A DNA stretch of 64,000 nt from Actinoplanes oblitus. Lineage in GTDB: Bacteria > Actinomycetota > Actinomycetes > Mycobacteriales > Micromonosporaceae. Below, in pieces: positions 1 to 64,000 of the stretch (positions are counted from its first letter, which is position 1; each line of letters begins with the position of its first letter). The stretch covers positions 1,503,501-1,567,500 of the forward strand of contig NZ_CP126980.1 in NCBI RefSeq assembly GCF_030252345.1, given 5' to 3'. A program made the translations under genes and the position numbers. Below the pieces are notes generated by a model, which saw only the letters and a program-made list of their open reading frames with translations, searched no databases and was not told where the DNA came from.

Positions 1-1
1 G

Positions 2-1240
2 TTCAAGGTGTCGGCGAGTGGAGGGACGGTCACCGTCGAGGCCGCCTGGTTCTCCACCGACCTCGGCGCGATCGGCACCACGTGGACGTTCTCCGGCACC
101 CCCGGCGCGCTGGCGTCCTGGCGCATGGCCACCAACACCGCCACCGCCGACGCGCTGTGGACACACATCTACGGCGTCACCGGGCTGGCCGACAACCTGC
201 AATCCAGCGCCGTCCAGAACGCGTTCGACGGCTACACCGGTGAGCTCGCGGGCAACCGCGCCGCCCGCCTTGCCACCGAAGAGGGTATCCCCCTGGTCCT
301 GATCGGCCCGGTCGGCACGAAGATGGGCCCGCAGCGGGCCGCGACGATCCTCGACCTGCTCCGCGAGTGCGAAACCACCAACCAGGGCGTGCTGTCCGAG
401 CGCGGCGCCGGCCTGGCGTACCTGAACCGGGTCGGGCTGTACAACCAGGTGCCGGTGATGACGCTCGACTTCAACGTCGGCCACGTCGCCGCACCGCCCG
501 AGCCGACCGACGACGATCTCCGGTTGAGAAACCGGATCCGGCTGTCGCGGCCGTCCGGGTCCGAGGTGACAGTGCAGGACGACACCTCGATCTCCCGGTC
601 CGGGGTCTACGCCGACGACGTCGAGGTCAACCTGGCCACCGACCCGCAGCTCACCGACCATGCCTGGTGGCGGCTGCACCTCGGCACCGTCGACGAGCCG
701 CGCTGGCCCCGGATCAGCCTCAACCTCGCCCGGAACCCGTCGCTGATCGGCGCCTGGTGCACGGTCCGGGTCGGCTCCCGGATCACCGTCGCCAACCCGC
801 CCGCGACCTTCGCCGGCCAGTCGCTCGACCTGATCGTCGAGGGCTGGACCGAGCGGCTCGGCCCGTACTCGTGGGACGTCGACCTGGTGTGCTCCCCGGC
901 CCGGCCATGGGACGTCGCCGTGTACGACTCCGCGGCCAGCCGCTACGACTCCCGGACCACCACGCTTGCGTCAACCGCCGCGGCCGGCGCCACCACGCTG
1001 GTGCTGACGATCACCAACCCGGCCGACGTCTGGTCCACCAAGGCGGCCAGCCAGCCGTACGACCTCGTGATCTCCGGCGAACGGGTCCGAGTGCCAGTCG
1101 GCGGGATGAGCACCGTCTCCGGCACGGGTCCGTACACGCAGACCATCACCGGCGCGACCCGGGCGATCAACGGCATCGCCAAGAGTCTGCCGGCCGGGTC
1201 CGAGGTCCACATCGCCACGCCCGGGCGCTACGCCCTCTGA
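2..1240 (+). CDS. Phage minor tail protein, 5' end cut by window edge
   Basis: The frame is open to the first base of the window, so the true start lies upstream; an internal GTG at 8 is the first possible start inside. At least 410 residues are visible. The protein is rich in Thr/Ala/Val beta-type sequence, with a C-terminal stretch (ITGATRAINGIAKSLPAGSE) of the kind seen in actinophage tail and baseplate proteins. No enzyme motif is visible. It precedes a second virion-like protein, an endolysin and holin-type genes in the same direction, the usual order at the end of a siphovirus late operon. The tail role is inferred mainly from this order. Confidence 0.6.
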   Translation, partial: FKVSASGGTVTVEAAWFSTDLGAIGTTWTFSGTPGALASWRMATNTATADALWTHIYGVTGLADNLQSSAVQNAFDGYTGELAGNRAARLATEEGIPLVLIGPVGTKMGPQRAATILDLLRECETTNQGVLSERGAGLAYLNRVGLYNQVPVMTLDFNVGHVAAPPEPTDDDLRLRNRIRLSRPSGSEVTVQDDTSISRSGVYADDVEVNLATDPQLTDHAWWRLHLGTVDEPRWPRISLNLARNPSLIGAWCTVRVGSRITVANPPATFAGQSLDLIVEGWTERLGPYSWDVDLVCSPARPWDVAVYDSAASRYDSRTTTLASTAAAGATTLVLTITNPADVWSTKAASQPYDLVISGERVRVPVGGMSTVSGTGPYTQTITGATRAINGIAKSLPAGSEVHIATPGRYAL

Positions 1241-1253
1241 CCTGGGAGGTCCC

Positions 1254-1730
1254 GTGCCCAACGCCGGCGACATCATCTTCGCGTCCGACTTCGAGTACCT
1301 GGTGGCGCAGTCCAGCTCCACCAGTAGCTCAGCGGCGATCGGCACGACGGAGACCGTGGTGGTGACGCTGCCGTCCGCCACGTACCTGGCCGGGTGTGCC
1401 TACCGGGTCAAGGTCACCGGCGGCCTCGTCATGTCCACGACGACCGCCCCGGCCGGCTGGAACCTACGCAAGACCAGCACGGCGGGAACGGCCGTCATCC
1501 AGTGGCCGCGGTCCCCGGCCGTCGGTACCACCCTCGCCGTCGACATCGGCCTGTCCGAGCGGTACTTCGTCGTCGGGGCATCCGACGTGACCACCGTGCT
1601 GGTGCTGTCGACCGTCGCCACGGCCGGCGCGACCGTGACCCACGCGGCCAGCGCGCAGTACCCACGCGGCGTGGACATCCACTTCGTCGGCCCGTCATCG
1701 AAGTGGCCGAACGCCGTCGTCCTGAGCTGA
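1254..1730 (+). CDS. Small virion-type protein of unknown function
   Basis: 158 residues with a GTG start 13 bases after the tail gene; GGGAGGT just upstream serves as ribosome binding site. The sequence is Thr/Val/Ala-rich, predicted mostly beta, with no signal peptide, membrane segment or Cys pattern. It sits between a tail protein and the endolysin and probably forms part of the tail tip, fibre or decoration. I do not recognise a named family; the virion assignment rests on position and composition. Confidence 0.55.
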   Translation: MPNAGDIIFASDFEYLVAQSSSTSSSAAIGTTETVVVTLPSATYLAGCAYRVKVTGGLVMSTTTAPAGWNLRKTSTAGTAVIQWPRSPAVGTTLAVDIGLSERYFVVGASDVTTVLVLSTVATAGATVTHAASAQYPRGVDIHFVGPSSKWPNAVVLS

Positions 1731-1742
1731 TCGGAGACCCTC

Positions 1743-2615
1743 ATGGCCACCAACAACCCGGCGAACATCCTCGCGGTCCGCGCCCTGCTGATGAAGCCGC
1801 TCGGACTCAGCGCTGTCGAGCTGGGCATCAAGGGCAACGTCGCGCACGTGAAGTCCGGCTCGTCGTACCACCTCGGCATCGGCGACCTGCGCAGCGACTC
1901 GTACTCCCTGATCGAATCGAGCCGGGACGGCCGGTACGCCACCGACGACGCCGCCGCGCTCGACATCGGCTACTTCAACATCACCGTGCGGGGAAAGCGG
2001 CACACGCTGCGGACCTTCAACGCGTGGATGGTCCGCCAGCTCGAAGCTGGCACCGACGACACCCGGGATATCCGCGAGTTCATCTACTCCACCGACGGTG
2101 AGACGGTGCACCGCTGGGACCGGCTGAAACGGCGCACGACCGGCGACCTGTCGCACACCGGGCACTCACACGTGTCGTGGTTCCGCGACGCGATCAAGGG
2201 GGGCCGCGACCTCACCGCGGTGTTCCGCCGCTACCTGACTGAGATCGGACTACTGGAGGACGACATGCCCAGCATCGACGAGATCCGCAAGGTCATGCGT
2301 GACGAGCTGCACGGCTGGACCGAGGAGGACCCCGACTCCACCAAGAACCCGAAGGGGCAGGGCAGGGTCGGCGGCTGGATCCGGATGTTCGAGCAGCGCG
2401 CCCGCAACCGGCACGCCCAGCTCCTGGCGGCGATCACCGGCAAGGACGTCGACGAGCAGGCGGTGGCGGCCGCCGTGCTGGCCGGGCTGACGCCGGCCCG
2501 CCTCGGTGCCGCGATCACCGCGGCCGGCCTGACCCCGCAGACGCTCGCCGCGGCGATCCCGGCGGGGCTGGCCAGCGAGGTGGTCAACGAGCTGCGCGAT
2601 CGGCTCGCGGCGTGA
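1743..2615 (+). CDS. Phage endolysin, M15-like peptidase domain
   Basis: 290 residues. Residues 1-150 carry a zinc-peptidase pattern typical of actinophage lysins of the D-Ala-D-Ala carboxypeptidase-like class: H43 in SSYHLG, D74 in AALDIG and H143 in HSHVSW are the likely metal ligands. Such enzymes cut the stem peptides of peptidoglycan to release phage. Residues from about 165 form a linker and an Ala-rich helical tail (AVAAAVLAGLTPARLGAAIT), perhaps for oligomerisation or wall binding. There is no signal peptide, so export should depend on a holin, consistent with the membrane genes that follow. The exact bond cut cannot be told from sequence. Confidence 0.72.
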   Translation: MATNNPANILAVRALLMKPLGLSAVELGIKGNVAHVKSGSSYHLGIGDLRSDSYSLIESSRDGRYATDDAAALDIGYFNITVRGKRHTLRTFNAWMVRQLEAGTDDTRDIREFIYSTDGETVHRWDRLKRRTTGDLSHTGHSHVSWFRDAIKGGRDLTAVFRRYLTEIGLLEDDMPSIDEIRKVMRDELHGWTEEDPDSTKNPKGQGRVGGWIRMFEQRARNRHAQLLAAITGKDVDEQAVAAAVLAGLTPARLGAAITAAGLTPQTLAAAIPAGLASEVVNELRDRLAA

Positions 2616-2655
2616 GCGTAGCCCAGCCCGGCTCGGGGAAGGGTAAGGCGTATGC

Positions 2656-2949
2656 ATGAGCACACGGCGCACCTCTCGGCCACGTCGTGGACGCCCGTCC
2701 GGCTGGACGCTCTTCAAAGACATCACGGTCTACCTGGGCGGGTGGGGGCTCATCTGGCACCAGGCCCTGCTCGTCCGGCCGGCCGATTTCAATCTGACCC
2801 TGACGCTGGTGGGCGCGGCGCTGATCGGGGTGCCGGGCGCGAGCCAGCTGCTGGCCGCGCGTACCGGTGGCTCGCCGTCGCCGGATCCGCCGGAGGACTC
2901 GGAGCCGTCGCCGCTCTCATCGCCGAGCGGCTCGGGGGCTGACCGATGA
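2656..2949 (+). CDS. Holin-like small membrane protein
   Basis: 97 residues. A basic N-terminus (STRRTSRPRRGR) is followed by two hydrophobic stretches, about 20-45 and 50-70, and then a Pro/Ser-rich tail. Size, topology and position directly after the endolysin fit a class II-type holin or lysis accessory protein. It overlaps the next gene by ATGA, so the two are translationally coupled. Holins have little conserved sequence, so the call rests on topology and place. Confidence 0.55.
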   Translation: MSTRRTSRPRRGRPSGWTLFKDITVYLGGWGLIWHQALLVRPADFNLTLTLVGAALIGVPGASQLLAARTGGSPSPDPPEDSEPSPLSSPSGSGADR

Positions 2950-3200
2950 CCATCAACGAGGTCGACGCCCAGCGCCGCGGCTACTACTGGGTGGCCATCC
3001 TGGCGTCAAGCATGGCTACCGGTACCGCCGCGGTGGCGATCAGCTTGCACGCGCAGGCGGAGTCCGAGCGCAAGCTCTGCGGCATTGTCATAACGCAGGA
3101 CGAGGCCTGGTCGTCTTCGACCCCGACCACGGTCACCGGCCGGCGGGTGGCCGAGGCGATGCGTCAGCTGCGGCGGGACCTAGGTTGTCGTGCGGAATAG
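2946..3200 (+). CDS. Small membrane-anchored lysis-cassette protein
   Basis: 84 residues. One N-terminal membrane segment (YYWVAILASSMATGTAAVAIS) is followed by an extracytoplasmic part with a TTVTGRRVAEAMRQLRRDLGC tail. Small proteins of this shape, with a conserved Cys before and at the end of the outer domain, are common next to endolysin genes of actinophages. A spanin-like or holin-partner role is possible but unproven. It starts inside the stop of the upstream gene. Confidence 0.55.
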   Translation: MTINEVDAQRRGYYWVAILASSMATGTAAVAISLHAQAESERKLCGIVITQDEAWSSSTPTTVTGRRVAEAMRQLRRDLGCRAE

Positions 3201-3253
3201 CATTATTCGGACGGTGATAATGCTGCTGGCGCTGACCGGTCAGAAGCGAGCAT

Positions 3254-3811
3254 CTAGCGAACTCGCTGAACGTCAACGTGTCCGATTTCTTGTTTTGATT
3301 CAGGCAAATCACGCATGCCGGGGTATTTTTTGGACTTGGCAGCTTCAATATTGTACTGACTGAATGCGTACTGCGTGGCATCATCTGCCATGACGGCAAT
3401 TATCCGAAAGTGTTTCACCGCACCTGAAGATCCTTTTGCGTCGCCCACCCAGTACGGGCATCGGAAATCGCCGTCATCCGCCGGCGCACAGGGTCGGTCG
3501 CTCGGATGGTAAACGTTGCCGTCATCGATAGCCTGGGTCACGAACCAGAGGATTTTATCCTTAGGTGGATTGTGAACCTTTCCGGCGAGCATGATCTCGT
3601 GCGGTACGGGACCAGGGAGGGGGTTACTGATATCAATTCTCGGCTCATTGCCGAGCACTTTATCGATCTTCCCGCTCCACCAGGATTGGGATGCCATCGT
3701 GCTAATCAAGGTGACAACTGCAGTCAAGAAGGCGATGACCGCCGTCCGAAAATCCCACGCGGAGGACCGGTTCGGCGCTGCAGTGGCGCTGCTGGACTGG
3801 AGGGTAGTCAT
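3254..3811 (-). CDS. Membrane-anchored protein, candidate lysogenic-conversion gene
   Basis: 185 residues from the ATG at 3811, preceded by AAGGCGG; the frame stays open further upstream to 3979, but that extension lacks a good ribosome site. One membrane helix at about 20-42 is followed by a roughly 140-residue outer domain containing a probable Cys pair (RPCAP and FRCPYWVG). Base composition is clearly lower in GC than the neighbours, and the gene runs against the phage late genes between two holin-type cassettes. Both are usual signs of a moron gene expressed in the lysogen. The family is not recognised; superinfection exclusion is only one possible role. Confidence 0.6.
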   Translation of the reverse strand: MTTLQSSSATAAPNRSSAWDFRTAVIAFLTAVVTLISTMASQSWWSGKIDKVLGNEPRIDISNPLPGPVPHEIMLAGKVHNPPKDKILWFVTQAIDDGNVYHPSDRPCAPADDGDFRCPYWVGDAKGSSGAVKHFRIIAVMADDATQYAFSQYNIEAAKSKKYPGMRDLPESKQEIGHVDVQRVR

Positions 3812-4053
3812 TGCATGATCCGCCTTATCGAAAGATCCTAGGGGCGGTCTAAGTAGAACACGGGAGCGCAACCAGCGCCTCAGTTGGAAGCTATCGGCGC
3901 TGCGCTCGGATGAATGAATGACCTCAGGCTGTCGAGATGAAAGGTTCTCATTCATCTTAGAAGCTTGTCGATCTTGCATCTGCTCATGACGGGTGGAAGA
4001 AACTCACCCCGGAACGGCACCGGCACCATTCCCATCACTTCCAGGAGGTCATC

Positions 4054-4263
4054 ATGCTCGCTCGTGTCCGCAAGGCCGTCGTGGCTGGCGTCGGAGCCGG
4101 GGTCGCCGCCGGCGTCGGCGCGCTCGCCACCTCGGGCGCGCTCACCCGCGAAGAATTCAGTAAGGCGCTCGGCGTAGCCCTGGTCGCCGCGGGCGGCACC
4201 GCTTGGGCGACCTGGCGCGTCCCGAACGCCAAGGCGCCGGCGCTTCCGGCCGTCGCCGAGTGA
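4054..4263 (+). CDS. Small membrane protein, holin-like
   Basis: 69 residues with a strong AGGAGG site nine bases upstream. A basic start is followed by a Gly/Ala/Val-rich membrane helix (residues 9-28), a short polar piece (SGALTREEFSK), a second helix (38-56) and a short tail. Such two-helix proteins are widespread among actinophages and annotated as holins or membrane proteins. The stop overlaps the GTG of the next gene. With 2656-2949 this makes two holin-type cassettes either side of the reverse-strand moron. Confidence 0.55.
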   Translation: MLARVRKAVVAGVGAGVAAGVGALATSGALTREEFSKALGVALVAAGGTAWATWRVPNAKAPALPAVAE

Positions 4264-4511
4264 GCGCCTGGACCTGGGCCTGGCTCGCCTGGGGCGCGAT
4301 CTTCTGCGCCATCGAGGGCATGGCCCTGTTCAACAGCCGGTCCGGCGACACTCTGTCCGAGCATGCCTGGGCCTGGCTCGGCTACGCCGCCACCGGCCAG
4401 GGCCCGCAGGAGCTGCGGCGGCCGTCCGGCTGGACCCGGCTGCGGCGTTTCCTGCTGCTGGCCGGGCTCGCCTGGCTGGTTGTACACCTGCTCACCGGCG
4501 GTGTCTTCTAG
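4260..4511 (+). CDS. Small membrane protein of the prophage
   Basis: 83 residues with a GTG start overlapping the upstream stop (GTGA). The Trp-rich N-terminal helix (SAWTWAWLAWGAIFCAIEGMAL) and a C-terminal helix (FLLLAGLAWLVVHLLTGGVF) flank a polar loop, so both ends are probably membrane-embedded. Function is unknown; the pairing with 4054-4263 suggests a role in lysis or envelope modification. It converges on a small reverse-strand frame at 4508. Confidence 0.55.
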   Translation: MSAWTWAWLAWGAIFCAIEGMALFNSRSGDTLSEHAWAWLGYAATGQGPQELRRPSGWTRLRRFLLLAGLAWLVVHLLTGGVF

Positions 4512-4687
4512 AACCAGGCCCGCGCCTCAGCGGCTGCAAGCCGGGCCACATCGTCGACCGACAGCCGCGGCACGCCGTCCTCGTCGACGAGCGCCACCAT
4601 CCCCTCGCCGGTCTCGCACCCGGCCCGTACCTGATGGTCGAGCACCGCGATCAGCCGCGCGGCGATCCGCGCCTGCAAGTCGTCCAT
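4508..4687 (-). CDS. Short hypothetical protein
   Basis: 59 residues from the ATG at 4687. The predicted protein is acidic and helical (MDDLQARIAARLIAVLDHQV, then SVDDVARLAAAEARAWF), with normal amino-acid composition. The ribosome site is poor. It sits just downstream of a hairpin that probably ends the preceding reverse-strand gene, so it would need its own promoter. No family recognised. Confidence 0.35.
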   Translation of the reverse strand: MDDLQARIAARLIAVLDHQVRAGCETGEGMVALVDEDGVPRLSVDDVARLAAAEARAWF

Positions 4688-4717
4688 CGGCCGACCGTAC
4701 GCCGACCCAACGACAAC

Positions 4718-4753
4718 GCGCCCCGCCTGTGGACAACCCACGGGGCGGGGCGC
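4718..4753 (-). terminator. Hairpin ending the 4770-5309 gene
   Basis: GCGCCCCGCC at 4718-4727 pairs with GGCGGGGCGC at 4744-4753, extended inward by TGTGG/CCCAC around a short loop. It lies 17 bases past the stop of the reverse-strand gene 4770-5309. There is no long T run, as is common in actinobacteria. Confidence 0.6.
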
Positions 4754-4769
4754 TTCAGCGTGTCCGCGG

Positions 4770-5309
4770 TCAGCCGTTGCAGTCCCGGACCGCTTTGCCG
4801 TACGCCGGGTCCGCCGCCACCTCGCCCTTCGCCGCCCGGTACTTCTTGCCGCCGACACCCCATCCGGCCGGCGCCCCGGTGCTGGCGTCTACCTGGTAGA
4901 GCACCGAGCCGTCCGCGCAGTTCGACGCGCCGACGAACTGGATCCCGCCGCTGGCGTCCTTGCAGCCATCCTTCAGCTTCGAAGCGTCGATGACGTTGCC
5001 CGGCACGAACACCTCCGCGCACGCGGGCGCTGCGTTCGCCGCGGCCACCGCTGACTGGACCGTCTGCACCTGCTGGCTGTCCGCGGCCGTTGGATCGTCG
5101 GACCGCTTGAGGAAGAGCCAGCCGGTGCCAGCCACCGCGATGATGCCGACGACGAGCGCGACCCAGAGAACCGGGCTGGTGCGGCGCGGCTGCTGGCCGG
5201 GCGGGCTGTCTCGGGGCTCGTATCGGCCGCTGTACCCGCTCGACGAGTGGCTCTCGTAGCCGCCCCCGCCGGGCGAGAACCAGCTACCACCCGACCCTGG
5301 ACTCGACAT
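4770..5309 (-). CDS. Membrane-anchored protein with Cys-containing outer domain
   Basis: 179 residues; GGGAG precedes the ATG. A Gly/Ser/Tyr-rich cytoplasmic head (1-45) leads into one membrane helix (about 46-67), then an outer domain with four Cys (APACAE, KDGCKD, ASNCAD, VRDCNG) that could form two disulfides. This LppU/SCO3897-like layout is common among actinobacterial proteins of unknown role. It is monocistronic, with its own terminator. It may be host backbone or prophage cargo; the sequence does not decide. Confidence 0.65.
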   Translation of the reverse strand: MSSPGSGGSWFSPGGGGYESHSSSGYSGRYEPRDSPPGQQPRRTSPVLWVALVVGIIAVAGTGWLFLKRSDDPTAADSQQVQTVQSAVAAANAAPACAEVFVPGNVIDASKLKDGCKDASGGIQFVGASNCADGSVLYQVDASTGAPAGWGVGGKKYRAAKGEVAADPAYGKAVRDCNG

Positions 5310-5413
5310 CGTGATCTCCCTGACTCCGCGTCTGCTCCAGGTTTATACCGCAGCGCAAGGGGTTGCGGGGTCGAGTGTGGATGATCGGCGTCGATTTCCA
5401 TCCGATCGTCTGA

Positions 5414-5746
5414 TCAGGCAGGTGCATCCGTGGCATCGAGGACCCACTGGACGTAGGCAGGGTTCGCCGCGATCACCGGCAGGGCGATGATGCATGGGAC
5501 GTCGTACGGATGGTGGTCCTTGGCGTAGTCGACGATGCTCGGCACGAGACTTGTGCGGGTGTGCAGGGCAACGCGGGCCTCGGGCTCGTCCTGGACATCG
5601 CCCTCCCATCGGTAAATCGACCGGATCTGGGTGACGGTCTGGCCGCAGGCCGCTAGGCGAGCTGTCACGAGGCCGCGGGTGAACTCGACAACCTGGTCCT
5701 CGGTCGGGCCGGTGATGATCACTTCGGAGATCTCAGTGTCGCTCAT
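5414..5746 (-). CDS. cutA: CutA1-family divalent-ion tolerance protein
   Basis: 110 residues, the full length of the family. Family hallmarks are clear: an N-terminal strand IITGPTEDQVVEFTRGLV, the central YRWEGDVQDEPEARVALHTR and the C-terminal HPYDVPCIIALPV followed by YVQWV. CutA1 forms a ferredoxin-like trimer; despite its name, the link to copper tolerance is indirect. Its start lies within the end of the XRE regulator gene (overlap 5733-5746), so the two form one operon. A cutA gene coupled to a phage-type regulator between prophage genes is unusual. Confidence 0.88.
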   Translation of the reverse strand: MSDTEISEVIITGPTEDQVVEFTRGLVTARLAACGQTVTQIRSIYRWEGDVQDEPEARVALHTRTSLVPSIVDYAKDHHPYDVPCIIALPVIAANPAYVQWVLDATDAPA

Positions 5747-6350
5747 GCGTTGGAGCCTTCCCTTCTTTCAGCTGGTTGACCAGCGCGATGGCCTCATCCT
5801 CGGTGCGTGCCATGGCGCTCCACCCACTGATGATCGGGCCGTCGTAGCTGAGGCCCACCCATCGGCCGGTCATCTGGATGCCATGTTGGTGAAGAACGAA
5901 ATACATCGTCCCCTTCGAGCGGACGGCGCCTTCATCCGCGACGTACCAGCCCATGAGGATCTCGTTGTCCCAGATCCTCATTTCGCCTCGCCAGAGGTAG
6001 CCGCCTTCTTCGAAGGCATGGGTGCCGCGTGTGACAGCGGCGATGTCGAGGGAGTCGCCAGTTTGACGGATGTGCGCCTGGTGCGAGCTCAAGATTTCAC
6101 GGCCCTTGTTCCAGGTCTGCCAGCATGCCCACCAGTTGCCCGAGACGTCGACTCGCTGGGTCGGCTCGCCGGCGAGTTCGTCAAGGGAGATGCGTAGAGC
6201 CTTTGCGATGGCGTTAGCGATGGGCAGGGTCGGTTGTCCTTCGCCTGCCTCGTAGCGCCTGATCTGCCGCGTGTCTACGCCAGCGAGTGCAGCCAGGTCA
6301 GCCTGCGTTAGTCCCAGCTCTGCTCGGCGCTGCCGGATGATCTCTGACAT
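5733..6350 (-). CDS. XRE-family regulator with beta-rich C-terminal domain
   Basis: 205 residues from the ATG at 6350, chosen because it sits just ahead of the helix-turn-helix and follows GGGGGTGGAG; the frame extends to 6494 without a better start. Residues 1-60 are a Cro/CI helix-turn-helix (LGLTQADLAALAGVDTRQIR). The rest is Trp-rich and beta-predicted (GNWWACW, GGYLWRGEMRIWDNE, GRWVGLSYDG), resembling a lipocalin-like ligand barrel; that fold is inferred. Upstream lie three copies of a CATAGGAC box. It probably represses its own operon and the divergent small genes starting near 6681. Confidence 0.75.
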   Translation of the reverse strand: MSEIIRQRRAELGLTQADLAALAGVDTRQIRRYEAGEGQPTLPIANAIAKALRISLDELAGEPTQRVDVSGNWWACWQTWNKGREILSSHQAHIRQTGDSLDIAAVTRGTHAFEEGGYLWRGEMRIWDNEILMGWYVADEGAVRSKGTMYFVLHQHGIQMTGRWVGLSYDGPIISGWSAMARTEDEAIALVNQLKEGKAPTHERH

Positions 6351-6418
6351 CTCCACCCCCACATCCTCCGAGGCGGGGTGCGGGGGATTCAACGGGGGTC
6401 CGGACGGCTCCGAGCGGC

Positions 6419-6506
6419 CATAGGACGAATGCGTCCTTGACATAGGACGAATATAGCCGCATGGTGGGGACGGGAACGCCCTGTTACCGGACAAGATAGT
6501 CCTATG
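6419..6506. promoter_or_regulatory. Repeated operator boxes upstream of the XRE gene
   Basis: CATAGGACGAAT occurs at 6419-6430 and again at 6441-6452, 22 bases apart, about two helical turns. An inverted copy of the core, GTCCTATG, is at 6499-6506. AGGACG-aatg-CGTCCT within the first box is itself an inverted repeat. The region between 6351 and 6680 contains no supported gene. The boxes are the likely binding sites of the adjacent XRE regulator controlling both directions. Confidence 0.55.
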
Positions 6507-6680
6507 GGTGGCCCATCAAGCGCGGCGACGCGCAGGTGGTCAGGGTCCTCACTCCCGATCGCGAGGCCTGCCCGTCGTCGCCCTTAGCGCGGTGGCGGCC
6601 GGTACTCGATGTGATCACGCCCCTTATCGGGTGGCCGTCCGCCACCGCCTTGGATCCCGGAGCGGCTCAGGGCGGAGGCG

Positions 6681-6851
6681 ATGGGTATGCGCAGCACGGT
6701 GATCGAGCACGGCCGGTGCCGGCGATGGCGGCGGTGCCGCCCGTGGGTGGTCGGCTGCCGATGCGGGGTGGACGCGTACCCCTGCCCGGCCGAGCGTCAC
6801 CGTGCCCAGCAGGCCGGCCGGCTCCGGGTCATCTCCGTTCGCGGGTTCTAG
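6681..6851 (+). CDS. Small Cys/Arg-rich protein
   Basis: 56 residues. GGAGG lies five bases before the ATG. Residues 11-40 hold five Cys spaced C-x5-C-x6-C-x-C-x7-C, ending in DAYPCPAERHRAQQ, which suggests a compact zinc-binding unit. The stop is ten bases before the next start, so it begins the run of coupled small genes 6681-8250. Proteins of this look occur in actinobacterial integrative elements and phages; function unknown. Confidence 0.55.
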   Translation: MGMRSTVIEHGRCRRWRRCRPWVVGCRCGVDAYPCPAERHRAQQAGRLRVISVRGF

Positions 6852-6861
6852 GGGAGGATCG

Positions 6862-7215
6862 ATGGAGCGACGTGACTATCCGGCCGGGGTGATCTTCCAC
6901 GCGCCGCACTGCATCGAGGGAGGCAACTCCCCGGCGGTCGAGATCGACATCGCCATGAGGACGTACCCGTCGCACCAGCTGCACTTCTGTTTCGGCGGTG
7001 TCATCCCAGCGGAGCTGGAGGGCATGGCGCCGCAGGACATCGTGCCCTTTGTCACCGTCGAACAGGTCGAGTACGGCCGCCACGAGTACCAGCCGTCGGA
7101 CCGGTGGCCGGACGACGCGGTCCGGGCGCTGTGCCGCGTGTGCCAGGGCACTCACGGAGACGCCGCACCCAGCGGGCCGGCGCCGCAGCCGCCGCTGCGC
7201 GGGCAGGTGGTCTGA
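6862..7215 (+). CDS. Hypothetical mobile-element protein
   Basis: 117 residues from the ATG at 6862, preceded by GGGGAGG. The sequence contains HAPHCIEGG, HQLHFCFGG and a late CRVCQGTHGD, a pattern of Cys and His that could bind metal. The C-terminus is Pro/Gln-rich and disordered. Its stop overlaps the next start (TGATG). The family is not recognised; position places it in the small-gene operon of the element. Confidence 0.6.
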   Translation: MERRDYPAGVIFHAPHCIEGGNSPAVEIDIAMRTYPSHQLHFCFGGVIPAELEGMAPQDIVPFVTVEQVEYGRHEYQPSDRWPDDAVRALCRVCQGTHGDAAPSGPAPQPPLRGQVV

Positions 7216-7484
7216 TGCTGCCTCGCTCCGGGGATGTCATCCATGTGACCAGGGCGGCGAGCGTTCAGTTCGCCGAGCCGATCCTGTTCCGGGTCATCCG
7301 GGTGCAGAACTGGTCGACGTACGAGGGCTGGGTGTGGCTCGACGGCTACGAGCTGAACTCGGCCGGCAACGCCCTAGAACGCCGCTCCATCTTCGTGCAG
7401 GTCAAAGGCCTTGTTACGGCGGGTTCGCGGTCAGTCAGCAGCCGCCACCCGCATGACGTCCGCTCGACTCGGGCGGCGGCCTGA
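7215..7484 (+). CDS. Hypothetical mobile-element protein
   Basis: 89 residues, starting at the ATG that overlaps the previous stop. The first two thirds read as a small beta-barrel (GDVIHVTRAASVQF, ILFRVIRV, WVWLDGYEL, ERRSIFVQV), and the tail is Arg/Ala-rich. It overlaps the next gene by TGATG. No family recognised; translational coupling to its neighbours supports that it is real. Confidence 0.6.
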   Translation: MLPRSGDVIHVTRAASVQFAEPILFRVIRVQNWSTYEGWVWLDGYELNSAGNALERRSIFVQVKGLVTAGSRSVSSRHPHDVRSTRAAA

Positions 7485-7813
7485 TGACCTCCGAGATCGA
7501 CCGTGAGTCGCTGCTGTGGCGCAACCGGCGCCTCCAGGCCGAGCAGGAAGGCTGGCCACCGGAGCGCCTTGAGGAGATCGCCGACCTGGAGCGGCGGTTT
7601 CCGGACTGGTACGTGAGCTGGCGGGAAGGACAGGATGGCCGGCCCGGATGGGAGCAACCGGCCGGCTACTACATCCGGCGTCGCGCTCGGCGGGACTTCG
7701 AGCCGGCCGCTTACGCCGCCACGGCCGCCGATGTGCCGGCGGCGATCCAGGACTTCGAGGATCAACTGGAACGGGCGCGCTGGGAGGGGCGGCGACTGTG
7801 GATCGCTCGCTGA
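7484..7813 (+). CDS. Hypothetical mobile-element protein
   Basis: 109 residues. The protein is charged and rich in Trp and Arg, largely helical (NRRLQAEQEGWPPERLEEIADLERRFPDWYVSWREG and a C-terminal FEDQLERARWEGRR). Such short helical proteins are typical of phage and integrative-element operons. It starts within the stop of 7215-7484, and its last 16 bases overlap the start of the next gene. Confidence 0.6.
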   Translation: MTSEIDRESLLWRNRRLQAEQEGWPPERLEEIADLERRFPDWYVSWREGQDGRPGWEQPAGYYIRRRARRDFEPAAYAATAADVPAAIQDFEDQLERARWEGRRLWIAR

Positions 7814-8250
7814 CCTTGGTGGAGGTGATCGCCTCCGCGGCGTACCCGCTGGGGGCCGGTACCGCTCCGGACCGGTTCATCCGACGGCTGGCCGCGCTGG
7901 TGCCCAACTTCCTGGCAGAGGAGCCGAACAGCCCGGACGCGACCGGATCCCCGGACCTCTACTTGGCGGCGTCAGCTGCTCCGCGCGGCTCAGGAATGGG
8001 CTTCAGCGTCACGGTGGAGCTGCCAGGTGAGCAGGGGTACCGGCCGATAGACGAGTGGTGGGTGACCGGCAGCAGCGATAGCCAGGTCCAACTGGCACTG
8101 ACGCTGTCTCACAACGCAGGCGAACCGGAGTTCGATCACGCGATCCGGCTGCTACGGGCGCACGGGGCGCTGCCGGGCAACGGCATGAGGGGCTACCTGG
8201 CGGCACGGCTTGCCGCCCTGCGCCGCCCTCTGGCTCGGTCAGTCGGCTGA
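7798..8250 (+). CDS. Hypothetical mobile-element protein
   Basis: 150 residues from the GTG at 7798; GGGAGG lies ten bases before. No signal peptide or membrane span is visible. It is the last gene of the coupled run beginning at 6681. The 218 bases after it are AT-rich for this genome, contain two TTAAGT repeats near 8296 and 8310 and hold no other gene; they probably carry the promoter for 8469-8954. No family recognised. Confidence 0.55.
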   Translation: MDRSLTLVEVIASAAYPLGAGTAPDRFIRRLAALVPNFLAEEPNSPDATGSPDLYLAASAAPRGSGMGFSVTVELPGEQGYRPIDEWWVTGSSDSQVQLALTLSHNAGEPEFDHAIRLLRAHGALPGNGMRGYLAARLAALRRPLARSVG

Positions 8251-8468
8251 CACCATCGGTGAGCTGGCGCCGGTCGGCGATCATGACAGTAAGTATTAAG
8301 TCAAGGTCGTTAAGTAATCTCCGGAAACTTTGTCCGTTCGTACAGGCTTTCGACTCTTTTGTCGTTAATCACTCGACGTACGTACGGTGTCACTGCGAGG
8401 ATTGTTCGCGTTCTCATAGACATCTCGCGATGTGGGGGTGTCCGGCTTTGATCCTCGGGGGAGGACAC

Positions 8469-8954
8469 ATGAGACGCGCGCTCATCTATGTGCCAGCAGG
8501 CTTGGTCGATGACGCCGAGTACGCCAACGATTGCATCGCCTACGCGCGTCGACGTGGATGCCAAGGGGCACCTCTGATCCTCCGCGACTGGATCGACGTG
8601 GAGAGTGCCATGTCGGCCGGCTGGTTCTGGTTGGTCGTCGTTGCCAGACGCGAACACCGAGCGGGTCATCACCTTGGGCAGCGCGCCGAGGTGGCGGGCG
8701 AGACCGTGGCCCCCGTCATCGACCTGGGGGAGCAGCGCGCCGTGGCGACAACTCGACAGATCATCTGCGCGCCCTACGTCGGGCGGCACCGAGTGGCTGC
8801 GGACGTGCAGCTGGCTCGACGTCCAGTGTCAACGATGACGGCGGAGCGAGTGCGGCGGATCCTCGCCGGTATTGAGTCGGCGCCAGCGGGAATTGACCCG
8901 CTGACCGTGGCGGCAATGCGATCCATCGCCGCTCAGCTCGACGGCCTCAATTGA
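8469..8954 (+). CDS. Resolvase-domain-like protein lacking the catalytic serine
   Basis: 161 residues; GGGGGAGG precedes the ATG. The first 65 residues follow the pattern of the serine-recombinase catalytic domain: a first strand RRALIYV, a helix with CIAYARRRGC, a strand into an RDW turn, then AMSAGWFWLVVVARREH. The position of the nucleophilic serine after the first strand reads P-A-G, so recombinase activity is unlikely. The C-terminal part is helical (AERVRRILAGIES). It may be a decayed or repurposed recombinase fold of a mobile element; the relationship is inferred from pattern only. Confidence 0.5.
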   Translation: MRRALIYVPAGLVDDAEYANDCIAYARRRGCQGAPLILRDWIDVESAMSAGWFWLVVVARREHRAGHHLGQRAEVAGETVAPVIDLGEQRAVATTRQIICAPYVGRHRVAADVQLARRPVSTMTAERVRRILAGIESAPAGIDPLTVAAMRSIAAQLDGLN

Positions 8955-9003
8955 TCGTTACTCAGCGTGCAAGATCAAGGGTGTAGAAATGGGTGTACTG
9001 CAT

Positions 9004-9063
9004 GGGGGTGCGTGGCGGTGCATGATCTACAGCGCCGCTGGTAATGCGCCACAATGCACCCCC
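9004..9063. repeat. Interrupted inverted repeat beside the att site
   Basis: GGGGGTGC at 9004-9011 is complementary to GCACCCCC at 9056-9063, and TGGCG at 9013-9017 to CGCCA at 9047-9051. The arms flank about 30 bases and end 20 bases before the tRNA fragment. TGCAT/GTGCA motifs recur around it. It may end the 8469-8954 transcript or be part of the integrase arm sites. Confidence 0.45.
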
Positions 9064-9083
9064 GTGCAGGAACAAACTACCCA

Positions 9084-9127
9084 CTCATAATCCCTCGGTC
9101 GCGGGTTCGAGTCCCGCCCGCCCCACC
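9084..9127 (+). other. tRNA 3'-half, candidate attachment site
   Basis: The 44 bases begin with CTCATAA (a CAU anticodon loop) and continue through a T-arm (GCGGG-TTCGAGT-CCCGC) and the 3' acceptor strand to CCACC. No matching 5' half lies upstream, so this is not an expressed tRNA gene. A 3' tRNA half next to a tyrosine integrase remnant is the classic scar of site-specific integration. A second copy, 39 of 44 identical, is at 11217-11260. Confidence 0.75.
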
Positions 9128-9131
9128 CTTT

Positions 9132-9359
9132 CTACCTCGGTCTTCGCTTCGGCCGCACGGCGTCGAAGGCCGGGGCGGCGTGATCAGTCCGCGAATAACC
9201 CGCATTCTCGCGGGTCGCGGCCTGGTCGAGACAGTCCGCGACCTGGTCCAAGTCGTCCTCGAAGAGGTCCGCGTAGACGTCGAGGGTCATGGCGGCGGAG
9301 GCGTGACCGAGCATGCGCTGGACCGCTTTGACGTTGGCGCCCTCTGCCGCGGCGAGGCT
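9132..9359 (-). pseudogene. C-terminal remnant of a tyrosine integrase
   Basis: Read on the reverse strand, about 75 codons match the end of actinobacterial phage-type integrases: SLAAAEGANVKAVQRMLGHA, then TLDVYADLFEDDLDQVA with the catalytic Tyr in DVYADLF. The similarity stops abruptly at about 9359; the preceding HxLRHT motif and all of the N-terminal part are missing. The fragment ends five bases from the tRNA 3' half, as expected for an integrase gene next to its attachment site. It cannot encode a working recombinase. Confidence 0.8.
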
Positions 9360-9390
9360 GGTCGGCCTGCTGGCGGGCTTCGCCCGGCAT

Positions 9391-9408
9391 CGGCCGGCGC
9401 GCCGGCCG
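9391..9408. repeat. 18-bp GC palindrome at the integrase breakpoint
   Basis: CGGCCGGCGCGCCGGCCG is a perfect palindrome, nested between GTCGGCC (9361-9367) and GGCCGAC (9404-9410). It lies just beyond the point where integrase similarity ends, so it may mark or have helped cause the deletion. Confidence 0.4.
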
Positions 9409-9449
9409 ACTGCTTGCCTGCCGCTGATCCGTGGCTCGTGTTGCCAGGC

Positions 9450-9890
9450 TCAGTCAGTGGGTACGCTGCGAAGCTGCCGGTGGAGCTGCCCGGCCAGGTT
9501 GATAGCAACGGTGAACCGAAACACCTGGATCTCGTCGACGGCGAAGCTGCGGGTGATGACCGGTGGTGGTGCGTAGGCGTACACCTCGTCATCGCTCAGG
9601 CTCAGTCCCCGCCGGTGGAATGCGGCCATCGCCAGCGACCCCAGCAGGTACCGGTCTTGGCCCTCCTCTGTTTCTAGCTCAGCGATCAGTTGCGCCCGAC
9701 TCGCCCAGCCATGCACGAGTTCGCCCTCGAACGTGTCGAGGAACCACCACGCGCCTTCTTCGTCCTCCAGGAAGACATCCCCGAATAGGGAGGTGAAACG
9801 GGGCGTCTTTCCGTGCGGCTCCAGCAACCACGACCACGACTCCAGTGCGGTGGCGTACTGATCATCGCTGAACTGCTTGGTGAGCTCCAC
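9450..9890 (-). CDS. Tdi1-like (DUF1851) immunity-type protein
   Basis: 146 residues. It shows the pattern of T6SS immunity protein Tdi1-like/DUF1851 C-terminal domains: a strand turn FGDVFLEDEEGAWWFLDTFEGELVHGW, followed by AELETEEGQDRYLLGS and a later DDEVYAYAPPPVI. Members are often orphan immunity proteins carried without their toxin. No toxin gene is adjacent. It lies between the two tRNA fragments, with HicAB, in a piece of mobile DNA. The molecular target is unknown. Confidence 0.65.
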   Translation of the reverse strand: MELTKQFSDDQYATALESWSWLLEPHGKTPRFTSLFGDVFLEDEEGAWWFLDTFEGELVHGWASRAQLIAELETEEGQDRYLLGSLAMAAFHRRGLSLSDDEVYAYAPPPVITRSFAVDEIQVFRFTVAINLAGQLHRQLRSVPTD

Positions 9891-10312
9891 GCGGGCATCT
9901 GATCATGACGAGGCGCGCCGGTCTAGGTGGGTGTGGAGCCACAGTTCTGGGTGGAAACTCGGTAGCGGTCGTAACGATCGCAGCTTGAGTTCCTCTTGAC
10001 TCGGCATCCGGCGATCGCTGTCGCGCCGCTCCGCGGCTTGCCACTGGAGATGATGGTTGCCGCGATTCGCGTGCCGGCGGAGCGCAGGTCTGGCGCTGCT
10101 GTACGGCATTGAAGTACCGCAGCGCTAGCGGTCGCACCGGGCTGAGCGGATCTCCGTCAGCCCGTCTGACCTCGCATGACGCTTGATCCAACCTCGTCGC
10201 AGGTGATCCTTAGGTCCAGGATCCTGTGGGTTTGGTCGTTGTGGCTGCCGCTCTGCCTTGTGGACTGTCCTCGCAGCCCGTGGTCGCCGTGGGGGAAGCT
10301 CCGCCGGAACTG
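9891..10312. other. Gene-free stretch
   Basis: I find no supported gene in these 422 bases. Short open frames occur on both strands but lack ribosome sites and recognisable sequence. It probably holds the promoter of the 9450-9890 gene and decayed DNA. Confidence 0.5.
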
Positions 10313-10642
10313 TCAGGCGCCGGCCAGGCGTGAGGAAGCGAGCGCGTTCAAAGAGACGCCTTGCTCGGCTGCGCGGATGGCCAGGCGGCGGTGGACCTCT
10401 TCGGGTACACGGACCTGGAACTTGCCGGAGTAGTGCCGGTCGGCGATAGCCACGGGCGGGGTTTCGCCGGAGGCTTCCATGTCGGCGACGATCTCTTCGG
10501 CGACGCGCTGGATGCCGATGAAGGCTCCCATGCGGTCTTCGGCGAGCCAGGAGACGGACGGTAGCTCGGCGACGGTGCCGACGTACTCGTCGTCTTCGGC
10601 TGACCAGTGGACTCGGTAGGTGTAGTGGTCCGCCACGCTCAC
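10313..10642 (-). CDS. hicB: HicB-family antitoxin
   Basis: 109 residues. The N-terminal half is the HicB partial RNase-H-like fold (YRVHWSAEDDEYVGTVAELPSVSWLAED, with EEIVADMEASGETPP), and the C-terminal half is a ribbon-helix-helix DNA-binding unit (GKFQVRVPEEVHRRLAIRAAEQGVSLNALASSRL). HicB binds and neutralises HicA and represses the operon. It follows hicA with a four-base overlap (10639-10642), the usual toxin-first order. Confidence 0.85.
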   Translation of the reverse strand: MSVADHYTYRVHWSAEDDEYVGTVAELPSVSWLAEDRMGAFIGIQRVAEEIVADMEASGETPPVAIADRHYSGKFQVRVPEEVHRRLAIRAAEQGVSLNALASSRLAGA

Positions 10643-10899
10643 GATCGTTCCCCCAGTTTCTCGATCGCGGTCAGCACCTGCTTGACCTGGTAGGGCTTTG
10701 CCTTGCCGCCCTTGTCCTGGATGTTGACCCGAGGGTCGCCGGGCCAGGGCATCTTGAACACGTAGTGCGATGTGCCTTGTGATCGTGGTTCCCCGAAGTA
10801 GTGCCGACAGACGAACAGCAGGTCCGCGAACCGGACGTTGTTCGGGTTCCGGCGCATCTCCGCCAAGATCGTCGCCAGTCTGTCCGCCACGTCGCCCAT
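10639..10899 (-). CDS. hicA: HicA-like mRNA interferase toxin
   Basis: 86 residues with the dsRBD-like HicA shape, including GTSHYVFKMPWPGDPRVNIQ, where the His of GTSHYVF is in the place of the catalytic His of HicA toxins, and a C-terminal KPYQVKQVLTAIEKLGE helix. HicA cuts mRNA when free of HicB. The N-terminus (MGDVADRLATILAEMRRNPNNVRFADLL) is longer than in the shortest HicA proteins. A perfect 18-bp palindrome lies 13 bases before the start. Confidence 0.82.
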   Translation of the reverse strand: MGDVADRLATILAEMRRNPNNVRFADLLFVCRHYFGEPRSQGTSHYVFKMPWPGDPRVNIQDKGGKAKPYQVKQVLTAIEKLGERS

Positions 10900-10911
10900 G
10901 ATACTCGGATC

Positions 10912-10929
10912 AGTATCACCGGTGATACT
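10912..10929. promoter_or_regulatory. hicAB operator palindrome
   Basis: AGTATCACCGGTGATACT is a perfect 18-bp palindrome. A third half-site, GATACT, lies at 10900-10905, so three GATACT-type half-sites span the start region. It is the expected autoregulatory target of the HicB ribbon-helix-helix domain. Confidence 0.65.
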
Positions 10930-11216
10930 ACGAACTTGGAGGAGGCTGAGGGCCGGGACTTAGCTGTGCCGCACTGCTTCGCGGCTTGCCGCCGAATAGG
11001 GGGACGCCGTGGTGCCGCGGGTCGCCGAACGCTGGGACCAGCGGTCAGCGCCAGCGAGGCCGTGGGGCGGTGCGCAAGCAGGACGCACCCAAGATCGAAG
11101 AGTCCGCAATCAGTCCCACGAGGTCCGCAAAGACAGTGGAAGGCTGTCAGATCATGGCGAGCGTTTTTCGCAGTTCGGCGGACGTTTGTGCCAGTAGATC
11201 GACTGCGGTTTTCGAT

Positions 11217-11260
11217 CTCATAATCTCCCGGTCGCGGGTTCGAGTCCCGGCCGCTCCACT
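11217..11260 (+). other. Second tRNA 3'-half, candidate att scar
   Basis: CTCATAA through CCACT matches the copy at 9084-9127 in 39 of 44 positions. A G for C change breaks the outer pair of the T-stem, and no 5' half is present upstream, so it is a decayed copy rather than a tRNA gene. Together the two copies bracket 2.1 kb holding the integrase remnant, the Tdi1-like gene and hicAB. The sequence between hicA and this site carries no supported gene. Confidence 0.65.
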
Positions 11261-11357
11261 TCAGGTCTGACCTGCGTGTTCGAGCAGGTCAAATGTGGCA
11301 TTGCGCGAACCCGGGTCGCTCGGGTGTCGTCCTGGGCTGGATGTGGTAGATGGGTAC

Positions 11358-12587
11358 ATGTCCAAGAGTCGTGGTCGTCCCGCGGGACGAGGCAAGCCGA
11401 AGCGTCCGCAGCGCCCGGTGCGTGAGTTGCGGTTGTCGGACCGGTTGATGCGTGACGCGGTGACGATCGTGTCCGAGGACGGTGCGCTTGAGGTCGAGCG
11501 GTGGGCCAGTGGCTGGCTCGGTGCGGCGTGGTCGGCCGCTGGGCTCGGCGAGCGTGACCCGGAGAAGATGTTCCATCTGGAGGTGGTGGGACGGGCGTCG
11601 ACTCGGCCGTCGCCGCACGGGCTGGCCGCGGTGGCGGCGTTGCGCCGTATTGCCGCTCCTGGCGAGTGGTCGATGCTGGACGGCACGCTGGAGATCTTGT
11701 CGGAGAGTCAGCCGGTGCCGGAGTGGTCGGGAGTGCCTGCCTTCGAGCCGGTTCGCGCGTGGCGGGCGGTGGATGTCTGGGACAGCGAGCACGTGCTGTT
11801 CGTCGAGTTCGACGGGCAGACGCCGCACACGGTGATGGCGCAGATCTCGCTCGCCGGCGGTGTGCTGGTTGACAAGCTGGCCGCGCTGCAGCCCGGAGCT
11901 GCGGAGACCTGGGATCGGCTGCGTGAGCCGGGCGAGGTGCCGATGCCGGCTGTCGAGTGCCCGGTCGAGGTTGCGTTGGCGGAGCTCGCGGATGCTTTGC
12001 GGACCACGGACATGACCTGGCCCCGTCACGATGACGAGGACTTCCTCGACTTGCGGGCGCTGGCGTGGTCGCGATGCCGGTCTTACCTGCCGGACTTCCG
12101 TGACTGGCAGCCGATGAGTGATGAGGAACGGGAGCACCTGCTGGACGGGTTCGCACCGGCGGACGATGCGGTCGCCAGGTCGCTGGCCGATCTGTTCCTG
12201 GACTACGGGGATGGCTACATGACCAGTGGCCCGCTGTGCTGGAGCCCGGGGCAGGTGGGTTTGTTCCTGGCCGACTGGCTGCCGCGCAAAGCGGCGCTGG
12301 ACGCCGAGCAGCGCGCCGCGCTGCCGGAGGTGTTACGGCGCTGGACCCGGTATGCCCTGGAACGTCGTGCGGTTGATCCGGAATGGATCAGTCCAGTGGT
12401 CGAGGCTGTCGACACGTTCCTTCCGGCGTTCGAGGAGGCGTTCGACGACACTGCGACGTGGGGACCGGCCAAGCGGATCGCCGCAGAGTTGACGGCCCGC
12501 GGTATCGACCTCACCGACTCGGAAGCCGTCGAGGACGCGATGCGGGGCCTCAACGCCGAGCGCCTCGCTCGGCGTCTGATCGATTGA
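11358..12587 (+). CDS. Conserved actinobacterial-type hypothetical protein
   Basis: 409 residues from the ATG at 11358, whose basic head (SKSRGRPAGRGKPKRPQR) is typical of a true N-terminus; the frame is open to 11295. There is no signal peptide or membrane helix. The protein is acidic and mixed alpha/beta, with a Trp/Glu-rich second half. It is followed 57 bases later by another hypothetical gene of similar style, so the pair is probably co-expressed. I do not recognise the family and assign no function. Confidence 0.6.
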   Translation: MSKSRGRPAGRGKPKRPQRPVRELRLSDRLMRDAVTIVSEDGALEVERWASGWLGAAWSAAGLGERDPEKMFHLEVVGRASTRPSPHGLAAVAALRRIAAPGEWSMLDGTLEILSESQPVPEWSGVPAFEPVRAWRAVDVWDSEHVLFVEFDGQTPHTVMAQISLAGGVLVDKLAALQPGAAETWDRLREPGEVPMPAVECPVEVALAELADALRTTDMTWPRHDDEDFLDLRALAWSRCRSYLPDFRDWQPMSDEEREHLLDGFAPADDAVARSLADLFLDYGDGYMTSGPLCWSPGQVGLFLADWLPRKAALDAEQRAALPEVLRRWTRYALERRAVDPEWISPVVEAVDTFLPAFEEAFDDTATWGPAKRIAAELTARGIDLTDSEAVEDAMRGLNAERLARRLID

Positions 12588-12644
12588 TCACTCGAACGAG
12601 GTATCCCGTGTCGATGTCGTTCTGACGGCTCATAGGTAGGTGGC

Positions 12645-13781
12645 ATGTCGATGGTTGATGCCGCGCTGCTACGACGGGCTGGTGACCTCAAGGGCGAGCT
12701 GGTGGCGTTCTCTCAGCAGCCCCGCTACGACCGGGCTGCGTCGAGTTTTCTGGCCGAGTACGGCAACGGCCTGGAAGACGCCGACGAGCAGCGGTGGATG
12801 CTGCTCTGGGATTGTTTCGTGCTGGAGCACCGGCTGGCTAACGGCCGGACGGTGGTGGAGCAGTTCGTGGACTCCCGGCCGGACCTGCCGGAGGCTGAAC
12901 GGGAGATGGTGCTCTGCTGGCGCGATGTGGTGCAGGGCCCGTTCGAGGTGCAGCGCAAGGACGGGCCCGCGCTCCTGGTGGAGAGCCTGGTCGATGACCT
13001 GACTTATCGGGTCCGATCGAACATTGGCCCGGCCGTGTTCAAGCAGATGCCGCGCCGCTCGTTCATCATCGCCCGGCTGGTCGCGGTCGGTGACGAGTGG
13101 ATGCTGAGCGGGCCGGTACAGATCCTGCGCGGGAGCGAGCGGGACATTGCCTATCAGCTCGCGTTGGACATGTCTTTGCGTACGCCGGAAGCGGTGTTCC
13201 GAAACCCGGACAAGATGGCATTGGCATGGGAACATCAGCGTGCTGACCGAGCACGGTTCGTCGAGTTCTTCGGCACCGACCTTCTGGTGATCCCGGGGAA
13301 ACAGGCACAGGAGCGGCTCGACGGCTACTACACGCACTGCCGTGACGCGGTTCTCGGGCCGGACCCGAAGGGTGTCCCGCCTGCGGTGTCGATGTCGTTG
13401 CCGCCGGACCTGACCGATGCGGAAACGGTGGCGCTGATCTACGACGAAACGGACGGACTCGGCTTCTACGCGGAGTTCGGCCTCGTGGAGGAAGCCTTCG
13501 CGAACCCCGACCTGTTGCGGCGCCGCCGGTGGCGCGAGCAGACCCTGTCCTATCTCGAGGATGACAGCGTGGAGCCGATGGTGCTGCGCCGGCTGGCTGA
13601 TCGGGATCCCGAGAAGGCGAGTGTCGTGTTCCGGCGGCTATTGAAACGGCCACGGTTCGACTGGAACCGGGACGGTGAGGCGCTGATGCGCGAGGTCAAG
13701 GCGGGCTATTTCGATCGGCCGGTGCGCCCACGGGTGAGTCCGCTCAGCGAGCGCTTGGCAGAGTTCGCCAAACGCCGCTGA
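12645..13781 (+). CDS. Hypothetical protein paired with 11358-12587
   Basis: 378 residues. The N-terminal part is helical (residues 1-95, with DEQRWMLLWDCFVLEHRL), then comes a beta-rich segment (FEVQRKDGPALLVESLVDDLTYRVRSN, SFIIARLVAVGDEWMLSG). No catalytic motif is visible. The segment of tyrosine and aspartate near GYYTHCRDAVLG is not diagnostic. It lies between a tRNA scar and a toxin-antitoxin pair, so a defence or element-related role is possible but unsupported. Confidence 0.6.
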   Translation: MSMVDAALLRRAGDLKGELVAFSQQPRYDRAASSFLAEYGNGLEDADEQRWMLLWDCFVLEHRLANGRTVVEQFVDSRPDLPEAEREMVLCWRDVVQGPFEVQRKDGPALLVESLVDDLTYRVRSNIGPAVFKQMPRRSFIIARLVAVGDEWMLSGPVQILRGSERDIAYQLALDMSLRTPEAVFRNPDKMALAWEHQRADRARFVEFFGTDLLVIPGKQAQERLDGYYTHCRDAVLGPDPKGVPPAVSMSLPPDLTDAETVALIYDETDGLGFYAEFGLVEEAFANPDLLRRRRWREQTLSYLEDDSVEPMVLRRLADRDPEKASVVFRRLLKRPRFDWNRDGEALMREVKAGYFDRPVRPRVSPLSERLAEFAKRR

Positions 13782-13803
13782 TCAGCAACGACAGGGCCGG
13801 CGG

Positions 13804-14064
13804 CTATTCGTAGTGGTATCGACAGGAGATGATGGTGATCTCGTTGGGCTCGACGGCGTACACCATGCGGTGCTCGTCGTCGATTCGCCGGGACCGGAGC
13901 CCTGCGAGGTTGTTTCGGAGGATCTCCGGTTTGCCGATGCCCTGGCCGTCGGGATCACGTTTGATGTCGGCGATCAGCGCGTTGATGCGTTTGAGGGTCT
14001 TGCGGTCCTGGGTCTGCCAGTACAGGTAGTCGTCCCAGCCGTGATCGGTCCAGCTGAGTTTCAC
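13804..14064 (-). CDS. yoeB: YoeB-family mRNA interferase toxin
   Basis: 86 residues, the usual size. It matches Txe/YoeB closely: WTDHGWDDYLYWQTQDRKTL at the start, LAGLRSRRIDDEHRMVYAV in the middle and the C-terminal CRYHYE. The catalytic Glu/Arg/His set is retained (E in DDEHR, R in SRRID, H near the end). YoeB binds the ribosome and cuts mRNA at the A site. It follows the antitoxin with a four-base overlap. Confidence 0.92.
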   Translation of the reverse strand: MKLSWTDHGWDDYLYWQTQDRKTLKRINALIADIKRDPDGQGIGKPEILRNNLAGLRSRRIDDEHRMVYAVEPNEITIISCRYHYE

Positions 14065-14318
14065 TCCTCGGGCCCGAAATCACGCTGGGTGGCTCGGCCG
14101 GCTCGCCACTGCTCGACGCTCTCGGCGAGGTGCCTGGCGTTGGCAGGCGATCGAAGCAGGTAGTTGGTTTCCATGATCGAATCCCAGTCCTCCTTGCTCA
14201 CCAGGACGGCGTTGCCACGCTTGGAGACGATCTCGATCGGGGTGTGGTCCTCGTTGACGCGCTCGATGAGCGGAAAGAGGGACTTGCGTGCCTCGCTGGC
14301 ACTGATCGCTGAAGTCAC
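14061..14318 (-). CDS. yefM: YefM-family antitoxin
   Basis: 85 residues from the GTG at 14318, preceded by TTGGGAGG; the open frame to 14384 lacks a comparable site. Residues 1-60 are the Phd/YefM DNA-binding fold (ISASEARKSLFPLIERVNEDHTPIEIVSKRGNAVLVSKEDWDSIMET), and the C-terminal part is the flexible toxin-binding tail. It neutralises YoeB and represses its operon through the inverted repeat just upstream. Confidence 0.92.
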   Translation of the reverse strand: MTSAISASEARKSLFPLIERVNEDHTPIEIVSKRGNAVLVSKEDWDSIMETNYLLRSPANARHLAESVEQWRAGRATQRDFGPEE

Positions 14319-14334
14319 GACGCCTCCCAAAGTT

Positions 14335-14350
14335 GTACCGGATAAGGTAC
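14335..14350. promoter_or_regulatory. yefM-yoeB operator
   Basis: GTACC at 14335-14339 and GGTAC at 14346-14350 form an inverted repeat with a six-base centre, 17 bases ahead of the yefM start. YefM-type operators have TGTACA-like cores, which TGTACC/GGTACC resemble. TTGTACC may also overlap a promoter. Confidence 0.55.
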
Positions 14351-14590
14351 CACTTCGGCGATGGCAATGCGCCGCTCCTGACACCCGTTCGGGCCGCCGA
14401 CAGCGGCCCAGAACGCGACTACCTGCTACGTGAGCTGGTTAAACGTCCCGATAGTGGGCCACCGGGGATGACGGTGGGGTGGCTCGCATGATGCAACGTC
14501 CGGCCCAACTCGATTGCATGCGAACCACTTCCGGTGGTGGGCTGTCGTCGGTAGCTGGTGGAGGGCCGCAGGCGGTTCTATCCTGCGCGG

Positions 14591-14905
14591 GTGTCTCCAC
14601 TCAGTGATGCCCGGCTCGATGCCTTGGTCGCCGAGGCGGTCGTTGATTGCTACGACGAGGATGAGCAGCTCAATGGCCTTTTCCTGATGATCGAGGAGAA
14701 CCTGGCGCTGCCGTTCGGCACCGAGGTTCTCGGTGTGCCGGTGGTGGTCCGAAAGGTGGACCTGCGTTCGGCGGGGATCGTGGCGGTCTGTCATCGTGGC
14801 GGGCTGCGGCAGGTTATCGGAATCCTGGATCTGCCGTTGCCGGATCCTGCGCCAGACGGCGCGCAGTGGATCGAGGCGTACCGGTGGTGGGCGGCCGGTT
14901 CATGA
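14591..14905 (+). CDS. Conserved small acidic protein
   Basis: 104 residues from the GTG at 14591. The start is supported by TATCCT at 14579-14584, six bases upstream, a -10 box that would give a leaderless transcript. Residues 8-35 (ARLDALVAEAVVDCYDEDEQLNGLFLMIEENL) and the end (VIGILDLPLPDPAPDGAQWIEAYRWW) match small proteins often labelled calcium-binding in actinobacteria. Evidence for calcium is weak: the DEDEQ loop is not a full EF-hand. Its stop overlaps the next start. Confidence 0.65.
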   Translation: MSPLSDARLDALVAEAVVDCYDEDEQLNGLFLMIEENLALPFGTEVLGVPVVVRKVDLRSAGIVAVCHRGGLRQVIGILDLPLPDPAPDGAQWIEAYRWWAAGS

Positions 14906-16041
14906 GCGAGTACCAGTATTACGAGTTCGTGGCGCTTGATCAGGCGTTGACGGCGGAGCAGCAGGGCGAGTTGCGGGCGGTGTCGTCGCGGGGCCGGATC
15001 ACGTCGTCGGGCTTCGTCAACGACTATCAGTGGGGTGACCTGAAGGCAGATCCAGCGAAGTGGATGGAGCGGTACTTCGACGCGCATCTGTATCTGGCGA
15101 ACTGGGGCACACGGCGGATCATGCTGCGCTTTCCGAAGGCAGTGCTGGCGCCGGAGACGGTGGAAACGTTTTGTGCCGGGGAGTCGGCCCGCTGTTGGAC
15201 GACTCGTACCCATGTGATCCTCGATCTTCGTAGTGAGGATGAGGACGGTGACGAGGAGTGGTGGGACGAGGAGCGGCGGCTGGCAGCGATCGTGCCGGTC
15301 CGGGCGGAGTTGGCCGGCGGTGATCGGCGGCTGCTGTATCTGGCGTGGCTGCTGGGTGTGCAGAATCGGGAATTGGATGATGACGAGCCCGAGCTCCCGG
15401 TCCCGTCGGGGCTGGCGAAGCTGAGCGGGCCGTTGCGGGCCCTGGCCGAATTCCTGCGTATCGACGACGATCTGCTCGATGCGGCGGCCGCGGCGAGCCG
15501 GCCGTTGACCGAAGTGGCGCCGTCGGTCGCCGATCTGCGCCGATGGGTGAAGGACCTGCCCCCGGCTGACAAGGACGAGGGGTTGCTGCGGGTACTGCGA
15601 GGTGAGGCCGGTCTGCTGCGGTCGGAGTTGCTGCGGCGGTACCACGGTACGGCGCAGGAGGACCAGACAGGGGAGCGCCGGACTGCCGGAGAGTTGCTCG
15701 CCGCCGCCGAGAATCGCTGGGCCGTGCGGCAGCAGCGGATCCGTGAATGTGAGGTGGCCGAACGCAAACGTCGTGAGGAGGCGGCCGCCGCAGCCCGCGA
15801 GCAGCGTCTGGACGAGCTGGCGCGGAACCCGGTTCAGGGTTGGAGCCAGGTGGACGAGTTGATCGCGACTAAGCGCCCGAAGGACTATGACGCGGCGGTG
15901 AGCCTGCTACGAGATCTTCAGGCGCTGGCGGTACGGGAGGGTGAGATCTTCGAGTTCGCGGAGCAGATGGCTCGGCTGCGGGAACGTCATGCCCGCAAGC
16001 CAAGCCTGATAGACCGTTTTGATCGGGCCCGGCTCGACTGA
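14902..16041 (+). CDS. Hypothetical protein with conserved N-terminal domain and coiled coil
   Basis: 379 residues, starting at the ATG inside the upstream stop. Residues 1-100 (MSEYQYYEFVALDQALT, YQWGDLKADPAKWMERYFDAHLYLANWGTRRIMLRFP) resemble a conserved domain seen in many bacteria but without known function. Residues 255-300 are Arg/Glu/Ala-rich and form a likely coiled coil (RIRECEVAERKRREEAAAAAREQRLDELA). No catalytic motif seen. It may form one module with the truncated TOTE gene that follows 45 bases later. Confidence 0.6.
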   Translation: MSEYQYYEFVALDQALTAEQQGELRAVSSRGRITSSGFVNDYQWGDLKADPAKWMERYFDAHLYLANWGTRRIMLRFPKAVLAPETVETFCAGESARCWTTRTHVILDLRSEDEDGDEEWWDEERRLAAIVPVRAELAGGDRRLLYLAWLLGVQNRELDDDEPELPVPSGLAKLSGPLRALAEFLRIDDDLLDAAAAASRPLTEVAPSVADLRRWVKDLPPADKDEGLLRVLRGEAGLLRSELLRRYHGTAQEDQTGERRTAGELLAAAENRWAVRQQRIRECEVAERKRREEAAAAAREQRLDELARNPVQGWSQVDELIATKRPKDYDAAVSLLRDLQALAVREGEIFEFAEQMARLRERHARKPSLIDRFDRARLD

Positions 16042-16085
16042 CTCGGCTGTCGGGCTTGCGGCGACCGGCGTGTGAAGATTGGCCG

Positions 16086-16739
16086 GTGGTGTCCGTTGAC
16101 GCGGTGACTGATGACGATGTCGCCCGGCTGCGTCGTGAGCTGGAGCGGTTACGGACGGAAAACCTTCGGTTGTCGCGACTGCTGGAGCTCCGGGGCCAGG
16201 ACACCGCTCCAGCACCGGAGCAACTCGCCGCGATGGCCACACCCGGACCGGTCACGATGGCGTCGCCGGTGCCGGAGAAGTTGGCGCTCTACGTCAACCT
16301 GTTCCGGGCGCGACGGGATGCTTATGCGAAGCGTTGGGAGAACCACCGGCTGGGTACGGCGGGGTGGTCCCCGGCGGTGGCAGGTGGGTGGCGCAAGGGG
16401 ATGGACCGGCGCACGGCAGCCTATCTGCCGCTCACCGCGGAAGTGGTTGCCGCCCATCTCGTCGGTGACGTGTTCATCGGCCTGTATCCGCTGCTCACCG
16501 ACAACAGCTGCCACTTCCTGGCCGCGGACTTCGACGGCAGTACTGCGATGCTCGACGCGCTGGCCTACCGCAAAGCTGCCCGAGCCAGTGGTGTCCCGGC
16601 CCCCAGACCCACCTCACGGTGGGTGCGGGGGCTGTCCAGTCACGGTTTGACGTGGCCAGGGTGCCGTCGCACCGGTCGGGTGGCGGTTCGCAGCAGGTGT
16701 TTCGCGTCGGTCGCGGTGTCTTCCGCGGTGTGCTCGTGA
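16086..16739 (+). pseudogene. Truncated TOTE conflict-system primase (AEP) gene
   Basis: From GTG 16086 the frame encodes a short coiled coil (DDVARLRRELERLRTENLRLSRLLEL) and then the start of the TOTE archaeo-eukaryotic primase domain: YVNLFRARRDAYAKRWENHR, YLPLTAEVVAAHL, IGLYPLLTDNSCHFLAADFDG. DFDG carries the expected catalytic acids. Similarity ends at about residue 170 (ASGVPA, near 16590); the rest of the primase and the helicase part of these large proteins are missing, and the remaining 45 residues are unrelated Arg/Ser-rich sequence. It is a 5' stub of a defence gene cut off at the border with backbone DNA. Confidence 0.75.
16599..16632. terminator. Strong hairpin at the TOTE breakpoint
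   Basis: GCCCCC (16599-16604) and ACCCACC (16607-16613) pair with GGTGGGT (16618-16624) and GGGGGC (16627-16632) around a TCAC loop. It lies 127 bases past the stop of the reverse-strand GH81 gene and exactly where TOTE similarity ends. It probably ends the glucan operon and may act in both directions. Confidence 0.55.
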
Positions 16740-16758
16740 GGCGGGCGGGCTGTCGTTT

Positions 16759-18897
16759 TCATCCTCCGGGCGCGCGGAGGATCCGGGGCGCATCCGCGGA
16801 CCCGAACGCCAGCGACCCGATCGGCGCGGCCGCTTTCGGCTGTGGAGGGCCCAGCACGGCCAGGGCCTCGACCCAATAGCGGACCATCGCCCGGCTGGTG
16901 CTCTCCTCCCGGGAGACTCCCGCGTCGAGCCGGCGGCGGGCGGCCTCCGGGTCGGACAGGGCCAGGTCGGCGGCGAAGAGATCACCCCAGACGGCGGGCT
17001 TGTCGCCCAGTTCCTTCTGGCGGGCGGCCGACGGGCCGCGGTAGAAGGCGCCGGCGGTCAACGGCAGCAGCTGGATGCCGAGGACGGACTCCGGCTTGGG
17101 GTCGAACCAGGTCGCATAGTCGATCTTGGCGTCCCAGACGATGCCCGCGGTGGTGTGCGCGTATCCGGTCTGGCGGGTCAACCCCTCGCCGAGCCAGTAC
17201 ATCCGGGCCGTCGCCGCCTCCAGCGCGTAGTGGGCGATGCCGTACCGGGTCATCTCCGCGTTGTCACGGACGGTTCCCCAGCGGACCACGGCTTCCCAGG
17301 CCGCCACCGCTTCGCTGGACGACTCCTGGTTGTTGCCGTCCGCGAAGGGGGCGAACCCGGAGGCGGCCGAGCTGCCGAGATAGGCGTTGAAGGCCCGGAA
17401 CGGCGGCAGCCCGTTCGCGGGACCGATCGCCAGGGAACCGGCGTAGTCGCGGACGATCAGGTCGACCACGTCGCCGTAGTCGCGGGCGAACGTGGGATCG
17501 GCCGCTGCCAGCACGGCTGCGGCGCGGACCAGGTAGCCGTACTGAAAGTGATGATCGTTGTAGTCCTGTGCGCCGAACTCGGCCGGCACCGCTATCAGTC
17601 CACCCCAGGTCCGGTCGTAGCCGAAGTAACGCTTGTCGGACGGTCCCGTGTAGGTCAGCCAGTCGGTGAGCTGCGGCCGCAACAGGTTGAGCGCCGCCGT
17701 ACGCTGGGTGTCCGCACCGGAGGCGGCCGCGACCTCGGCGATGGTGGACAGCCGGCCGAGTTCCTTGAGCCCGAAGTAGCTGCCGCCCGTGCCGGGCGGA
17801 TCGGCCAGGTCTCGGTCCAGGTCGGCCAGCACGGCTTGGTGTGCCGCCTTGCTCAGCGATACCTTCGGCATGGCGGTGAGCAGGCCGGGCAGCGGGGTCC
17901 TGACCTGCACCGCGTTGGCCGTGACCAGGGACATCGGCCCCCGCGCGTCCGGATAGGAGCCGGCCAGCGGCGCGGGCCCCGCGACCAGGCCGGCTTGGTG
18001 GTGCGGCAGCAGGGCCCAGGCACCGGCCCCACCGGCGGCCCGGCGTGCGGTCAGTGTCTGACTGACCGTTCCGGCTGCCGCGTCGTACGCCGTGGTCGCC
18101 GTGGTCTGCACGATCGGATCGTCGGTGCTGGCCTTCTCCCAGCTCGCCCGATCAGCGCCGGCCGGGACCCGGGCGACGGCGAGGTGCTCGCCCGACCCGG
18201 TGATGGTGGTCCCGGTCTGCGTCAGACCAGTACCGAGCACGTCCCAGCGCCCGCCCGCGATGTCGAGCCGGGCACGAGTGGGCGAGCTACCCACGTCGCG
18301 GAAGGTGCCGGTCAAGGCGGGTATCGCCCCTTCGAAGCGCAGCCAAACCACCGGGCTGCCCTGCGCGAGGGTGACATCGACCCGGCCGCCGCCGGCGAGC
18401 CCGACCCTCAGGACGACATGGAAGGCGCCGTAGCTGACGACGCTCACGGCGCCGGTGGCCGCGCCGACGGTGAGGGCGGGCAGAAACGGGGTGACGACGG
18501 CGTTCGCGGAGGCGGTGACCGACGCGCCGCTGATCTGCAGGCCGCCGGCGGCGGCCTGCACGGCCAGCGGGTGGGTCCAGATCGGCTGGGTACGGGGCCC
18601 GGTCAGGGCGGAACTCCACCACTGGTTGGTCGGCACCGCTTGGCCCGTAAGGTCGCCGGCCTGCGCGGGGGCCTTGGACGGGGCGGAGCCGGCCGGCAGC
18701 TTGTCGGCGATGCTGCCACGGCCGGTTACCACGGGCATGGTGAGCGGCGACGCGGCGGCGTCCTCCATGACCGTTCCGGCATTCCGCGCCGGCGCCGGCG
18801 GAACCCCGTCCGGCCGCCCGGCGTCCGGCGTGGCGGTGCATGCCGTCAGCACGGTGAGCCCCGCGATCGCGGTCACGGTCAGTCTGCGGCGGTTCAT
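16759..18897 (-). CDS. GH81 endo-1,3-beta-glucanase lipoprotein
   Basis: 712 residues. A lipoprotein signal ends in the lipobox LTAC (Cys20). The mature part follows glycoside hydrolase family 81: an N-terminal beta-sandwich (NQWWSSALTG near 91), DYNDHHFQYGYL near 442-453 with the catalytic Asp region, and DGNNQESSSEAV near 518-528, which holds the catalytic Glu pair. GH81 enzymes cut internal beta-1,3 bonds of glucans by inversion. The start overlaps the HlyD-like gene by ATGA, and a GT2 polysaccharide synthase lies upstream in the same operon. Inference: it trims or releases the polymer made by that synthase, rather than degrading food glucan. Confidence 0.88.
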   Translation of the reverse strand: MNRRRLTVTAIAGLTVLTACTATPDAGRPDGVPPAPARNAGTVMEDAAASPLTMPVVTGRGSIADKLPAGSAPSKAPAQAGDLTGQAVPTNQWWSSALTGPRTQPIWTHPLAVQAAAGGLQISGASVTASANAVVTPFLPALTVGAATGAVSVVSYGAFHVVLRVGLAGGGRVDVTLAQGSPVVWLRFEGAIPALTGTFRDVGSSPTRARLDIAGGRWDVLGTGLTQTGTTITGSGEHLAVARVPAGADRASWEKASTDDPIVQTTATTAYDAAAGTVSQTLTARRAAGGAGAWALLPHHQAGLVAGPAPLAGSYPDARGPMSLVTANAVQVRTPLPGLLTAMPKVSLSKAAHQAVLADLDRDLADPPGTGGSYFGLKELGRLSTIAEVAAASGADTQRTAALNLLRPQLTDWLTYTGPSDKRYFGYDRTWGGLIAVPAEFGAQDYNDHHFQYGYLVRAAAVLAAADPTFARDYGDVVDLIVRDYAGSLAIGPANGLPPFRAFNAYLGSSAASGFAPFADGNNQESSSEAVAAWEAVVRWGTVRDNAEMTRYGIAHYALEAATARMYWLGEGLTRQTGYAHTTAGIVWDAKIDYATWFDPKPESVLGIQLLPLTAGAFYRGPSAARQKELGDKPAVWGDLFAADLALSDPEAARRRLDAGVSREESTSRAMVRYWVEALAVLGPPQPKAAAPIGSLAFGSADAPRILRAPGG

Positions 18898-19673
18898 GCG
18901 CTGTTCACGGCGGGAGTGTTGCCGACGGCCGTGGTGGTGTCGACGACCACGGTGAACCGCAGCCCCGGCACCAGCGTCCGCACTGTCGCACGGGCCGCCG
19001 GGTCCGGCCGCAACACGACGGTCAGCTCGTCGTCGGCGCCCGGCTGCCGGGCGGTGTCGACCTTCGGTTCGACCTTCTCCAGCGTCGCCGTTATCCGGCC
19101 GGACAGGCCGGGGCCGGTCAGGTAGGCGAGCATCCCGAGCCGGAGCTTGCGCAGCTTCTCCAGCGGCACGTCGACCGCGAAGGCGACCTTTGCCGGGTCG
19201 TACAGGGTGACGATCGGCTCACCGGCGCGGGCGATCTGCCCGGGAGCGACGTTGATCTTGGTGATGATGCCGGCGGCGGGCGCCTGCAGTTTCTGCACTC
19301 GTCGCGTGTTCCCGTCCCCGTCCGCGGTCAGGGTGATGGTGGCCAGGACCGTGCCGGCGGTGACGCTGGTCCGCTCGGTGGTCAGCATGTCGGTGACGAC
19401 GGCGGCGTCGGCCGAACCGACGGCGATCGGCTGTGCGATGAGCACGGCGGTGCCGGCATCCACCATCTTCCGTTCGGCGAGGCGCTGCCGCACGATGTGG
19501 GTGCCGCCCGCGCCGGCCGCCGCCAGCAGGATCAGCACCACCAGGCTGGTACGCGCGATCCGCAGCGCACCGCGTCCGCGGCGCTTCGGCGGCGGGGCCG
19601 CCGGCGGGGTGCTCTGGATGACTCGGGTCGAATCGTTGTCGTAGGTTCTGACATTGTCGACAGTGGCGCTCAT
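18894..19673 (-). CDS. HlyD/Alg44-like periplasmic adaptor of the glucan operon
   Basis: 259 residues from the ATG at 19673; the frame is open much further upstream but overlaps the synthase. A basic Pro-rich cytoplasmic head (1-37) precedes one membrane helix (about 38-58). Outside lies a split biotinyl-lipoyl/beta-barrel domain like that of HlyD adaptors: VTAGTVLATITL, then APAAGIITKINVAPGQIARAGEPIVTLYDPAKVAFAVDV. In Alg44 and related proteins such domains assist polysaccharide export across the envelope. It is sandwiched between the GT2 synthase (29 bases) and GH81 (overlap), so the three form one system. Confidence 0.75.
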   Translation of the reverse strand: MSATVDNVRTYDNDSTRVIQSTPPAAPPPKRRGRGALRIARTSLVVLILLAAAGAGGTHIVRQRLAERKMVDAGTAVLIAQPIAVGSADAAVVTDMLTTERTSVTAGTVLATITLTADGDGNTRRVQKLQAPAAGIITKINVAPGQIARAGEPIVTLYDPAKVAFAVDVPLEKLRKLRLGMLAYLTGPGLSGRITATLEKVEPKVDTARQPGADDELTVVLRPDPAARATVRTLVPGLRFTVVVDTTTAVGNTPAVNSA

Positions 19674-19702
19674 TGTCGTACCCTCTCGGCCGTGTGGACG
19701 GG

Positions 19703-21316
19703 TCAGGCGGTCGCCGCGATCTGCTGCGGCCGGGTGGTGGGTTGTCCGCCGGCGGCCGGACGCGCGGCCTCCGGCGATCCGGCCGGTGGCTTCGCGCCTC
19801 GCCGGAGCCGGCCGCCGGTGACCGATTCGAGGATCATCCGGCCGAGGATCAGAACGATCATGGAGGCCCAGCCGACGGACAGCCAGGTCGGTGCCGGATC
19901 GGCCATGACGAGCACACCGACGACGATGGCGGTGATGTTCAGCGTCAACAGGGCGAACAGGGGCATGACCGCCCACAGCGACCGGGTGCCGTCGCCGCCG
20001 GCGGCGTTGGTGGCCTTCCACTTCGCCGGCCGGCCGAGCAGTACGCCGCCGAGCGCTCGCAGGTGTACCGGCGTCGCGCCGATGCTGGCCACGATCGCCG
20101 AGAGTTTGAACCCGCCCGACTGCAGCCAGGTGACCAGCAGCACGGCCGCCTGGAACGGCAGGTAGTGGGTCGCCCAGGCGAAACCGTCGGCGCGGATCGG
20201 GCTCAGCGCGAAGAGGAGGTAGAGCGCCGGGAAAAGCATGAAGGTCAGCATCGCCATGGACAGCAGATAATGCGTACCGCAGAACAGGTACTGCAGCCGC
20301 TGGTCGATGGTCAGGCCGATGCCGCTCTTGAACAGCCGCCCGCGCAGCAGCACCTCGAAACCACCGCTCGCCCAGCGCAACTGCTGCTTCAGATATGACG
20401 GGACATCCTGAGGAGCCAGCCCGCGGGCCAGCACCTGCGGGACGTAGATGGATTTCCAGCCGCGCTTGTGCAGCTCGATGGACGTCCAGATGTCCTCGGA
20501 GTTGCTGCCCGTCCAGATGCCGCCGATGTCGTCCAGCGCGGCTCGCCGGAACATCACGTTCGTACCGACGCAGAAGGCGGCGTTGAAGTGGTTCTTGCCC
20601 GGGCAGACCAGCTCATAGAAGATGCGCTGAGCCTCGCCGGAGCCGGTAGCGACCAGATTGACGTTGTTCGTGAAGAACTGCGGTGACTGGACGAATGCCA
20701 CGTCCGGGTCGTGGAAGTGCGGCAAGATGCTGAGCAGGAAGCTCGGCTCGGGCACGTGGTCGGCGTCGAAGATGACCACGAACTCGCCGTTGGTGCGCGC
20801 CAGCCCGGCATTGACGTTGCCGGCCTTCGCGTGCGCGCCGCCCGGGCGGCGCAGATAGCCGATGCCCACCTCGTCCGCGATCTCGCGCAGCTCGTCGCTG
20901 TCGCCGTCGTCGAGCAGGAACGTCCGATGTGGCAGGTCCATGTCGCGGGCGGCGATCATGGTGCGCCGGACCAGCGCCGGCTCCTCGCCGTACGCGGTGA
21001 TGAAGACGTCGATGGACGGGACTTCCGCGCCGGCCCGCAGCCGGTTGCGCCAGACCGTGGCGTCCACCGGTTCGGGCCGGTCGTCGTGGGCCAGGATGGT
21101 CCACCACGTGCCGATCAGGTGCAGGGCGGTCAGGCCTTCGGCGGCCAGCATGGCGAACCAGAGCCAGCCGGGCCCGCGGTACGCCGGGTTGAGAAGGAAC
21201 AGCTGATAGAACAGCGTGGCGGCGAGCGCCGCGATGATGGCTACGCGTGTCGAGCGCTGCAGCGGCCGCCATGCCAGGCGAGCAGCCCGGGCCGGCGGAA
21301 CTGGCGATGCCGTCAT
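19703..21316 (-). CDS. GT2 cellulose-synthase-like membrane glycosyltransferase
   Basis: 537 residues. Two membrane helices at about 25-75, a cytoplasmic GT-A domain with the processive motifs DDGDS (~133), DADH (~182), SED (~272) and QQLRW (~309), then several helices (about 345-500). This is the BcsA/curdlan-synthase layout but without a C-terminal PilZ domain, so cyclic-di-GMP control through PilZ is not expected. The sugar made is not readable from sequence. The co-encoded GH81 enzyme argues for a beta-1,3-containing glucan. GGGAGC precedes the start. Confidence 0.83.
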   Translation of the reverse strand: MTASPVPPARAARLAWRPLQRSTRVAIIAALAATLFYQLFLLNPAYRGPGWLWFAMLAAEGLTALHLIGTWWTILAHDDRPEPVDATVWRNRLRAGAEVPSIDVFITAYGEEPALVRRTMIAARDMDLPHRTFLLDDGDSDELREIADEVGIGYLRRPGGAHAKAGNVNAGLARTNGEFVVIFDADHVPEPSFLLSILPHFHDPDVAFVQSPQFFTNNVNLVATGSGEAQRIFYELVCPGKNHFNAAFCVGTNVMFRRAALDDIGGIWTGSNSEDIWTSIELHKRGWKSIYVPQVLARGLAPQDVPSYLKQQLRWASGGFEVLLRGRLFKSGIGLTIDQRLQYLFCGTHYLLSMAMLTFMLFPALYLLFALSPIRADGFAWATHYLPFQAAVLLVTWLQSGGFKLSAIVASIGATPVHLRALGGVLLGRPAKWKATNAAGGDGTRSLWAVMPLFALLTLNITAIVVGVLVMADPAPTWLSVGWASMIVLILGRMILESVTGGRLRRGAKPPAGSPEAARPAAGGQPTTRPQQIAATA

Positions 21317-21810
21317 GGATGCTCCCGAAACGATCGATATCCAGCACCGTGGATTCGGTGCCGTAGACCAGGGAACAGGAAGATCTGCTGACGCGCGACC
21401 ACTCGCGCCGAAAGTTTATATTCGGCACGGGTTACAGATTCATAAAATCGCCCTTTCGTACGCGGTATTATGATCTTCCTGCATTCTTGGGCATCGTCCC
21501 TGAGCTGGCATCACACATCTATGTGTGTTAATTATTGGTGACCTTTCGGTCTCTTTGGATTCACCATGAAACGTTGATCAGTGGGTGACGTCACATGGTG
21601 CGCCGACCAGATGGTGGGCAGCTATCGATGCTACCGAAACATCGCTGAAACGAGGTGGCCTCGATCCGGCGGGGAGTCGATCCGCCCGCCAGGTATCTGT
21701 CCCGCCATTCAGGTCTTGGCGCGCCCGAATGATCGAGACTTTCATTGATTCCGGGGCCTTGCCGGAACGGGAGCCGAAGTGGCCTGATGGCGGGTCGTCG
21801 CGGGGGTCTT
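21317..21810. other. Regulatory region upstream of the glucan operon
   Basis: No gene is visible in these 494 bases. The part from 21410 to 21600 is AT-rich compared with its surroundings and contains the palindrome at 21512-21527. It must hold the promoter of the GT2-HlyD-GH81 operon and the 3' region of ppk2. Confidence 0.5.
21512..21527. promoter_or_regulatory. Palindrome upstream of the glucan operon
   Basis: CACACAT-CT-ATGTGTG is an inverted repeat with 7-bp perfect arms, in AT-rich DNA about 200 bases before the synthase start. It looks like a dimeric repressor or activator site. TTAATTATT follows directly. Confidence 0.45.
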
Positions 21811-22749
21811 CTACTTCGGGAGATCCGCTCCTGCGCGCCGCTTCCTCGGCTCCGCCCTGCCGGCCGGTTCAGCCTTCGCGGCCGCCGGAGGCGACTTCCG
21901 GACCGTCGCCAGGGTGGCGGCGTGGTCCGGCACGAACGTCTGCATGTCGCGTGGCGTGCGCTGGTATCCGCTCGACGGCGGCCGGGCCGGCAGCGACAGA
22001 GGCACCCGCCGCACCTCGTGGTACGGGATCGTGGAGATCAGGTGGGCGATCATGTTGATCCGCGCCCGCCGTTTGTCCTCGCTCTCCACGACGTACCAGG
22101 GCGCTTCGGGGATGTCGGTGTGCAGGAACATCTCGTCCTTCGCGCGGGAGTACTCCTCCCACCGGCTGACCGACTCGAGGTCCATGGGGGAGAGCTTCCA
22201 CCGGCGCATCGGATCCTTCAGCCGGGAACGGAACCGCTGCTCCTGCTCGTGATCGCTGACCGAGAACCAGTACTTGCGGAGCAGGATGCCGTCCTCGATC
22301 AGGAGCCGTTCGAAGATCGGGCACTGGTGCAGGAAGCGCATGTACTCCGCGTTGTCGCAGAAGCCCATCACGCGCTCGACGCCGGCCCGGTTGTACCAGC
22401 TCCGGTCGAACAACACGATCTCTCCGCGGGCCGGGAAGCGCTCGATGTAGCGCTGGAAGTACCACTGCCCGCGCTCACGCTCGGTGGGCGCCGGGAGGGC
22501 GGCGATCCGGGCCAGGCGTGGGTTGAGGAACTCGGTGACCCGCTTGATGGTGCTGCCCTTGCCGGCGGCGTCGCGTCCCTCGAAGACCACGACCACCCGG
22601 GCGCCCTCCACCTTCACCCACTCCTGGAGCTTCACGAGCTCGCCTTGCAGACGGAACAACTCCGCCTCGTAGGCCTTCTTCGGTAGTCGTTCGACCCGCT
22701 CGTGCTTGGTCACCGCAGCCGCCCCCTCCAGAGTGTCCTGAGTGGGCAT
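21811..22749 (-). CDS. ppk2: Polyphosphate kinase 2 family protein
   Basis: 312 residues from the ATG at 22749; an in-frame ATG at 22788 would add 13 residues. The PPK2 core is complete: Walker A EGRDAAGKGST near 57, Walker B/lid motif DRSWYNRAGVERVMGF near 115, and the Arg-rich RFRSRLKDPMRRWKLSPMDLES. These enzymes transfer phosphate between polyphosphate and nucleotides; one-domain PPK2 of this type usually favours GDP or ADP phosphorylation, but the preference cannot be told here. A Pro/Ala/Lys-rich tail of about 50 residues is extra. It is probably monocistronic. Confidence 0.88.
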   Translation of the reverse strand: MPTQDTLEGAAAVTKHERVERLPKKAYEAELFRLQGELVKLQEWVKVEGARVVVVFEGRDAAGKGSTIKRVTEFLNPRLARIAALPAPTERERGQWYFQRYIERFPARGEIVLFDRSWYNRAGVERVMGFCDNAEYMRFLHQCPIFERLLIEDGILLRKYWFSVSDHEQEQRFRSRLKDPMRRWKLSPMDLESVSRWEEYSRAKDEMFLHTDIPEAPWYVVESEDKRRARINMIAHLISTIPYHEVRRVPLSLPARPPSSGYQRTPRDMQTFVPDHAATLATVRKSPPAAAKAEPAGRAEPRKRRAGADLPK

Positions 22750-22799
22750 TGTTCTCGGGTGCCGGGCCGTACCGGCGGCGGTTCGCATGGTGCGACATC

Positions 22800-22822
22800 G
22801 GGCCCACGGAATCGGTGGGCCC
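22800..22822 (-). terminator. Hairpin after the type VII-style operon
   Basis: GGGCCCAC at 22800-22807 pairs with GTGGGCCC at 22815-22822 around a seven-base loop. It lies 107 bases beyond the stop of 22929-23297 and before ppk2, so it should end the YbaB-EspC-effector-immunity transcript. Confidence 0.55.
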
Positions 22823-22928
22823 GCGGGCCCCTTCCGGGTGACGCCTCGATCAACCCGTCAGGGATCCTGGGAGTCAGGCGGGACCGGCGACAGTCAGCCG
22901 CCGGCCGTGTCCGGTCCGGCCGCGAGGT

Positions 22929-23297
22929 CTACGGCTGCGCATCCTCGATGCGGGTACAACGCAGGTAGGCGAGCAGATCCCTCTGGTCGGTTTCGGGCAG
23001 CGCCCCGAACGCCCGGTATGCCACCTGTCTTGCGTGTGGTGTCCGCGCGGCCAGCAACGAGACGATCGCCGCCCATGCCAGGGACATCGCATGGATACGG
23101 TCGTCGCGGAGAACCGGAAGACTCGTCAGCTCACCCAGCAGGCTCGCGGCGTCGTTGTCGGTGGTGGCCCGGTCGCCGAGCTCGAAGACGGCCTTTCCCC
23201 GGTAGGGGCCACCGGCTCGGATGAGGTCGGCCAGCTCGATGTTGCTCATCTCCCGGACCGGCGGCACGGGAAGTCTCGGCGGGACAGGAATGGTCAT
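22929..23297 (-). CDS. Probable immunity protein of the 23294-24526 effector
   Basis: 122 residues, starting within the effector stop (overlap 23294-23297). The protein is soluble and mostly helical (MSNIELADLIRAGGPYRGKAVFELGDRATTDNDAASLLGELTS, then HAMSLAWAAIVSLLAARTPHARQVAYRAFGALPETDQRDLLAYL) and looks like HEAT-type repeats. It has no signal peptide. A small cytoplasmic protein directly coupled behind a polymorphic-toxin-like gene is usually its immunity factor. That role is inferred from position only. Confidence 0.55.
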   Translation of the reverse strand: MTIPVPPRLPVPPVREMSNIELADLIRAGGPYRGKAVFELGDRATTDNDAASLLGELTSLPVLRDDRIHAMSLAWAAIVSLLAARTPHARQVAYRAFGALPETDQRDLLAYLRCTRIEDAQP

Positions 23298-24526
23298 GGG
23301 TTCTCTCCGAAGATCTTCCGGTACTCCTCGCGTACCAGATCCTTGAGCTTGGCAACCGAGTCCCGGTCGTTGATCGACTCGGCGTACCGGATCTCCTGCT
23401 CATAGGCGTGGACCTCGTTGGCATACCGCACGTGCGGGTCCTCGAACCAGCCTCGCATACCGGCCCACCCGGCGGCTCGGTCGTCGCGCATGTGCTGCAT
23501 CTCGTGCAACAGGGCGCCATAGGAGGCGTCCGGATCCAGGATCAGCACACCGGGCCGGCCAGGTGAGGGGCTCGGTCCATAGGCGAGTCCGCCGGAACGG
23601 AACGTGATCTCAACTCCCGCGGCTTCCGCCTCACGGACCGCATCCTCCCACTCATCCGGATGCGTTTGGCGGGCTGGGCCCCAGCGGGCCAGTGGGTCGG
23701 TGTCGGAGTGGCGGAAGTACTGCTGGTGCTCGGCCGGGCCCGGCGTGGTGGGTTCGGTGCGGGCCAGGTCATGGGTGCGAGCGCGCAGCTCGGTGAAGAT
23801 GTCGCCCAGCTTGTCCAGCATGGGGTGGAGGCGGCGGAGGCTGCTGAGCAGAGCCCGGACGAAGTGCTGGATCTTGTTGACCCAGGTGGCCACGAGGGTG
23901 GCCACCTGGCCGGCGACGACGGGGCTGGCGATGCCGAGGGTGAGTCCCTCCTCGGCGAGCCACTGGGGCAGGCGGGCGGCGAGCGTGCCGATGAATCCGG
24001 CGACCAGGTCGCGGACGATGCCGCGGACCAGCGCGACGAGCAGGCCGGCGCCTTCGACCGCGTACGAGAGGCCCCGCGCTGCGGTGGACAGGGCTTCCAT
24101 GACGTTCAGGTGTGCGTCGGCGTGCCGGCGGTAGGCGTCACCGGAGGCGCCGAACCAGCCGGCGACCTCGGCTTGGAGGTGGTCGATGTACCGCTCGCGG
24201 GCCTGCGCGGTGAGAGCGGCGACGTTGGCCCAGGTGGCGGCGTGTGCGGCGACTTCGTCGGCATTGCCGGCGAGCCAGTCCAGGGCTTCCTTGAGGGGTC
24301 TGACGTGTTCCATCAACCAGGCGACGCCCCAGGAGACCAGGGTCCCCAGCGGGTCGACGGTCAGCGACAGCATGTCCAGGCCGGCGCCGACACCGCCGAG
24401 GGCGGGATCCACCCAGCTGTGGTCGCGGATGCCGCCGGTGATGTCCGCGGCGTCCTCGACGAGGCCGAGCCCGGTGTACCGGGTGGTCGAGTCGGCGCTC
24501 CGGGCCACCAGCGGGTCGACGGTCAC
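23294..24526 (-). CDS. WXG/LXG-type large protein with C-terminal HEMQH metallopeptidase-like domain
   Basis: 410 residues. Residues 60-260 are long helices with a W-x-G element (VAGWFGASGDAYRRHADAHL), the form of type VII secretion substrates. A linker (about 275-300) leads to a C-terminal domain with LLHEMQHMRDDRAAGW near 340; HExxH-like H-E-M-Q-H with a following Asp/Glu-rich helix (YANEVHAYEQEIRYAESI) resembles short metallopeptidase toxin domains. The gene follows an EspC-like gene by ATGA and precedes a probable immunity gene. Inference: a secreted or contact-dependent effector. Substrate unknown. Confidence 0.65.
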   Translation of the reverse strand: MTVDPLVARSADSTTRYTGLGLVEDAADITGGIRDHSWVDPALGGVGAGLDMLSLTVDPLGTLVSWGVAWLMEHVRPLKEALDWLAGNADEVAAHAATWANVAALTAQARERYIDHLQAEVAGWFGASGDAYRRHADAHLNVMEALSTAARGLSYAVEGAGLLVALVRGIVRDLVAGFIGTLAARLPQWLAEEGLTLGIASPVVAGQVATLVATWVNKIQHFVRALLSSLRRLHPMLDKLGDIFTELRARTHDLARTEPTTPGPAEHQQYFRHSDTDPLARWGPARQTHPDEWEDAVREAEAAGVEITFRSGGLAYGPSPSPGRPGVLILDPDASYGALLHEMQHMRDDRAAGWAGMRGWFEDPHVRYANEVHAYEQEIRYAESINDRDSVAKLKDLVREEYRKIFGENP

Positions 24527-24873
24527 AACGGCTGGTTCCCGGATCGGCCGGCGGGCTGACCGGTTTCGCGGATGCTGTCCGCGGCTGAGGTGTCGGTGCT
24601 GGTGATGGTGGTGATCGCGGTGCGGAGATGGTGTGCCGTCTCCCGTAGCGATTCACCGGTTTCGGCGAGTGTGCTGGCGGCCAGGGCGAAAATCGGGCTC
24701 AGCAGGCCGGGCAGGAACTGGCACAGCTGACCGTACGCCTGCGTGTCCATGGCAATCGCCGCCACGGCTGTTCGCGCTTGCTCGATGGCGTCGGCAACCG
24801 CGTCCGTGCTGGCGGCGTGCCGCTGCACGTCATCGGCGGTGAACTGGAACAGCTCACCGGGCACGGCGATCAC
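24523..24873 (-). CDS. EspC/WXG-like type VII secretion-associated protein
   Basis: 116 residues, all-alpha hairpin: FTADDVQRHAASTDAVADAIEQARTAV, then GQLCQFLPGLLSPIFALAASTLAETGESLRETAHHLRTAITTI. This is the pattern of ESX-1 EspC-family and related WXG-superfamily partners, which pair with larger substrates for export. It ends in a flexible Ser/Thr-rich tail. It overlaps the genes on both sides, so the four-gene operon is tightly coupled. No EccC-type ATPase is in this window. Confidence 0.72.
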   Translation of the reverse strand: MIAVPGELFQFTADDVQRHAASTDAVADAIEQARTAVAAIAMDTQAYGQLCQFLPGLLSPIFALAASTLAETGESLRETAHHLRTAITTITSTDTSAADSIRETGQPAGRSGNQPL

Positions 24874-25252
24874 GCTGCTGCTCGTCGGGTGGGGCCGGGA
24901 ACCGTGTGGCGTACGAGTGGATCACGGCTTGTCCGGTCTCGGTATCCAGTCCGACGGTCTGGCGGACCTGCTCGGTGACTTGTGCCGACAGCTGTATCTG
25001 GGCCTGCCGGATCAGGTCCATGATCTGCCGGCTCAATTCCGCGCCGGTGGTCTGTAGTGCCTGATCGTCGATGTCCAGGGAGTCGAGCTGACCGGAGGAA
25101 CGCACCGTTACGGTGATGGATCCGGTCCGGGTGCGTGCCGATCCGGTCAGCGCGGCCACGCGGTGCGACAGTTCCACGGTGCGAGAAGCCTGGGCGTCGA
25201 CCGCAGCCACCCAGGAATCGAGCCACTCCTCGGCGGCATCAACGTTGTGCAT
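24854..25252 (-). CDS. YbaB/EbfC-family protein
   Basis: 132 residues from the ATG at 25252, preceded by TTGAGGTCT. The centre (SITVTVRSSGQLDSLDIDDQALQTTGAELSRQIMDLIRQAQIQL) matches the YbaB DNA-binding fold. Actinobacterial paralogues are typically first genes of WXG/LXG effector operons, as here; what they do there is unknown. Its last 20 bases overlap the EspC-like gene. Confidence 0.72.
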   Translation of the reverse strand: MHNVDAAEEWLDSWVAAVDAQASRTVELSHRVAALTGSARTRTGSITVTVRSSGQLDSLDIDDQALQTTGAELSRQIMDLIRQAQIQLSAQVTEQVRQTVGLDTETGQAVIHSYATRFPAPPDEQQRDRRAR

Positions 25253-25318
25253 AGACCTCAATCTATTTGTCGAGGCGTGAGTGCGGCAACGTGCTCGCAG
25301 CGGGAAGGAGCGGCCCGC

Positions 25319-27709
25319 TCAGCCGGCCGCGGCGCGGGGCCGGAGAACGCGCCAGGTGGCCGTGACGCTGGCGGCCACAGCCATGAACAGCGAGCCCAGG
25401 ATCGCCGCGCCCACCACGCCGCCGCTCAGTCGCAACGAGACGTCCGTGCCGGTCACCTCGGACAGGCCCGCGGCCATCCCGGCCAACGGTGGCAGCGTCA
25501 CCAGCAGACCCAGGACCACCCCGATCGCCGCGGTCAGGGCGGTCTCGCCGGCCACGAAAGTCATCAGCTGGCGGACCGTGCCGCCGGCGGACCTGAGCAC
25601 CGTGAAGTCGGCCTTGCGGCCGTACGCCGCCATCGCCATGGTGTTCGCCACCGCCAGGCCGCTGTAGCCGACCGCCACCGCGATCAGCATCATCGCGAGG
25701 CTGCTGGTGAGGCGGGCGTCGGTGTCGTAGTCGGCCAGGGCGAAGCTCCGCGCGTCGTGCAGGGCGGCCCCCGGGGCGACCGTCCGCGGAGCGTGCGCCG
25801 CCGGGATGAAGACGGTGTCGGTGAGCGCGGCCCGGTCGTGCCGGCGGACCAGGGCCCGGGACATCACGAAGGCGCCGCGGGCCGGGTCGTCCGGGAGGAC
25901 CCGGGAGACCGTGAGGGTCTCGCTCCGGCCGTCGACGAAGCGGACCGTGATGGTCTGCCCGGCGGTGACCCGGAACGTCGTCGCGGTGCTCTCGCCCAGC
26001 ACGGCCTCGCCCGGCCGGTCCCAGCGCGGGTCGCGCGAGCCGAGCGCGTCGATCACGGTCGGACCGGCGCCCGGGCGGTCGAGGAAGATCCGGGTCGGCA
26101 GGGCCGCCTTGCCCACCGGGTTGTCCGCCACGACCTGGTCGCTGAGGCCGGGGGTGCGGTCCGGCGCGATCAGCACCTGGCCCGCCAGTTTCTTGGTCTC
26201 GCCGGCCGGGTAGGCGGTCCGCATCGTCTCCACCATGCCGCTGATCAGCACCGCGAAGCCCACCGCCGCGATGATCGGCGCCGCCGTCGAGGCGGTCCGG
26301 CGGGTGGCGTTGAGCAGCTCGGCGCGGATCAGGACCGGGGCCGCCGCGGCCGACCGGCGGGCCAGCGGCGCGGTGACCACCCGGACCACCGGGCCGATCA
26401 GGACCGGCGCGAGCAGGGTCGCCGCCACGATGAAGCACATCGCCGCGCCCATCGCCAGGTTGATCCGGTCGTCGGCGCCGGACCCGGCGGTCAGCACCGC
26501 GAGCAGCACGCCGAGGCCGAGCGAGGTGCCACCGGCCAGCCAGCGGCCCAGCGTCATCGGCCGCTTCTCCACCTGGGCGTCCAGCAGCGACTCCAGCGGC
26601 GCGACCGTCGCGGCCCGCCGGCTCGCCGCCCAGGCGCCGGTGACGGCCACCCCGACGCCGATCAGCGCCGCGGCCAGCAGCGGCCAGGCGGACACCGAGA
26701 TGGCGAAGTCCGGCGCGGTGACGTCCAAGCTCACCAGGATCGCCTTCATGAGCGGCGCGGCGGCTACCGCGAGCACCGCGCCCGCCAGCGCACCGGCCAG
26801 GCCCACCCCGGCCGCCTCGCCGAGGATCATCCGGCGGATCTGCGCCGGCCGGGCGCCGATGGCGCGCAGCAGGCCGATCTCCCGCCGCCGCTGGGCGGTC
26901 GCCAGCGCCAGCGTGGCGGCCACCACGAACACCGTCACGAACAGGCCGAGAAGGGCCATCGCGGCGATCAGCTGGGTGCCGAGGAAGCGTTGGTGCGCCA
27001 CGAACTGCGGTTCCAGCACGGCCCGGGCATCGCCGGTGACGACGGTGCCCGTGTCGCCCACGACGGCGCGAGCCCGGCCGGCCACGGCGCCGGCCCGGCC
27101 CGGGTCGTCCAGCAGCGCGGCGATGGCCCGTACGCCCGGATCGAGCCGCGCGGCGGCCACGTCGGTGAAGAAGAAGCCCGGTCCGTCGACCGTCCCCGAC
27201 ACGGTCATCTCCCGCGGCCCGGAGGCCAGGTTGACCAGCAGCCGGTCGCCCGGTCCGACGCCCAGCGCCGCGTCCACCGCCACCTCGCCGTCGGTCCGCG
27301 GCGCCGCGCCGGAGAGCAGCCGGTAGGGCGCCAGCCGGGTGCTGGACCAGCCGTGGCCGGCGTCCCGCGCCGCGTCGTCCGCCACCGGCTGACCGTCGCG
27401 GAACGCCTGGGCGTAGAAGGACCGGTCGATCACTGTCGCGCGAACGCCCTCGATCCGGTCCAGCCGGCCGGCCAGGGCTGCCGCGTCCCTCTCCGGCCAG
27501 GGCATCAGGTCGCTGGGGTGGCCGCTCTCGTTCGCCGCCCGCGGCGGGACCACCAGCAGCGGTGCCGCGGCCAAGCGGCTCTGCACCCGGGGGCGCGCCG
27601 AGTCGTGGACGAGCAGCGTGACGCCGATCAGGGCGACCCCGAAGGTGACGGCGAGGAAGGCGGCGGCGAAGGAGCGCCGGCGTTCGCGGAGGTTGGCCAG
27701 GGCCAGCAT
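25319..27709 (-). CDS. FtsX-type ABC transporter permease
   Basis: 796 residues with the full MacB/FtsX two-half layout. A first helix at about 15-35, a large outer domain, three helices near 255-360, a central pair near 405-450, a second outer domain, and three helices near 690-790. FtsX domains contain ATAQRRREIGLLRAIGARPAQIRRMILGEAAGVG and the matching second copy (YGRKADFTVLRSAGGTVRQLMTFVAGE). Such permeases move lipids, lipoproteins or peptides at the outer face of the membrane. It follows its ATPase gene by two bases. Confidence 0.88.
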   Translation of the reverse strand: MLALANLRERRRSFAAAFLAVTFGVALIGVTLLVHDSARPRVQSRLAAAPLLVVPPRAANESGHPSDLMPWPERDAAALAGRLDRIEGVRATVIDRSFYAQAFRDGQPVADDAARDAGHGWSSTRLAPYRLLSGAAPRTDGEVAVDAALGVGPGDRLLVNLASGPREMTVSGTVDGPGFFFTDVAAARLDPGVRAIAALLDDPGRAGAVAGRARAVVGDTGTVVTGDARAVLEPQFVAHQRFLGTQLIAAMALLGLFVTVFVVAATLALATAQRRREIGLLRAIGARPAQIRRMILGEAAGVGLAGALAGAVLAVAAAPLMKAILVSLDVTAPDFAISVSAWPLLAAALIGVGVAVTGAWAASRRAATVAPLESLLDAQVEKRPMTLGRWLAGGTSLGLGVLLAVLTAGSGADDRINLAMGAAMCFIVAATLLAPVLIGPVVRVVTAPLARRSAAAAPVLIRAELLNATRRTASTAAPIIAAVGFAVLISGMVETMRTAYPAGETKKLAGQVLIAPDRTPGLSDQVVADNPVGKAALPTRIFLDRPGAGPTVIDALGSRDPRWDRPGEAVLGESTATTFRVTAGQTITVRFVDGRSETLTVSRVLPDDPARGAFVMSRALVRRHDRAALTDTVFIPAAHAPRTVAPGAALHDARSFALADYDTDARLTSSLAMMLIAVAVGYSGLAVANTMAMAAYGRKADFTVLRSAGGTVRQLMTFVAGETALTAAIGVVLGLLVTLPPLAGMAAGLSEVTGTDVSLRLSGGVVGAAILGSLFMAVAASVTATWRVLRPRAAAG

Positions 27710-27711
27710 GA

Positions 27712-28485
27712 TCAGTTCTCCAGCCGGGTCATGTGCGCGGCGATGAGCTCGGGGATCGCGGGGTCCGGCCGGCGCGGCGTCAACCGGCCGGCGATCTGCC
27801 CGTCCTTGAGGAAGACCACGACATCGGCGTACGAGGCGGCGACCGGATCGTGGGTCACCATGATCGTGGTCTGTCGTTCGTCGTCGACGAGTTTCCGGAG
27901 CAGGGCCAGCACCTCACCGGAGGTGGTGGTGTCCAGGGCGCCGGTCGGCTCGTCGGCGAAGAGCACGTCCGGGCGGGTGATCAGCGCGCGCGCCAGGGCG
28001 ACCCGTTGCCGCTGTCCACCGGAGAGCTGGCCGGGCCGGTGCCCGGTACGGTCGGCGAGTCCGACCCGGGCCAGCGCGGCGTGCACCGCGGCGGGGTCGG
28101 GCCGTCGGCCGGCGAACCGCATCGGCAGTTCGACGTTCTGCGCGGCGGTCAGCGAGGCGACCAGGTTGCCGTCCTGGAAGACGAATCCGATGTGGTCGCG
28201 ACGCAGGACGGTGCGGCGGTCCTCGTCCATCGCGCCGATGTCGTGTCCGGCCACCGTGATCCTGCCGGAGGTGGGATGGTCGAGCCCGGCGGCGCAGTGC
28301 AGCAGGGTCGACTTGCCCGATCCGGAGGGACCCATGATGGCGGTGAAGGTGCCGCGGGCGAAGCTGATCGAGATGTCGTCGAGCGCGGTCACCACCCGGT
28401 CGCCGGTCCCGTGGACCTTGCGGACGGTGTCGAGCTCCACTGCCGTGCCGGCCGAGGTCGTTGGCGTCGTCGTCATGGCGACCAT
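27712..28485 (-). CDS. ABC transporter ATP-binding protein (MacB/LolD type)
   Basis: 257 residues. Walker A GPSGSGKST at 52-60, Q-loop in FVFQDGNLVASLTAAQNVELPM, signature LSGGQ at 154-158, Walker B VLFADEP at 174-180 and H-loop in IMVTHDP. The first start at 28485 and an ATG at 28476 are both possible. It energises the adjacent FtsX-type permease. The divergent histidine kinase/response regulator pair starts 85 bases away and is the likely regulator, as with BceS/R-like or LiaR-like antibiotic-sensing exporters; the inducer is unknown. Confidence 0.92.
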   Translation of the reverse strand: MVAMTTTPTTSAGTAVELDTVRKVHGTGDRVVTALDDISISFARGTFTAIMGPSGSGKSTLLHCAAGLDHPTSGRITVAGHDIGAMDEDRRTVLRRDHIGFVFQDGNLVASLTAAQNVELPMRFAGRRPDPAAVHAALARVGLADRTGHRPGQLSGGQRQRVALARALITRPDVLFADEPTGALDTTTSGEVLALLRKLVDDERQTTIMVTHDPVAASYADVVVFLKDGQIAGRLTPRRPDPAIPELIAAHMTRLEN

Positions 28486-28569
28486 TCGACAGCGGTGACC
28501 GGGTCCCGCACATTGACCGGCGCTGTAGTGCCGGAGGTAGAGTCCGCTCTACTGCGCCGCCGGTCCGCG

Positions 28570-29814
28570 ATGTCCTACGGTCGTGAGGTGCGAAACCGGA
28601 CAGCGTGGCAGGCGATGGCCCAGCGCCCGCTCGGCTTCCTGCTCTCGTCCTGGCCGTGGCGTGCTCTCGCGTACCTGATCTCCGGTGTGGTCGTCGGTGC
28701 GGTGACGCTCGGCGTCCTGGCCGCGATGATCGTGGCCGGGGTGGTGTCGCTGATCGTCGTGGTCGGCGTGGTGCCGCTGCTCGCGACGGCCCTGTCCGGG
28801 CTCCCCGTGGCCCGGCTGGAGCGCCGGCGGCTGCGGCTGGTCGACGCCGACCGCACCGACGACCCGCATCAGCCGCCGGCCGAGCCCGGCCTCCGCTCCT
28901 GGTTGCGCACCCGGCTGGCCGAGCCGGCGACGTGGCGCGAGCTGGCCTTCACCCTCATCTTCACCACCGCGTTGTGCTGGCTGGACCTGCTGGTCCTGGG
29001 GTTCGCGTTCGCGGTGCCGGTGATCCTGATCCAGGCCGTGCTGCAGGACCCGGCCGTGTGGCCGTGGGCGATCCCCGGCGGGCTGCTCCTGTCCGCCTGG
29101 CCGTACACCGTCACCTCGTGGGCCGGTGCCCGCGCCGCGCTCACCCGGATCATCCTGGCGCCCCGCGACCGGGAGCTCGGCGAGCGGCTCACCGAGGTGA
29201 GCCGGTCCCGGGCGCGGCTGGTCGGCGCGTTCGAGGCGGAACGGGCCCGCATCGAGCGCGACCTGCACGACGGCGCCCAGCAGCGGCTCGTGTCGCTCAG
29301 CATGCGGCTCGGGTTGATGCGGCTGGACACCGACCCGGAGTCACCGCTGCACCAGCGGATCGGCGAGGCGCAGGAGCAGCTCGCCACCGCCCTGGCCGAG
29401 CTGCGCGACCTGGTACGCGGGCTGAACCCGCAGGTGCTCGCGGACAACGGCCTGGTCGCCGCGATCGAGGAGAACACCAGCCGGTTCGCCATCCCGGTGA
29501 CCGTCGACGTGCGGTTGCCCGGCCGGCTGCCGCAACCCGTCGAGCTGGCCGCGTACTACGTGGTCACCGAGACGATGACCAACATCGCCAAGCACAGCGG
29601 CGCGACCACCGCCCGGATCACCGGCCGGCACCACGCCGACGTGCTCACCCTGGAGATCACCGACAACGGCACCGGCGGCGCCGATCAGGGCGCCGGCACC
29701 GGCATGACCGGTCTCGCCGACCGGATCGGCGTCCTCGACGGCCGCATGCGGGTCTCCAGCCCACCCGGTGGCCCCACCCTGATCCACGTGGAGATCCCGT
29801 GCCCCTTCGGATAG
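28570..29814 (+). CDS. Sensor histidine kinase, NarL/DesK class
   Basis: 414 residues from the ATG at 28570; GTG 28588 or ATG 28615 are possible later starts. The N-terminal 160 residues form a sensor domain with four to five membrane helices. The dimerisation box is ERARIERDLHDGAQQRLVSLSMRLGL, with the phospho-His near 233, and a HATPase domain follows (VVTETMTNIAKHSGA, EITDNGTGG, GTGMTGLADRI). The absence of a large outer domain suggests intramembrane sensing, often linked to transporter activity. The response regulator gene overlaps its end. Confidence 0.88.
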   Translation: MSYGREVRNRTAWQAMAQRPLGFLLSSWPWRALAYLISGVVVGAVTLGVLAAMIVAGVVSLIVVVGVVPLLATALSGLPVARLERRRLRLVDADRTDDPHQPPAEPGLRSWLRTRLAEPATWRELAFTLIFTTALCWLDLLVLGFAFAVPVILIQAVLQDPAVWPWAIPGGLLLSAWPYTVTSWAGARAALTRIILAPRDRELGERLTEVSRSRARLVGAFEAERARIERDLHDGAQQRLVSLSMRLGLMRLDTDPESPLHQRIGEAQEQLATALAELRDLVRGLNPQVLADNGLVAAIEENTSRFAIPVTVDVRLPGRLPQPVELAAYYVVTETMTNIAKHSGATTARITGRHHADVLTLEITDNGTGGADQGAGTGMTGLADRIGVLDGRMRVSSPPGGPTLIHVEIPCPFG

Positions 29815-30446
29815 TCCTGGCCGAAGACTCGTCGCTGCTCCGGGAGGGCCTGGTCGGCATCCTGAGCCGGTTCGGCCACGAGATCATCGCGGCGGTCGCC
29901 GACGCCGGCGCCGTGGTGACAGCGGTGCACGCCGACCCGCCGGACCTGCTGATCACCGACGTCCGGATGCCGCCCGGTAACGCCGACGACGGCCTGCGCG
30001 CCGCGGTGGCGCTGCGGGCCGCCCTCCCCGGCCTGCCGGTGCTGGTGCTCAGCCAGTACGTCGAGCAGTCCTACGCCGCCAAGCTCCTCGACTCCGGCGA
30101 CGGCGCCGGGGTGGGATACCTGCTCAAGGACCGGGTCGGCGCGGTCACCGACTTCATGGCCGCCGTCGGTCAGGTGGCGGCCGGCGAGACTGTCGTCGAC
30201 CCGGAGGTGGTCCGCCAGCTGCTCCGCCGCCGGCCGGATCCGCTGGACCGGCTCAGCCCGCGCGAGCAGGAGGTGCTGGGCCTGATGGCGGAGGGCCGCT
30301 CGAACGCCCACATCGGAGCGGCGCTGCACATCAGCGACGCCGGAGTGAACAAGCACATCGGCGCGATCTTCACCAAGCTCGACCTGCCGGTGGCCACCGA
30401 CGGGCATCGCCGGGTGCTCGCGGTGCTCGCCTACCTGCGCAGCTGA
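29799..30446 (+). CDS. LuxR/NarL-family response regulator
   Basis: 215 residues from the GTG at 29799, inside the kinase gene. The receiver domain has the acidic pair in LAEDSS, phospho-acceptor Asp54 in LLITDVRMPP and Lys in YLLKDRVG. The C-terminal LuxR helix-turn-helix is LSPREQEVLGLMAEGRSNAHIGAALHISDAGVNKHIGAIFTKL (about 149-192). It probably controls the divergent ABC transporter. Confidence 0.9.
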   Translation: MPLRIVLAEDSSLLREGLVGILSRFGHEIIAAVADAGAVVTAVHADPPDLLITDVRMPPGNADDGLRAAVALRAALPGLPVLVLSQYVEQSYAAKLLDSGDGAGVGYLLKDRVGAVTDFMAAVGQVAAGETVVDPEVVRQLLRRRPDPLDRLSPREQEVLGLMAEGRSNAHIGAALHISDAGVNKHIGAIFTKLDLPVATDGHRRVLAVLAYLRS

Positions 30447-30547
30447 TCGCCCGCGAGGCCCGCGAGGACGGCCTCGGACGGTACCATCGTGGCAAGCGTC
30501 CGCCCAGTTCAGCGCACGTTCGTGCGGTACCGCAGGAGGAGTTTCCG

Positions 30548-31009
30548 ATGTCCTACGCGGTGGACTTCGACACCGTGTCGACGGTCGGCCTGGAGTCGTC
30601 GCCGGTGGCCGAGGCGCTCGCCGGGCTGCGGGCCAACGAGGCCCGCTACTTCAAGAACAAGTACGGCCACGTCTTCACCGTCGAACCCGCGAGCGAGGCG
30701 GGTCCGATCATCGACTACGTGAGCCGGATCCTCGAGCGCGAGCGGGGCATCGTCATCGCCGCCCGGCCGCTGGAGGCCACCGCGTTCCAGGTGGAGAACA
30801 TCAAGATGGCGTACGTCTTCTACCAGGACGGCCTGTCGATCAACGTGATGTACACCGTCGACGAGGGCGGGAAACGGGCGGTCGGGTTCAAGCTCTCCGA
30901 TGGCATGGAGGTTCCCGGGGAGCTCGGCTCGTTCAAGTTCGCCCGCCAGAAGTCGAAACTGGCAGGCACCATCCGTGGCTCGTACTTCGTCATCAAGAAC
31001 GAGTACTGA
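30548..31009 (+). CDS. Conserved hypothetical cytoplasmic protein
   Basis: 153 residues; AGGAGG lies ahead of the ATG at 30548. The protein is soluble, beta-rich in its second half (GIVIAARPLEATAFQVENIKMAYVFYQDGLSINVMYTVDEGGKRAVGFKLSDG), with an N-terminal helix pair. No catalytic motif or membrane segment. It stands alone between the two-component system and a P450 remnant. I do not recognise the family. Confidence 0.65.
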   Translation: MSYAVDFDTVSTVGLESSPVAEALAGLRANEARYFKNKYGHVFTVEPASEAGPIIDYVSRILERERGIVIAARPLEATAFQVENIKMAYVFYQDGLSINVMYTVDEGGKRAVGFKLSDGMEVPGELGSFKFARQKSKLAGTIRGSYFVIKNEY

Positions 31010-31195
31010 CACCCGCTCGAGCCGGGGCGAGGAAGCGTAACGGGAGCTCGTCGGGACCGTGGGTGCCGATCGCCGGGCGCCAGGTCACCTCGGTCAGTTC
31101 GGCGTGGGCGAGGTCGGAGCCGAGACAGTAGTGCGGCCCGGCGCCGAACTGCGGCAGCGGGGCGTCGACGCCTCCTGCCTGTCGCACGTGTAGGA
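31005..31195 (-). pseudogene. Cytochrome P450 C-terminal remnant
   Basis: On the reverse strand this stretch encodes PQFGAGPHYCLGSDLAHAEL, the heme-binding FGxGxHxCxG loop of P450 with the axial Cys, followed by about 35 residues ending like the last strands of the enzyme (DELPLRFLAPARAG). Nothing of the other 350 or so residues (I-helix, ExxR) is present upstream. It is a leftover of a deleted P450 gene. Confidence 0.72.
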
Positions 31196-31413
31196 GGCGG
31201 ATCCCCACGTGCCGGTACGCCTCGGCAGCCGTACGCCGACGTGTCGTCAACCTCACGCCGACCTGACGAAAATCGCTGTTCTCGCAGCTCGAGGCAGGTG
31301 GCCGGGGCAGTCGTAAAGGAACCTTGAAGTTCGGAAATCCAGGAAACACGGCAGGACCTGTCGATCGGTGGTCGTACACTCCCGGGCCACCCCTCGAACG
31401 GAGATCTCCGCGC

Positions 31414-32700
31414 ATGAAGCGCTTCCTGGCCGGCACGCTCGCCGGCGTCACCGCACTGACCCTCACGGTCGGGTGCGCCAACCAGTTGCAGAAGCTCGAG
31501 CCGAAGCTGGAGATCCAGAAGGCGGCCGAGAACCTGGCCGCCGGCGGCAAGGCCGGTTTCACCCTCAAGGCGGGTGGCAGCGTCGACGATCTGATCGCGC
31601 TGGCCAAGAAGGAGTCCGGTGCGGGCGAGGGCGCCTTCACCGACGAGGACGCCGACATGCTCCGCAAGCTCTACAACTCCTCGTTCACCGTCGCCTGGGA
31701 CAAGGCCGGTGACGGCGTGGCCGACGACAAGGCCCTGATCAACGCGGTGATCGACGGGGTCACCGGCCTGGAGATCCGGGTGGTCGACCAGGTCACCTAC
31801 GTGAAGGCGCCGGTCAGCCAGCTGGCCACCAAGTTCGGCGCCTCGGCGGCCGACGTCGCGGCGATGCGCAAGGACGTCGGCGCCGCGGTCCCGGGCGTCG
31901 ACGCCCTGATCGACGGTGGCTGGGTCTCGGTCGCGACGGCCGATCTGACGAAGCTCGGCCAGGGCGCCGCCGGCGTCGCGCCGAGCACCTCCCCGGAGCA
32001 GAGCGAGAAGATCGCCGCGGAGCTGAAGGCCGGCGCGCAGAGCCTGATCGAGAGCGCCCAGGTGGTCCGCGACGACAAGGACAAGACCCACCTGATCGTC
32101 ACCACGTCCACGGTCAAGGCGTACGAGCAGGGCAAGCGCCTGATCGAGTCGATGGCGAAGATCGGCGGCGAGTCGGCGGCCGGCCTGCTCGACAAGTCAC
32201 TCGGCTCCGAACTGGACAAGCCGCCGGCGGACAAGCCGATCGTCCTGGACCTGTGGATCGACAACGGCACGTTCCAGGCGTTCGAGATCAACCTGCTGCA
32301 GTTCGCCGAGGGCAGCACCGGCCGCGCGACACTGCGGGTCGAGGTCGCCGGCGGCGCCGACATCGCCGCTCCCGGTGACGCCACGAAGCTCGACGTCGCC
32401 AAGATCTTCGAGGCCTTCGGTGCCGGCGCCGCCGGCCAGGGGCCGGCCAACCTCGGCGGCGGCGGTGCGGAGACCTGGGCCCAGGTGCTCGGCTCGCAGG
32501 CGGTGCTGCTCGCCGTCGCCGAGGGCGGCAAGCCGGCGGCCCACCTGAGCGAGGCCGCCGACAAGCTCACCCTCCCGGGCGTCACGGTGAAGGTGGTCCG
32601 CCGCGGCGTCGCCCAGGTCACCGCGGACGGCAGCGTCGCGTGCGTGACGGTTCCGGCCACCAGCTCGGGCAAGCCGAAGGTCGTCGCGCACGCCTGCTGA
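31414..32700 (+). CDS. Secreted lipoprotein of unknown function
   Basis: 428 residues. A lipoprotein signal peptide ends at LTVGC with Cys21. The mature protein alternates helical, Lys/Ala-rich stretches and beta segments, with two similar-looking halves (VTYVKAPVSQLATKFG; HLIVTTSTVKAYEQGKRLIESMAK), the general look of LppX/LprG-like proteins, though I see no firm match. A TACACT box at 31375-31380 may belong to its promoter. The stop is 18 bases before the monooxygenase start. Ligand unknown. Confidence 0.68.
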   Translation: MKRFLAGTLAGVTALTLTVGCANQLQKLEPKLEIQKAAENLAAGGKAGFTLKAGGSVDDLIALAKKESGAGEGAFTDEDADMLRKLYNSSFTVAWDKAGDGVADDKALINAVIDGVTGLEIRVVDQVTYVKAPVSQLATKFGASAADVAAMRKDVGAAVPGVDALIDGGWVSVATADLTKLGQGAAGVAPSTSPEQSEKIAAELKAGAQSLIESAQVVRDDKDKTHLIVTTSTVKAYEQGKRLIESMAKIGGESAAGLLDKSLGSELDKPPADKPIVLDLWIDNGTFQAFEINLLQFAEGSTGRATLRVEVAGGADIAAPGDATKLDVAKIFEAFGAGAAGQGPANLGGGGAETWAQVLGSQAVLLAVAEGGKPAAHLSEAADKLTLPGVTVKVVRRGVAQVTADGSVACVTVPATSSGKPKVVAHAC

Positions 32701-32706
32701 GGTGGC

Positions 32707-32712
32707 CATAAT
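32707..32712 (+). promoter_or_regulatory. Leaderless -10 box of the monooxygenase
   Basis: CATAAT ends six bases before the ATG at 32719, so transcription would begin at the start codon. No Shine-Dalgarno sequence precedes that ATG, which supports leaderless translation. Confidence 0.5.
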
Positions 32713-32718
32713 GAAGCG

Positions 32719-33882
32719 ATGAAGATCAATGTCATAGGCGCCGGGATCGGCGGCCTCAGCGCGGCACTGTCGCTGCTGGCCGCCGGTTTCGACGTGCGGG
32801 TGTACGAGCGGGCGACCGCCCTGAGCGAGGTCGGCGCCGGCATCCAGCTCAGCCCGAACGCCACCCGGGTCCTGCACGGGCTCGGCCTGGAGAAGGAGCT
32901 CGCGCTCACCGCCGTGAAGCCGCTGGCGTTCCACCAGCGCCGCTGGGACGACGGCCGGACGCTGCAGCGCGCGCCGCTGGGCGAGCCGGTCGAGGCGAGG
33001 TTCGGCTTCCCGTACTACCACATGCACCGGGCCGACCTGCTCGCCGTGCTGGCCGGCGCGCTACCCGCCGAGCGGCTCCACTTCGGACACCGACTGACCG
33101 GGATCACCGATCGCGGCGACCGGGTGAGCGCGCACTTCGCCGGGCACGCCGACGCCGACGCGGACGTGCTGATCGGTGCGGACGGCATCCACTCGCCGGT
33201 GCGGGCAGCACTGTTCGGGCCCGAGGAGCCCCGGTTCACCGGCTGCGTCGCGTACCGCGGGCTGGTGCCCGCCGACCGGGTGCGTCACCTGCCGCTCGAG
33301 GTGACGGTGGACGCCTGGCTCGGCCCCGGCCGGCACTTCGTGCACTACTTCGTCAGCGGCGGGCGGGTGCTCAACTTCGTCGCGGTGATCGAGCAGGACG
33401 CCTGGACGCACGAGTCCTGGACCGACCGCGGCGACCCGGCGGACGCGCTGGCCGCGTTCGACGGGTGGCATCCCCAGGTCCGCGAGATCCTCCGCGCCGT
33501 CGACGAGACGTTCGTCTGGGCGCTGTTCGACCGGGCGCCGCTGCACCGCTGGTCGCGGGGCCGGGTGACGCTGCTCGGTGACGCCTGCCACGCGATGCTG
33601 CCGTTCATGGCGCAGGGCGCGGCGCAGGCGATCGAGGACGGCGCCACGCTGGCCGCCTGCCTGGCCGGGGCGGGCGCCGACCCGGCCGGGGCGCTGCGCC
33701 GCTACGAGACCCGGCGGCTCGGCCGGACCGCCCGCCTGCAGGCCATGTCGGCGGCGAACAAGACCCGCTTTCACCTGCCCGACGGCCCGGACCAGCGGGA
33801 CCGCGACGCGGGACTGGCCGCCGGCGCGACCGGCTGGTCGTTCGACGCGATCGCCTGGCTCTACGAACACCAGGCCGGCTAG
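32719..33882 (+). CDS. FAD-dependent aromatic hydroxylase (salicylate hydroxylase type)
   Basis: 387 residues. Class A flavin monooxygenase motifs: dinucleotide fold VIGAGIGGLSAALSLLAAG with the acidic end VYERA, the DG motif GADGIHSPVR near 154, and the GD motif LLGDACHAMLPFMAQGAAQAIEDG near 290. These enzymes hydroxylate aromatic substrates using NAD(P)H and oxygen. Similarity is to the salicylate/6-hydroxynicotinate hydroxylase group, but the substrate is not determined. It converges with the radical SAM gene with a four-base overlap at 33879-33882. Confidence 0.87.
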   Translation: MKINVIGAGIGGLSAALSLLAAGFDVRVYERATALSEVGAGIQLSPNATRVLHGLGLEKELALTAVKPLAFHQRRWDDGRTLQRAPLGEPVEARFGFPYYHMHRADLLAVLAGALPAERLHFGHRLTGITDRGDRVSAHFAGHADADADVLIGADGIHSPVRAALFGPEEPRFTGCVAYRGLVPADRVRHLPLEVTVDAWLGPGRHFVHYFVSGGRVLNFVAVIEQDAWTHESWTDRGDPADALAAFDGWHPQVREILRAVDETFVWALFDRAPLHRWSRGRVTLLGDACHAMLPFMAQGAAQAIEDGATLAACLAGAGADPAGALRRYETRRLGRTARLQAMSAANKTRFHLPDGPDQRDRDAGLAAGATGWSFDAIAWLYEHQAG

Positions 33883-35672
33883 CGTCCGGGCACCGCCGGG
33901 GTCGCGAGCGCCAGCACCAGCGACCCGTCCCGGAAGATCAGGCCGCGCCTGGCGAACTCGGCGAGCACCTCGTCGACGAACTCCGGCCGCCGCAGGCGCT
34001 GATGGATCGCGGACACCCCGGTCGGGCGCTCGACGCAGGCCAGGTAAACCTCGGCAATCGCCCCGTCGAACGTGTACGTGCCGGCGCTCGCCGGGTGCCG
34101 GCTGTCCTGGATCTCCAGCAGGCCCGGCGCCGCCCGGTACGTCAGTGCCGGCCGCGGCTCCCGGGACCAGGCCCGGGACCAGTCGTCCACCGCGGCTTCC
34201 AGCGGGGCGTACACCTCGTCCGGCAGGGCGTCGCCCGACTCGTCGTCGAAGAAGTAGGCGAGCCGGTCGAGGTCGAAACCGGCCGGGTACACGTACCGAT
34301 AGCTCTTCTCCGGTGTTCTCTTCCGGACGGTCCGGAAGAGAGGGCTGAACCGTTCCAACCAGATCCGGCCGGAGCCCTCCGGCGGTCGCAGATGCGCCAG
34401 GTGCGGCACCACCGCCGCCTGCTCGGCGTAGTCAGCGGCGGTCTCGCCGGGGAAGCCCCAGAGGATGCTCCACGCCACGGTTATCCCGTAGTAACCGGCC
34501 CAGCGCAGCAGGTTCACGTTCTGTGCGGCCCGCACGCCCTTGTCCATCAGCCGCAGCACCGCCGAGCTGAGCGACTCCAGGCCGGGCTGCAGGCGGGTCA
34601 CCCCGGCGCGGGCCAGCGACCGCAGCTGCTCCCGGGTCAGGTTCGCCTTTGCCTCGTAGAAGAACTCGTAGTCATGGCGCCCGTCGGCGATCGCCGGGAA
34701 CAGCTCGGTGAGGTACCGCATGTCGAGGATGTTGTCGACGGCCTCGAAACGCAGCGTCCGATGCCGGCGGGCCAGCGTGTCCCACTCGGTCAGCAGCCGC
34801 TGCGGCGACTTGCTGCGGTAACTCATCGTGGTCGCGTTGAGACCACAGAACGTGCAGTGATGCTTGGCGCCCCACCAGCAACCCCGGGAACTCTCGAACG
34901 GCAGCCACACCTCGCGGCGCTGCGCCGCAGACAGCAGGCCGAGGCGCTCGGCGCGGGCGAAGTACTCGCGGTAGTCCGGCGGGGGCAGCGCATCGAGATC
35001 CTCTTGCGGGCGCGCGGCCGCCGTCACCTTCAGGCCGCTTCCCTCGCGGCGGGCGATTCCCGGTACGGTCGCCGCGTCCACGCCGTCGGACAGCGCGCGC
35101 AGCACCGCCGGGAACGCGGTGTCCGCCTCGCCGGCGACGATCAGGTCGATCGCCGTCACCCGGCGCAGCAGCTCGATGCCCATCTCGTCGTCGACACCGG
35201 CCCCGCCGAAGAGCGTGACCAGCCGCGGGTACGCCGCCTTCAGCCGCCGGGCCAGCGCGAACGACGCGGTGTTCTGCTGGAACGTGCAGGTGAAGCCGGC
35301 CACCTCGACCCGATCCCAGGGATGCGCCGCGACCAGGTCGTCGAGCAGCGCCGGCACGTCCTCGGCCCGGGCGCGCAGCAGCCGGTCCCGCCGCGCCCCG
35401 GTGATGCCTAGCTCGTCGAGCAGCCGGCCGTCCGGGTCGGGTGCCGCCGCGCCGAACGCCGCCGGGGCGAACAGCCAGTCGCCGAGCAGCGGGCCGCGCG
35501 CGTCGGCGACCGACCGGTAGAAGTCGGTGCCCACCCGGGCCGCGAAGTCCAGGTTGGCGTGCAGCGTGCCGACCGGGAAGCCGTGCGCGGCGCCGATCGC
35601 CCGCAGCAGGCCGAGCTGGATCGACGGGCGGTCCACGCTCATGAACGGCATGGCGATCAGCACGGTGCGCAC
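33879..35672 (-). CDS. RiPP maturation B12 radical SAM protein (rSAM C-methyltransferase class)
   Basis: 597 residues. N-terminal 200 residues are a cobalamin-binding Rossmann domain (VEVAGFTCTFQQNTASFALARRL, LFGGAGVDDEMGIELL, IVAGEADTAFP). The radical SAM centre is ESSRGCWWGAKHHCTFCGLN near 260, with the Cx7Cx2C spacing seen in the RiPP maturation radical SAM protein 1 group. A C-terminal domain of about 130 residues could include peptide recognition. Family members C-methylate ribosomal peptides or are linked to them. The 87-residue gene 14 bases upstream and the SARP regulator share its direction, so the three probably form one unit. Confidence 0.85.
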   Translation of the reverse strand: MRTVLIAMPFMSVDRPSIQLGLLRAIGAAHGFPVGTLHANLDFAARVGTDFYRSVADARGPLLGDWLFAPAAFGAAAPDPDGRLLDELGITGARRDRLLRARAEDVPALLDDLVAAHPWDRVEVAGFTCTFQQNTASFALARRLKAAYPRLVTLFGGAGVDDEMGIELLRRVTAIDLIVAGEADTAFPAVLRALSDGVDAATVPGIARREGSGLKVTAAARPQEDLDALPPPDYREYFARAERLGLLSAAQRREVWLPFESSRGCWWGAKHHCTFCGLNATTMSYRSKSPQRLLTEWDTLARRHRTLRFEAVDNILDMRYLTELFPAIADGRHDYEFFYEAKANLTREQLRSLARAGVTRLQPGLESLSSAVLRLMDKGVRAAQNVNLLRWAGYYGITVAWSILWGFPGETAADYAEQAAVVPHLAHLRPPEGSGRIWLERFSPLFRTVRKRTPEKSYRYVYPAGFDLDRLAYFFDDESGDALPDEVYAPLEAAVDDWSRAWSREPRPALTYRAAPGLLEIQDSRHPASAGTYTFDGAIAEVYLACVERPTGVSAIHQRLRRPEFVDEVLAEFARRGLIFRDGSLVLALATPAVPGR

Positions 35673-35686
35673 GGTGGTGCCGGCCG

Positions 35687-35950
35687 TCAGCGGCCGATCT
35701 TCATGACGGTGACCCGGACCGTGCGGCCGGCCGCCGGCTCCGGGACGAACGCGGCCTCGAACTGCTCGTCGACCGAGTCCACCGCGTCGACCTCGACGCT
35801 CACGCTCACCCTGGCGTCCTCACCGACCGAAGCGCGGATCGCGGTGATCAGGGCGCGCAGCAGGTCGGGTGCGGGCAGGCCGCCCTGCTCGACGGCCTCG
35901 GCGAGCGCGTCGATGTCGGTACGGCTGACGACTACCTCGTCCATGTTCAC
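35687..35950 (-). CDS. Small protein next to the RiPP radical SAM enzyme
   Basis: 87 residues. The first half is helical and acidic (SRTDIDALAEAVEQGGLPAPDLLRALITAIRASVG), leader-like; the second half is beta-type (ARVSVSVEVDAVDSVDEQFEAAFVPEP) and ends in RTVRVTVMKIGR. It could be the peptide substrate or a partner protein of the radical SAM enzyme. Against a substrate: there is no Gly-rich cleavage site and no obvious core with repeated modifiable residues. It lies three bases after the SARP stop. Confidence 0.6.
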   Translation of the reverse strand: MNMDEVVVSRTDIDALAEAVEQGGLPAPDLLRALITAIRASVGEDARVSVSVEVDAVDSVDEQFEAAFVPEPAAGRTVRVTVMKIGR

Positions 35951-35953
35951 CTC

Positions 35954-38722
35954 TCACGTGTCGGCCCGGGCGCGGACGGCCGCCGCGCCCGGATGGTCGA
36001 TCAGGTCGAAGAGCCCGGCCGCGGACCGCCAGGCGTCGCGGGCCGCCGCGACGTCACCGGCCGCGTGGTACGCGTCGCCCAGCGAGGCCGTGCTGTCCGC
36101 CTCGTTGTACCGGTCATCAAACTCCTGGTACAGCGCCACCGCTGTCCGGTACGCGTCGATCGCCTCCCGATGCCGGCCCAGGCGCTGGCTGGCGTACCCG
36201 AGGCTGTCCCACGTCTCGGCCTGCCCGAACCGGTCGCCGGCGGCGGACTGCAGGCGCAGCGCCGCCCGGCAGACGGTGACCGCCTCGGCGTAGTCGCCTA
36301 GCATCGCGTGGAACCAGCCGATCGCGTTCAGCCCCCGGCCCCGCCCGGCCCGGTGCCCGGCCGCGGTGAACAGCTCGACGGCCTGCTCCGCGTGCCGCAA
36401 CGCCTCCCGGTACCGGCCGCGCACCTCCAGCAGCCACGCCTGATGCCGGTGGGTGTGCGCCCGGCCGACGATGTCGCCCGCCTCCCGGTAGAGCCGCAGC
36501 GCCTCGGTCAGGTGGCCGTCGGCCTCGTCCAGCCGGCGCAGCCGCAGGTACGCGCAACCCAGGTACCGGTGGGCGAAGGCCGCCTTGGCCGGCTCACCGA
36601 GCCGCCCGGCGGCGTCCAGCGCCGCGGACAGCGCCTCGATCGAGTCGTGCCACCGGCCGTGGTACGACAGGTACCGGGTCAGCACCCAGGCCAGCTGCCA
36701 CACCGTCTCGTCGTCCGCGCCGCCGCGCAGCGCCGCGAGCATCACGTGGTACTCGGCGCCGAACCAGGCCAGTGCCTCCGGCTGCCCGGCCGGCCGCTCC
36801 GGCGTGGTGCCGGCCGGCAGCGGCGGCGGCCCGGCCGCCGGCTCGTCCCGCAGCGGGTTGAGCAGCAGGTCGGCGGCGTACGCGCTGTGCAGGTAGTAGG
36901 CGAGCACCCGGCGCCGGGTGGCGGCCCGGTCCGGCTCCGGGTCGAGCGTGCCGGCCAGCTCGGTGGCGTACGCCCGGAGCAGGTCGTGCAGCGTGTACCG
37001 GCCGGCCGCCCGCTCCAGCAGGTGCGCCCGGGTGAGCTCGTCCAGCACCGGGCGGACCGCGGCGACCGGCGCGCCGGCCAGCGCGGCCGCGGCCGGGGCG
37101 CCGAGGTCCGGGCCGGGATGCCCGGCCAGCCGCCGGAACAGCTGCGCCGCGGCCGGGCTCAGTTGCCGGTACGACCAGGAGAACACCGCACGCACGTTGC
37201 TCTCCAGGTCCGGATCGGTGAACTCGGCGAGCCCGCCCTGCGCCTCGCGCAGCTCACCGGCGAGCGCCGCGAGCGGCACCTCGGGTGCCACGGCCGCGCG
37301 GGTGGCCACGACGGCCAGGGCCAGCGGAAGCCGCCCGCAGCGCGTCACGATCTCGTCGGCGGCGCCGGGTTCGGCGGCCACCCGGCGGCCCCCGATCCGG
37401 TACGCCAGCAGGTCCCGGGCCTCACCGGCCGGTGGCAGCCCGAGCGCCAGCGGATGCGCGCCGGCCGTGGTGACCAGCCCGGCCAGCCGGTTGCGGCTGG
37501 TCACCACGGCGAGACAGCCGGGCGCGCCAGGCAGCAGCGGCCGGACCTGCTCGGCGTCGCGGGCGTTGTCGAGCAGGATCAGCACCCGCCGCCCGGCCAG
37601 CAGGCTGCGGAACAGGCCCACCCGGGCCGCCAGGCCGGCCGGGACGCGCTCCGGCGGCACGTCCAGCGCGTCGAGGAAGCCCCGGACCGCCTCGGCCGGC
37701 GTGACCGGGTCCCCGGTCGCGTCGAAACCGCGCAGGTTGACGTAGAGCTGCCCGCCGGGGAAGTGCCGCGCGGCACGGTGCGCCCAGTGCACGGCCAGGG
37801 TGGTCTTGCCGATGCCGGCCATCCCGTCGATGGCCACCGGCCGGGCCGGCGTCGCCGCGCGGACCGCGTCCAGCTCCCGCAGCTGCGCGGTGCGCCCGGC
37901 GAAGCCGTAGACGTCCGGCGGCAGCTGGGCCGGCACGGTCACCGCGCGGCCCGGCGGGGTGCGGGCCCCGCCGGGCGCCTCGCCGCGCAGGATCGCCTCG
38001 TGCAGGGCGCGCAGCGCCGGCCCCGGATCGGCACCCAGCGCCTCGGCCAGCCGGGTGCGCACCGCCGCGTACCGGTCCATCGCCTCGGCGTCCCGCCCGG
38101 CCAGGTGCAGCGCCTCCATCAGCAGCGCCTCCAGCGGTTCGGCGAGCGGGTACTCGGCGATCAGCGGTGGCACCGCCTCGATCACCGCGTCGGTGCGGCC
38201 GAGCCACAACTCGGCACGGGCCCAGGCGACGACGGTGTCGAGCCGGCGCTGCTGCCAGGTCTGCCGGACGCCGGCCGCCCAGTCACCGGTGAGTGCCGCC
38301 AGCGGCGCGCCGCGCCACAGGCTCAGCGCCTGGGCCAGCGCCGCCGCCCGGTCGGCCGCCGGGCGGTCCGGGTCCCGGCCAAGATCGGTGAGGCGGCCGA
38401 AGCGGTGCAGGTCGACCCGCTCCGGGTCGATGTCGAGGACGTAGCCGGCGTGCCGCCGGTCGAGCCGCCCAGGGTCGTCGTCGCCGAACACGACCGCCGT
38501 GCGGAGCAGCCCGCGGATCCGGCTGATGTGCGAGTAGAGCACGTTGCGGGCCTCGGCCGGCGGGTCGTCGCCCCAGACCCGGTCGACGAGCGTCGCGATC
38601 GGCACCGGCCGGCCCGGTTCGACGGCCAGCGCGGCCAGCACCGCCTGCTGCCGCGGGGTACCGGTGTCGAGTTGCCGGCCCGCGGCGAGCAGTTGGACCT
38701 CCCCGAGCAGCCGAACGTCCAC
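35954..38722 (-). CDS. SARP/AfsR-type regulator with NB-ARC and TPR domains
   Basis: 922 residues from the GTG at 38722. The longer frame to 38806 would begin inside the start codon of the divergent gene at 38805, so the GTG is preferred. Domains in order: OmpR-type winged helix (1-95, LLGEVQLLAAGRQLDTGTPRQQAVLAAL), bacterial transcriptional activation domain (about 100-250), NB-ARC ATPase (about 280-560, Walker A DGMAGIGKTTLA, LILLDNARD), and C-terminal TPR repeats (about 620-920). AfsR-like proteins activate secondary-metabolite genes when the ATPase and TPR parts sense a signal. It probably controls the rSAM unit, the divergent hemopexin operon, or both. Confidence 0.9.
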   Translation of the reverse strand: MDVRLLGEVQLLAAGRQLDTGTPRQQAVLAALAVEPGRPVPIATLVDRVWGDDPPAEARNVLYSHISRIRGLLRTAVVFGDDDPGRLDRRHAGYVLDIDPERVDLHRFGRLTDLGRDPDRPAADRAAALAQALSLWRGAPLAALTGDWAAGVRQTWQQRRLDTVVAWARAELWLGRTDAVIEAVPPLIAEYPLAEPLEALLMEALHLAGRDAEAMDRYAAVRTRLAEALGADPGPALRALHEAILRGEAPGGARTPPGRAVTVPAQLPPDVYGFAGRTAQLRELDAVRAATPARPVAIDGMAGIGKTTLAVHWAHRAARHFPGGQLYVNLRGFDATGDPVTPAEAVRGFLDALDVPPERVPAGLAARVGLFRSLLAGRRVLILLDNARDAEQVRPLLPGAPGCLAVVTSRNRLAGLVTTAGAHPLALGLPPAGEARDLLAYRIGGRRVAAEPGAADEIVTRCGRLPLALAVVATRAAVAPEVPLAALAGELREAQGGLAEFTDPDLESNVRAVFSWSYRQLSPAAAQLFRRLAGHPGPDLGAPAAAALAGAPVAAVRPVLDELTRAHLLERAAGRYTLHDLLRAYATELAGTLDPEPDRAATRRRVLAYYLHSAYAADLLLNPLRDEPAAGPPPLPAGTTPERPAGQPEALAWFGAEYHVMLAALRGGADDETVWQLAWVLTRYLSYHGRWHDSIEALSAALDAAGRLGEPAKAAFAHRYLGCAYLRLRRLDEADGHLTEALRLYREAGDIVGRAHTHRHQAWLLEVRGRYREALRHAEQAVELFTAAGHRAGRGRGLNAIGWFHAMLGDYAEAVTVCRAALRLQSAAGDRFGQAETWDSLGYASQRLGRHREAIDAYRTAVALYQEFDDRYNEADSTASLGDAYHAAGDVAAARDAWRSAAGLFDLIDHPGAAAVRARADT

Positions 38723-38804
38723 AGCGCGCCCCCGTACCCATGCTTTCCTGCGCCGCAAGGTGGCCGCAAGGTACGTGAGCAGGACAGGGGACGACCGTTC
38801 GGGC

Positions 38805-39551
38805 ATGACTGACCACCACCATCACCCGAACGGTGAGTGCGACACCACCGGACGCCACGGCATGCTGCTGTTCGGTGCCGGTCCGGTCTACCTGTCGCAC
38901 CTGCCGATGTACCACTGCCCGCATCACTTCCAGGTCCTGCTCGAGGCGGAACTGCCGGCCGGCGCGCTGGACACGCTGACCGCCGACCGGGCGCGGCACG
39001 GCGACGGGCAGTACACCTTCGACCCCGACCCGTTCCCGATCGCCGAGCTGGAGCCGGGGAGCGACGGCGTACCGGCCCGGACCACGCTGACCGGGACGGT
39101 GTTCCGTGGCCACTTCGAACGCGGCGGCACCCCGATCGTCAAGGGCGTGCCGGTGACCGTGCGGGTGGTCTGGTTCCGCGACCTCGAGGAGGCGGCGGCA
39201 TCCGGCGACGGGCTGCCGTACCTCTGCTTCGGCCGCGGCGAGCAGGTCTTCCTGGCCCACGAGCTGACCACCCGGCCGAACTTCGACCAGGTGCTCGCCG
39301 TCCGGTTCGTGCCCGGCACGGTACGCACCCAGGTCGGCCACCCGCTCGACGACGACGTCGCCGAACTGCGCTTCGCGCGGGCGCAGCCGGTCTCGTTCGG
39401 CCGCGACGACGGCGTCGACCGGCGGCTGCACGACGGCGAGGTCGCCACCGGCCTGTTCCGGCTGACCCGGTCGCCCAGCGCCGCCCGCGGCTTCAGCGTC
39501 GGCGTCGAGGTCGAGCGGGAGCTGTACCTCGAGATCGACGAACTCGCCTGA
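38805..39551 (+). CDS. His-rich cytosolic protein of the hemopexin operon
   Basis: 248 residues. It starts MTDHHHHPNGECD and has a second His/Cys cluster, YLSHLPMYHCPHHFQ (about 35-50), with a later RGHFERGG; these could bind copper or another transition metal. The rest is beta-rich. No signal peptide, lipobox or membrane helix. It is the first gene of a four-gene series (gaps of 13, 12 and 14 bases) divergent from the SARP regulator. Function unknown. Confidence 0.7.
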   Translation: MTDHHHHPNGECDTTGRHGMLLFGAGPVYLSHLPMYHCPHHFQVLLEAELPAGALDTLTADRARHGDGQYTFDPDPFPIAELEPGSDGVPARTTLTGTVFRGHFERGGTPIVKGVPVTVRVVWFRDLEEAAASGDGLPYLCFGRGEQVFLAHELTTRPNFDQVLAVRFVPGTVRTQVGHPLDDDVAELRFARAQPVSFGRDDGVDRRLHDGEVATGLFRLTRSPSAARGFSVGVEVERELYLEIDELA

Positions 39552-39564
39552 GGGGTGCGCCGCG

Positions 39565-41358
39565 ATGACCGATCAAGCGTTCACGGTGTCCCTCGACCCG
39601 GGCACACCACAGGTGAGACCCCTTTTCGCCATCTCGCCCTCGCTGCCGGAGAGCATCGAGGCGCAGCTCAAACCGGTACGGATCGCGCTCGATGTGGCGC
39701 CGTCGGCCTTCCCGGCGCGACTGGGCGGCTTCGCGAGCCCGGCCGATTCGCCGTACGCCCGGCGCAAGGGCGCGTTCGGCTGCGCGGTCCGGGGTTTCGG
39801 CGGTACCGCTGATCGCATCTGGTTCTTTCGTGGCAAGCGGTACCTGAGGTACTTCGAGAAGCCGGAACGCCGCGACGAGACGTCCGACTGGTTGCCGATC
39901 GCCGGCAACTGGAACCTGCCGCCGGCCTTCGCCAACCGGGTCGACGCGGTGCTCACCGGCGGCATCCCGCCGTTCGAGGGGCACGTCTGGCTGTTCAGCG
40001 GCGACCAGTACCTGCGTTACGACCCGAACGACGACGTCGTGATCATCGGCGCCCAGCCGATCGAGGGCAACTGGGGCCTGCCGCCGGAGTTCTGCTCCGA
40101 CCTGGACGCGGCGGTCCACGGTGTCGGCCCGTTCCTCGGCATCGTCTGGTTCTTCAAGGGCGGCAGGTACGTCCGCTACAACCTGCGGGACGACGTCACC
40201 GAGTTCGGCCCGGCCGACATCGGCCTGAAGTGGAACGGCTGGCCGGACGCCTTCGCCGACGGGGTGGACTTCGCGTTCTACGGCACCGGACCGCACGAGA
40301 ACCACCTCCACTTCTTCCGCGGCGACCAGTTCATCAGGTACGACCTGGACGCCGACCGGGTGGTGGACGGCCCGGTCAAGGCCACCGAGGGCTGGCCCGC
40401 CCTGGGCCGGTTCATGCCGGTGCCGCAGCTGTTCCTCGACGAGCGGTACAAGCTGTTCACCTTCCACGGCCAGCTGGGCAACGGCGGCATGGTCGACAAC
40501 AAGAAGATCGAGGCGCGCAGCCGTACCGAGGTCTGGATCATCACCCGCCGCCAGGAGCAGGTCGACACGAAGACCTCGTCGAACGTGCTGGAGAGCAACT
40601 CGCAGCAGGTCGTCGACAACTTCGCCGACCAGGTCCGGCGGGACGACGCCGAGCAGCGCAGCCGCGACGACTACGACTACGGCACCGATGCCTCGTTCCA
40701 CGGCGAGGCCGAGGCCACCGGCCTCACCGGCGGCGAGGTGGACGCCGACCTGCACGTGCGGGGCCAGACCCACGACGTGCGGTCGTCGTTCGCCAAGGCC
40801 GTCGGCAGACAGATCGACCGGGCCAAGCAGGAGTCGCAGGAGCGGCACACCCAGCAGGTCCGGATGGAGGAGAGCGACAAGAGCATCAACCAGCAGACGG
40901 AGATCGGTTTCCGGCAGGTGGTGGACAACGCGTCGAGCGCCGAGTCGCTCAACTTCGTGCTGTTCCAGCTCACCCAGGAGTACATCCTGGTGCTGAGCCT
41001 GGTCGACGCGCAGCTCGTCTTCCGCAACGGCGACGACCGGGCCACCGTCGCGGCCCCGATCCGGGACATGCGCCGGCTGCTCGACTCGGTCGTCGAGGAC
41101 CCGGGCGTGCGGGCGGACGTGGCGCGGGCGGTGACCGCCGCGCTGACCGCTGTCACCGACGCGACCACCGACACGGAGCGTTCCCTGCTGAACGCCGCCG
41201 GGACCGCTGTGGATCCCAAGGTGCGCACCACCTTCCAGGTCACCGACACCGAGGGCCGGCCGGTGCGCGCGATCGCCGTCGACGGCATCGTCGTCGGCGT
41301 GGACCGCCCGGTCGTCCTCACCCCCAACACCGCTATCGCCCCCATCGGCGTCTTCTGA
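39565..41358 (+). CDS. Hemopexin-repeat protein with helical C-terminal region
   Basis: 597 residues. Residues 60-300 hold four hemopexin-type blades: RIWFFRGKRYLRY (~85), HVWLFSGDQYLRYD (~140), IVWFFKGGRYVRYN (~192), HLHFFRGDQFIRYD (~247), each followed by a W/GLPxxF element that fills the propeller. Residues 330-480 are Gln/Arg/Glu-rich helices likely to coil (SNVLESNSQQVVDNFADQVRR), and the end is beta-rich. Bacterial hemopexin propellers mostly bind proteins or glycans rather than heme. No signal peptide is visible. Its partners are a lysozyme-like and an M23-like protein. Confidence 0.82.
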   Translation: MTDQAFTVSLDPGTPQVRPLFAISPSLPESIEAQLKPVRIALDVAPSAFPARLGGFASPADSPYARRKGAFGCAVRGFGGTADRIWFFRGKRYLRYFEKPERRDETSDWLPIAGNWNLPPAFANRVDAVLTGGIPPFEGHVWLFSGDQYLRYDPNDDVVIIGAQPIEGNWGLPPEFCSDLDAAVHGVGPFLGIVWFFKGGRYVRYNLRDDVTEFGPADIGLKWNGWPDAFADGVDFAFYGTGPHENHLHFFRGDQFIRYDLDADRVVDGPVKATEGWPALGRFMPVPQLFLDERYKLFTFHGQLGNGGMVDNKKIEARSRTEVWIITRRQEQVDTKTSSNVLESNSQQVVDNFADQVRRDDAEQRSRDDYDYGTDASFHGEAEATGLTGGEVDADLHVRGQTHDVRSSFAKAVGRQIDRAKQESQERHTQQVRMEESDKSINQQTEIGFRQVVDNASSAESLNFVLFQLTQEYILVLSLVDAQLVFRNGDDRATVAAPIRDMRRLLDSVVEDPGVRADVARAVTAALTAVTDATTDTERSLLNAAGTAVDPKVRTTFQVTDTEGRPVRAIAVDGIVVGVDRPVVLTPNTAIAPIGVF

Positions 41359-41370
41359 TCGGACAGTGAC

Positions 41371-41991
41371 ATGACACTCGAACCCGGCGACCACCTGTGG
41401 TACTGGGAGATCACCGGCCGCGTCTCGTTCGGCCTGAACATCCCGCAGGCCGAGTGGTTTCCCGGCTTCCAGGGCCCGACCGACTACCAGGGCCACGGCG
41501 CGGAGATCTACAACTACGTCGTCTACGAGTCGGAGATCGTCCGCGGCCGGCCGCACATGCGCCACCACCCCGGCACGTACGCCTGGCTGAACAACAACCC
41601 GGGCAACCTCACCGGGCAGCCGGGCGGCCCGGACTTCGGCCAGTACCCGGACAAGTTCAACTGGCACCACTTCCTGATCTTCCCGACCTGGGAGACCGGC
41701 TTCGCCGCGATCGCCCAGCTGCTGCGCGGTGGCGGTTACGCCGGGCTCACCCTGCTCGCGGCGTTCCAGAAGTACGCGCCGGCCTCGGACGGCAACGACC
41801 CGGCCCGGTACGCCAAGGACGTCGCGGCCGCGGCCGGCGTCGACGAGTCGGCGATCGTCGGCGACCTCGACGACGACCAGATGCTGATCATGCAGAACAA
41901 GATCACTGAGATCGAGGGCGCGGTGGCCGGCGAGACGTTCGCCTACGACGCGCCGGACCTGCCGGCCGAGATCGCCGCCCTACTGCCCTGA
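41371..41991 (+). CDS. Lysozyme-like/phage-structural-type wall enzyme
   Basis: 206 residues. The segment AWLNNNPGNLTGQPGG, then HHFLIFPTWETGFAAIAQLLRGGGYAGLTLLAAFQKYAPASDGND, matches a lysozyme-like domain of phage structural and peptidoglycan-processing proteins. The catalytic residue cannot be assigned with certainty. No signal peptide is present, so it would need non-classical export or act inside. The N-terminal 70 residues (HLWYWEITGRVSFGLNIPQAEWFPGF) are a separate beta domain. Confidence 0.62.
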   Translation: MTLEPGDHLWYWEITGRVSFGLNIPQAEWFPGFQGPTDYQGHGAEIYNYVVYESEIVRGRPHMRHHPGTYAWLNNNPGNLTGQPGGPDFGQYPDKFNWHHFLIFPTWETGFAAIAQLLRGGGYAGLTLLAAFQKYAPASDGNDPARYAKDVAAAAGVDESAIVGDLDDDQMLIMQNKITEIEGAVAGETFAYDAPDLPAEIAALLP

Positions 41992-42005
41992 GAGGACCCG
42001 TCATC

Positions 42006-42542
42006 ATGGAACCGTTCGACATCGACATGTCCGCGCCGGTCGACCCGTCCGGCGCGGGAGCCGGCCTGGGTGGCCCGGGCGACGGCGGCCACACCGGCCC
42101 GAACTGGTACATCGCGTTCGGCATGGATCTCGGCGCGGAGGAGGGCACCCAGGTCTTCGCCGCCTTCGACGGGCACGTCACCAAGTTCCAGCCGCACCAA
42201 CCGGCCGCCGACACCGCCAAGGTCTACGGCGCGCAGATCTTCATGCGCTCGCCGAACGACGGCATGGGCGGCTTCTACACCCACCTCACCGGCACCCCGG
42301 ACGGCCTGGGCATCGGCACCGAGGTCAAGCGCGGCGACCTGCTCGGCACCGTCGTCCGGCACGGCACCACCGCGACGCACCTGCACCTGGCGCTCTGCGA
42401 GGTGCTCGGCGGGGTGGACGGCGAGCGCCGCGGCGTCGACCTGTACCGATTCTTCCTCGACCTGGAGCAGTCGGGGCCCGGCACCGTCATCCCGGTGACC
42501 TTCGCGCAGGACGGCTCCGCTCCGATCCCGCGAACCGACTGA
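42006..42542 (+). CDS. M23 (LytM-like) peptidase-fold protein lacking one zinc ligand
   Basis: 178 residues. The LytM fold is recognisable from EGTQVFAAFDGHVTKF, QIFMRSPNDGMGGFYTHLTG, EVKRGDLLGTV and the C-terminal THLHLAL with the HxH ligand pair. In active M23 enzymes the first ligand is His in HxGxD; here that place reads AFGMD, so the His is replaced. The protein may be an inactive wall-binding or regulatory member. No signal peptide. Last gene of the hemopexin operon. Confidence 0.72.
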   Translation: MEPFDIDMSAPVDPSGAGAGLGGPGDGGHTGPNWYIAFGMDLGAEEGTQVFAAFDGHVTKFQPHQPAADTAKVYGAQIFMRSPNDGMGGFYTHLTGTPDGLGIGTEVKRGDLLGTVVRHGTTATHLHLALCEVLGGVDGERRGVDLYRFFLDLEQSGPGTVIPVTFAQDGSAPIPRTD

Positions 42543-42572
42543 CGCAAGACCTTGACGACGGTCGATCTCTGT

Positions 42573-42602
42573 TGTTCAACTGTGTTTGCTCACGATTGAA
42601 CA
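42573..42602. promoter_or_regulatory. Inverted repeat before the GH2 gene
   Basis: TGTTCAA at 42573-42579 is the inverse of TTGAACA at 42596-42602; the centres are 23 bases apart. It lies 37 bases before the GH2 start and could be the site of a sugar-responsive repressor. Confidence 0.45.
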
Positions 42603-42638
42603 CGAGCGCTTCTTAACCGTCCTCAAGGAGCATCGCGC

Positions 42639-45098
42639 GTGAAGAAACAGATCCTCACCCTGGCGGCCGTTGTCGCCGTCGTCCTGGCGGCGGCGCCACC
42701 GGCCGCCGCCGATCCCGAACCCGTCTGGCACGCCGGCGTCCCGCCGCTGGCCACCCCGTGGACCGACCAGGTCGGCCCGGACAACGCCCTGCCCGAGTAC
42801 CCGCGCCCGCAGCTCACCCGCGGCCGGTGGCAGAGCCTCAACGGGATCTGGCAATTCGCCAAGGCCGCCACCGGCCAGGCCGTGCCGACCGGGACCACCC
42901 TCGGCGAGCGCGTGCTGGTGCCCTACCCGATCGAATCCGCGCTCTCCGGCATCCAGCGCCACGAGGACCGGATGTGGTACCGCCGCACCTTCACCGTCCC
43001 GAGCGGCTGGGACATCAACACCGGCAACCGGCTCCGGCTCAACTTCGGCGCCGTCGACTACGACGCCAAGGTCTACGTGAACGGCAAGCTGGTCGCCACC
43101 CACCGCGGCGGCTACGACAAGTTCGACGCCGACGTCACCGACGCGCTGACCGGCGGCGGCGAGCAGGAACTGATCGTCTGGGCCGAGGACCTCACCGACG
43201 CCACCGGCCAGCCGATCGGTAAGCAGCGCCGGACCAGCGACCACGGCATCTTCTATCAGGGCAGCTCGGGCATCTGGCAGACCGTCTGGATGGAGCCGGT
43301 CCCGGCCAGCGGCATCACCGGGCTGCACCTCACCCCGGACCTCGGAGCCGGCGTCCTGCGGCTCACTGTCGACGTCGCGGGACGCGAGGACCTGCAGGTC
43401 AAGGCCGTCGCGCGGGGCAGCGGCACGGTGGCCGGCAAGATCCAAGGCGCTTCCGGTACGGAGTTGGCCCTCCCGGTGACCCGCCCGCACCTCTGGTCGC
43501 CCGACGACCCGTACCTCTACGACCTCGACGTCTCCCTGGTCGACGGCAGGACGACGGTCGACAAGGTCGGTTCGTACTTCGGGATGCGCTCGGTCGGCAC
43601 CACCAAGGGTGAGGACGGCCGGCTGCGGATCACCCTGAACAACAAGATCCTGTTCAACATGGCCAACCTCGACCAGGGCTTCTGGCCGGACGGCCTGTAC
43701 ACCGCACCCACCGACGCGGCACTCAAGTGGGATCTCCGCAAGGACAAGGAGATGGGCTTCAACGCGGTGCGCAAGCACATCAAGGTGGAGCCGGACCGCT
43801 GGTACTACTGGGCCGACAAGCTGGGCCTGATGGTCTGGCAGGACATGCCGGCGGCGAACACCGGCCCGATCCCCGCGGAGTGGCGCGGCCAGTTCGAGGC
43901 CGAGCTGCACGAGATGGTCCGCGAGCACCAGAACTGGACCTCGATCGTCGCCTGGGTGCCGTTCAACGAGGGCTGGGGCGAATGGGACCGGGCCGCCACC
44001 GGCCGGATCGCCGACGAGGTCAAGGCGCAGGACCCGACCCGCCTGGTCAACGCGCACAGCGGGGTGAACTGCTGCAACTCCAAGGGCGACGCGGGCCGCG
44101 GCGACGTGATCGACTTCCACCAGTACCTCGGCCCGGCGTCACCGCGGCCGACGACCGAGCGGGTGTCGATCGACGGCGAGCACGGCGGATACGGCCTCAA
44201 GGTGTCCAACCACATGTGGTTCGGGGACGGCAACGCGTACCAGATGACGCCCGACAAGGCGACGCTGACCAGCCGGTACGTGCAGAACCAGGAGGACGTG
44301 CTCACCTCCGCGCAGCGCTGCGGGATCAGCGCGGCGATCTACACCCAGCTCTCCGACGTCGAGGGTGAGCTGAACGGCTTCTTCACCTACGACCGCCGGG
44401 TCACCAAGATGGACCTGGCCCAGGTCAAGGCGATCAACCAGAAGATCATCGCGGGCGCCGACGGCACCACCGCCGGCATCCCGCAGCCGGGCCCCGGCAC
44501 GCCGGGGCTGAGCGGGGTCGCGTTCTGGCCGCTCGACGGGTCGTTCGGCGACCTCACCGGAGTCAACGGCCCCACCTTCACCGACGGGCACACCGGCCAG
44601 GGCGTCGCGTTAAACGGCAGCGACCAGTACCTGGACGCCGGCCGCGCGGTCCTGAACACCGCCGCCGACTACTCGGTCGCGGCCTGGGTCAAGCTCGACA
44701 AGGCGGACGGCGCGTTCCAGACCGTGGTCAGCCAGGACGGCGCCGCCAACAGCGACTTCTTCCTGCAGTACTCGGGCGCCGACCAGCGCTTCGCGATGAG
44801 CAACGCCAGCGTCCGGGCACTCGGCCCGGCCAAGCCCGAGACCGGCCGCTGGTACCACCTGGTCGGCGTGCGCGACTCGGTCAGGGGCGAGCTGCGCCTC
44901 TACGTCGACGGCGCGCTCGCCGGCACCGCCGACGCCTGCCTGCCGCAGGCCGCCCCGACCGGCCACACGGTGATCGGCCGGGGCAGGTTCGGCGGCAACC
45001 CGGTCGACTACCTGGACGGCACCGCCGACCAGGTCCACCTCTACGACCGCGCGCTGTCCGCCGCCGAGATCCAGCAGCTCTACGCCACCAACCAGTAG
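42639..45098 (+). CDS. Secreted GH2-family glycosidase with C-terminal LamG domain
   Basis: 819 residues. Signal peptide 1-25 (ILTLAAVVAVVLAAAPPAAA). GH2 layout: sugar-binding jelly roll (about 35-220), immunoglobulin-like domain (about 225-320), TIM barrel (about 325-610) with the acid/base Glu in NEGWGEWD near 443. Residues 626-819 form a concanavalin/LamG-like domain (AFWPLDGSFGDLTG, GRWYHLVGVRDSVRGELRLYVDG). GH2 covers beta-galactosidases, mannosidases and glucuronidases; the substrate is not settled here. A strong ribosome site (AAGGAG) lies upstream and a terminator follows, so it is monocistronic. Confidence 0.85.
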   Translation: MKKQILTLAAVVAVVLAAAPPAAADPEPVWHAGVPPLATPWTDQVGPDNALPEYPRPQLTRGRWQSLNGIWQFAKAATGQAVPTGTTLGERVLVPYPIESALSGIQRHEDRMWYRRTFTVPSGWDINTGNRLRLNFGAVDYDAKVYVNGKLVATHRGGYDKFDADVTDALTGGGEQELIVWAEDLTDATGQPIGKQRRTSDHGIFYQGSSGIWQTVWMEPVPASGITGLHLTPDLGAGVLRLTVDVAGREDLQVKAVARGSGTVAGKIQGASGTELALPVTRPHLWSPDDPYLYDLDVSLVDGRTTVDKVGSYFGMRSVGTTKGEDGRLRITLNNKILFNMANLDQGFWPDGLYTAPTDAALKWDLRKDKEMGFNAVRKHIKVEPDRWYYWADKLGLMVWQDMPAANTGPIPAEWRGQFEAELHEMVREHQNWTSIVAWVPFNEGWGEWDRAATGRIADEVKAQDPTRLVNAHSGVNCCNSKGDAGRGDVIDFHQYLGPASPRPTTERVSIDGEHGGYGLKVSNHMWFGDGNAYQMTPDKATLTSRYVQNQEDVLTSAQRCGISAAIYTQLSDVEGELNGFFTYDRRVTKMDLAQVKAINQKIIAGADGTTAGIPQPGPGTPGLSGVAFWPLDGSFGDLTGVNGPTFTDGHTGQGVALNGSDQYLDAGRAVLNTAADYSVAAWVKLDKADGAFQTVVSQDGAANSDFFLQYSGADQRFAMSNASVRALGPAKPETGRWYHLVGVRDSVRGELRLYVDGALAGTADACLPQAAPTGHTVIGRGRFGGNPVDYLDGTADQVHLYDRALSAAEIQQLYATNQ

Positions 45099-45106
45099 CG
45101 GACACG

Positions 45107-45139
45107 AAAGGGGCCGGTGCGATCGCACCGGCCCCTTTT
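45107..45139 (+). terminator. Rho-independent terminator after the GH2 gene
   Basis: AAAGGGGCCGGTGC (45107-45120) and GCACCGGCCCCTTTT (45125-45139) form a perfect long stem around GATC, ending in TTTT. It also ends the convergent LysR gene from the other side (AAAA on that strand). Confidence 0.9.
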
Positions 45140-45160
45140 CCGGTACGCCCGGTGGCCGGC

Positions 45161-46048
45161 TCAGCGACCCGGCACGACGTCGTCCACGGCTCGCAGGAAC
45201 GCCCGGAGCAGCGGCGTCTCGCCGGCTCGGCGCCAGACCGGCGCGTACTCGAGCACCGGCGCGTCGGCGATCGGCAGGAAGACCATGTCCGGGCGTACCC
45301 GGGAGACGGTGGCCTGCCTGCCGATCGGCGAGATGACGCCGCCGGCGCTGATCGCGCTGAACGCCTCGTTGAGGGTGGACACCGGGGTCCCGCGCCGGAT
45401 CGGCCGCCCGGCCGGGGTCACCGGCGGGGTGTGCGCCGCCCAGACGTAGTCCGGGATCGGCCCGTCCGGACAGACCACCGGGTGGTCGCCGAGGTCCTCC
45501 ATCTCGACCTTCTCCCGGCCGGCCAGCGGGTGACCGGGCGCGACGGCGAGCACCAGCGGCTCGGTGAACAGGACCGGCCCCACGGCCAGGTCCGGTTCGC
45601 GGACGGGCAGCCAGAGCAGCGCCACGTCGGCGCGACGGTCGCGCAGCACGCCGAACGGGTCGACCGGGAGCGCCTCCCGCATGCGCAGGGTGGCTTGCGG
45701 ATGCCGCTGGCGGAACAGGTCCAGGACGGCGGTGAGCTCCTGATGGTGCGTATCGAAGGCGGCCACGCTCAGAGTGCCCGCCTGACCGCTGGCGATCGAG
45801 GTGGCCTCGTCGACACCCGCCATGATCTCGGTGTACCCCGCGGTGAGCCGCTCGCGGAGTCCCTCGCCGAGGGGCGTGAGCCGGACGCTGCGGCTCGTCC
45901 GCTCGAACAGCGCGCCGCCGATCCGGCGTTCCTGCTGCTTGATCGACTGGCTGACCCGGGCCTGCGAGACGTGCAGCCGCTCCGCCGTACGCCCGAAGTG
46001 AAGCTCCTCGGCCAGGGTCAAGAAGATCTCGATGTCGCGTAGTTCCAC
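45161..46048 (-). CDS. LysR-family transcriptional regulator
   Basis: 295 residues from a GTG at 46048 with AGAGG nearby. N-terminal winged helix-turn-helix (residues 1-60, EIFLTLAEELHFGRTAERLHVSQARVSQSIKQQERRIG) and a periplasmic-binding-like effector domain (about 90-295, GTLSVAAFDTHHQELTAVL). The frame is complete. No divergent metabolic gene that would reveal the effector lies directly beside it; the next gene on the other strand starts 219 bases away. Confidence 0.92.
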   Translation of the reverse strand: MELRDIEIFLTLAEELHFGRTAERLHVSQARVSQSIKQQERRIGGALFERTSRSVRLTPLGEGLRERLTAGYTEIMAGVDEATSIASGQAGTLSVAAFDTHHQELTAVLDLFRQRHPQATLRMREALPVDPFGVLRDRRADVALLWLPVREPDLAVGPVLFTEPLVLAVAPGHPLAGREKVEMEDLGDHPVVCPDGPIPDYVWAAHTPPVTPAGRPIRRGTPVSTLNEAFSAISAGGVISPIGRQATVSRVRPDMVFLPIADAPVLEYAPVWRRAGETPLLRAFLRAVDDVVPGR

Positions 46049-46266
46049 CTGGCCTCTTCCTCCGGTCGCCGACGCGCGAGTCTACGACCGTACGAAAACC
46101 GTGCGGTGTCCCCGAGTCGGCTGAGTTCCGGCGGGTCGCCGTTAGTGATCAACATCGCCGCGTACGATCCCATGCGGTATAGCCGTACCCTCTGCCGACG
46201 ATCCGCTCGCTGTCCGGTAGGGCTTCGTTGGCCGTCGCGAGGCCGCGGGTGGAAGGACTGCCACAG

Positions 46267-46470
46267 ATGCCTGGATCCTCACAAGAGGTCGAGTGCGAGT
46301 TGATCGACTTGTCGTCTGTCGCTCTCGCGGAACTGCGCCAGATCGATCTCACCGAGGCCGCGGCCCGCGTTCTGCTCCGCCTGCGGAATTCCGGTGGCAG
46401 CATCAGCGGTTACAACGGCAAATTCGCCGAGCCGGGCACGGCGGCGCCGACCCACGCGCCAGGGTCATGA
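46267..46470 (+). CDS. FxsA-like candidate RiPP precursor peptide
   Basis: 67 residues from the ATG at 46267. The N-terminal 45 residues (QEVECELIDLSSVALAELRQ, then TEAAARVLLRLR) resemble the leader of FxSxx-COOH (FxsA) precursors: an acidic ELxD start and a helix of Leu/Ala/Asp. The C-terminal part SGGSISGYNGKFAEPG would be the core; it has a Tyr and Phe with Asn/Lys between them but no terminal FxSxx. Its stop overlaps the start of the HExxH gene (ATGA), so the peptide and enzyme are coupled. Precursor status is inferred from leader pattern, size and neighbour. Confidence 0.6.
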   Translation: MPGSSQEVECELIDLSSVALAELRQIDLTEAAARVLLRLRNSGGSISGYNGKFAEPGTAAPTHAPGS

Positions 46471-48335
46471 CTGTTGAGTCGGTTGCCGCGCTTGCCCGGC
46501 ATCGCCTGAGCGGTGACAGTTTCCGCACTCTCTCCGCCGGCCTCGGCGACGAACGAACGGTGGGCGAGCTTCGTTCCGCCGAGCGCAGCTGGCGCATGAT
46601 CGTGCTGTCCCTCCTCCTCGACGCGCTCGGCGGGGACACCCCGACGGGTGAACTCGCCCCGGCCGCCGACGCCTGGCAGCTCGTCGTGGCGGCGGACCGG
46701 GCGGCCTCGGCGGCAGCCGACGACGTCCTGATGCGACCACCCGTCGGGATCTGGGCCGCCCACATGCTGCGCCGGATCCAGAGATCGGCAACTGGGCCGG
46801 TGCCGCTGTGGGTGGAGGCCGGGTACCTGCACGCGCTGGCTGCGGCCGCAGCGATCCGCGCCGGGCTCTCGTTCGAGTTGACCGTGCCGGCCCGGCACGG
46901 CGTCGCGGTGCTCCCCACGCTCGGCCACTCGGTCCTGCCCGTCACCACGCCGTGGTCCACGGTGCGGGTCACGTGTCGTGATGGGGTGTTCGAAGTTCGC
47001 ACCACCGACGGAGCCTCGGTGGGGCCGGGCACCCCCGCCTGGCGGGACCCGGTCATCGTGACGGCGACCGCCGACGGTCAGGAGCTGACCGTCGAACTGA
47101 TGGACTGTGATCCCTATCGGGACCTCCGCGGCCCGACCCCGCCCCACCCGCTCCCGCCCGCCGAGATCGAGCACTGGCAGCGGCTGCTGACGGCGGCGTG
47201 GTCCCTGCTCGTCCGGGAGCAACCGGACCGCGCGCCGGCGATCGCCGCGACCGTCCGAGCGTTCACCCCCGTCGAACCCCGCGAGCGGTTCCGTCATCTG
47301 TCGGCCTCCGGCGGCGAGGCGTTCGGCAACGTGCTGCTCTCCGATCTCGACGACCCGGTGGACCTGGCGGTCACCCTGGTCCACGAGGCGCAGCACCAGA
47401 AGCTCGGCGCGCTGCTGCACCTGCTCACGCTCAGCGACGAGGATCCCGGGCATCGCTACTACGCCCCCTGGCGTGATGATCCGAGGCCGCTCGGTGGCCT
47501 GCTGCAGGGTGTCTACGCGTTCGCCGCGATCACCGAGTTCTGGGGCGGCCACCGGTCGCCCGAGCACGCCGCCCTGGCCGCCTTCGAGCTGGCTCTGTGG
47601 CGCGGTCAGACCGCCGCCACGATCCGGACACTGCTCGCCGGCGAGCAGCTGACGTCCTGGGGGCGCCGGTTCGTCGAGCACCTGCGCGAGCCGGTGGCCG
47701 CCTGCCTGCGCCGGCCGGTGCCGGAGCACGTGGACCGCCTGGCGCGGCTGGCAGCGCTCGACCACCAGGCCATGTGGCGCGGGCATCACCTGGTGGTGGA
47801 GCCGGCCACCGTGGCGGCTCTGGCGCAGGCCTGGCGACACGGCGCCCCGGCCCCGGCCGTCCCGGCCGACTCCCGGGTCACCACGTCGGCCAGTCCCGAG
47901 GTGGGGCGCTTCGACACGCGGGCGGTGCTGATCCGCTACCTGCTCACCGACCCGGACCGGTTGCGCCGGCTGCGCGACGATCCGGAGCTGCTGGCGACCG
48001 CCGTGACCGGGGCGCAGCCGGCCGACGCCGACCTGATCCGCGGTGACCGGGCCGCGGCGGCCGTGGCGTACGCCGGGCTCGTCACCGCCGACCCCGCCAG
48101 CGTGCACGGCTGGGTGGGCCTCGGCCTGGCGCTGTCCGACCAGCCGGACAGCGCGGCGGCACGTGCCCTGCTGAGCCGGCCGGAACTGGTCCGCGCGGTG
48201 GCGTGCCGGCTGGCCACCACCGCCGGCCCGGACGAGGCTCGCCCGGATCCGGTCCGGCTGGCCGCCTGGCTCGGCGCGGACCTGCCGGCGGCCTCGCCGG
48301 AGATGCCGGTGCCCGCGGTCTGGCCGGTCGCCTGA
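46467..48335 (+). CDS. HExxH peptide-modification protein, aKG-HExxH beta-hydroxylase type
   Basis: 622 residues from the ATG at 46467. The key motif is LVHEAQHQKLGALLHLLTL near 308, followed by YYAPWRDDPRPLGGLLQGVYAFAAITEFW near 335, the pattern of the HEXXH putative peptide modification domain found in FxsB-type proteins and as stand-alone enzymes. Work on fused radical SAM/HExxH proteins showed that this domain is an alpha-ketoglutarate-dependent peptide beta-hydroxylase rather than a protease. No radical SAM CxxxCxxC motif is present here. The first 250 residues and the C-terminal Ala-rich part have no recognised fold. Confidence 0.75.
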   Translation: MTVESVAALARHRLSGDSFRTLSAGLGDERTVGELRSAERSWRMIVLSLLLDALGGDTPTGELAPAADAWQLVVAADRAASAAADDVLMRPPVGIWAAHMLRRIQRSATGPVPLWVEAGYLHALAAAAAIRAGLSFELTVPARHGVAVLPTLGHSVLPVTTPWSTVRVTCRDGVFEVRTTDGASVGPGTPAWRDPVIVTATADGQELTVELMDCDPYRDLRGPTPPHPLPPAEIEHWQRLLTAAWSLLVREQPDRAPAIAATVRAFTPVEPRERFRHLSASGGEAFGNVLLSDLDDPVDLAVTLVHEAQHQKLGALLHLLTLSDEDPGHRYYAPWRDDPRPLGGLLQGVYAFAAITEFWGGHRSPEHAALAAFELALWRGQTAATIRTLLAGEQLTSWGRRFVEHLREPVAACLRRPVPEHVDRLARLAALDHQAMWRGHHLVVEPATVAALAQAWRHGAPAPAVPADSRVTTSASPEVGRFDTRAVLIRYLLTDPDRLRRLRDDPELLATAVTGAQPADADLIRGDRAAAAVAYAGLVTADPASVHGWVGLGLALSDQPDSAAARALLSRPELVRAVACRLATTAGPDEARPDPVRLAAWLGADLPAASPEMPVPAVWPVA

Positions 48336-48422
48336 CCATCAGCGCCGGTCACCGACCGGCAGCGCCGGTCGCCTGACCATCAGCGCCGGTCACCGATCCG
48401 GCAGCGCCGGTCGCCTGGCCCG
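48323..48422. repeat. 41-42-bp tandem repeat across the HExxH stop
   Basis: A unit beginning GCCGGTCGCCTGACCATCAG starts at 48323 and again at 48364; a partial third copy starts near 48406. The second copy has one extra T. The repeat runs from the last codons of the HExxH gene through its stop into the convergent gap. Each unit holds CCGGTC/GACCGG-type half sites that could form hairpins. Confidence 0.75.
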
Positions 48423-48442
48423 TCGGCCGGTTGCCTGACCGG

Positions 48443-51400
48443 TCAGAGGGGCAGCGGGTCGATGTCGCAGTTGGCTCGCAGGCCGGCCGCCGCGCTGACG
48501 GTGGCCGGGTGGGACGCGCCCAGGACGGCGCCGAAGCGGGTCAGGGTGTCGGCCAGCAGCCGCTCCCCGTCGTCGCCCCGGCCGACCCGCTTGAGGTCCA
48601 TGGCGACGTTGACAGCACAGGCCAGGGTCGTCGGATGGTTGGCACCGAGCAGGTCCCGGCACTGCCGGAGCACGATCACCCCCTCGTCCAGGGCGAGCCG
48701 TGCCTCACCGACGGCGTGGTAGTCGCTGACCACGTTGATCCGGGCGTGCAGGACGACCGGATGCTCCGGGCCCAGCCGTGCCGTGAGCCGGCGCAGGGCC
48801 CGTTCGTCGAGTTGCCGCACCGCCTCGATCTCACCCTGCAGGCGCATCGTGACGGCCAGGTTCATCTCGGCGCTGGCGGTGTGCGGATGATCGGGTCCCA
48901 GGAGGTCGCGCAGCTGGTCGGCGGCGAGCTCACCGGCCTCGCGCGCGGCGCTCAGGTTGCCCAGCACCCGCTGGTCGATCGACACGGTCAGCCGCGCGAG
49001 CGTGGTGTCCGGATAGCCTTCGCCGTAACGCTCCTGGTAGCGGATCAGAACGCCCTGGGACAGCGTCAGCGCGTTGCTCAGGTCCCCGGCCTTGCGCCGG
49101 GTGACCGCCAATTGCTGTGTCTGGCTGAGTAGCAACGCGTGCCGCTCATCCGGCAGCAGGCTGCGCAGCAGGGCGACCAGGGTCTCCTGGTCGGTCCGCG
49201 CGGTAACGTGCTCACCGAGCTCACGCCGGTCCAGGTTGATGCCGCCACGGGTCTGCAGGGTGTCCAGATGGTCGGCGCCGAGCACCTGGATCAACTGGAG
49301 GTGGGTTCGCTCGCCGAGCTGCAGGGCTCGGCTGAACATCCCCGACAGGCGGAGGCTCACCGCCAGGTTGTGGGCGGCTCGGAGGGTGAACGGCTCGCCC
49401 TCCCCGAAACCGGCGCGGGCGCGCTCGTAGACCGTCAGTGACCGGTCCAGCGCTCCGGAGAAGTCACCGGCGACCCGCAGATCCGCGGCCACCGCCCCGA
49501 TGGCGTTCAGGGTCTCCTCACGGTCGTCGCCCAGGGCTTCCCGATACAACTGGAGCGTGTCGGCGTTCAACTTGGCGGCGGCCCGGTAATCGCCCACCGA
49601 GAACTGCATGTAGCCCAGCCAGTTGGCCATCCGCAGGGCGTCGAGATGGGCCGGCCCCTCGATGCGGACCAGCACCTCGTAAGCGTGCATGGCCAGGTCG
49701 CGGGCGCCCCGGAAATCACCCCAACGGGACAGGTACCGCGCCTCGTTGAGCACCAGGTCACGCACGTAGCCGTGCCGGCACTCGGTGGCGTCCGACGCCA
49801 GTACGTGCGGGTACAGCTCGGCGTACCGGGGCCAGTGGTCGGTCTCCTCCGGCAGGTTGGGGTCGTTGGCGGCCAGCAACAGGTGGGCGCTGTGGCGCAG
49901 CAGCTCCCGCTCGTCCGGCTCCATCTGGGCGATGAGCACCCGCTGGACCAGGCGGTGCATGTGCAGTGAGTTGGTCCGGTAGTCCACCCGGGCCAGCGAG
50001 TACCGGCCGATGGTGCGTACCGCCTGGTTGAACCGGGTCGCGTTGCGCAGCACTGGATCAAGGTCCGGGTGGATGCCCAGGCCCCGGGCGTTGGACAGCA
50101 GGATCCGGCTGATCGGCTCGGGTGCGAAGAACGCGCAGACCTGCAAGAGGCGCAGCGCCGCCGGTTCCCGCTCCCGCAGGCCGATCAGCGACATGCTCCA
50201 CGCCGCCGCGACCTCCTCCGGGTAGTCCAGCGGCGGCGCGGCCGTCGGCGTACCGCCCACCGCCTCGGTCAGCGACGGCCGGCCGGCATCCAGCAGGCGC
50301 AGGTACTCGTCGGTAGCCATGCCCGTCTCGGCCATCCACGCGGCGGCCAGTTCGACCGCGAGGGGAAGGTCGCTCAACGCCTCGGCCAGCCGGGCGGCGT
50401 CGCTCTCGGCGAGGGTGGGCGCGCGCCGCCGCAGCAACTGGACGCTCTCCGCGCGGCTGAACACGTCGACCTGGATCGGGCTGGCCACCTCGACCCATTC
50501 CGGATTCCGCGAGGTGACCATGATCTTGCCGGACTCGCTGGAGGGGAAGAACGGCTGCACGTCCTCCGGGAGCTCGGCGTTGTCGAACACCAGCAGCCAG
50601 GACGCGGAGGGCCGGCCCCGGCTCAGCGCGTCGATGACCGCCGGCACCGCCGAGCCCGCCAGCGGCGGCACCGGCAGCTCCAGACGTTGCGCCAGCTCCA
50701 CGAGCGCGGTGCGGATCTGGGCCGGGCGTTCGGCAGGTATCCACCAGACGATGTCGTAGTCGTGCTGGTAGAGGTGGACGTACTCGATAGCCAGCTGGGA
50801 CTTGCCGACTCCGCCGAAACCGTGGATCGCCTCGGGCAGCACGGCGGTCGTCCCGGAACCGAGCCGTGTGTGCAGGACGGCGAGCAACTCGGTCCGTCCG
50901 GTGAAGTTCACGTTCCGGGGCGGGATGTTGCTGATGGTGGCGACCTGACGGCTCTCCCGTGTCGACACCGGCTCGGCGTCGATGCCGATGCCGAAATCGG
51001 CGCCGCGGCGGCGCTCGGGTCCGAGCAGCTCGTCGAGCCGGGCAGCGGGAATCTCCGACACATCGCCCGGCGGCACCATGGTGCCCAGCCTAGAGCCTTC
51101 CTCCCGGACCGCCGGGCGTTCCGCCAAAAGCCCCTTCAACTGGTTGGCCGCGTCCAGGTGCGGCCCGCTCAACGCCTCGTTGACCGCCAGCTCCACGCGC
51201 AGGAACGGGCGGCTGCCCTCGGTCAGGGCCGGATGATCGGCGGCGGCCGGCGCGGCGATCCGGCGGCTCAGCCCGCGCACCGCCGCCACCTCGTCACCCA
51301 GTTCGGCCTCCACGGTCCGGAGGACGTCGAGGGTCCGGTCGCGGTGACCGAGTTCCAGCAGCCGTTTCCGGACACCCTCGGCGAAGTCGAAGGTCACCCG

Positions 51401-52717
51401 GACCGGATCGGTCACCTCGCCGTCCGGCACCACCGGACGGATCAGCCCGCTGGTGAGCACCTCGGCCAGCTCGGCCGGGCCGGCCCGGGGCAGCCTGCGC
51501 TGCACGGCCAGCATCGTCCGCACGTTGAGCGGCGCGGCGGCCAGCGCCACCGCCAGCCGGACCGCGGTGGGTGAGGCCATCGCCCGGAACCGCGCGACCG
51601 CGTACTCGGCGGGCTCGCCCAGGCGGTCGTCCGCCGCGGCGGTCGCCCGGGGGTGGCTGGCCGAGACCAGGATCGCCGGCAGCGCCACCACGCCCGGCCC
51701 GATCCCGGCGACCAGATCCGCCCACCGGCGTACCCACCCGCTGTCGATCTCCAGTACCGGCACCGCGATCGGGTCGACCAGGCGGGTGGACGCCGTGCCC
51801 ACCGTGTCGATCGCCGACCTGGTCCAGGTGGTCAGCGCGGTCGGGGTCGGCCCGGTCGTCCGCAGCCAGGTCCGGCGCGGATCGAGCGCGGTCTGCGACC
51901 AGCGTTGCTGTGGCAGCGGGTTGAGCACCGCGACGACCATGTGCGCGGCCCACAGCGCGACCGCCGACTGCGCGACGCCGGTCCACCACAGGTCCGAGTA
52001 GCCGTCGGTGAAGACCAGCACCACCGTCCGGCCGGTCGGGTCCACGATGCCGCCCGGCGTCGTCGTCACCCGGCCGGCGCCGGACCCGATCTCGACGCCG
52101 CCGTGCCCGTCCGAGCCCAGCGTCCGCACCCGGACGTCGCGGAACACCCCCTGGCGTTCCAGCAGCGCGGAGATGGCCGTGGCGTGCCCGGCCCAGATCC
52201 ACATCGACGGCCCGGTGTCGACCAGCAGCACGACGTTCCAGCGGCGCTCGGTGGCCTGGCGCAGCATCGGCAGCCAGCGGCGGTCGATCATGCCGCGTTC
52301 CGCGGTGGCCTCCTCGTCGAGGATCATCTCGGTGCTGGACGGCACGTCGTGGCGCAGGCTCGCGAAGAAGTCGGTCCGCCGCTGCGCGATCGGCACGGCG
52401 GCGCGCGGTTCCCGCGGCGCCGGCTGCCGCGGGCCGGGCGGGGCCACGGCCTCGGTGCCGTCGACGGACGGCGACTCGGCCGGGGGCGGGCCGGCGGCCG
52501 GGGGAGTCCCGTCGGGCTGCTCCGCGCCGGGCCCGGGACCGGTCGTGCCGACCGGCGGGACGGTCTCGTCCGGAGCCGGCGGGGCCGGCCGCTGGGCGCC
52601 CTCGAAACCGTCGCGGCTGGCCAGCCAGAGGGCGTCGGCGATGTCCGACCAGTGCAGCGCCGTCGGCCGCGGCCACCGCTGCGGCCGCTGGTCATCGGCT
52701 CCGGTCGGCGAGGTCAT
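48443..52717 (-). CDS. Fxs-system-type protein: SAV_2336/vWA, NB-ARC and TPR repeats
   Basis: 1424 residues from the ATG at 52717, which overlaps the MoxR stop; the longer frame upstream only shadows MoxR. Residues 1-160 are an N-terminal HWSDIADALWLASRDG region and a Pro/Gly-rich linker. Residues about 135-420 match the SAV_2336 N-terminal-related domain with a vWA-like LLVDTGPSMWIW near 166 (a MIDAS-like DxGxS). NB-ARC follows with Walker A HGFGGVGKSQLA near 632, and TPR repeats fill about 930-1424. Proteins of this build are annotated as FxSxx-COOH system tetratricopeptide repeat proteins. It probably senses a signal and controls or uses the MoxR/VMAP pair. Confidence 0.82.
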   Translation of the reverse strand: MTSPTGADDQRPQRWPRPTALHWSDIADALWLASRDGFEGAQRPAPPAPDETVPPVGTTGPGPGAEQPDGTPPAAGPPPAESPSVDGTEAVAPPGPRQPAPREPRAAVPIAQRRTDFFASLRHDVPSSTEMILDEEATAERGMIDRRWLPMLRQATERRWNVVLLVDTGPSMWIWAGHATAISALLERQGVFRDVRVRTLGSDGHGGVEIGSGAGRVTTTPGGIVDPTGRTVVLVFTDGYSDLWWTGVAQSAVALWAAHMVVAVLNPLPQQRWSQTALDPRRTWLRTTGPTPTALTTWTRSAIDTVGTASTRLVDPIAVPVLEIDSGWVRRWADLVAGIGPGVVALPAILVSASHPRATAAADDRLGEPAEYAVARFRAMASPTAVRLAVALAAAPLNVRTMLAVQRRLPRAGPAELAEVLTSGLIRPVVPDGEVTDPVRVTFDFAEGVRKRLLELGHRDRTLDVLRTVEAELGDEVAAVRGLSRRIAAPAAADHPALTEGSRPFLRVELAVNEALSGPHLDAANQLKGLLAERPAVREEGSRLGTMVPPGDVSEIPAARLDELLGPERRRGADFGIGIDAEPVSTRESRQVATISNIPPRNVNFTGRTELLAVLHTRLGSGTTAVLPEAIHGFGGVGKSQLAIEYVHLYQHDYDIVWWIPAERPAQIRTALVELAQRLELPVPPLAGSAVPAVIDALSRGRPSASWLLVFDNAELPEDVQPFFPSSESGKIMVTSRNPEWVEVASPIQVDVFSRAESVQLLRRRAPTLAESDAARLAEALSDLPLAVELAAAWMAETGMATDEYLRLLDAGRPSLTEAVGGTPTAAPPLDYPEEVAAAWSMSLIGLREREPAALRLLQVCAFFAPEPISRILLSNARGLGIHPDLDPVLRNATRFNQAVRTIGRYSLARVDYRTNSLHMHRLVQRVLIAQMEPDERELLRHSAHLLLAANDPNLPEETDHWPRYAELYPHVLASDATECRHGYVRDLVLNEARYLSRWGDFRGARDLAMHAYEVLVRIEGPAHLDALRMANWLGYMQFSVGDYRAAAKLNADTLQLYREALGDDREETLNAIGAVAADLRVAGDFSGALDRSLTVYERARAGFGEGEPFTLRAAHNLAVSLRLSGMFSRALQLGERTHLQLIQVLGADHLDTLQTRGGINLDRRELGEHVTARTDQETLVALLRSLLPDERHALLLSQTQQLAVTRRKAGDLSNALTLSQGVLIRYQERYGEGYPDTTLARLTVSIDQRVLGNLSAAREAGELAADQLRDLLGPDHPHTASAEMNLAVTMRLQGEIEAVRQLDERALRRLTARLGPEHPVVLHARINVVSDYHAVGEARLALDEGVIVLRQCRDLLGANHPTTLACAVNVAMDLKRVGRGDDGERLLADTLTRFGAVLGASHPATVSAAAGLRANCDIDPLPL

Positions 52718-53769
52718 CACACACCGGTCGCCGACAGGTTGCGCCACACCGTCTCGAGCAGGCGCGTCCAGTCCGCCTCGTTTCCCGTCGCGTGCGCGCC
52801 GGAGACGGCCAGGAAGATCGCGTTGAGCAACTGGTCCGCCGCCAGCGGGCCGCGCGCGCCGCGCCGCTCGATGAATGTCCTGATCAGCTGCCGGGCGTTC
52901 TCGTCGGTGCCGGGGAAGTGGGCGGAGACCAGGTCGGCGAGCCGGTGCTCGTCCGGGTCCGGCAGGTCGAGGCGGATGCACCGGCGCAGGAACGGGGCGG
53001 GGAAGTCGCGCTCGCCGTTCGACGTGATCACCACGATCGGGAACACGTGGCAGGTCACCACGCCGTCGCGGATGACCGCGCGATGTCCCGGATCGGCGGT
53101 GTGCACCTCGACGGCGGGCATCCGGTTGCGGGCGCGGATCAGCTCGGGGATCGAGAACGTACCGTCCTCGAAGACGTTCAGCAGGTCGTTCGGCAGGTCG
53201 ATGTCGCTCTTGTCCAGCTCGTCGATCAGCAGGACCCGCGGCCGGCGGTGCGGCAGCAGGGCGGTGCCCAGCGGTCCGAGGTGGATGAACTCGCCGAGCG
53301 TCGACTCGGGGCCGGCCGCCGTCTGATCGCCGGCGGGTCGTTCGGCGGCGGCCTGCGCGCGCCCGATCGCGTCGTAGTCGTAGAGGCCGGAGCGCAGATT
53401 CGACCGGGAGGTGATCGGCCAGTGCAGGACCCGGCCCAGCCCGAGGTCGCGGGCGAGTTGATAGGCCAGGCTCGACTTGCCGGCGCCCGGGCGCCCGGTC
53501 ACCAGCAGCGGACGGAAGAGCAGCAGTGCCGCGTTGATGACGTCCAGCTGGTTGCGGTCGGGACGGACCATTCCCGGTACGCCGAGCCGGCGCGCGGTCT
53601 CGTCCGGGTAGTCCGGTGGTGGCGGCAGGTCGGGACCACCGTGGAAGGCCCGCCAGTGCGGTGGTTCCGGCCAGTCGCCGGCGTCGGTTGCCCCGCCGGG
53701 CCGGCCGGTTCCGTCGTACAGCCACCAGCCGGCGGCCGGGGGCGGGACCTGCTGGTTCCGGTCAGTCAT
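52717..53769 (-). CDS. MoxR-family AAA+ ATPase
   Basis: 350 residues from the ATG at 53769, eight bases inside the VMAP gene (ATGACTGA). An N-terminal Pro/Trp-rich region (1-68) precedes the AAA+ core: Walker A TGRPGAGKSS at 91-100, Walker B VLLIDELDKSDIDLPNDLLNVFEDG near 178, sensor 1 IVVITSNGERDFP and arginine fingers in FLRRCIRLDLPDPDEH. MoxR ATPases remodel partner proteins, usually with vWA domains that bind metal. The partner is encoded in the next gene, which carries the vWA-like domain. Confidence 0.88.
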   Translation of the reverse strand: MTDRNQQVPPPAAGWWLYDGTGRPGGATDAGDWPEPPHWRAFHGGPDLPPPPDYPDETARRLGVPGMVRPDRNQLDVINAALLLFRPLLVTGRPGAGKSSLAYQLARDLGLGRVLHWPITSRSNLRSGLYDYDAIGRAQAAAERPAGDQTAAGPESTLGEFIHLGPLGTALLPHRRPRVLLIDELDKSDIDLPNDLLNVFEDGTFSIPELIRARNRMPAVEVHTADPGHRAVIRDGVVTCHVFPIVVITSNGERDFPAPFLRRCIRLDLPDPDEHRLADLVSAHFPGTDENARQLIRTFIERRGARGPLAADQLLNAIFLAVSGAHATGNEADWTRLLETVWRNLSATGV

Positions 53770-55426
53770 CGCGAGCCTCTCTCGGTGCGCTGTCTGATGG
53801 CCAGATACGACCGGGCTGCCGATCCGGATCGTCCCACAGAACGGCGATACCGTGCCCGACGTGTTGCTCCCGGCGGCCCGCGTCCTCACTCCACGCCCGC
53901 TGCCGCAGCCGGGCCATCCGGACCGGTAGTTGCGCCAGTTCGGACGGTCCGGACGCGCCGCCACCCAGCAGCGCCGCGACCGCCGACCGCAGGCCCGAAT
54001 CGGCTGCCTGGCTGCGGTGCCAGATGAGGATCGGCAGGCCGGCCCGGAGCGCGGCGAGGGCCTGGCTCTCGCCGAGACTGCTCGGTGTCGGCGGCTGGTG
54101 GAGGACCATCGCGACGATGCCGGCGTCGCGCTTCAGCATCGCCTCGAGTCGTAGATCGGTCTGATCGGGTTCGGCGAAGTGGATCGGATGCGGCTGCCGT
54201 GGATTGTCGGTCAGCAGCCGCCAGCGTGATCGCCACAGCCGGTGCCACTCCCGGGTCTGCAGGCGTTCCAGGCTGCGGACCACCACCGGGTAGTCCATCG
54301 CCAGCGGCGTCGGTGACCGGGACGCGAGTTCCTTGCGCCAGGCCTCCACCGGGGTGTTGAGCAACTCCCAGGGCAGTACGAACTCGATCGTGACCGGCCC
54401 GTCCTTCTCCGCCCAGTCCCGCTCGGTCCGCAGCACGATCCGGTCGACCGCCGCCTCCAGCTCGTCGCGGCCGACCCGCTGGTCCTCGCCGCGGACCGGC
54501 CGCCAGACCCGCGAGGCCCACTGCCGCCAGTGCGAGACGATGTACGACTCGTCGTCGCCGCCGTACTTCTCGAACTGGATCACCAGGTACGCCATGCTGG
54601 GCCCGGGCGACGGCGCGGGCAGCTGGGCTCGCAGGGCGGCCAACTGGGCGGACAGCTTCCACTGCGCGGCCAGCGCGGTGGTCAGCTCGCGCAGCCGGGG
54701 CTCGGTCTCGGGCGGGAGCAGCGGCGTCACGGTGTGCAGGCAGCGCAGCCAGGGCGGCATGCCGTCGACGGCGTTGAGCCCGGTCAGGTAGGCGAGGACG
54801 TGCCAGGCGTCGGCGCAGTACGACGGCGCCTCGGCCGATCGGGTGGCCGCGACCAGGTGGCGCAGCGCCTCCCGCCCGCGCAGCCGGTGCAACTCCTCCC
54901 GCAGCCACGCGATGTCGTGGCCGGCGAAGATCTCGGTCACCTGCCACTCGTCCACCAGCCGGTAGAGGCCGGCCACCTGCTCGGTGTTCGGCTCCAGCAG
55001 TTCGAGGCACTCGACCAGCAGCCGTAGGCCGCCCGGCCGGGCGGCGCAGGTGGTCACCACCTCGACCAGTTGCAGGTGCGGGACCTCGTGGTCGCGGGGG
55101 AGCGGCGGCCGGCCCAGGGCGGTGTCGGCCTCCTGAAGGAAGAGCTGCCGTCCGGAGCGGCTGCGGATCGTCGGTGATTCCTCCAGGAGCGCGACGAATC
55201 GGCTGCGGAGGAGCCGGCGCTGGTGCGCACCCACTTCCGGCCCCGGAGCGGAATCAGGTGTCTCCGGCATGCGGCTGAGCACCGTCCAAAAGCGTCGTAG
55301 CTCGGTTGGGTCGTAGCTCGGTTGGCCTTCCCCTGAAGGCATGCTAATTGGTGGGCATGCGTACCGCGCAAGCGTTGACAGGCATTCACGTTCGCCGATC
55401 GGAATGACCTCATCCGTCCGGTCCAT
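53762..55426 (-). CDS. VMAP-like (vWA-MoxR-associated) protein with EAD-type N-terminus
   Basis: 554 residues from the ATG at 55426; ATGs at 55342 and 55270 cannot be excluded, as no start has a clear ribosome site. Residues about 65-150 (HQRRLLRSRFVALLEESPTIRS, then LQLVEVVTTCAARPGGLRLLVECLELLEPNTEQ) look like an effector-associated domain 2, a death-like adaptor that recruits a matching effector. The C-terminal 330 residues resemble VMAP-C (MAYLVIQFEKYGG, VTIEFVLPWELLNTPVEAW, AMDYPVVVRSLERL). VMAPs are the third part of ternary vWA-MoxR conflict systems described by Aravind and colleagues. It is the first gene of the operon. Confidence 0.75.
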   Translation of the reverse strand: MDRTDEVIPIGERECLSTLARYACPPISMPSGEGQPSYDPTELRRFWTVLSRMPETPDSAPGPEVGAHQRRLLRSRFVALLEESPTIRSRSGRQLFLQEADTALGRPPLPRDHEVPHLQLVEVVTTCAARPGGLRLLVECLELLEPNTEQVAGLYRLVDEWQVTEIFAGHDIAWLREELHRLRGREALRHLVAATRSAEAPSYCADAWHVLAYLTGLNAVDGMPPWLRCLHTVTPLLPPETEPRLRELTTALAAQWKLSAQLAALRAQLPAPSPGPSMAYLVIQFEKYGGDDESYIVSHWRQWASRVWRPVRGEDQRVGRDELEAAVDRIVLRTERDWAEKDGPVTIEFVLPWELLNTPVEAWRKELASRSPTPLAMDYPVVVRSLERLQTREWHRLWRSRWRLLTDNPRQPHPIHFAEPDQTDLRLEAMLKRDAGIVAMVLHQPPTPSSLGESQALAALRAGLPILIWHRSQAADSGLRSAVAALLGGGASGPSELAQLPVRMARLRQRAWSEDAGRREQHVGHGIAVLWDDPDRQPGRIWPSDSAPREARDD

Positions 55427-55546
55427 GTCACACGACTAAGTCCGGCAACCGCGCCGGCGACCGATGACTCACCGTCACCCGATCCGGCGCTCGACCCGGT
55501 GGCCGCCGGCGCGGTACCACTGAGGCATCGCGACGAGAGGAGTGCC

Positions 55547-56797
55547 GTGCCCTGGGCCAGGCTCGCCGTTGTCACCCTGACCCTGGTCGCCGGCCTGGCG
55601 GCACCCGCCGCGGCCGATGCCGGCCGGGGAACGCTCACCGTCGTCGCGCACGAGGACGACGACCTGCTCTTCGTCAACCCGGAGATCAGCGACGACATCG
55701 CGGCCGGCCGCCGGGTCACCACCCTGTACGTCACCTCCGGCGACGCCGCCCGCGGCCCGGTGTACTGGCGCTCCCGGGAGCGGGGCGAGATGGCCGCCTA
55801 CGCCCGGATGGCCGGCCGCCCGGCCCGGTGGGCGGAGGACACCCTGGTCGCCGCCGGGCATCCGGTCCATCGGGCCACCCTGGCGGGTGCCGGGGTCACC
55901 CTGCTCTTCCTGCGCCTGCCGGACCGGGTCGGCGGCTGGCCCGACCAGACCCTGCAGATGCTCTGGCTGGACCCGGCCGCCCGGACGCACACGCTGGACA
56001 CCGGCCACCTCTACAGCCGGGCCGCGCTGCTGGACGTGCTCACCGCGGTCCTCGGCGACTACCGGCCAGGGATCATCCGGACCCTGGATTTCCGGGGGGC
56101 CTACGGCGACGGGGACCACGACGACCACCACACCGTCGCCTACCTCACCTACGCGGCTCAGCAGCGCTACCGCGCCCCGCACCGGATCGTCGGGCACGCC
56201 GGTTATCCGGTCGCCCGGCGGCCGGTGAACCTGACGCCCGGCCGGTACCGCGCCAAGCTCGCCACCTTCCTCGCCTACGCGCCGCACGACCGGGTGGTCT
56301 GCCAGACCGCCGACTGGTGTGCTCGCGGCGAGTACGGCGCCTACCTGCGGCGGAACGCCCCCATCGCGGCCGGGTCCGGTCCGGGCCGCAACGTGGCCGG
56401 CCAGGCCGTCCCGGCCGCCTCCTCGGGCAACGAGGCCACCGTGGAGGTGGCGGCCAAGGCCGTCGACGGGCGGCGGGACGGCGACCTGCTCGGCGAGTGG
56501 GTCACCGTCGGCGAGCGGGCCGGTGCCTGGTTGACCCTGACCTGGCCGTCGCCGCAGGTGCTGGACCGGATCGTCCTCTACGACCGGCCGGACCCCGGCG
56601 ACCAGGTCACCGGCGCGACCCTGCGGTTCTCCGACGGCAGCGTCGTCCCGGTCGGTGCGCTGCCCGACGACGGCTCCCCGCTCACCGTCCGGTTCCCCCC
56701 GAAGACGGTGACCGGCCTGCGGTTCACCGTCACCGGCGTCTCCGCCACGACCCGCGACGCCGGCCTGGCCGAGATCCGTGCGGTGACCGCCGCCTGA
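55547..56797 (+). CDS. Secreted PIG-L family deacetylase with C-terminal discoidin-like domain
   Basis: 416 residues from the GTG at 55547, preceded by GAGAGG. Signal peptide 1-24 (LAVVTLTLVAGLAAPAAADA). PIG-L zinc site AHEDDDLLF at 34-42 (family AHPDDE/D), with a later Asp/His-rich GDGDHDDHHTVAYLTYAA near 185-202. The last 130 residues (NEATVEVAAKAVDGRRDGD, then FSDGSVVPVG) look like a galactose-binding F5/8-type domain. These enzymes remove N-acetyl groups from sugars; secreted forms may act on wall or polysaccharide. Substrate not determined. Confidence 0.82.
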   Translation: MPWARLAVVTLTLVAGLAAPAAADAGRGTLTVVAHEDDDLLFVNPEISDDIAAGRRVTTLYVTSGDAARGPVYWRSRERGEMAAYARMAGRPARWAEDTLVAAGHPVHRATLAGAGVTLLFLRLPDRVGGWPDQTLQMLWLDPAARTHTLDTGHLYSRAALLDVLTAVLGDYRPGIIRTLDFRGAYGDGDHDDHHTVAYLTYAAQQRYRAPHRIVGHAGYPVARRPVNLTPGRYRAKLATFLAYAPHDRVVCQTADWCARGEYGAYLRRNAPIAAGSGPGRNVAGQAVPAASSGNEATVEVAAKAVDGRRDGDLLGEWVTVGERAGAWLTLTWPSPQVLDRIVLYDRPDPGDQVTGATLRFSDGSVVPVGALPDDGSPLTVRFPPKTVTGLRFTVTGVSATTRDAGLAEIRAVTAA

Positions 56798-56847
56798 TCG
56801 GCGCATGGTGGCCCGAGCGGCTGGTGGTCGTGTGTCAGACTGCGCGA

Positions 56848-57156
56848 ATGCTTGACGATGCGAAGCCGCCGGTCATCGCCGCCAACATCTTCGGCCGCAC
56901 CATGCTGGCCCTTCCGGTGTTCCTGCTCGTCGCCTGGACGGCCGCCGCCCAGGAGGAGGGCGACACCTGGTTCAACGGCGACGGTTACGGCGCGATGATC
57001 CTGTCGCTCGGCCTCGCCGTGGCCGGCCTGATCGCGATGCTGGTGGCCCCGCTGAACAGGTTCCGCCGCGCCCGGCCGGCGGTGGTGGCCGGCTGGGCCC
57101 TCGGCGCGGTCATCACGGTGTCCGCCGTCACGGCACTGACCGCCACCACCGTGTGA
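56848..57156 (+). CDS. Three-helix membrane protein
   Basis: 102 residues. Hydrophobic helices at about 12-32, 46-65 and 75-98, short polar loops, no known family. CAGACT at 56836-56841 lies six bases before the ATG and could serve as a leaderless -10 box. The stop is six bases before the SGNH gene, so the two are probably co-transcribed. Confidence 0.62.
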   Translation: MLDDAKPPVIAANIFGRTMLALPVFLLVAWTAAAQEEGDTWFNGDGYGAMILSLGLAVAGLIAMLVAPLNRFRRARPAVVAGWALGAVITVSAVTALTATTV

Positions 57157-57162
57157 CGTCCG

Positions 57163-58038
57163 ATGCCGCGCCGCTGGCACCTGCTCGTCCTGGCTCTGCT
57201 CGGGGTCTTCGCGCTGGCCTGTGAGGGTGGCGCGGGCGCTGCCGGCGAGCCGTCGCCGACCGAGGGCCGGACCAGGCCGCCGTCGAGCTCCGCGTCCCGC
57301 TATCCCGCCTCGATGGCCGCGCTGGGCGACTCGATCACCGCCGGGGTGGGCAGCTGCCTGGCCTACCTGGCGTGTGCCAAGAACTCCTGGGCGACCGGTG
57401 ACGGCGACGGCGTCCAGAGCCACTACCAGCGGATCCTCGCCAAGAACAGCAAGATCAAAGGCCATGTGTACGACTTCGCCGAGCCGGGGGCGGAGTCGGA
57501 CGCGCTCGCCGCCCAGGCGCTCCGGGCGGTGGACGCCGAGGTGCGGTACGTGACGGTGCTGATCGGCGCGAACGACGCCTGTGCCGGGCAGGTCGGCGAC
57601 ATGACCCCGGTGGCGACGTTCCGGGGCCGGGTGGACCGCGCGCTGGCCACCCTGAGAAAGGGGCTGCCCAAGGCGCGGGTGCTGGTCGCCAGCATCCCGG
57701 ACCTGTACCGGCTGTGGCAGGTCGGCCGGGACGAGCCGAGCGCGGTGCGGCTCTGGGACAGCCTGGGGATCTGCCCGTCCATGCTGGCCGATCCGACGTC
57801 CACGGCGAGCGCCGACAACCGCCGGCGGCGCGCGGTCCGGGACCGGATCGACGCGTACGACGAGGTGCTGCGCGCGGCCTGCGCGAGATATGGCAGCAGG
57901 TGCCGCTGGGACGGCGGGAAGGTGCACGACCTGCGGTTCACCCTCGACCTGGTGAGCCCGCTCGACTACTTCCACCCCAGCCTGGCGGGCCAGAACGAGC
58001 TGGCCGAGCGGACCTACCCCGGCTCGTTCACCTGGTGA
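57163..58038 (+). CDS. SGNH/GDSL hydrolase lipoprotein
   Basis: 291 residues. Lipobox ALAC with Cys20, then a Pro/Ser-rich linker. SGNH blocks: GDSIT at 55-59 with nucleophile Ser57, the Gly block around ESDALAAQ, GAND near 136, and DYFHP near 268-272 with the catalytic Asp/His. Extra Cys pairs suggest disulfides (SCLAYLACAK; ARYGSRCRW). The family includes esterases, lipases and carbohydrate esterases. Anchored at the outer face of the membrane; substrate unknown. Confidence 0.85.
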   Translation: MPRRWHLLVLALLGVFALACEGGAGAAGEPSPTEGRTRPPSSSASRYPASMAALGDSITAGVGSCLAYLACAKNSWATGDGDGVQSHYQRILAKNSKIKGHVYDFAEPGAESDALAAQALRAVDAEVRYVTVLIGANDACAGQVGDMTPVATFRGRVDRALATLRKGLPKARVLVASIPDLYRLWQVGRDEPSAVRLWDSLGICPSMLADPTSTASADNRRRRAVRDRIDAYDEVLRAACARYGSRCRWDGGKVHDLRFTLDLVSPLDYFHPSLAGQNELAERTYPGSFTW

Positions 58039-58093
58039 GGTAGCCGGGTCGTCCGCGCGGACGAACGGGGCCGGGCGGACGCTCGGCATCGAG

Positions 58094-58099
58094 TAACGT
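58094..58099 (+). promoter_or_regulatory. Leaderless -10 box before the solute-binding protein
   Basis: TAACGT is followed by seven bases and the ATG at 58107. This places transcription at or next to that ATG and argues against the in-frame GTG at 58098. Confidence 0.5.
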
Positions 58100-58106
58100 G
58101 GATCAC

Positions 58107-59294
58107 ATGCCGGACCTGTATTCGCGGCGTTCCTTCATCGCCGGAGTCCTGACCGCGGGGATGCTGTCCACCGCTGCCGGCTACCTGTTCACCCGTCGCA
58201 CCCCGGTCACCCTCACCCTGGTCACCGGCGTGGACAGCACCGGCGGCCGGAACCTGCTGATCAATCTGTGGAACAGGTTCCATCCGGACGTGACCCTCGA
58301 GGTGGTCACCGTCAACAGCTCCACCCAGGACCAGTACGACAAGTTCGTCAGCACCCCGGCCGACATCTACAACCTCGACGTCATCCACCTCCCGCGCTTC
58401 GCCAGCCGGGACCGGATCGCGCCGATCGACCCGCCGGACGGCATCACGCTGCTGCCGCCGGTGCAGCGGGTCAGCCAGGTCGAGGAGGGGTCGGGGCGGC
58501 TCTGGGCGGTGCCGTTCAACACCGACGTCGGCATGTTGTACCGCCGGGTCACCGACAAGGCGGCCGCCGACCCGGAGCCCACACTGGACACCGTGATCGC
58601 CGGGCGACGCCAGTTCACCGGGCAGCTCACCACCGAGGGCTCGGTCACCGACGAGGCGTTCGTGATCAACGTGCTGGAGCAGGCCCTCGCCCAGGATAGG
58701 ACCATCCTCGACGAGCGGGGCGTCGTCTCGACGAGCCTGGGCCAGTGGCAGCGGGCCCTCGCGCCGCTCGCCGAGGCGCTGCGCGGCGACCGGATCGTGA
58801 CGGCGGCCGGCGAGGAGAACACCAACGCCGCGTTCCAGACCGGCACCCTGCGGTACATGCGGAACTGGCCGGTCTGGTACCCGAAGATCGACCGCGAGGA
58901 ACGGGCGAAACCCCGCACCGCGGCGATCCGGCTGGGCCGGCTCCCGGTCGGGATCCTGGGCGGCCAGGGGCTGGCGATCGCCAAGGACACCGAGCACCGC
59001 GACGAGGCCGCCGCGGTGATCCACTTCCTGACCGGCATGCCGGCCCAGAAACTGCTGGCCACCTACGGGTTCGCGCCGACCGCGCAGGAGGCCTACAACG
59101 ATCCGGAGGTGAAGGCGGCGGTGCCACACCTGGACATCGTCAGGTCCGCTGTGGAGGACGCGCACCCGCGCCCGATGAGCGCCGGTTACGCCGAGTTCGC
59201 CAGGGTCTTCCGCCAGCACACCTACGACTACCTCTACCGCCGGGTCGAACTGACCGACGGCTTCGTCGAGGGCATGCGGGGAGCGTTGCGATGA
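58107..59294 (+). CDS. Family 1 extracellular solute-binding protein
   Basis: 395 residues from the ATG at 58107. The N-terminus SRRSFIAGVLTAGMLSTAAG is Tat-like with a hydrophobic segment but no lipobox Cys, unusual for a Gram-positive binding protein. The mature part has the ABC family 1 pattern (LINLWNRFHPDVTLEVVTV, YNLDVIHLPRFASRDRIAPID, RLWAVPFNTDVGMLYRR, AVIHFLTGMPAQKLLATYGFAPT). Such proteins bind sugars or other solutes for import. No permease genes are beside it; the next gene is a small membrane protein. Confidence 0.82.
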   Translation: MPDLYSRRSFIAGVLTAGMLSTAAGYLFTRRTPVTLTLVTGVDSTGGRNLLINLWNRFHPDVTLEVVTVNSSTQDQYDKFVSTPADIYNLDVIHLPRFASRDRIAPIDPPDGITLLPPVQRVSQVEEGSGRLWAVPFNTDVGMLYRRVTDKAAADPEPTLDTVIAGRRQFTGQLTTEGSVTDEAFVINVLEQALAQDRTILDERGVVSTSLGQWQRALAPLAEALRGDRIVTAAGEENTNAAFQTGTLRYMRNWPVWYPKIDREERAKPRTAAIRLGRLPVGILGGQGLAIAKDTEHRDEAAAVIHFLTGMPAQKLLATYGFAPTAQEAYNDPEVKAAVPHLDIVRSAVEDAHPRPMSAGYAEFARVFRQHTYDYLYRRVELTDGFVEGMRGALR

Positions 59295-59337
59295 GCGGCT
59301 GCGCACCACTCCGCCGGGCGCGGGCCGGAGTTCCGCG

Positions 59338-59697
59338 GTGATCGACGACAGCGGGCTGCAGGCATGGCTGGTCCCGGTCTTCGTGACCGCCGCGATCATC
59401 CTGGTGGAGACGGTCGTCTGGCTGGTGACCAGCCGCCGCAAGCCGAACCAGTCCAACGGCACCCTCCGGGACCGCCGGGGGCAGACCATCGCTCTCGGCC
59501 TGCTGGTCCTGCTCGCCCTCGCGGTCGCCGGCATGGCCAGCCTCGGCCCGAACCTCGCCGACCAGCTGGCCAGCGTCATCGCCGCCCTGCTCGGCGGGGT
59601 CTCCGCCTTTCTCACCTACCTGTCTTACAAGTCCACCCTGGACGCCAAGGCCGCCGCCGGGAAGTCGCCGCCCGCGGACCCGGACGAGCCCGGCTGA
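59338..59697 (+). CDS. Small two- to three-helix membrane protein
   Basis: 119 residues from the GTG at 59338. Hydrophobic helices at about 10-32, 50-70 and 75-95, then a polar tail (SYKSTLDAKAAAGKSPPADPDEPG). Its end overlaps the end of the convergent gene by 73 bases. It may belong with the solute-binding protein 43 bases upstream. Family not recognised. Confidence 0.6.
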   Translation: MIDDSGLQAWLVPVFVTAAIILVETVVWLVTSRRKPNQSNGTLRDRRGQTIALGLLVLLALAVAGMASLGPNLADQLASVIAALLGGVSAFLTYLSYKSTLDAKAAAGKSPPADPDEPG

Positions 59698-60533
59698 GCC
59701 CGCCGATCGGTGAACCGGGCGCGCAGCCGCAGGACCGTGGCCCAGCCCCAGGCGAGCAGCCCGAGGAGCGCCGGCAGCTTGAAGATCGGATAGCCCTCCC
59801 AGGGCGCGCCCGGCACGTCCGGCGGGATCGGCGCGGTCGGGGAGAGCAGCTCACCGAGGACCGCGAGGGTGGGCAGCGCCAGCAGCGCGCCACCGGCCCA
59901 GGCCGGCGCGTTCCACGGGCGGCGGCCGGCCTGCCGGGCGGTGAATCGCAGCGCCAGCCAGCCACCGAGCAGCAGACCGGCCAGCCCGCCGATCAGCGCC
60001 AGCGGCCGCACCAGGGCCGGCTCGGGACGTTGGAAGACGATCCCGGAACCCTCCGACCAGCTGTCGCGGAAGACCGCCAGCTCCACCCCGTCGCGGCGCG
60101 CGGTGACGAACTCCACCGTCTGCACGTCGGAGAGCCGCTCCACGCCCGCGCCCGGCAGCAACCGCCAGCCGGTCCGCTCCAGGGTCCGGCGGACCGCCGC
60201 GAGGTCCGGCACGGACACCGGGAGCAGCACCGAGCCGCCGTCGTACTCATCGTCGGTGAGCAGCCGGGTCTCCCAGGACGGCTGCCGGTCGCCGAAGATC
60301 GCATCCCACCTGTCGATCTCGTCCACCGGGGCGCCGGGCAGCACCTCGGCGGCGATCGCGACGGCGCGCTGATCGCTCGGCAGCGGATCGGCGTCCCGCC
60401 ACCCCAGCCACGCCCCGGCCGAGGCCAGCGCGCCGGCGAACACCAGAGCCACGACGACCACCGCGACCCAGCGCACCAGCCGATGCCCGGCCGGTCGCCC
60501 GGTGTGCCGCACATCGCTGGCGAGAATCGACAT
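59625..60533 (-). CDS. Integral membrane protein of unknown function
   Basis: 302 residues. One N-terminal helix (20-42), an outer domain of about 130 residues (LPGAPVDEIDRWDAIFGDRQPSW, TLERTGWRLLPGAGVERL), then four helices (about 178-275) and a polar tail. TATGGT lies six bases before the ATG on its strand, a leaderless-type promoter. No family recognised. It is divergent from nothing and followed on its strand by the convergent gene end. Confidence 0.65.
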   Translation of the reverse strand: MSILASDVRHTGRPAGHRLVRWVAVVVVALVFAGALASAGAWLGWRDADPLPSDQRAVAIAAEVLPGAPVDEIDRWDAIFGDRQPSWETRLLTDDEYDGGSVLLPVSVPDLAAVRRTLERTGWRLLPGAGVERLSDVQTVEFVTARRDGVELAVFRDSWSEGSGIVFQRPEPALVRPLALIGGLAGLLLGGWLALRFTARQAGRRPWNAPAWAGGALLALPTLAVLGELLSPTAPIPPDVPGAPWEGYPIFKLPALLGLLAWGWATVLRLRARFTDRRAQPGSSGSAGGDFPAAALASRVDL

Positions 60534-60560
60534 GCGGGCACCATAGTCCCGGAACCGGCG

Positions 60561-61013
60561 CTATGGCAGCGGACCGACGCTTTCGAAGCGGGCGACGAAC
60601 CGCCGCTGCCACGGCATCTCCACCGCCTTCCGGTGATAGTGCCGGCGGACGTAGGCGACCGCCTCCCGCGCGGGCACGCCATCGAGGACGGCGAGGCAGG
60701 CCAGCGCGGTCCCGGTCCGCCCCCGGCCACCGAAACAGGCGATCTCCACCCGCTCCCGGTCCGCTCGGGCCAGGGCTTCGATCAAGACCGATCTGGCGTA
60801 CGACGGGTCGGCCGGCACCCAGAAATCCACCCAGCGCACCCAGCGGCTCGGCCACCCGAACTCCGGCGGCGGCGCGCCCAGCAGGTACACCCCGAACCGG
60901 GGCGGATGCCCGGACGGCATGGGTTCGCGCAGGCCACGGCCTCGGATCAGCTTGCCGGACGGCAGGCGCAGCACGCCGGCCCCGTCGTCGTCCCACCCGG
61001 AGTCCGCGCTCAT
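60561..61013 (-). CDS. Dual-specificity/protein-tyrosine-phosphatase-like enzyme
   Basis: 150 residues from the ATG at 61013. The phosphatase loop is ACFGGRGRTGTA near 91, i.e. CxxGxGRTG with the catalytic Cys and Arg in place; the general acid may lie in the WVPADPSYA loop. Small size suggests an atypical dual-specificity phosphatase acting on protein or lipid phosphates. TACTCT (61021-61026, reverse strand) lies seven bases before the ATG, a probable leaderless promoter. It is divergent from the argS leader. Confidence 0.8.
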   Translation of the reverse strand: MSADSGWDDDGAGVLRLPSGKLIRGRGLREPMPSGHPPRFGVYLLGAPPPEFGWPSRWVRWVDFWVPADPSYARSVLIEALARADRERVEIACFGGRGRTGTALACLAVLDGVPAREAVAYVRRHYHRKAVEMPWQRRFVARFESVGPLP

Positions 61014-61055
61014 CGCCGGAAGAGTACCGGGCGGCGGAAACCGCTGTCGGGCCGT

Positions 61056-61061
61056 TATAGT
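61056..61061 (+). promoter_or_regulatory. Leaderless -10 box of the argS leader
   Basis: TATAGT is followed by six bases and the ATG at 61068, so the transcript should start at or next to that ATG. No Shine-Dalgarno sequence lies between. Confidence 0.6.
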
Positions 61062-61067
61062 CGCCGC

Positions 61068-61118
61068 ATGCACAGCCACTTCAGCGCGCGACGCCGGCGT
61101 CCCCCGGGCCGCCGCTGA
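61068..61118 (+). CDS. Arg-rich leader peptide upstream of argS
   Basis: 16 codons encoding MHSHFSARRRRPPGRR. Six of the last nine codons are Arg (CGA, CGC, CGG, CGT, CGC, CGC), including the rare CGA and CGT. It begins at the predicted transcription start, so it can be translated leaderlessly, and ends 13 bases before a strong hairpin. The first structural gene downstream is arginyl-tRNA synthetase. Stalling when charged tRNA-Arg is scarce would be a direct way to control argS by attenuation. The regulatory role is inferred. Confidence 0.6.
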   Translation: MHSHFSARRRRPPGRR

Positions 61119-61131
61119 TCTGTGCTTTCCG

Positions 61132-61152
61132 CCGGCGGGTCGATCCCGCCGG
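61132..61152 (+). promoter_or_regulatory. Hairpin in the argS leader
   Basis: CCGGCGGG at 61132-61139 pairs perfectly with CCCGCCGG at 61145-61152 around a five-base loop. Arg codons of the leader (CGCCGGCG near 61092) could compete for pairing. There is no T run, so it may act as a Rho- or translation-linked switch rather than a classic terminator. Confidence 0.5.
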
Positions 61153-61207
61153 TGACTGTCACGTCGCTGGTCGACCCGCTTCGTTCGTACGCCGAATGGG
61201 GTTGATC

Positions 61208-62887
61208 GTGAATCTTGAAGTTCTTCTGCACGACCGGCTGGCGCCCGCGCTCGAAGCGGTGGCGGGCCGGAGCGTCGATCCGGCGGTGCGGTCCTCGCCG
61301 CACGCCGACTTCCAGTCAGGTGCGCCGCTCGCGCTGGCCCGGGAGCTGGGCCGGGCGCCCCGGGAGATCGCCGCCGAGGTGGCCGGAAAGGCCGATCTGG
61401 CCGGACTCGCCGCGATCGAGGTCTCCGGCCCAGGTTTCCTCAACCTGACCGTTGCCGACAGTCTGCTCACCGAGGCGCTGCGGGCCACCGCCGCGGACGC
61501 CCGGCTCGGCGTGCCCGCCGTGGCGGTGCCGGAGCGGATCGTCGTCGACTACTCCGGGCCCAACGTGGCCAAGGAGATGCACGTCGGCCACCTGCGGTCG
61601 ACGATCATCGGGGACGCCCTGGCCCGGACGCTGGACTGGCTGGGGCACGACGTGATCCGGGTGAACCATCTGGGCGACTGGGGCACGCCCTTTGGGATGC
61701 TGGTCGAGCACCTGGTCGACAGGGGTGGCGCGGCCGATCACTCGATCCGGGACCTGACCGCTTTCTATCAGGATGCCCGGGTCAAGTTCGACTCCGACGA
61801 GGACTTCCGGACCCGGGCCCGGGCGCGGGTGGTGGCGCTGCAGTCCGGCGATCCGCTCTCCCGGGAGCTGTGGCGACAGCTGGTCGCCCAGTCCGAGGTC
61901 TACTTCCTGGACGTCTACGCGCGGCTCGGCGTGACGCTCGGCCCGGACGACTTCGCCGGCGAGAGCCGGTACCAGGACGACCTGCCGGTGCTGCTGGCCG
62001 AACTGCGGGAGAAGGGGCTGCTGGCGGAGAGCGACGGCGCGCTGTGCGCGTTCCCGGCCGGCTTCACCGGGCGGGACGGTGAGCCGCTGCCGCTGATCGT
62101 GCGGAAGGCCGACGGCGGGTTCGGCTATGCGGCGACCGACCTGGCCGCGATCCGGCACCGGGTCGGGCTGGGCGCCGACCGGCTGCTCTACGTGGTCGGC
62201 GCCCCGCAGCGGACGCACTTCGCGATGGTCTTCGCGGTGGCCCGGGCGGCCGGCTGGCTGCCGGACGGGGTGGTCGCCGAGCACCTCGGGTTCGGCTCGA
62301 TCCTGGGCGCCGACGGCAAGATGCTGAAGAGCCGGGCCGGCGACACGGTCAAGCTGGCCGCGCTGCTCGACGAGGCTGAGTCGGTCCGCGGCGGAAAACA
62401 AAATGACAATCGTGGGGGAAGCCGCGCCTCGGCCCCCGCCGTCGGCATCGGCGCGATCAAGTACGCCGATCTCTCCGGGGACCGGCGGGGCGACTACGTC
62501 TTCGACTGGGACCGGATGCTGGCCATCACCGGGAACACCGGTCCCTATCTGCAGATGGCGCATGCCAGGGTCCGGGCGATCTTCCGGAAGGCGGGCAGCG
62601 CGCCCGGCGGGATCACCGTGACCGAGCCGGCCGAGCGTCACCTGGCGCTGACCCTGCTCGGCTTCGAGACGGCGGTGACCGCGACCGCCACCCTCGCCGA
62701 ACCGCACCGGCTCGCCGGTTACCTGTACGAGCTGGCCGCCGCCTTCTCCGGCTTCTACGAGAGGTGCCCGGTGCTGCGGGCCGCGCCGGAGGTGCGGGCG
62801 AGCCGGCTGGGGCTGGCCGACCTGACCGCGCGCACGCTGCACACCGGCATGTCCCTGCTCGGTATCGAGGCGCCGGACGAGATTTGA
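61208..62887 (+). CDS. argS: Arginyl-tRNA synthetase
   Basis: 559 residues from the GTG at 61208, which aligns with the usual MNLExLL start and has GGGG eight bases upstream; ATG at 61196 is the alternative. Class I signatures: HVGH in EMHVGHLRSTIIGD near 125-128, KMLKS (KMSKS place) near 371-375, an N-terminal Add1-type domain (1-90) and a C-terminal anticodon-binding alpha domain (GNTGPYLQMAHARVRAI onward, with LLGFE and the final HTGMSLLGIEAP). It charges tRNA-Arg. Odd point: a short AT-rich patch at 62393-62415 encodes a hydrophilic GGKQNDNRGGSRASA loop. It may be an insertion. Confidence 0.93.
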   Translation: MNLEVLLHDRLAPALEAVAGRSVDPAVRSSPHADFQSGAPLALARELGRAPREIAAEVAGKADLAGLAAIEVSGPGFLNLTVADSLLTEALRATAADARLGVPAVAVPERIVVDYSGPNVAKEMHVGHLRSTIIGDALARTLDWLGHDVIRVNHLGDWGTPFGMLVEHLVDRGGAADHSIRDLTAFYQDARVKFDSDEDFRTRARARVVALQSGDPLSRELWRQLVAQSEVYFLDVYARLGVTLGPDDFAGESRYQDDLPVLLAELREKGLLAESDGALCAFPAGFTGRDGEPLPLIVRKADGGFGYAATDLAAIRHRVGLGADRLLYVVGAPQRTHFAMVFAVARAAGWLPDGVVAEHLGFGSILGADGKMLKSRAGDTVKLAALLDEAESVRGGKQNDNRGGSRASAPAVGIGAIKYADLSGDRRGDYVFDWDRMLAITGNTGPYLQMAHARVRAIFRKAGSAPGGITVTEPAERHLALTLLGFETAVTATATLAEPHRLAGYLYELAAAFSGFYERCPVLRAAPEVRASRLGLADLTARTLHTGMSLLGIEAPDEI

Positions 62888-63007
62888 GCAAACTTGACGG
62901 TCACGCAACCCTTCGTTGATCGACCGATGGCCTGATCCCCCGTTAGGGTGCTGTGTTCGCGGCATCCACGAGATGCCCGCACGGAAAAGAGATGCGAGAG
63001 GTTCGCA

Positions 63008-64000
63008 ATGACGCTTCCCAACGGCGTATCGCGGCGCAGCGTGCTGGCCGCCTCGGCGGCCGCCGCCGCGGCACCGCTCGCCTTCCCCGGCGCGGCCGAG
63101 GCCCATGGCAAGGGCGGCCCGAAGACTCCGGAAACGTTCCACCTGACGGTGCTCGGCACTTCGGACACCCACGGCAACGTGTACAACTGGGACTACTACA
63201 AGGACGCCGAGTACGACGACTCCGCGCACAACGACGTCGGCGTCGCCAAGCTGGCCGCCCTGGTCAACAAGCTGCGCGCCGAGGCGACCGGCGCCACGCT
63301 GGTGCTCGACGCGGGTGACACGATCCAGGGCACCCCGCTGGCGACGTACTACGCCAAGCAGGAGCCGATCACCACGACCGGCGAGAAGCACCCGATGGCC
63401 AAGGCCATGAACGTGCTGCACTACGACGCGGTGACGCTGGGCAACCACGAGTTCAACTACGGCCTGCCGCTGCTGAACCTGTGGATCCGGCAGCTCGGCT
63501 TCCCAGCCCTGGCGGCGAACGCGGTGAGTGCCAAGACCGGCCGGCCGGCCTTCACGCCGTACGTGATCAAGAAGGTCTCGCTCGGCAAGCACGCGCCCAC
63601 CCTGCGTGTCGGCATCCTGGGCCTGACCAACCCGGGCGTGGCGATCTGGGACAAGGACAACGTCGAGGGCAAGCTGAAGTTCCTCGGCATGGTGGAGACC
63701 GCCGCCAAGTGGGTGCCGATCATGCGGGCCCGCGGCGCGGACGTCGTCATCCTGTCCGCGCACGGCGGCGACAGCGGCACCTCCAGCTACGGCCCCGAGC
63801 TGCCGAACGAGAACCCGGTCCAGCTGATCGCCCAGCAGGTGCCGGGGATCGACGCGATCCTGTTCGGGCACGCGCACCAGGAGATCGCGCAGCGGTTCGT
63901 CACCAACACCGCGACCGGGCAGCAGGTGCTGACCTCGGAGCCGTCGAAGTGGGGCCAGCGCCTCACCAAGATGGACTTCGAGCTGGTCCGCGAGCACGGC
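63008..64000 (+). CDS. Tat-exported 5'-nucleotidase/2',3'-cyclic phosphodiesterase-type metallophosphatase, 3' end outside window
   Basis: 331 residues are visible; the frame runs off the window. GAGAGG precedes the ATG. A Tat signal (SRRSVLAASAAAAAAPLAFPGAAEA, 8-32) is followed by the calcineurin-like core: LGTSDTHGNVYNWD, VLDAGDTIQGTPL, TLGNHEFNYG, ILSAHGGD and LFGHAHQEI, which hold the two-metal ligands. These enzymes act outside the cell on nucleotides and cyclic phosphates. The C-terminal 5'-nucleotidase domain is expected beyond the edge. The 120-base gap from argS probably contains its promoter (TAGGGT at 62944-62949). Confidence 0.88.
   Translation, partial: MTLPNGVSRRSVLAASAAAAAAPLAFPGAAEAHGKGGPKTPETFHLTVLGTSDTHGNVYNWDYYKDAEYDDSAHNDVGVAKLAALVNKLRAEATGATLVLDAGDTIQGTPLATYYAKQEPITTTGEKHPMAKAMNVLHYDAVTLGNHEFNYGLPLLNLWIRQLGFPALAANAVSAKTGRPAFTPYVIKKVSLGKHAPTLRVGILGLTNPGVAIWDKDNVEGKLKFLGMVETAAKWVPIMRARGADVVILSAHGGDSGTSSYGPELPNENPVQLIAQQVPGIDAILFGHAHQEIAQRFVTNTATGQQVLTSEPSKWGQRLTKMDFELVREHG

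Follow-up and report, generated by a model that had tools for sequence, protein, structure and literature searches.

Organization of the locus

The window, i.e. the whole 64,000 nt stretch of the Actinoplanes oblitus contig NZ_CP126980.1 that was analysed, was shown by direct reading of its sequence to contain all five genes reported in the initial annotation (Table 1). The peptide stop codon and the ATG of the HExxH gene share four bases (ATGA), and the convergent operon is as tightly overlapping as had been described, with an overlap of 1 base between the MoxR and vWA genes and of 8 bases between the VMAP and MoxR genes.

Table 1. Genes, domains and motifs of the five-gene locus, in window coordinates
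Feature	Coordinates	Strand	Basis
Precursor peptide gene, 67 aa	46267..46470	+	Sequence read; homologues; dN/dS
Leader motif ECELIDLS (consensus [IVM]E[SC]EL[LI]DLS)	46291..46314	+	Alignment of 29 peptides
Conserved core GGSISGYNGKF	46393..46425	+	Peptide alignment
aKG-HExxH-type enzyme, 622 aa, ~180-residue C-terminal helical extension	46467..48335	+	
HExxH motif HEAQH, residues 306-310	47382..47396	+	Alignment of 30 homologues
SAV_2336/vWA - NB-ARC - TPR protein, 1424 aa	48443..52717	-	Profile matches, sequence
TPR region, about residues 980-1423, limits approximate	48449..49780	-	
NB-ARC/AP-ATPase region, P-loop GFGGVGKS, about residues 598-936	49910..50926	-	
vWA metal-site strand VVLLVDTGPSMWIWA, residues 162-176	52190..52234	-	
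DEEATAER... segment before vWA domain, residues 134-152	52262..52318	-	Regex
N-terminal segment of vWA protein, HWSDIADALWLASRDGF, residues 22-38	52604..52654	-	
MoxR-like AAA+ ATPase, 350 aa	52717..53769	-	Profile match, sequence
VMAP protein, 554 aa (EAD2, VMAP-M0, VMAP-C)	53762..55426	-	Profile matches, sequence
VMAP-C domain, residues 277-534, predicted CHAT/separase-like fold	53825..54598	-	
EAD2 adaptor domain, residues 78-159	54950..55195	-	PF19956, 66.6 bits (cut-off 23.8)

Profile searches assigned the vWA/NB-ARC/TPR protein to NF040586 (FxSxx_TPR; 823.8 bits, cut-off 300) and NF041121 (SAV_2336_NTERM; 323.2 bits, cut-off 200), and its N-terminal extension contains a helical segment and the DEEATAER segment; the published [D/E]xxx[D/E]xxxa motif of such extensions was not identified in exact form. 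The MoxR-like protein, the only P0005-like protein found in the host genome at E 1e-30, matched AAA_5 (22.6 bits, cut-off 22) and carries WWLYDG and PHWRAF, which by eye correspond to the WxhapG and PsWRxa motifs of MoxR proteins; a His occupies the 'small' position of the second motif. VMAP-C matched PF20028 with 166.9 bits (cut-off 27), and VMAP-M0 was likewise above its cut-off.

As judged from these sequences, the locus combines a VMAP-MoxR-vWA ternary system with a peptide-processing accessory, as previously described by Kaur 2020 (PMC7159879). With the RxD/acidic subtype as presented there, it shares the VMAP > MoxR > vWA order within one operon, the AP-ATPase/TPR part fused to vWA, the pairing of an HExxH protein with a small precursor, and the lack of a radical SAM enzyme. 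Searches with PADLOC models returned no family match to defence systems beyond weak ATPase matches.

The precursor peptide and the radical SAM enzyme

On the evidence of homologues and substitution rates, the 67-residue ORF is a real gene: three further homologues share 72-84% identity, and comparison with the G105 orthologue gave a dN of 0.20 and a dS of 0.81, with 24 of the 47 base differences, over 60 codons, falling at codon position 3. Alignment of a chosen set of 29 peptides revealed a leader motif that is likely to be the enzyme-recognition part. Among the 20 aligned rows of the window peptide clade, Y occupies the aromatic position of the core in 19 and F in one, the following residue is N (10), S (9) or Q (1), and F closes the core motif in 19. 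Asn50 was considered as a conserved modified residue and rejected, because the four nearest relatives have Ser at this position.

The label 'Fxs-like' is not warranted for the peptide, since searches at E 0.1 against NCBIfam, Pfam and PADLOC gave no match, and a C-terminal FxSxx is absent. The peptide ends in THAPGS, and one of the 20 aligned clade members (L094) ends in RVD. Compared with the RxD/acidic subtype as described by Kaur 2020, the window peptide has an SGY[N/S/Q] core and lacks both the C-terminal RxD and the run of four acidic residues; its GGSISGY[N/S/Q] core falls outside the four published classes and is apparently new.

The locus has in common with FxSxx-COOH (Fxs) RiPP systems an NB-ARC-TPR protein of the FxSxx_TPR equivalog and the HExxH domain, and differs from them in lacking both the FxSxx motif and an FxsB radical SAM enzyme, the nearest above-cut-off copies of which are located at genome positions 583894 and 5690759. 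This absence had been regarded as unusual. However, according to Kaur 2020 (PMC7159879), radical SAM enzymes accompany FxSxx peptides, while non-FxSxx peptides go with NB-ARC/TPR proteins fused to vWA, and the absence is therefore expected; precisely this radical SAM-less form is described there. Furthermore, six of 19 genomes with related systems (G175, G093, G197, G121, G096 and G082, four of which carry the window peptide class) encode no FxsB-type enzyme above the family cut-off anywhere in the genome. The presence of two such enzymes elsewhere in the host genome would allow one of them to act in trans on the window peptide, which would then be an ordinary cyclophane RiPP, yet the missing FxSxx end and the six FxsB-less genomes make this very improbable, and a need for a radical SAM enzyme in trans was rejected on account of those genomes.

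The HExxH enzyme

The HExxH protein matched TIGR04267 (mod_HExxH) with 173.5 bits (cut-off 40), and H306, E307 and H310 were invariant across 30 aligned homologues, the combination of domain and motif by which aKG-HExxH hydroxylases are recognized. It resembles the hydroxylases ChlH, SjiH and PflC/PosC in its fold, its HExxH motif and its PWR-D-RP and EFW motifs, and is unlike them in being a stand-alone protein, in its long helical C-terminal extension and in its presumed substrate, which, as far as known, carries no cyclophane. The characterized relatives ChlH, PflC and PosC are reported to hydroxylate peptides (PMC12636437), and the window enzyme is probably a peptide beta-hydroxylase.

Kaur 2020 (PMC7159879) named this protein a metallopeptidase and proposed that it frees a C-terminal fragment of the small protein, which would act as toxin or amplifying signal. 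The zincin-like active site of the family and the reported ability of PflC to hydrolyse truncated substrates (PMC12636437) fit such a function, whereas the solved relatives SjiH and ChlBH either have been described as 2-oxoglutarate oxygenases or group with such enzymes, and the characterized family members hydroxylate (PMC12636437), which leaves proteolysis unlikely. Sequence and predicted fold favour the name 'hydroxylase' used in the initial annotation, and the metallopeptidase reading appears outdated rather than wrong. Oxidative cleavage of the backbone, the reaction of PosC/PflC at ARMD, is a possible middle way.

Joint inheritance of the two arms

To the idea that the peptide/HExxH pair and the three-gene operon are independent neighbours, their convergent arrangement on opposite strands would lend itself. 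Among 200 family genomes, however, 45 places encode a relative of the window VMAP, and a P0002-like HExxH gene lies within 9 kb at 40 of these, as counted with 68 of the HExxH places listed from the 200-genome search; at the other five (L130-L133 and L136) no HExxH gene was present in the stretches fetched. In addition, trees built from 56 systems for HExxH, NB-ARC/TPR and VMAP agree in 42-43 of 53 splits, compared with at most two in 200 label shuffles. Shared species history contributes to this congruence. Co-occurrence and tree congruence led to rejection of mere neighbourhood, which is barely conceivable, and the proposed connection between the two arms was borne out.

Among 80 loci found with the HExxH protein, an NB-ARC-TPR relative was located within about 10 kb in 72, a radical SAM/SPASM protein (by regex) in 40 and VMAP in 31, the latter two occurring together in only two. 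This constant companionship singles out the NB-ARC-TPR protein as the probable target of the peptide. Prior to the counts, nine of 66 systems were dropped as duplicates by vWA sequence; the window was left out of the counts over 56 or 57 systems (deduplicated vWA set and upstream-EAD2 count) and included in the tree counts.

MoxR-less relatives

No adjacent MoxR gene was found in 21 of the 40 systems with both VMAP and HExxH. MoxR supply in trans was rejected as a general rule, as for 12 of these 21 places the genome concerned yielded no P0005-like match at E 1e-30 among the ten candidates scored per genome, a number at which a divergent MoxR could be missed. The text of Kaur 2020 (PMC7159879) calls MoxR 'strictly preserved', in contrast to its frequent absence from the nearest relatives of the window system; MoxR-less close relatives are apparently a new variation, of which the source data tables of that paper may hold cases.

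By regex, the DEEATAER segment was detected in 39 of 44 MoxR-bearing versus one of 33 MoxR-less systems, and the HWSDIADALWLASRDGF segment in 21 of 25 versus one of 32, with L028, at a contig end, left out of these label counts; phylogeny-corrected tests of the association between MoxR absence and loss of vWA segments were not significant, the sample offering six independent MoxR losses. In MoxR-bearing systems from other families, the HWSDIADALWLASRDGF segment was present in only four of 19.

VMAP-C and EAD2 partners

VMAP-C is predicted to adopt a caspase-hemoglobinase fold of the CHAT/separase branch. It differs from the CHAT proteases (Craspase Csx29) and separase in having no conserved Cys and no His/Cys catalytic pair: across 39 aligned VMAPs, no Cys column exceeded 21 of 39 (position 474), and the His columns 395, 470 and 522 lack a Cys partner. 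Nor was there significant similarity to these proteases in sequence or profile, with no CHAT match among the 39 VMAPs at E 10 and hhalign probabilities of 0.44-0.56, compared with 0.22-0.62 for controls.

In 25 of 56 systems (26 matches minus one neighbouring VMAP), the gene directly upstream of the one for the peptide encodes an EAD2 protein, 17 of these proteins having a WGGHG/D-x-C caspase-like His/Cys pair; the caspase-like assignment draws on motifs together with NCBIfam matches below threshold (E 0.022 to 2e-7). Across relatives, the EAD2-linked enzymes vary between caspase-like, trypsin, TIR and nucleosidase types. Neither the window locus nor 31 of the 56 systems have this upstream partner. 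At 3.32 Mb the host genome encodes the system a second time, there without MoxR, and only three EAD2 places were found genome-wide, namely two VMAPs and the caspase-like protein of this second locus; the window system would therefore have to recruit its partner in trans. Besides the peptide core and the MoxR-less relatives, the upstream EAD2 protein and the predicted CHAT/separase fold of VMAP-C are apparently new here.

Proposed mechanism and implications

Parts, operon structure and joint inheritance can be read from sequence, and a role of the locus in biological conflict is predicted. On balance, though by a cautious judgement, we consider it probable that the locus is a VMAP-type MoxR-vWA ternary conflict system that carries a peptide-processing accessory and works along the following lines. 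The leader would bind the 67-residue precursor to the HExxH enzyme, which, using Fe(II) and 2-oxoglutarate, would hydroxylate it in the GGSISGY core. The modified peptide may then serve as ligand of the TPR part and set the on/off state of the NB-ARC-TPR protein, a binding suggested by gene association and general TPR biology. Control of this switch would come from MoxR through its action on the vWA part, VMAP serving as scaffold, and the EAD2 domain of VMAP would recruit a signalling enzyme that also bears EAD2 and is caspase-like in the nearest relatives; for the window system this would presumably be that of the 3.32 Mb locus. The cell would then probably be arrested or die, or take a developmental decision. 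The earlier suggestion of a defence or developmental switch for which peptide and hydroxylase serve as output or signal is plausible.

A role outside defence, as a switch for development or secondary metabolism in mycelial actinobacteria by which peptide and enzyme report the oxygen/2-oxoglutarate state, is the less likely case, albeit one to be taken seriously. It would suit the cofactor dependence of the HExxH enzyme and the occurrence of the family in 129 of 200 family genomes at E 1e-15, which is high for a defence gene. However, the latter number includes every HExxH relative, also radical SAM-linked ones, the VMAP form being present in only 37 of 200, and the swapping of EAD2 effectors resembles conflict systems. 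More speculatively, and rather doubtfully, VMAP may be a bacterial pseudo-protease adaptor functionally analogous to animal cFLIP, in which a death-like EAD2 is joined to a catalytically dead CHAT/separase-type domain that regulates EAD2-borne caspase-like enzymes; the hydroxylated peptide sensed by NB-ARC-TPR would feed in, and MoxR would be a removable layer whose loss, on several occasions, also took the vWA segments expected to serve as its docking site.

Ternary systems, predicted to be immune-like machines, are widespread, and their mechanism is so far hypothetical. The branch represented by the window provides a defined candidate enzyme-substrate pair amenable to immediate assay, and the natural MoxR-less versions indicate what the system can do without and which segment of the vWA protein is a candidate for contact with MoxR. 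VMAP-C, so far an orphan domain, may be read structurally as a dead relative of separase/CHAT proteases that adjoins a caspase-like partner with which it has an adaptor domain (EAD2) in common.

Gene content and layout of the locus

Direct reading of the window sequence confirmed, to the base, the positions of the five genes proposed in the initial annotation. The peptide and HExxH genes overlap at an ATGA, and this unit converges on the three-gene unit across a 107-base gap; within the latter, the VMAP and MoxR genes overlap by eight bases and the MoxR and vWA genes by one. Motifs seen directly include Walker A (GRPGAGKS) and Walker B (LLIDELD) in MoxR, a vWA metal site with its residues intact (DTGPS and TDG), the NB-ARC P-loop (GFGGVGKS) and the HExxH motif of the enzyme (HEAQH). 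A GC-rich tandem repeat (21/41-base units) fills the gap between both convergent stop codons. Immediately upstream of the peptide gene lie genes for a glycosyl hydrolase family 2-like protein with a C-terminal laminin-G-like domain and for a LysR regulator, neither of which showed any sign of membership in the system.

Coordinates of the window genes and of a second system (L088) in the same genome
Feature	Reference	Position	Strand
Glycosyl hydrolase family 2-like	window	42639-45098	
LysR regulator	window	45161-46048	
Peptide	window	46267-46470	+
HExxH protein	window	46467-48335	+
Tandem repeat	window	48323-48446	
vWA/NB-ARC/TPR	window	48443-52717	-
MoxR	window	52717-53769	-
VMAP	window	53762-55426	-
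L088, MoxR-less system copy	genome	3315000-3334900	
L088 caspase-like-EAD2	L088 stretch	5828-7288	+
L088 peptide	L088 stretch	7396-7614	+
L088 HExxH			
L088 vWA/NB-ARC/TPR			
L088 VMAP			

According to Kaur et al. (2020, PMC7159879), ~20% of VMAP systems in actinobacteria include genes for a small peptide and an HExxH protein, the peptides being of four types (FxSxx, RxD, acidic and FtsH-associated); rSAM accompanies the FxSxx type, and where the peptide is RxD or acidic, vWA forms a fusion with the AP-ATPase/TPR effector. The window matches this RxD/acidic form, save for its peptide motif. The three genes are described there as a "strictly preserved" set, and recruitment of signalling peptidases by EAD2 is likewise already on record in that paper.

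Co-inheritance of the peptide/HExxH pair and the operon

The proposed association of the pair with the operon was borne out among 200 family genomes, where 40 of 45 VMAP places (46 rows, one place being split in two) had a gene like that of the window HExxH protein within 9 kb; no HExxH was seen in the stretches fetched for the remaining five. Trees of HExxH, NB-ARC/TPR and VMAP from 56 systems, including paralogues from single genomes, share 42, 43 and 43 of 53 splits, compared with at most two after label shuffling. The nearest orthologous locus (G105) has the five genes in the same order, its four large proteins showing 66-84% identity. NB-ARC-TPR was the constant companion at loci found by the HExxH protein (72/80); rSAM/SPASM (regex) occurred at 40 and VMAP at 31, both together at only two. 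L114, near 5690759 of the window's genome, is a separate Fxs-type system, in which FxsB is fused to an HExxH domain in a single 876-aa frame; an NB-ARC/TPR relative lies close by, and VMAP is absent.

Peptide class

Alignment of 20 members of the window's clade revealed a leader E-[LM]-x-D-L-S and a core S-[IV]-[SN]-[GD]-[YF]-[NSQ]-[GP]. Since sister-system peptides have RxD ends (SGYNPQR(L/I/V)D or PRxN(I/L)GxxxPPGRAD), the SGY class looks, from sequence, like an RxD relative that gained a tail; one SGY-class member (L094) still has an RVD end. PosA, on which the HEXXH enzyme PosC acts, has an ARMD end that is oxidatively removed to leave an amide (PMC12636437), and VMAP peptides may have their RxD ends processed in a similar way; no statement of this link was found in the published passages searched. 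The PPGRAD ends of RxD-type peptides (e.g. L021, L118) recall ARMD, a possible sign of chemistry shared with PosC. The Streptomyces loci L012-L017 and L020 carry two divergent peptide/HExxH pairs at one VMAP locus, with differing cores (SLGGYNPQRDE and SV-SDF type); in L012, a trypsin-EAD2 protein sits between them.

MoxR loss and EAD2 partners

MoxR was absent between VMAP and vWA in 21 of the 40 HExxH-linked VMAP places, 12 of them in genomes showing no protein like the window's MoxR at E 1e-30. The window's genome has a second system that is MoxR-less in this way (L088, at 3.32 Mb), and G105 carries one in tandem with the window orthologue. The NB-ARC/TPR tree, which has 58 rows (MoxR present in 25, absent from 32 and unlabelled in one), requires at least six changes of MoxR state, five of these forced by starred branches; the 77-row VMAP tree gave seven changes, four forced. 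The published passages searched contained no mention of MoxR loss.

Preceding the vWA domain, a DEEATAER segment was matched (regex) in 39/44 MoxR-bearing versus 1/33 MoxR-less systems. Among 20 VMAP loci from other families, the 19 with MoxR all have the segment (by eye), and the twentieth (L153) has neither. In the first data set a helical segment further upstream tracks MoxR likewise; of these 19 loci, however, only 4 gave a match to it. Independent-pair tests of MoxR/segment covariation were not significant (p 0.125 and 0.25). Loss of the segment is read as loss of a MoxR-docking region.

In 25 of the 56 systems, an EAD2 protein is encoded just 5′ of the peptide/HExxH pair on the same strand. 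Caspase-like peptidase motifs (WGGHG/WSGHG and D-x-C) were present in 17 EAD2 partners, their NCBIfam caspase matches being sub-threshold. Other scanned EAD2 proteins comprised trypsin-EAD2 (L012), TIR-EAD2 (L105, L056) and nucleosidase-EAD2 (L109), the gene being differently placed in L056 and L109. The window has no EAD2 neighbour of this sort; across its whole genome EAD2 occurs at three places, the third being the L088 caspase-like protein.

Proposed mechanism

The sequences themselves establish the components, their arrangement and joint inheritance, the existence of relatives lacking MoxR, and EAD2 partners in related systems. The HExxH enzyme is predicted to be a hydroxylase, and VMAP-C a dead CHAT-like domain; VMAP might be compared with cFLIP. 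TPR domains are known to bind peptides. The peptide would be a TPR ligand and an EAD2 partner would be recruited in trans; the likely outcome would be cell arrest or death, or a developmental decision.
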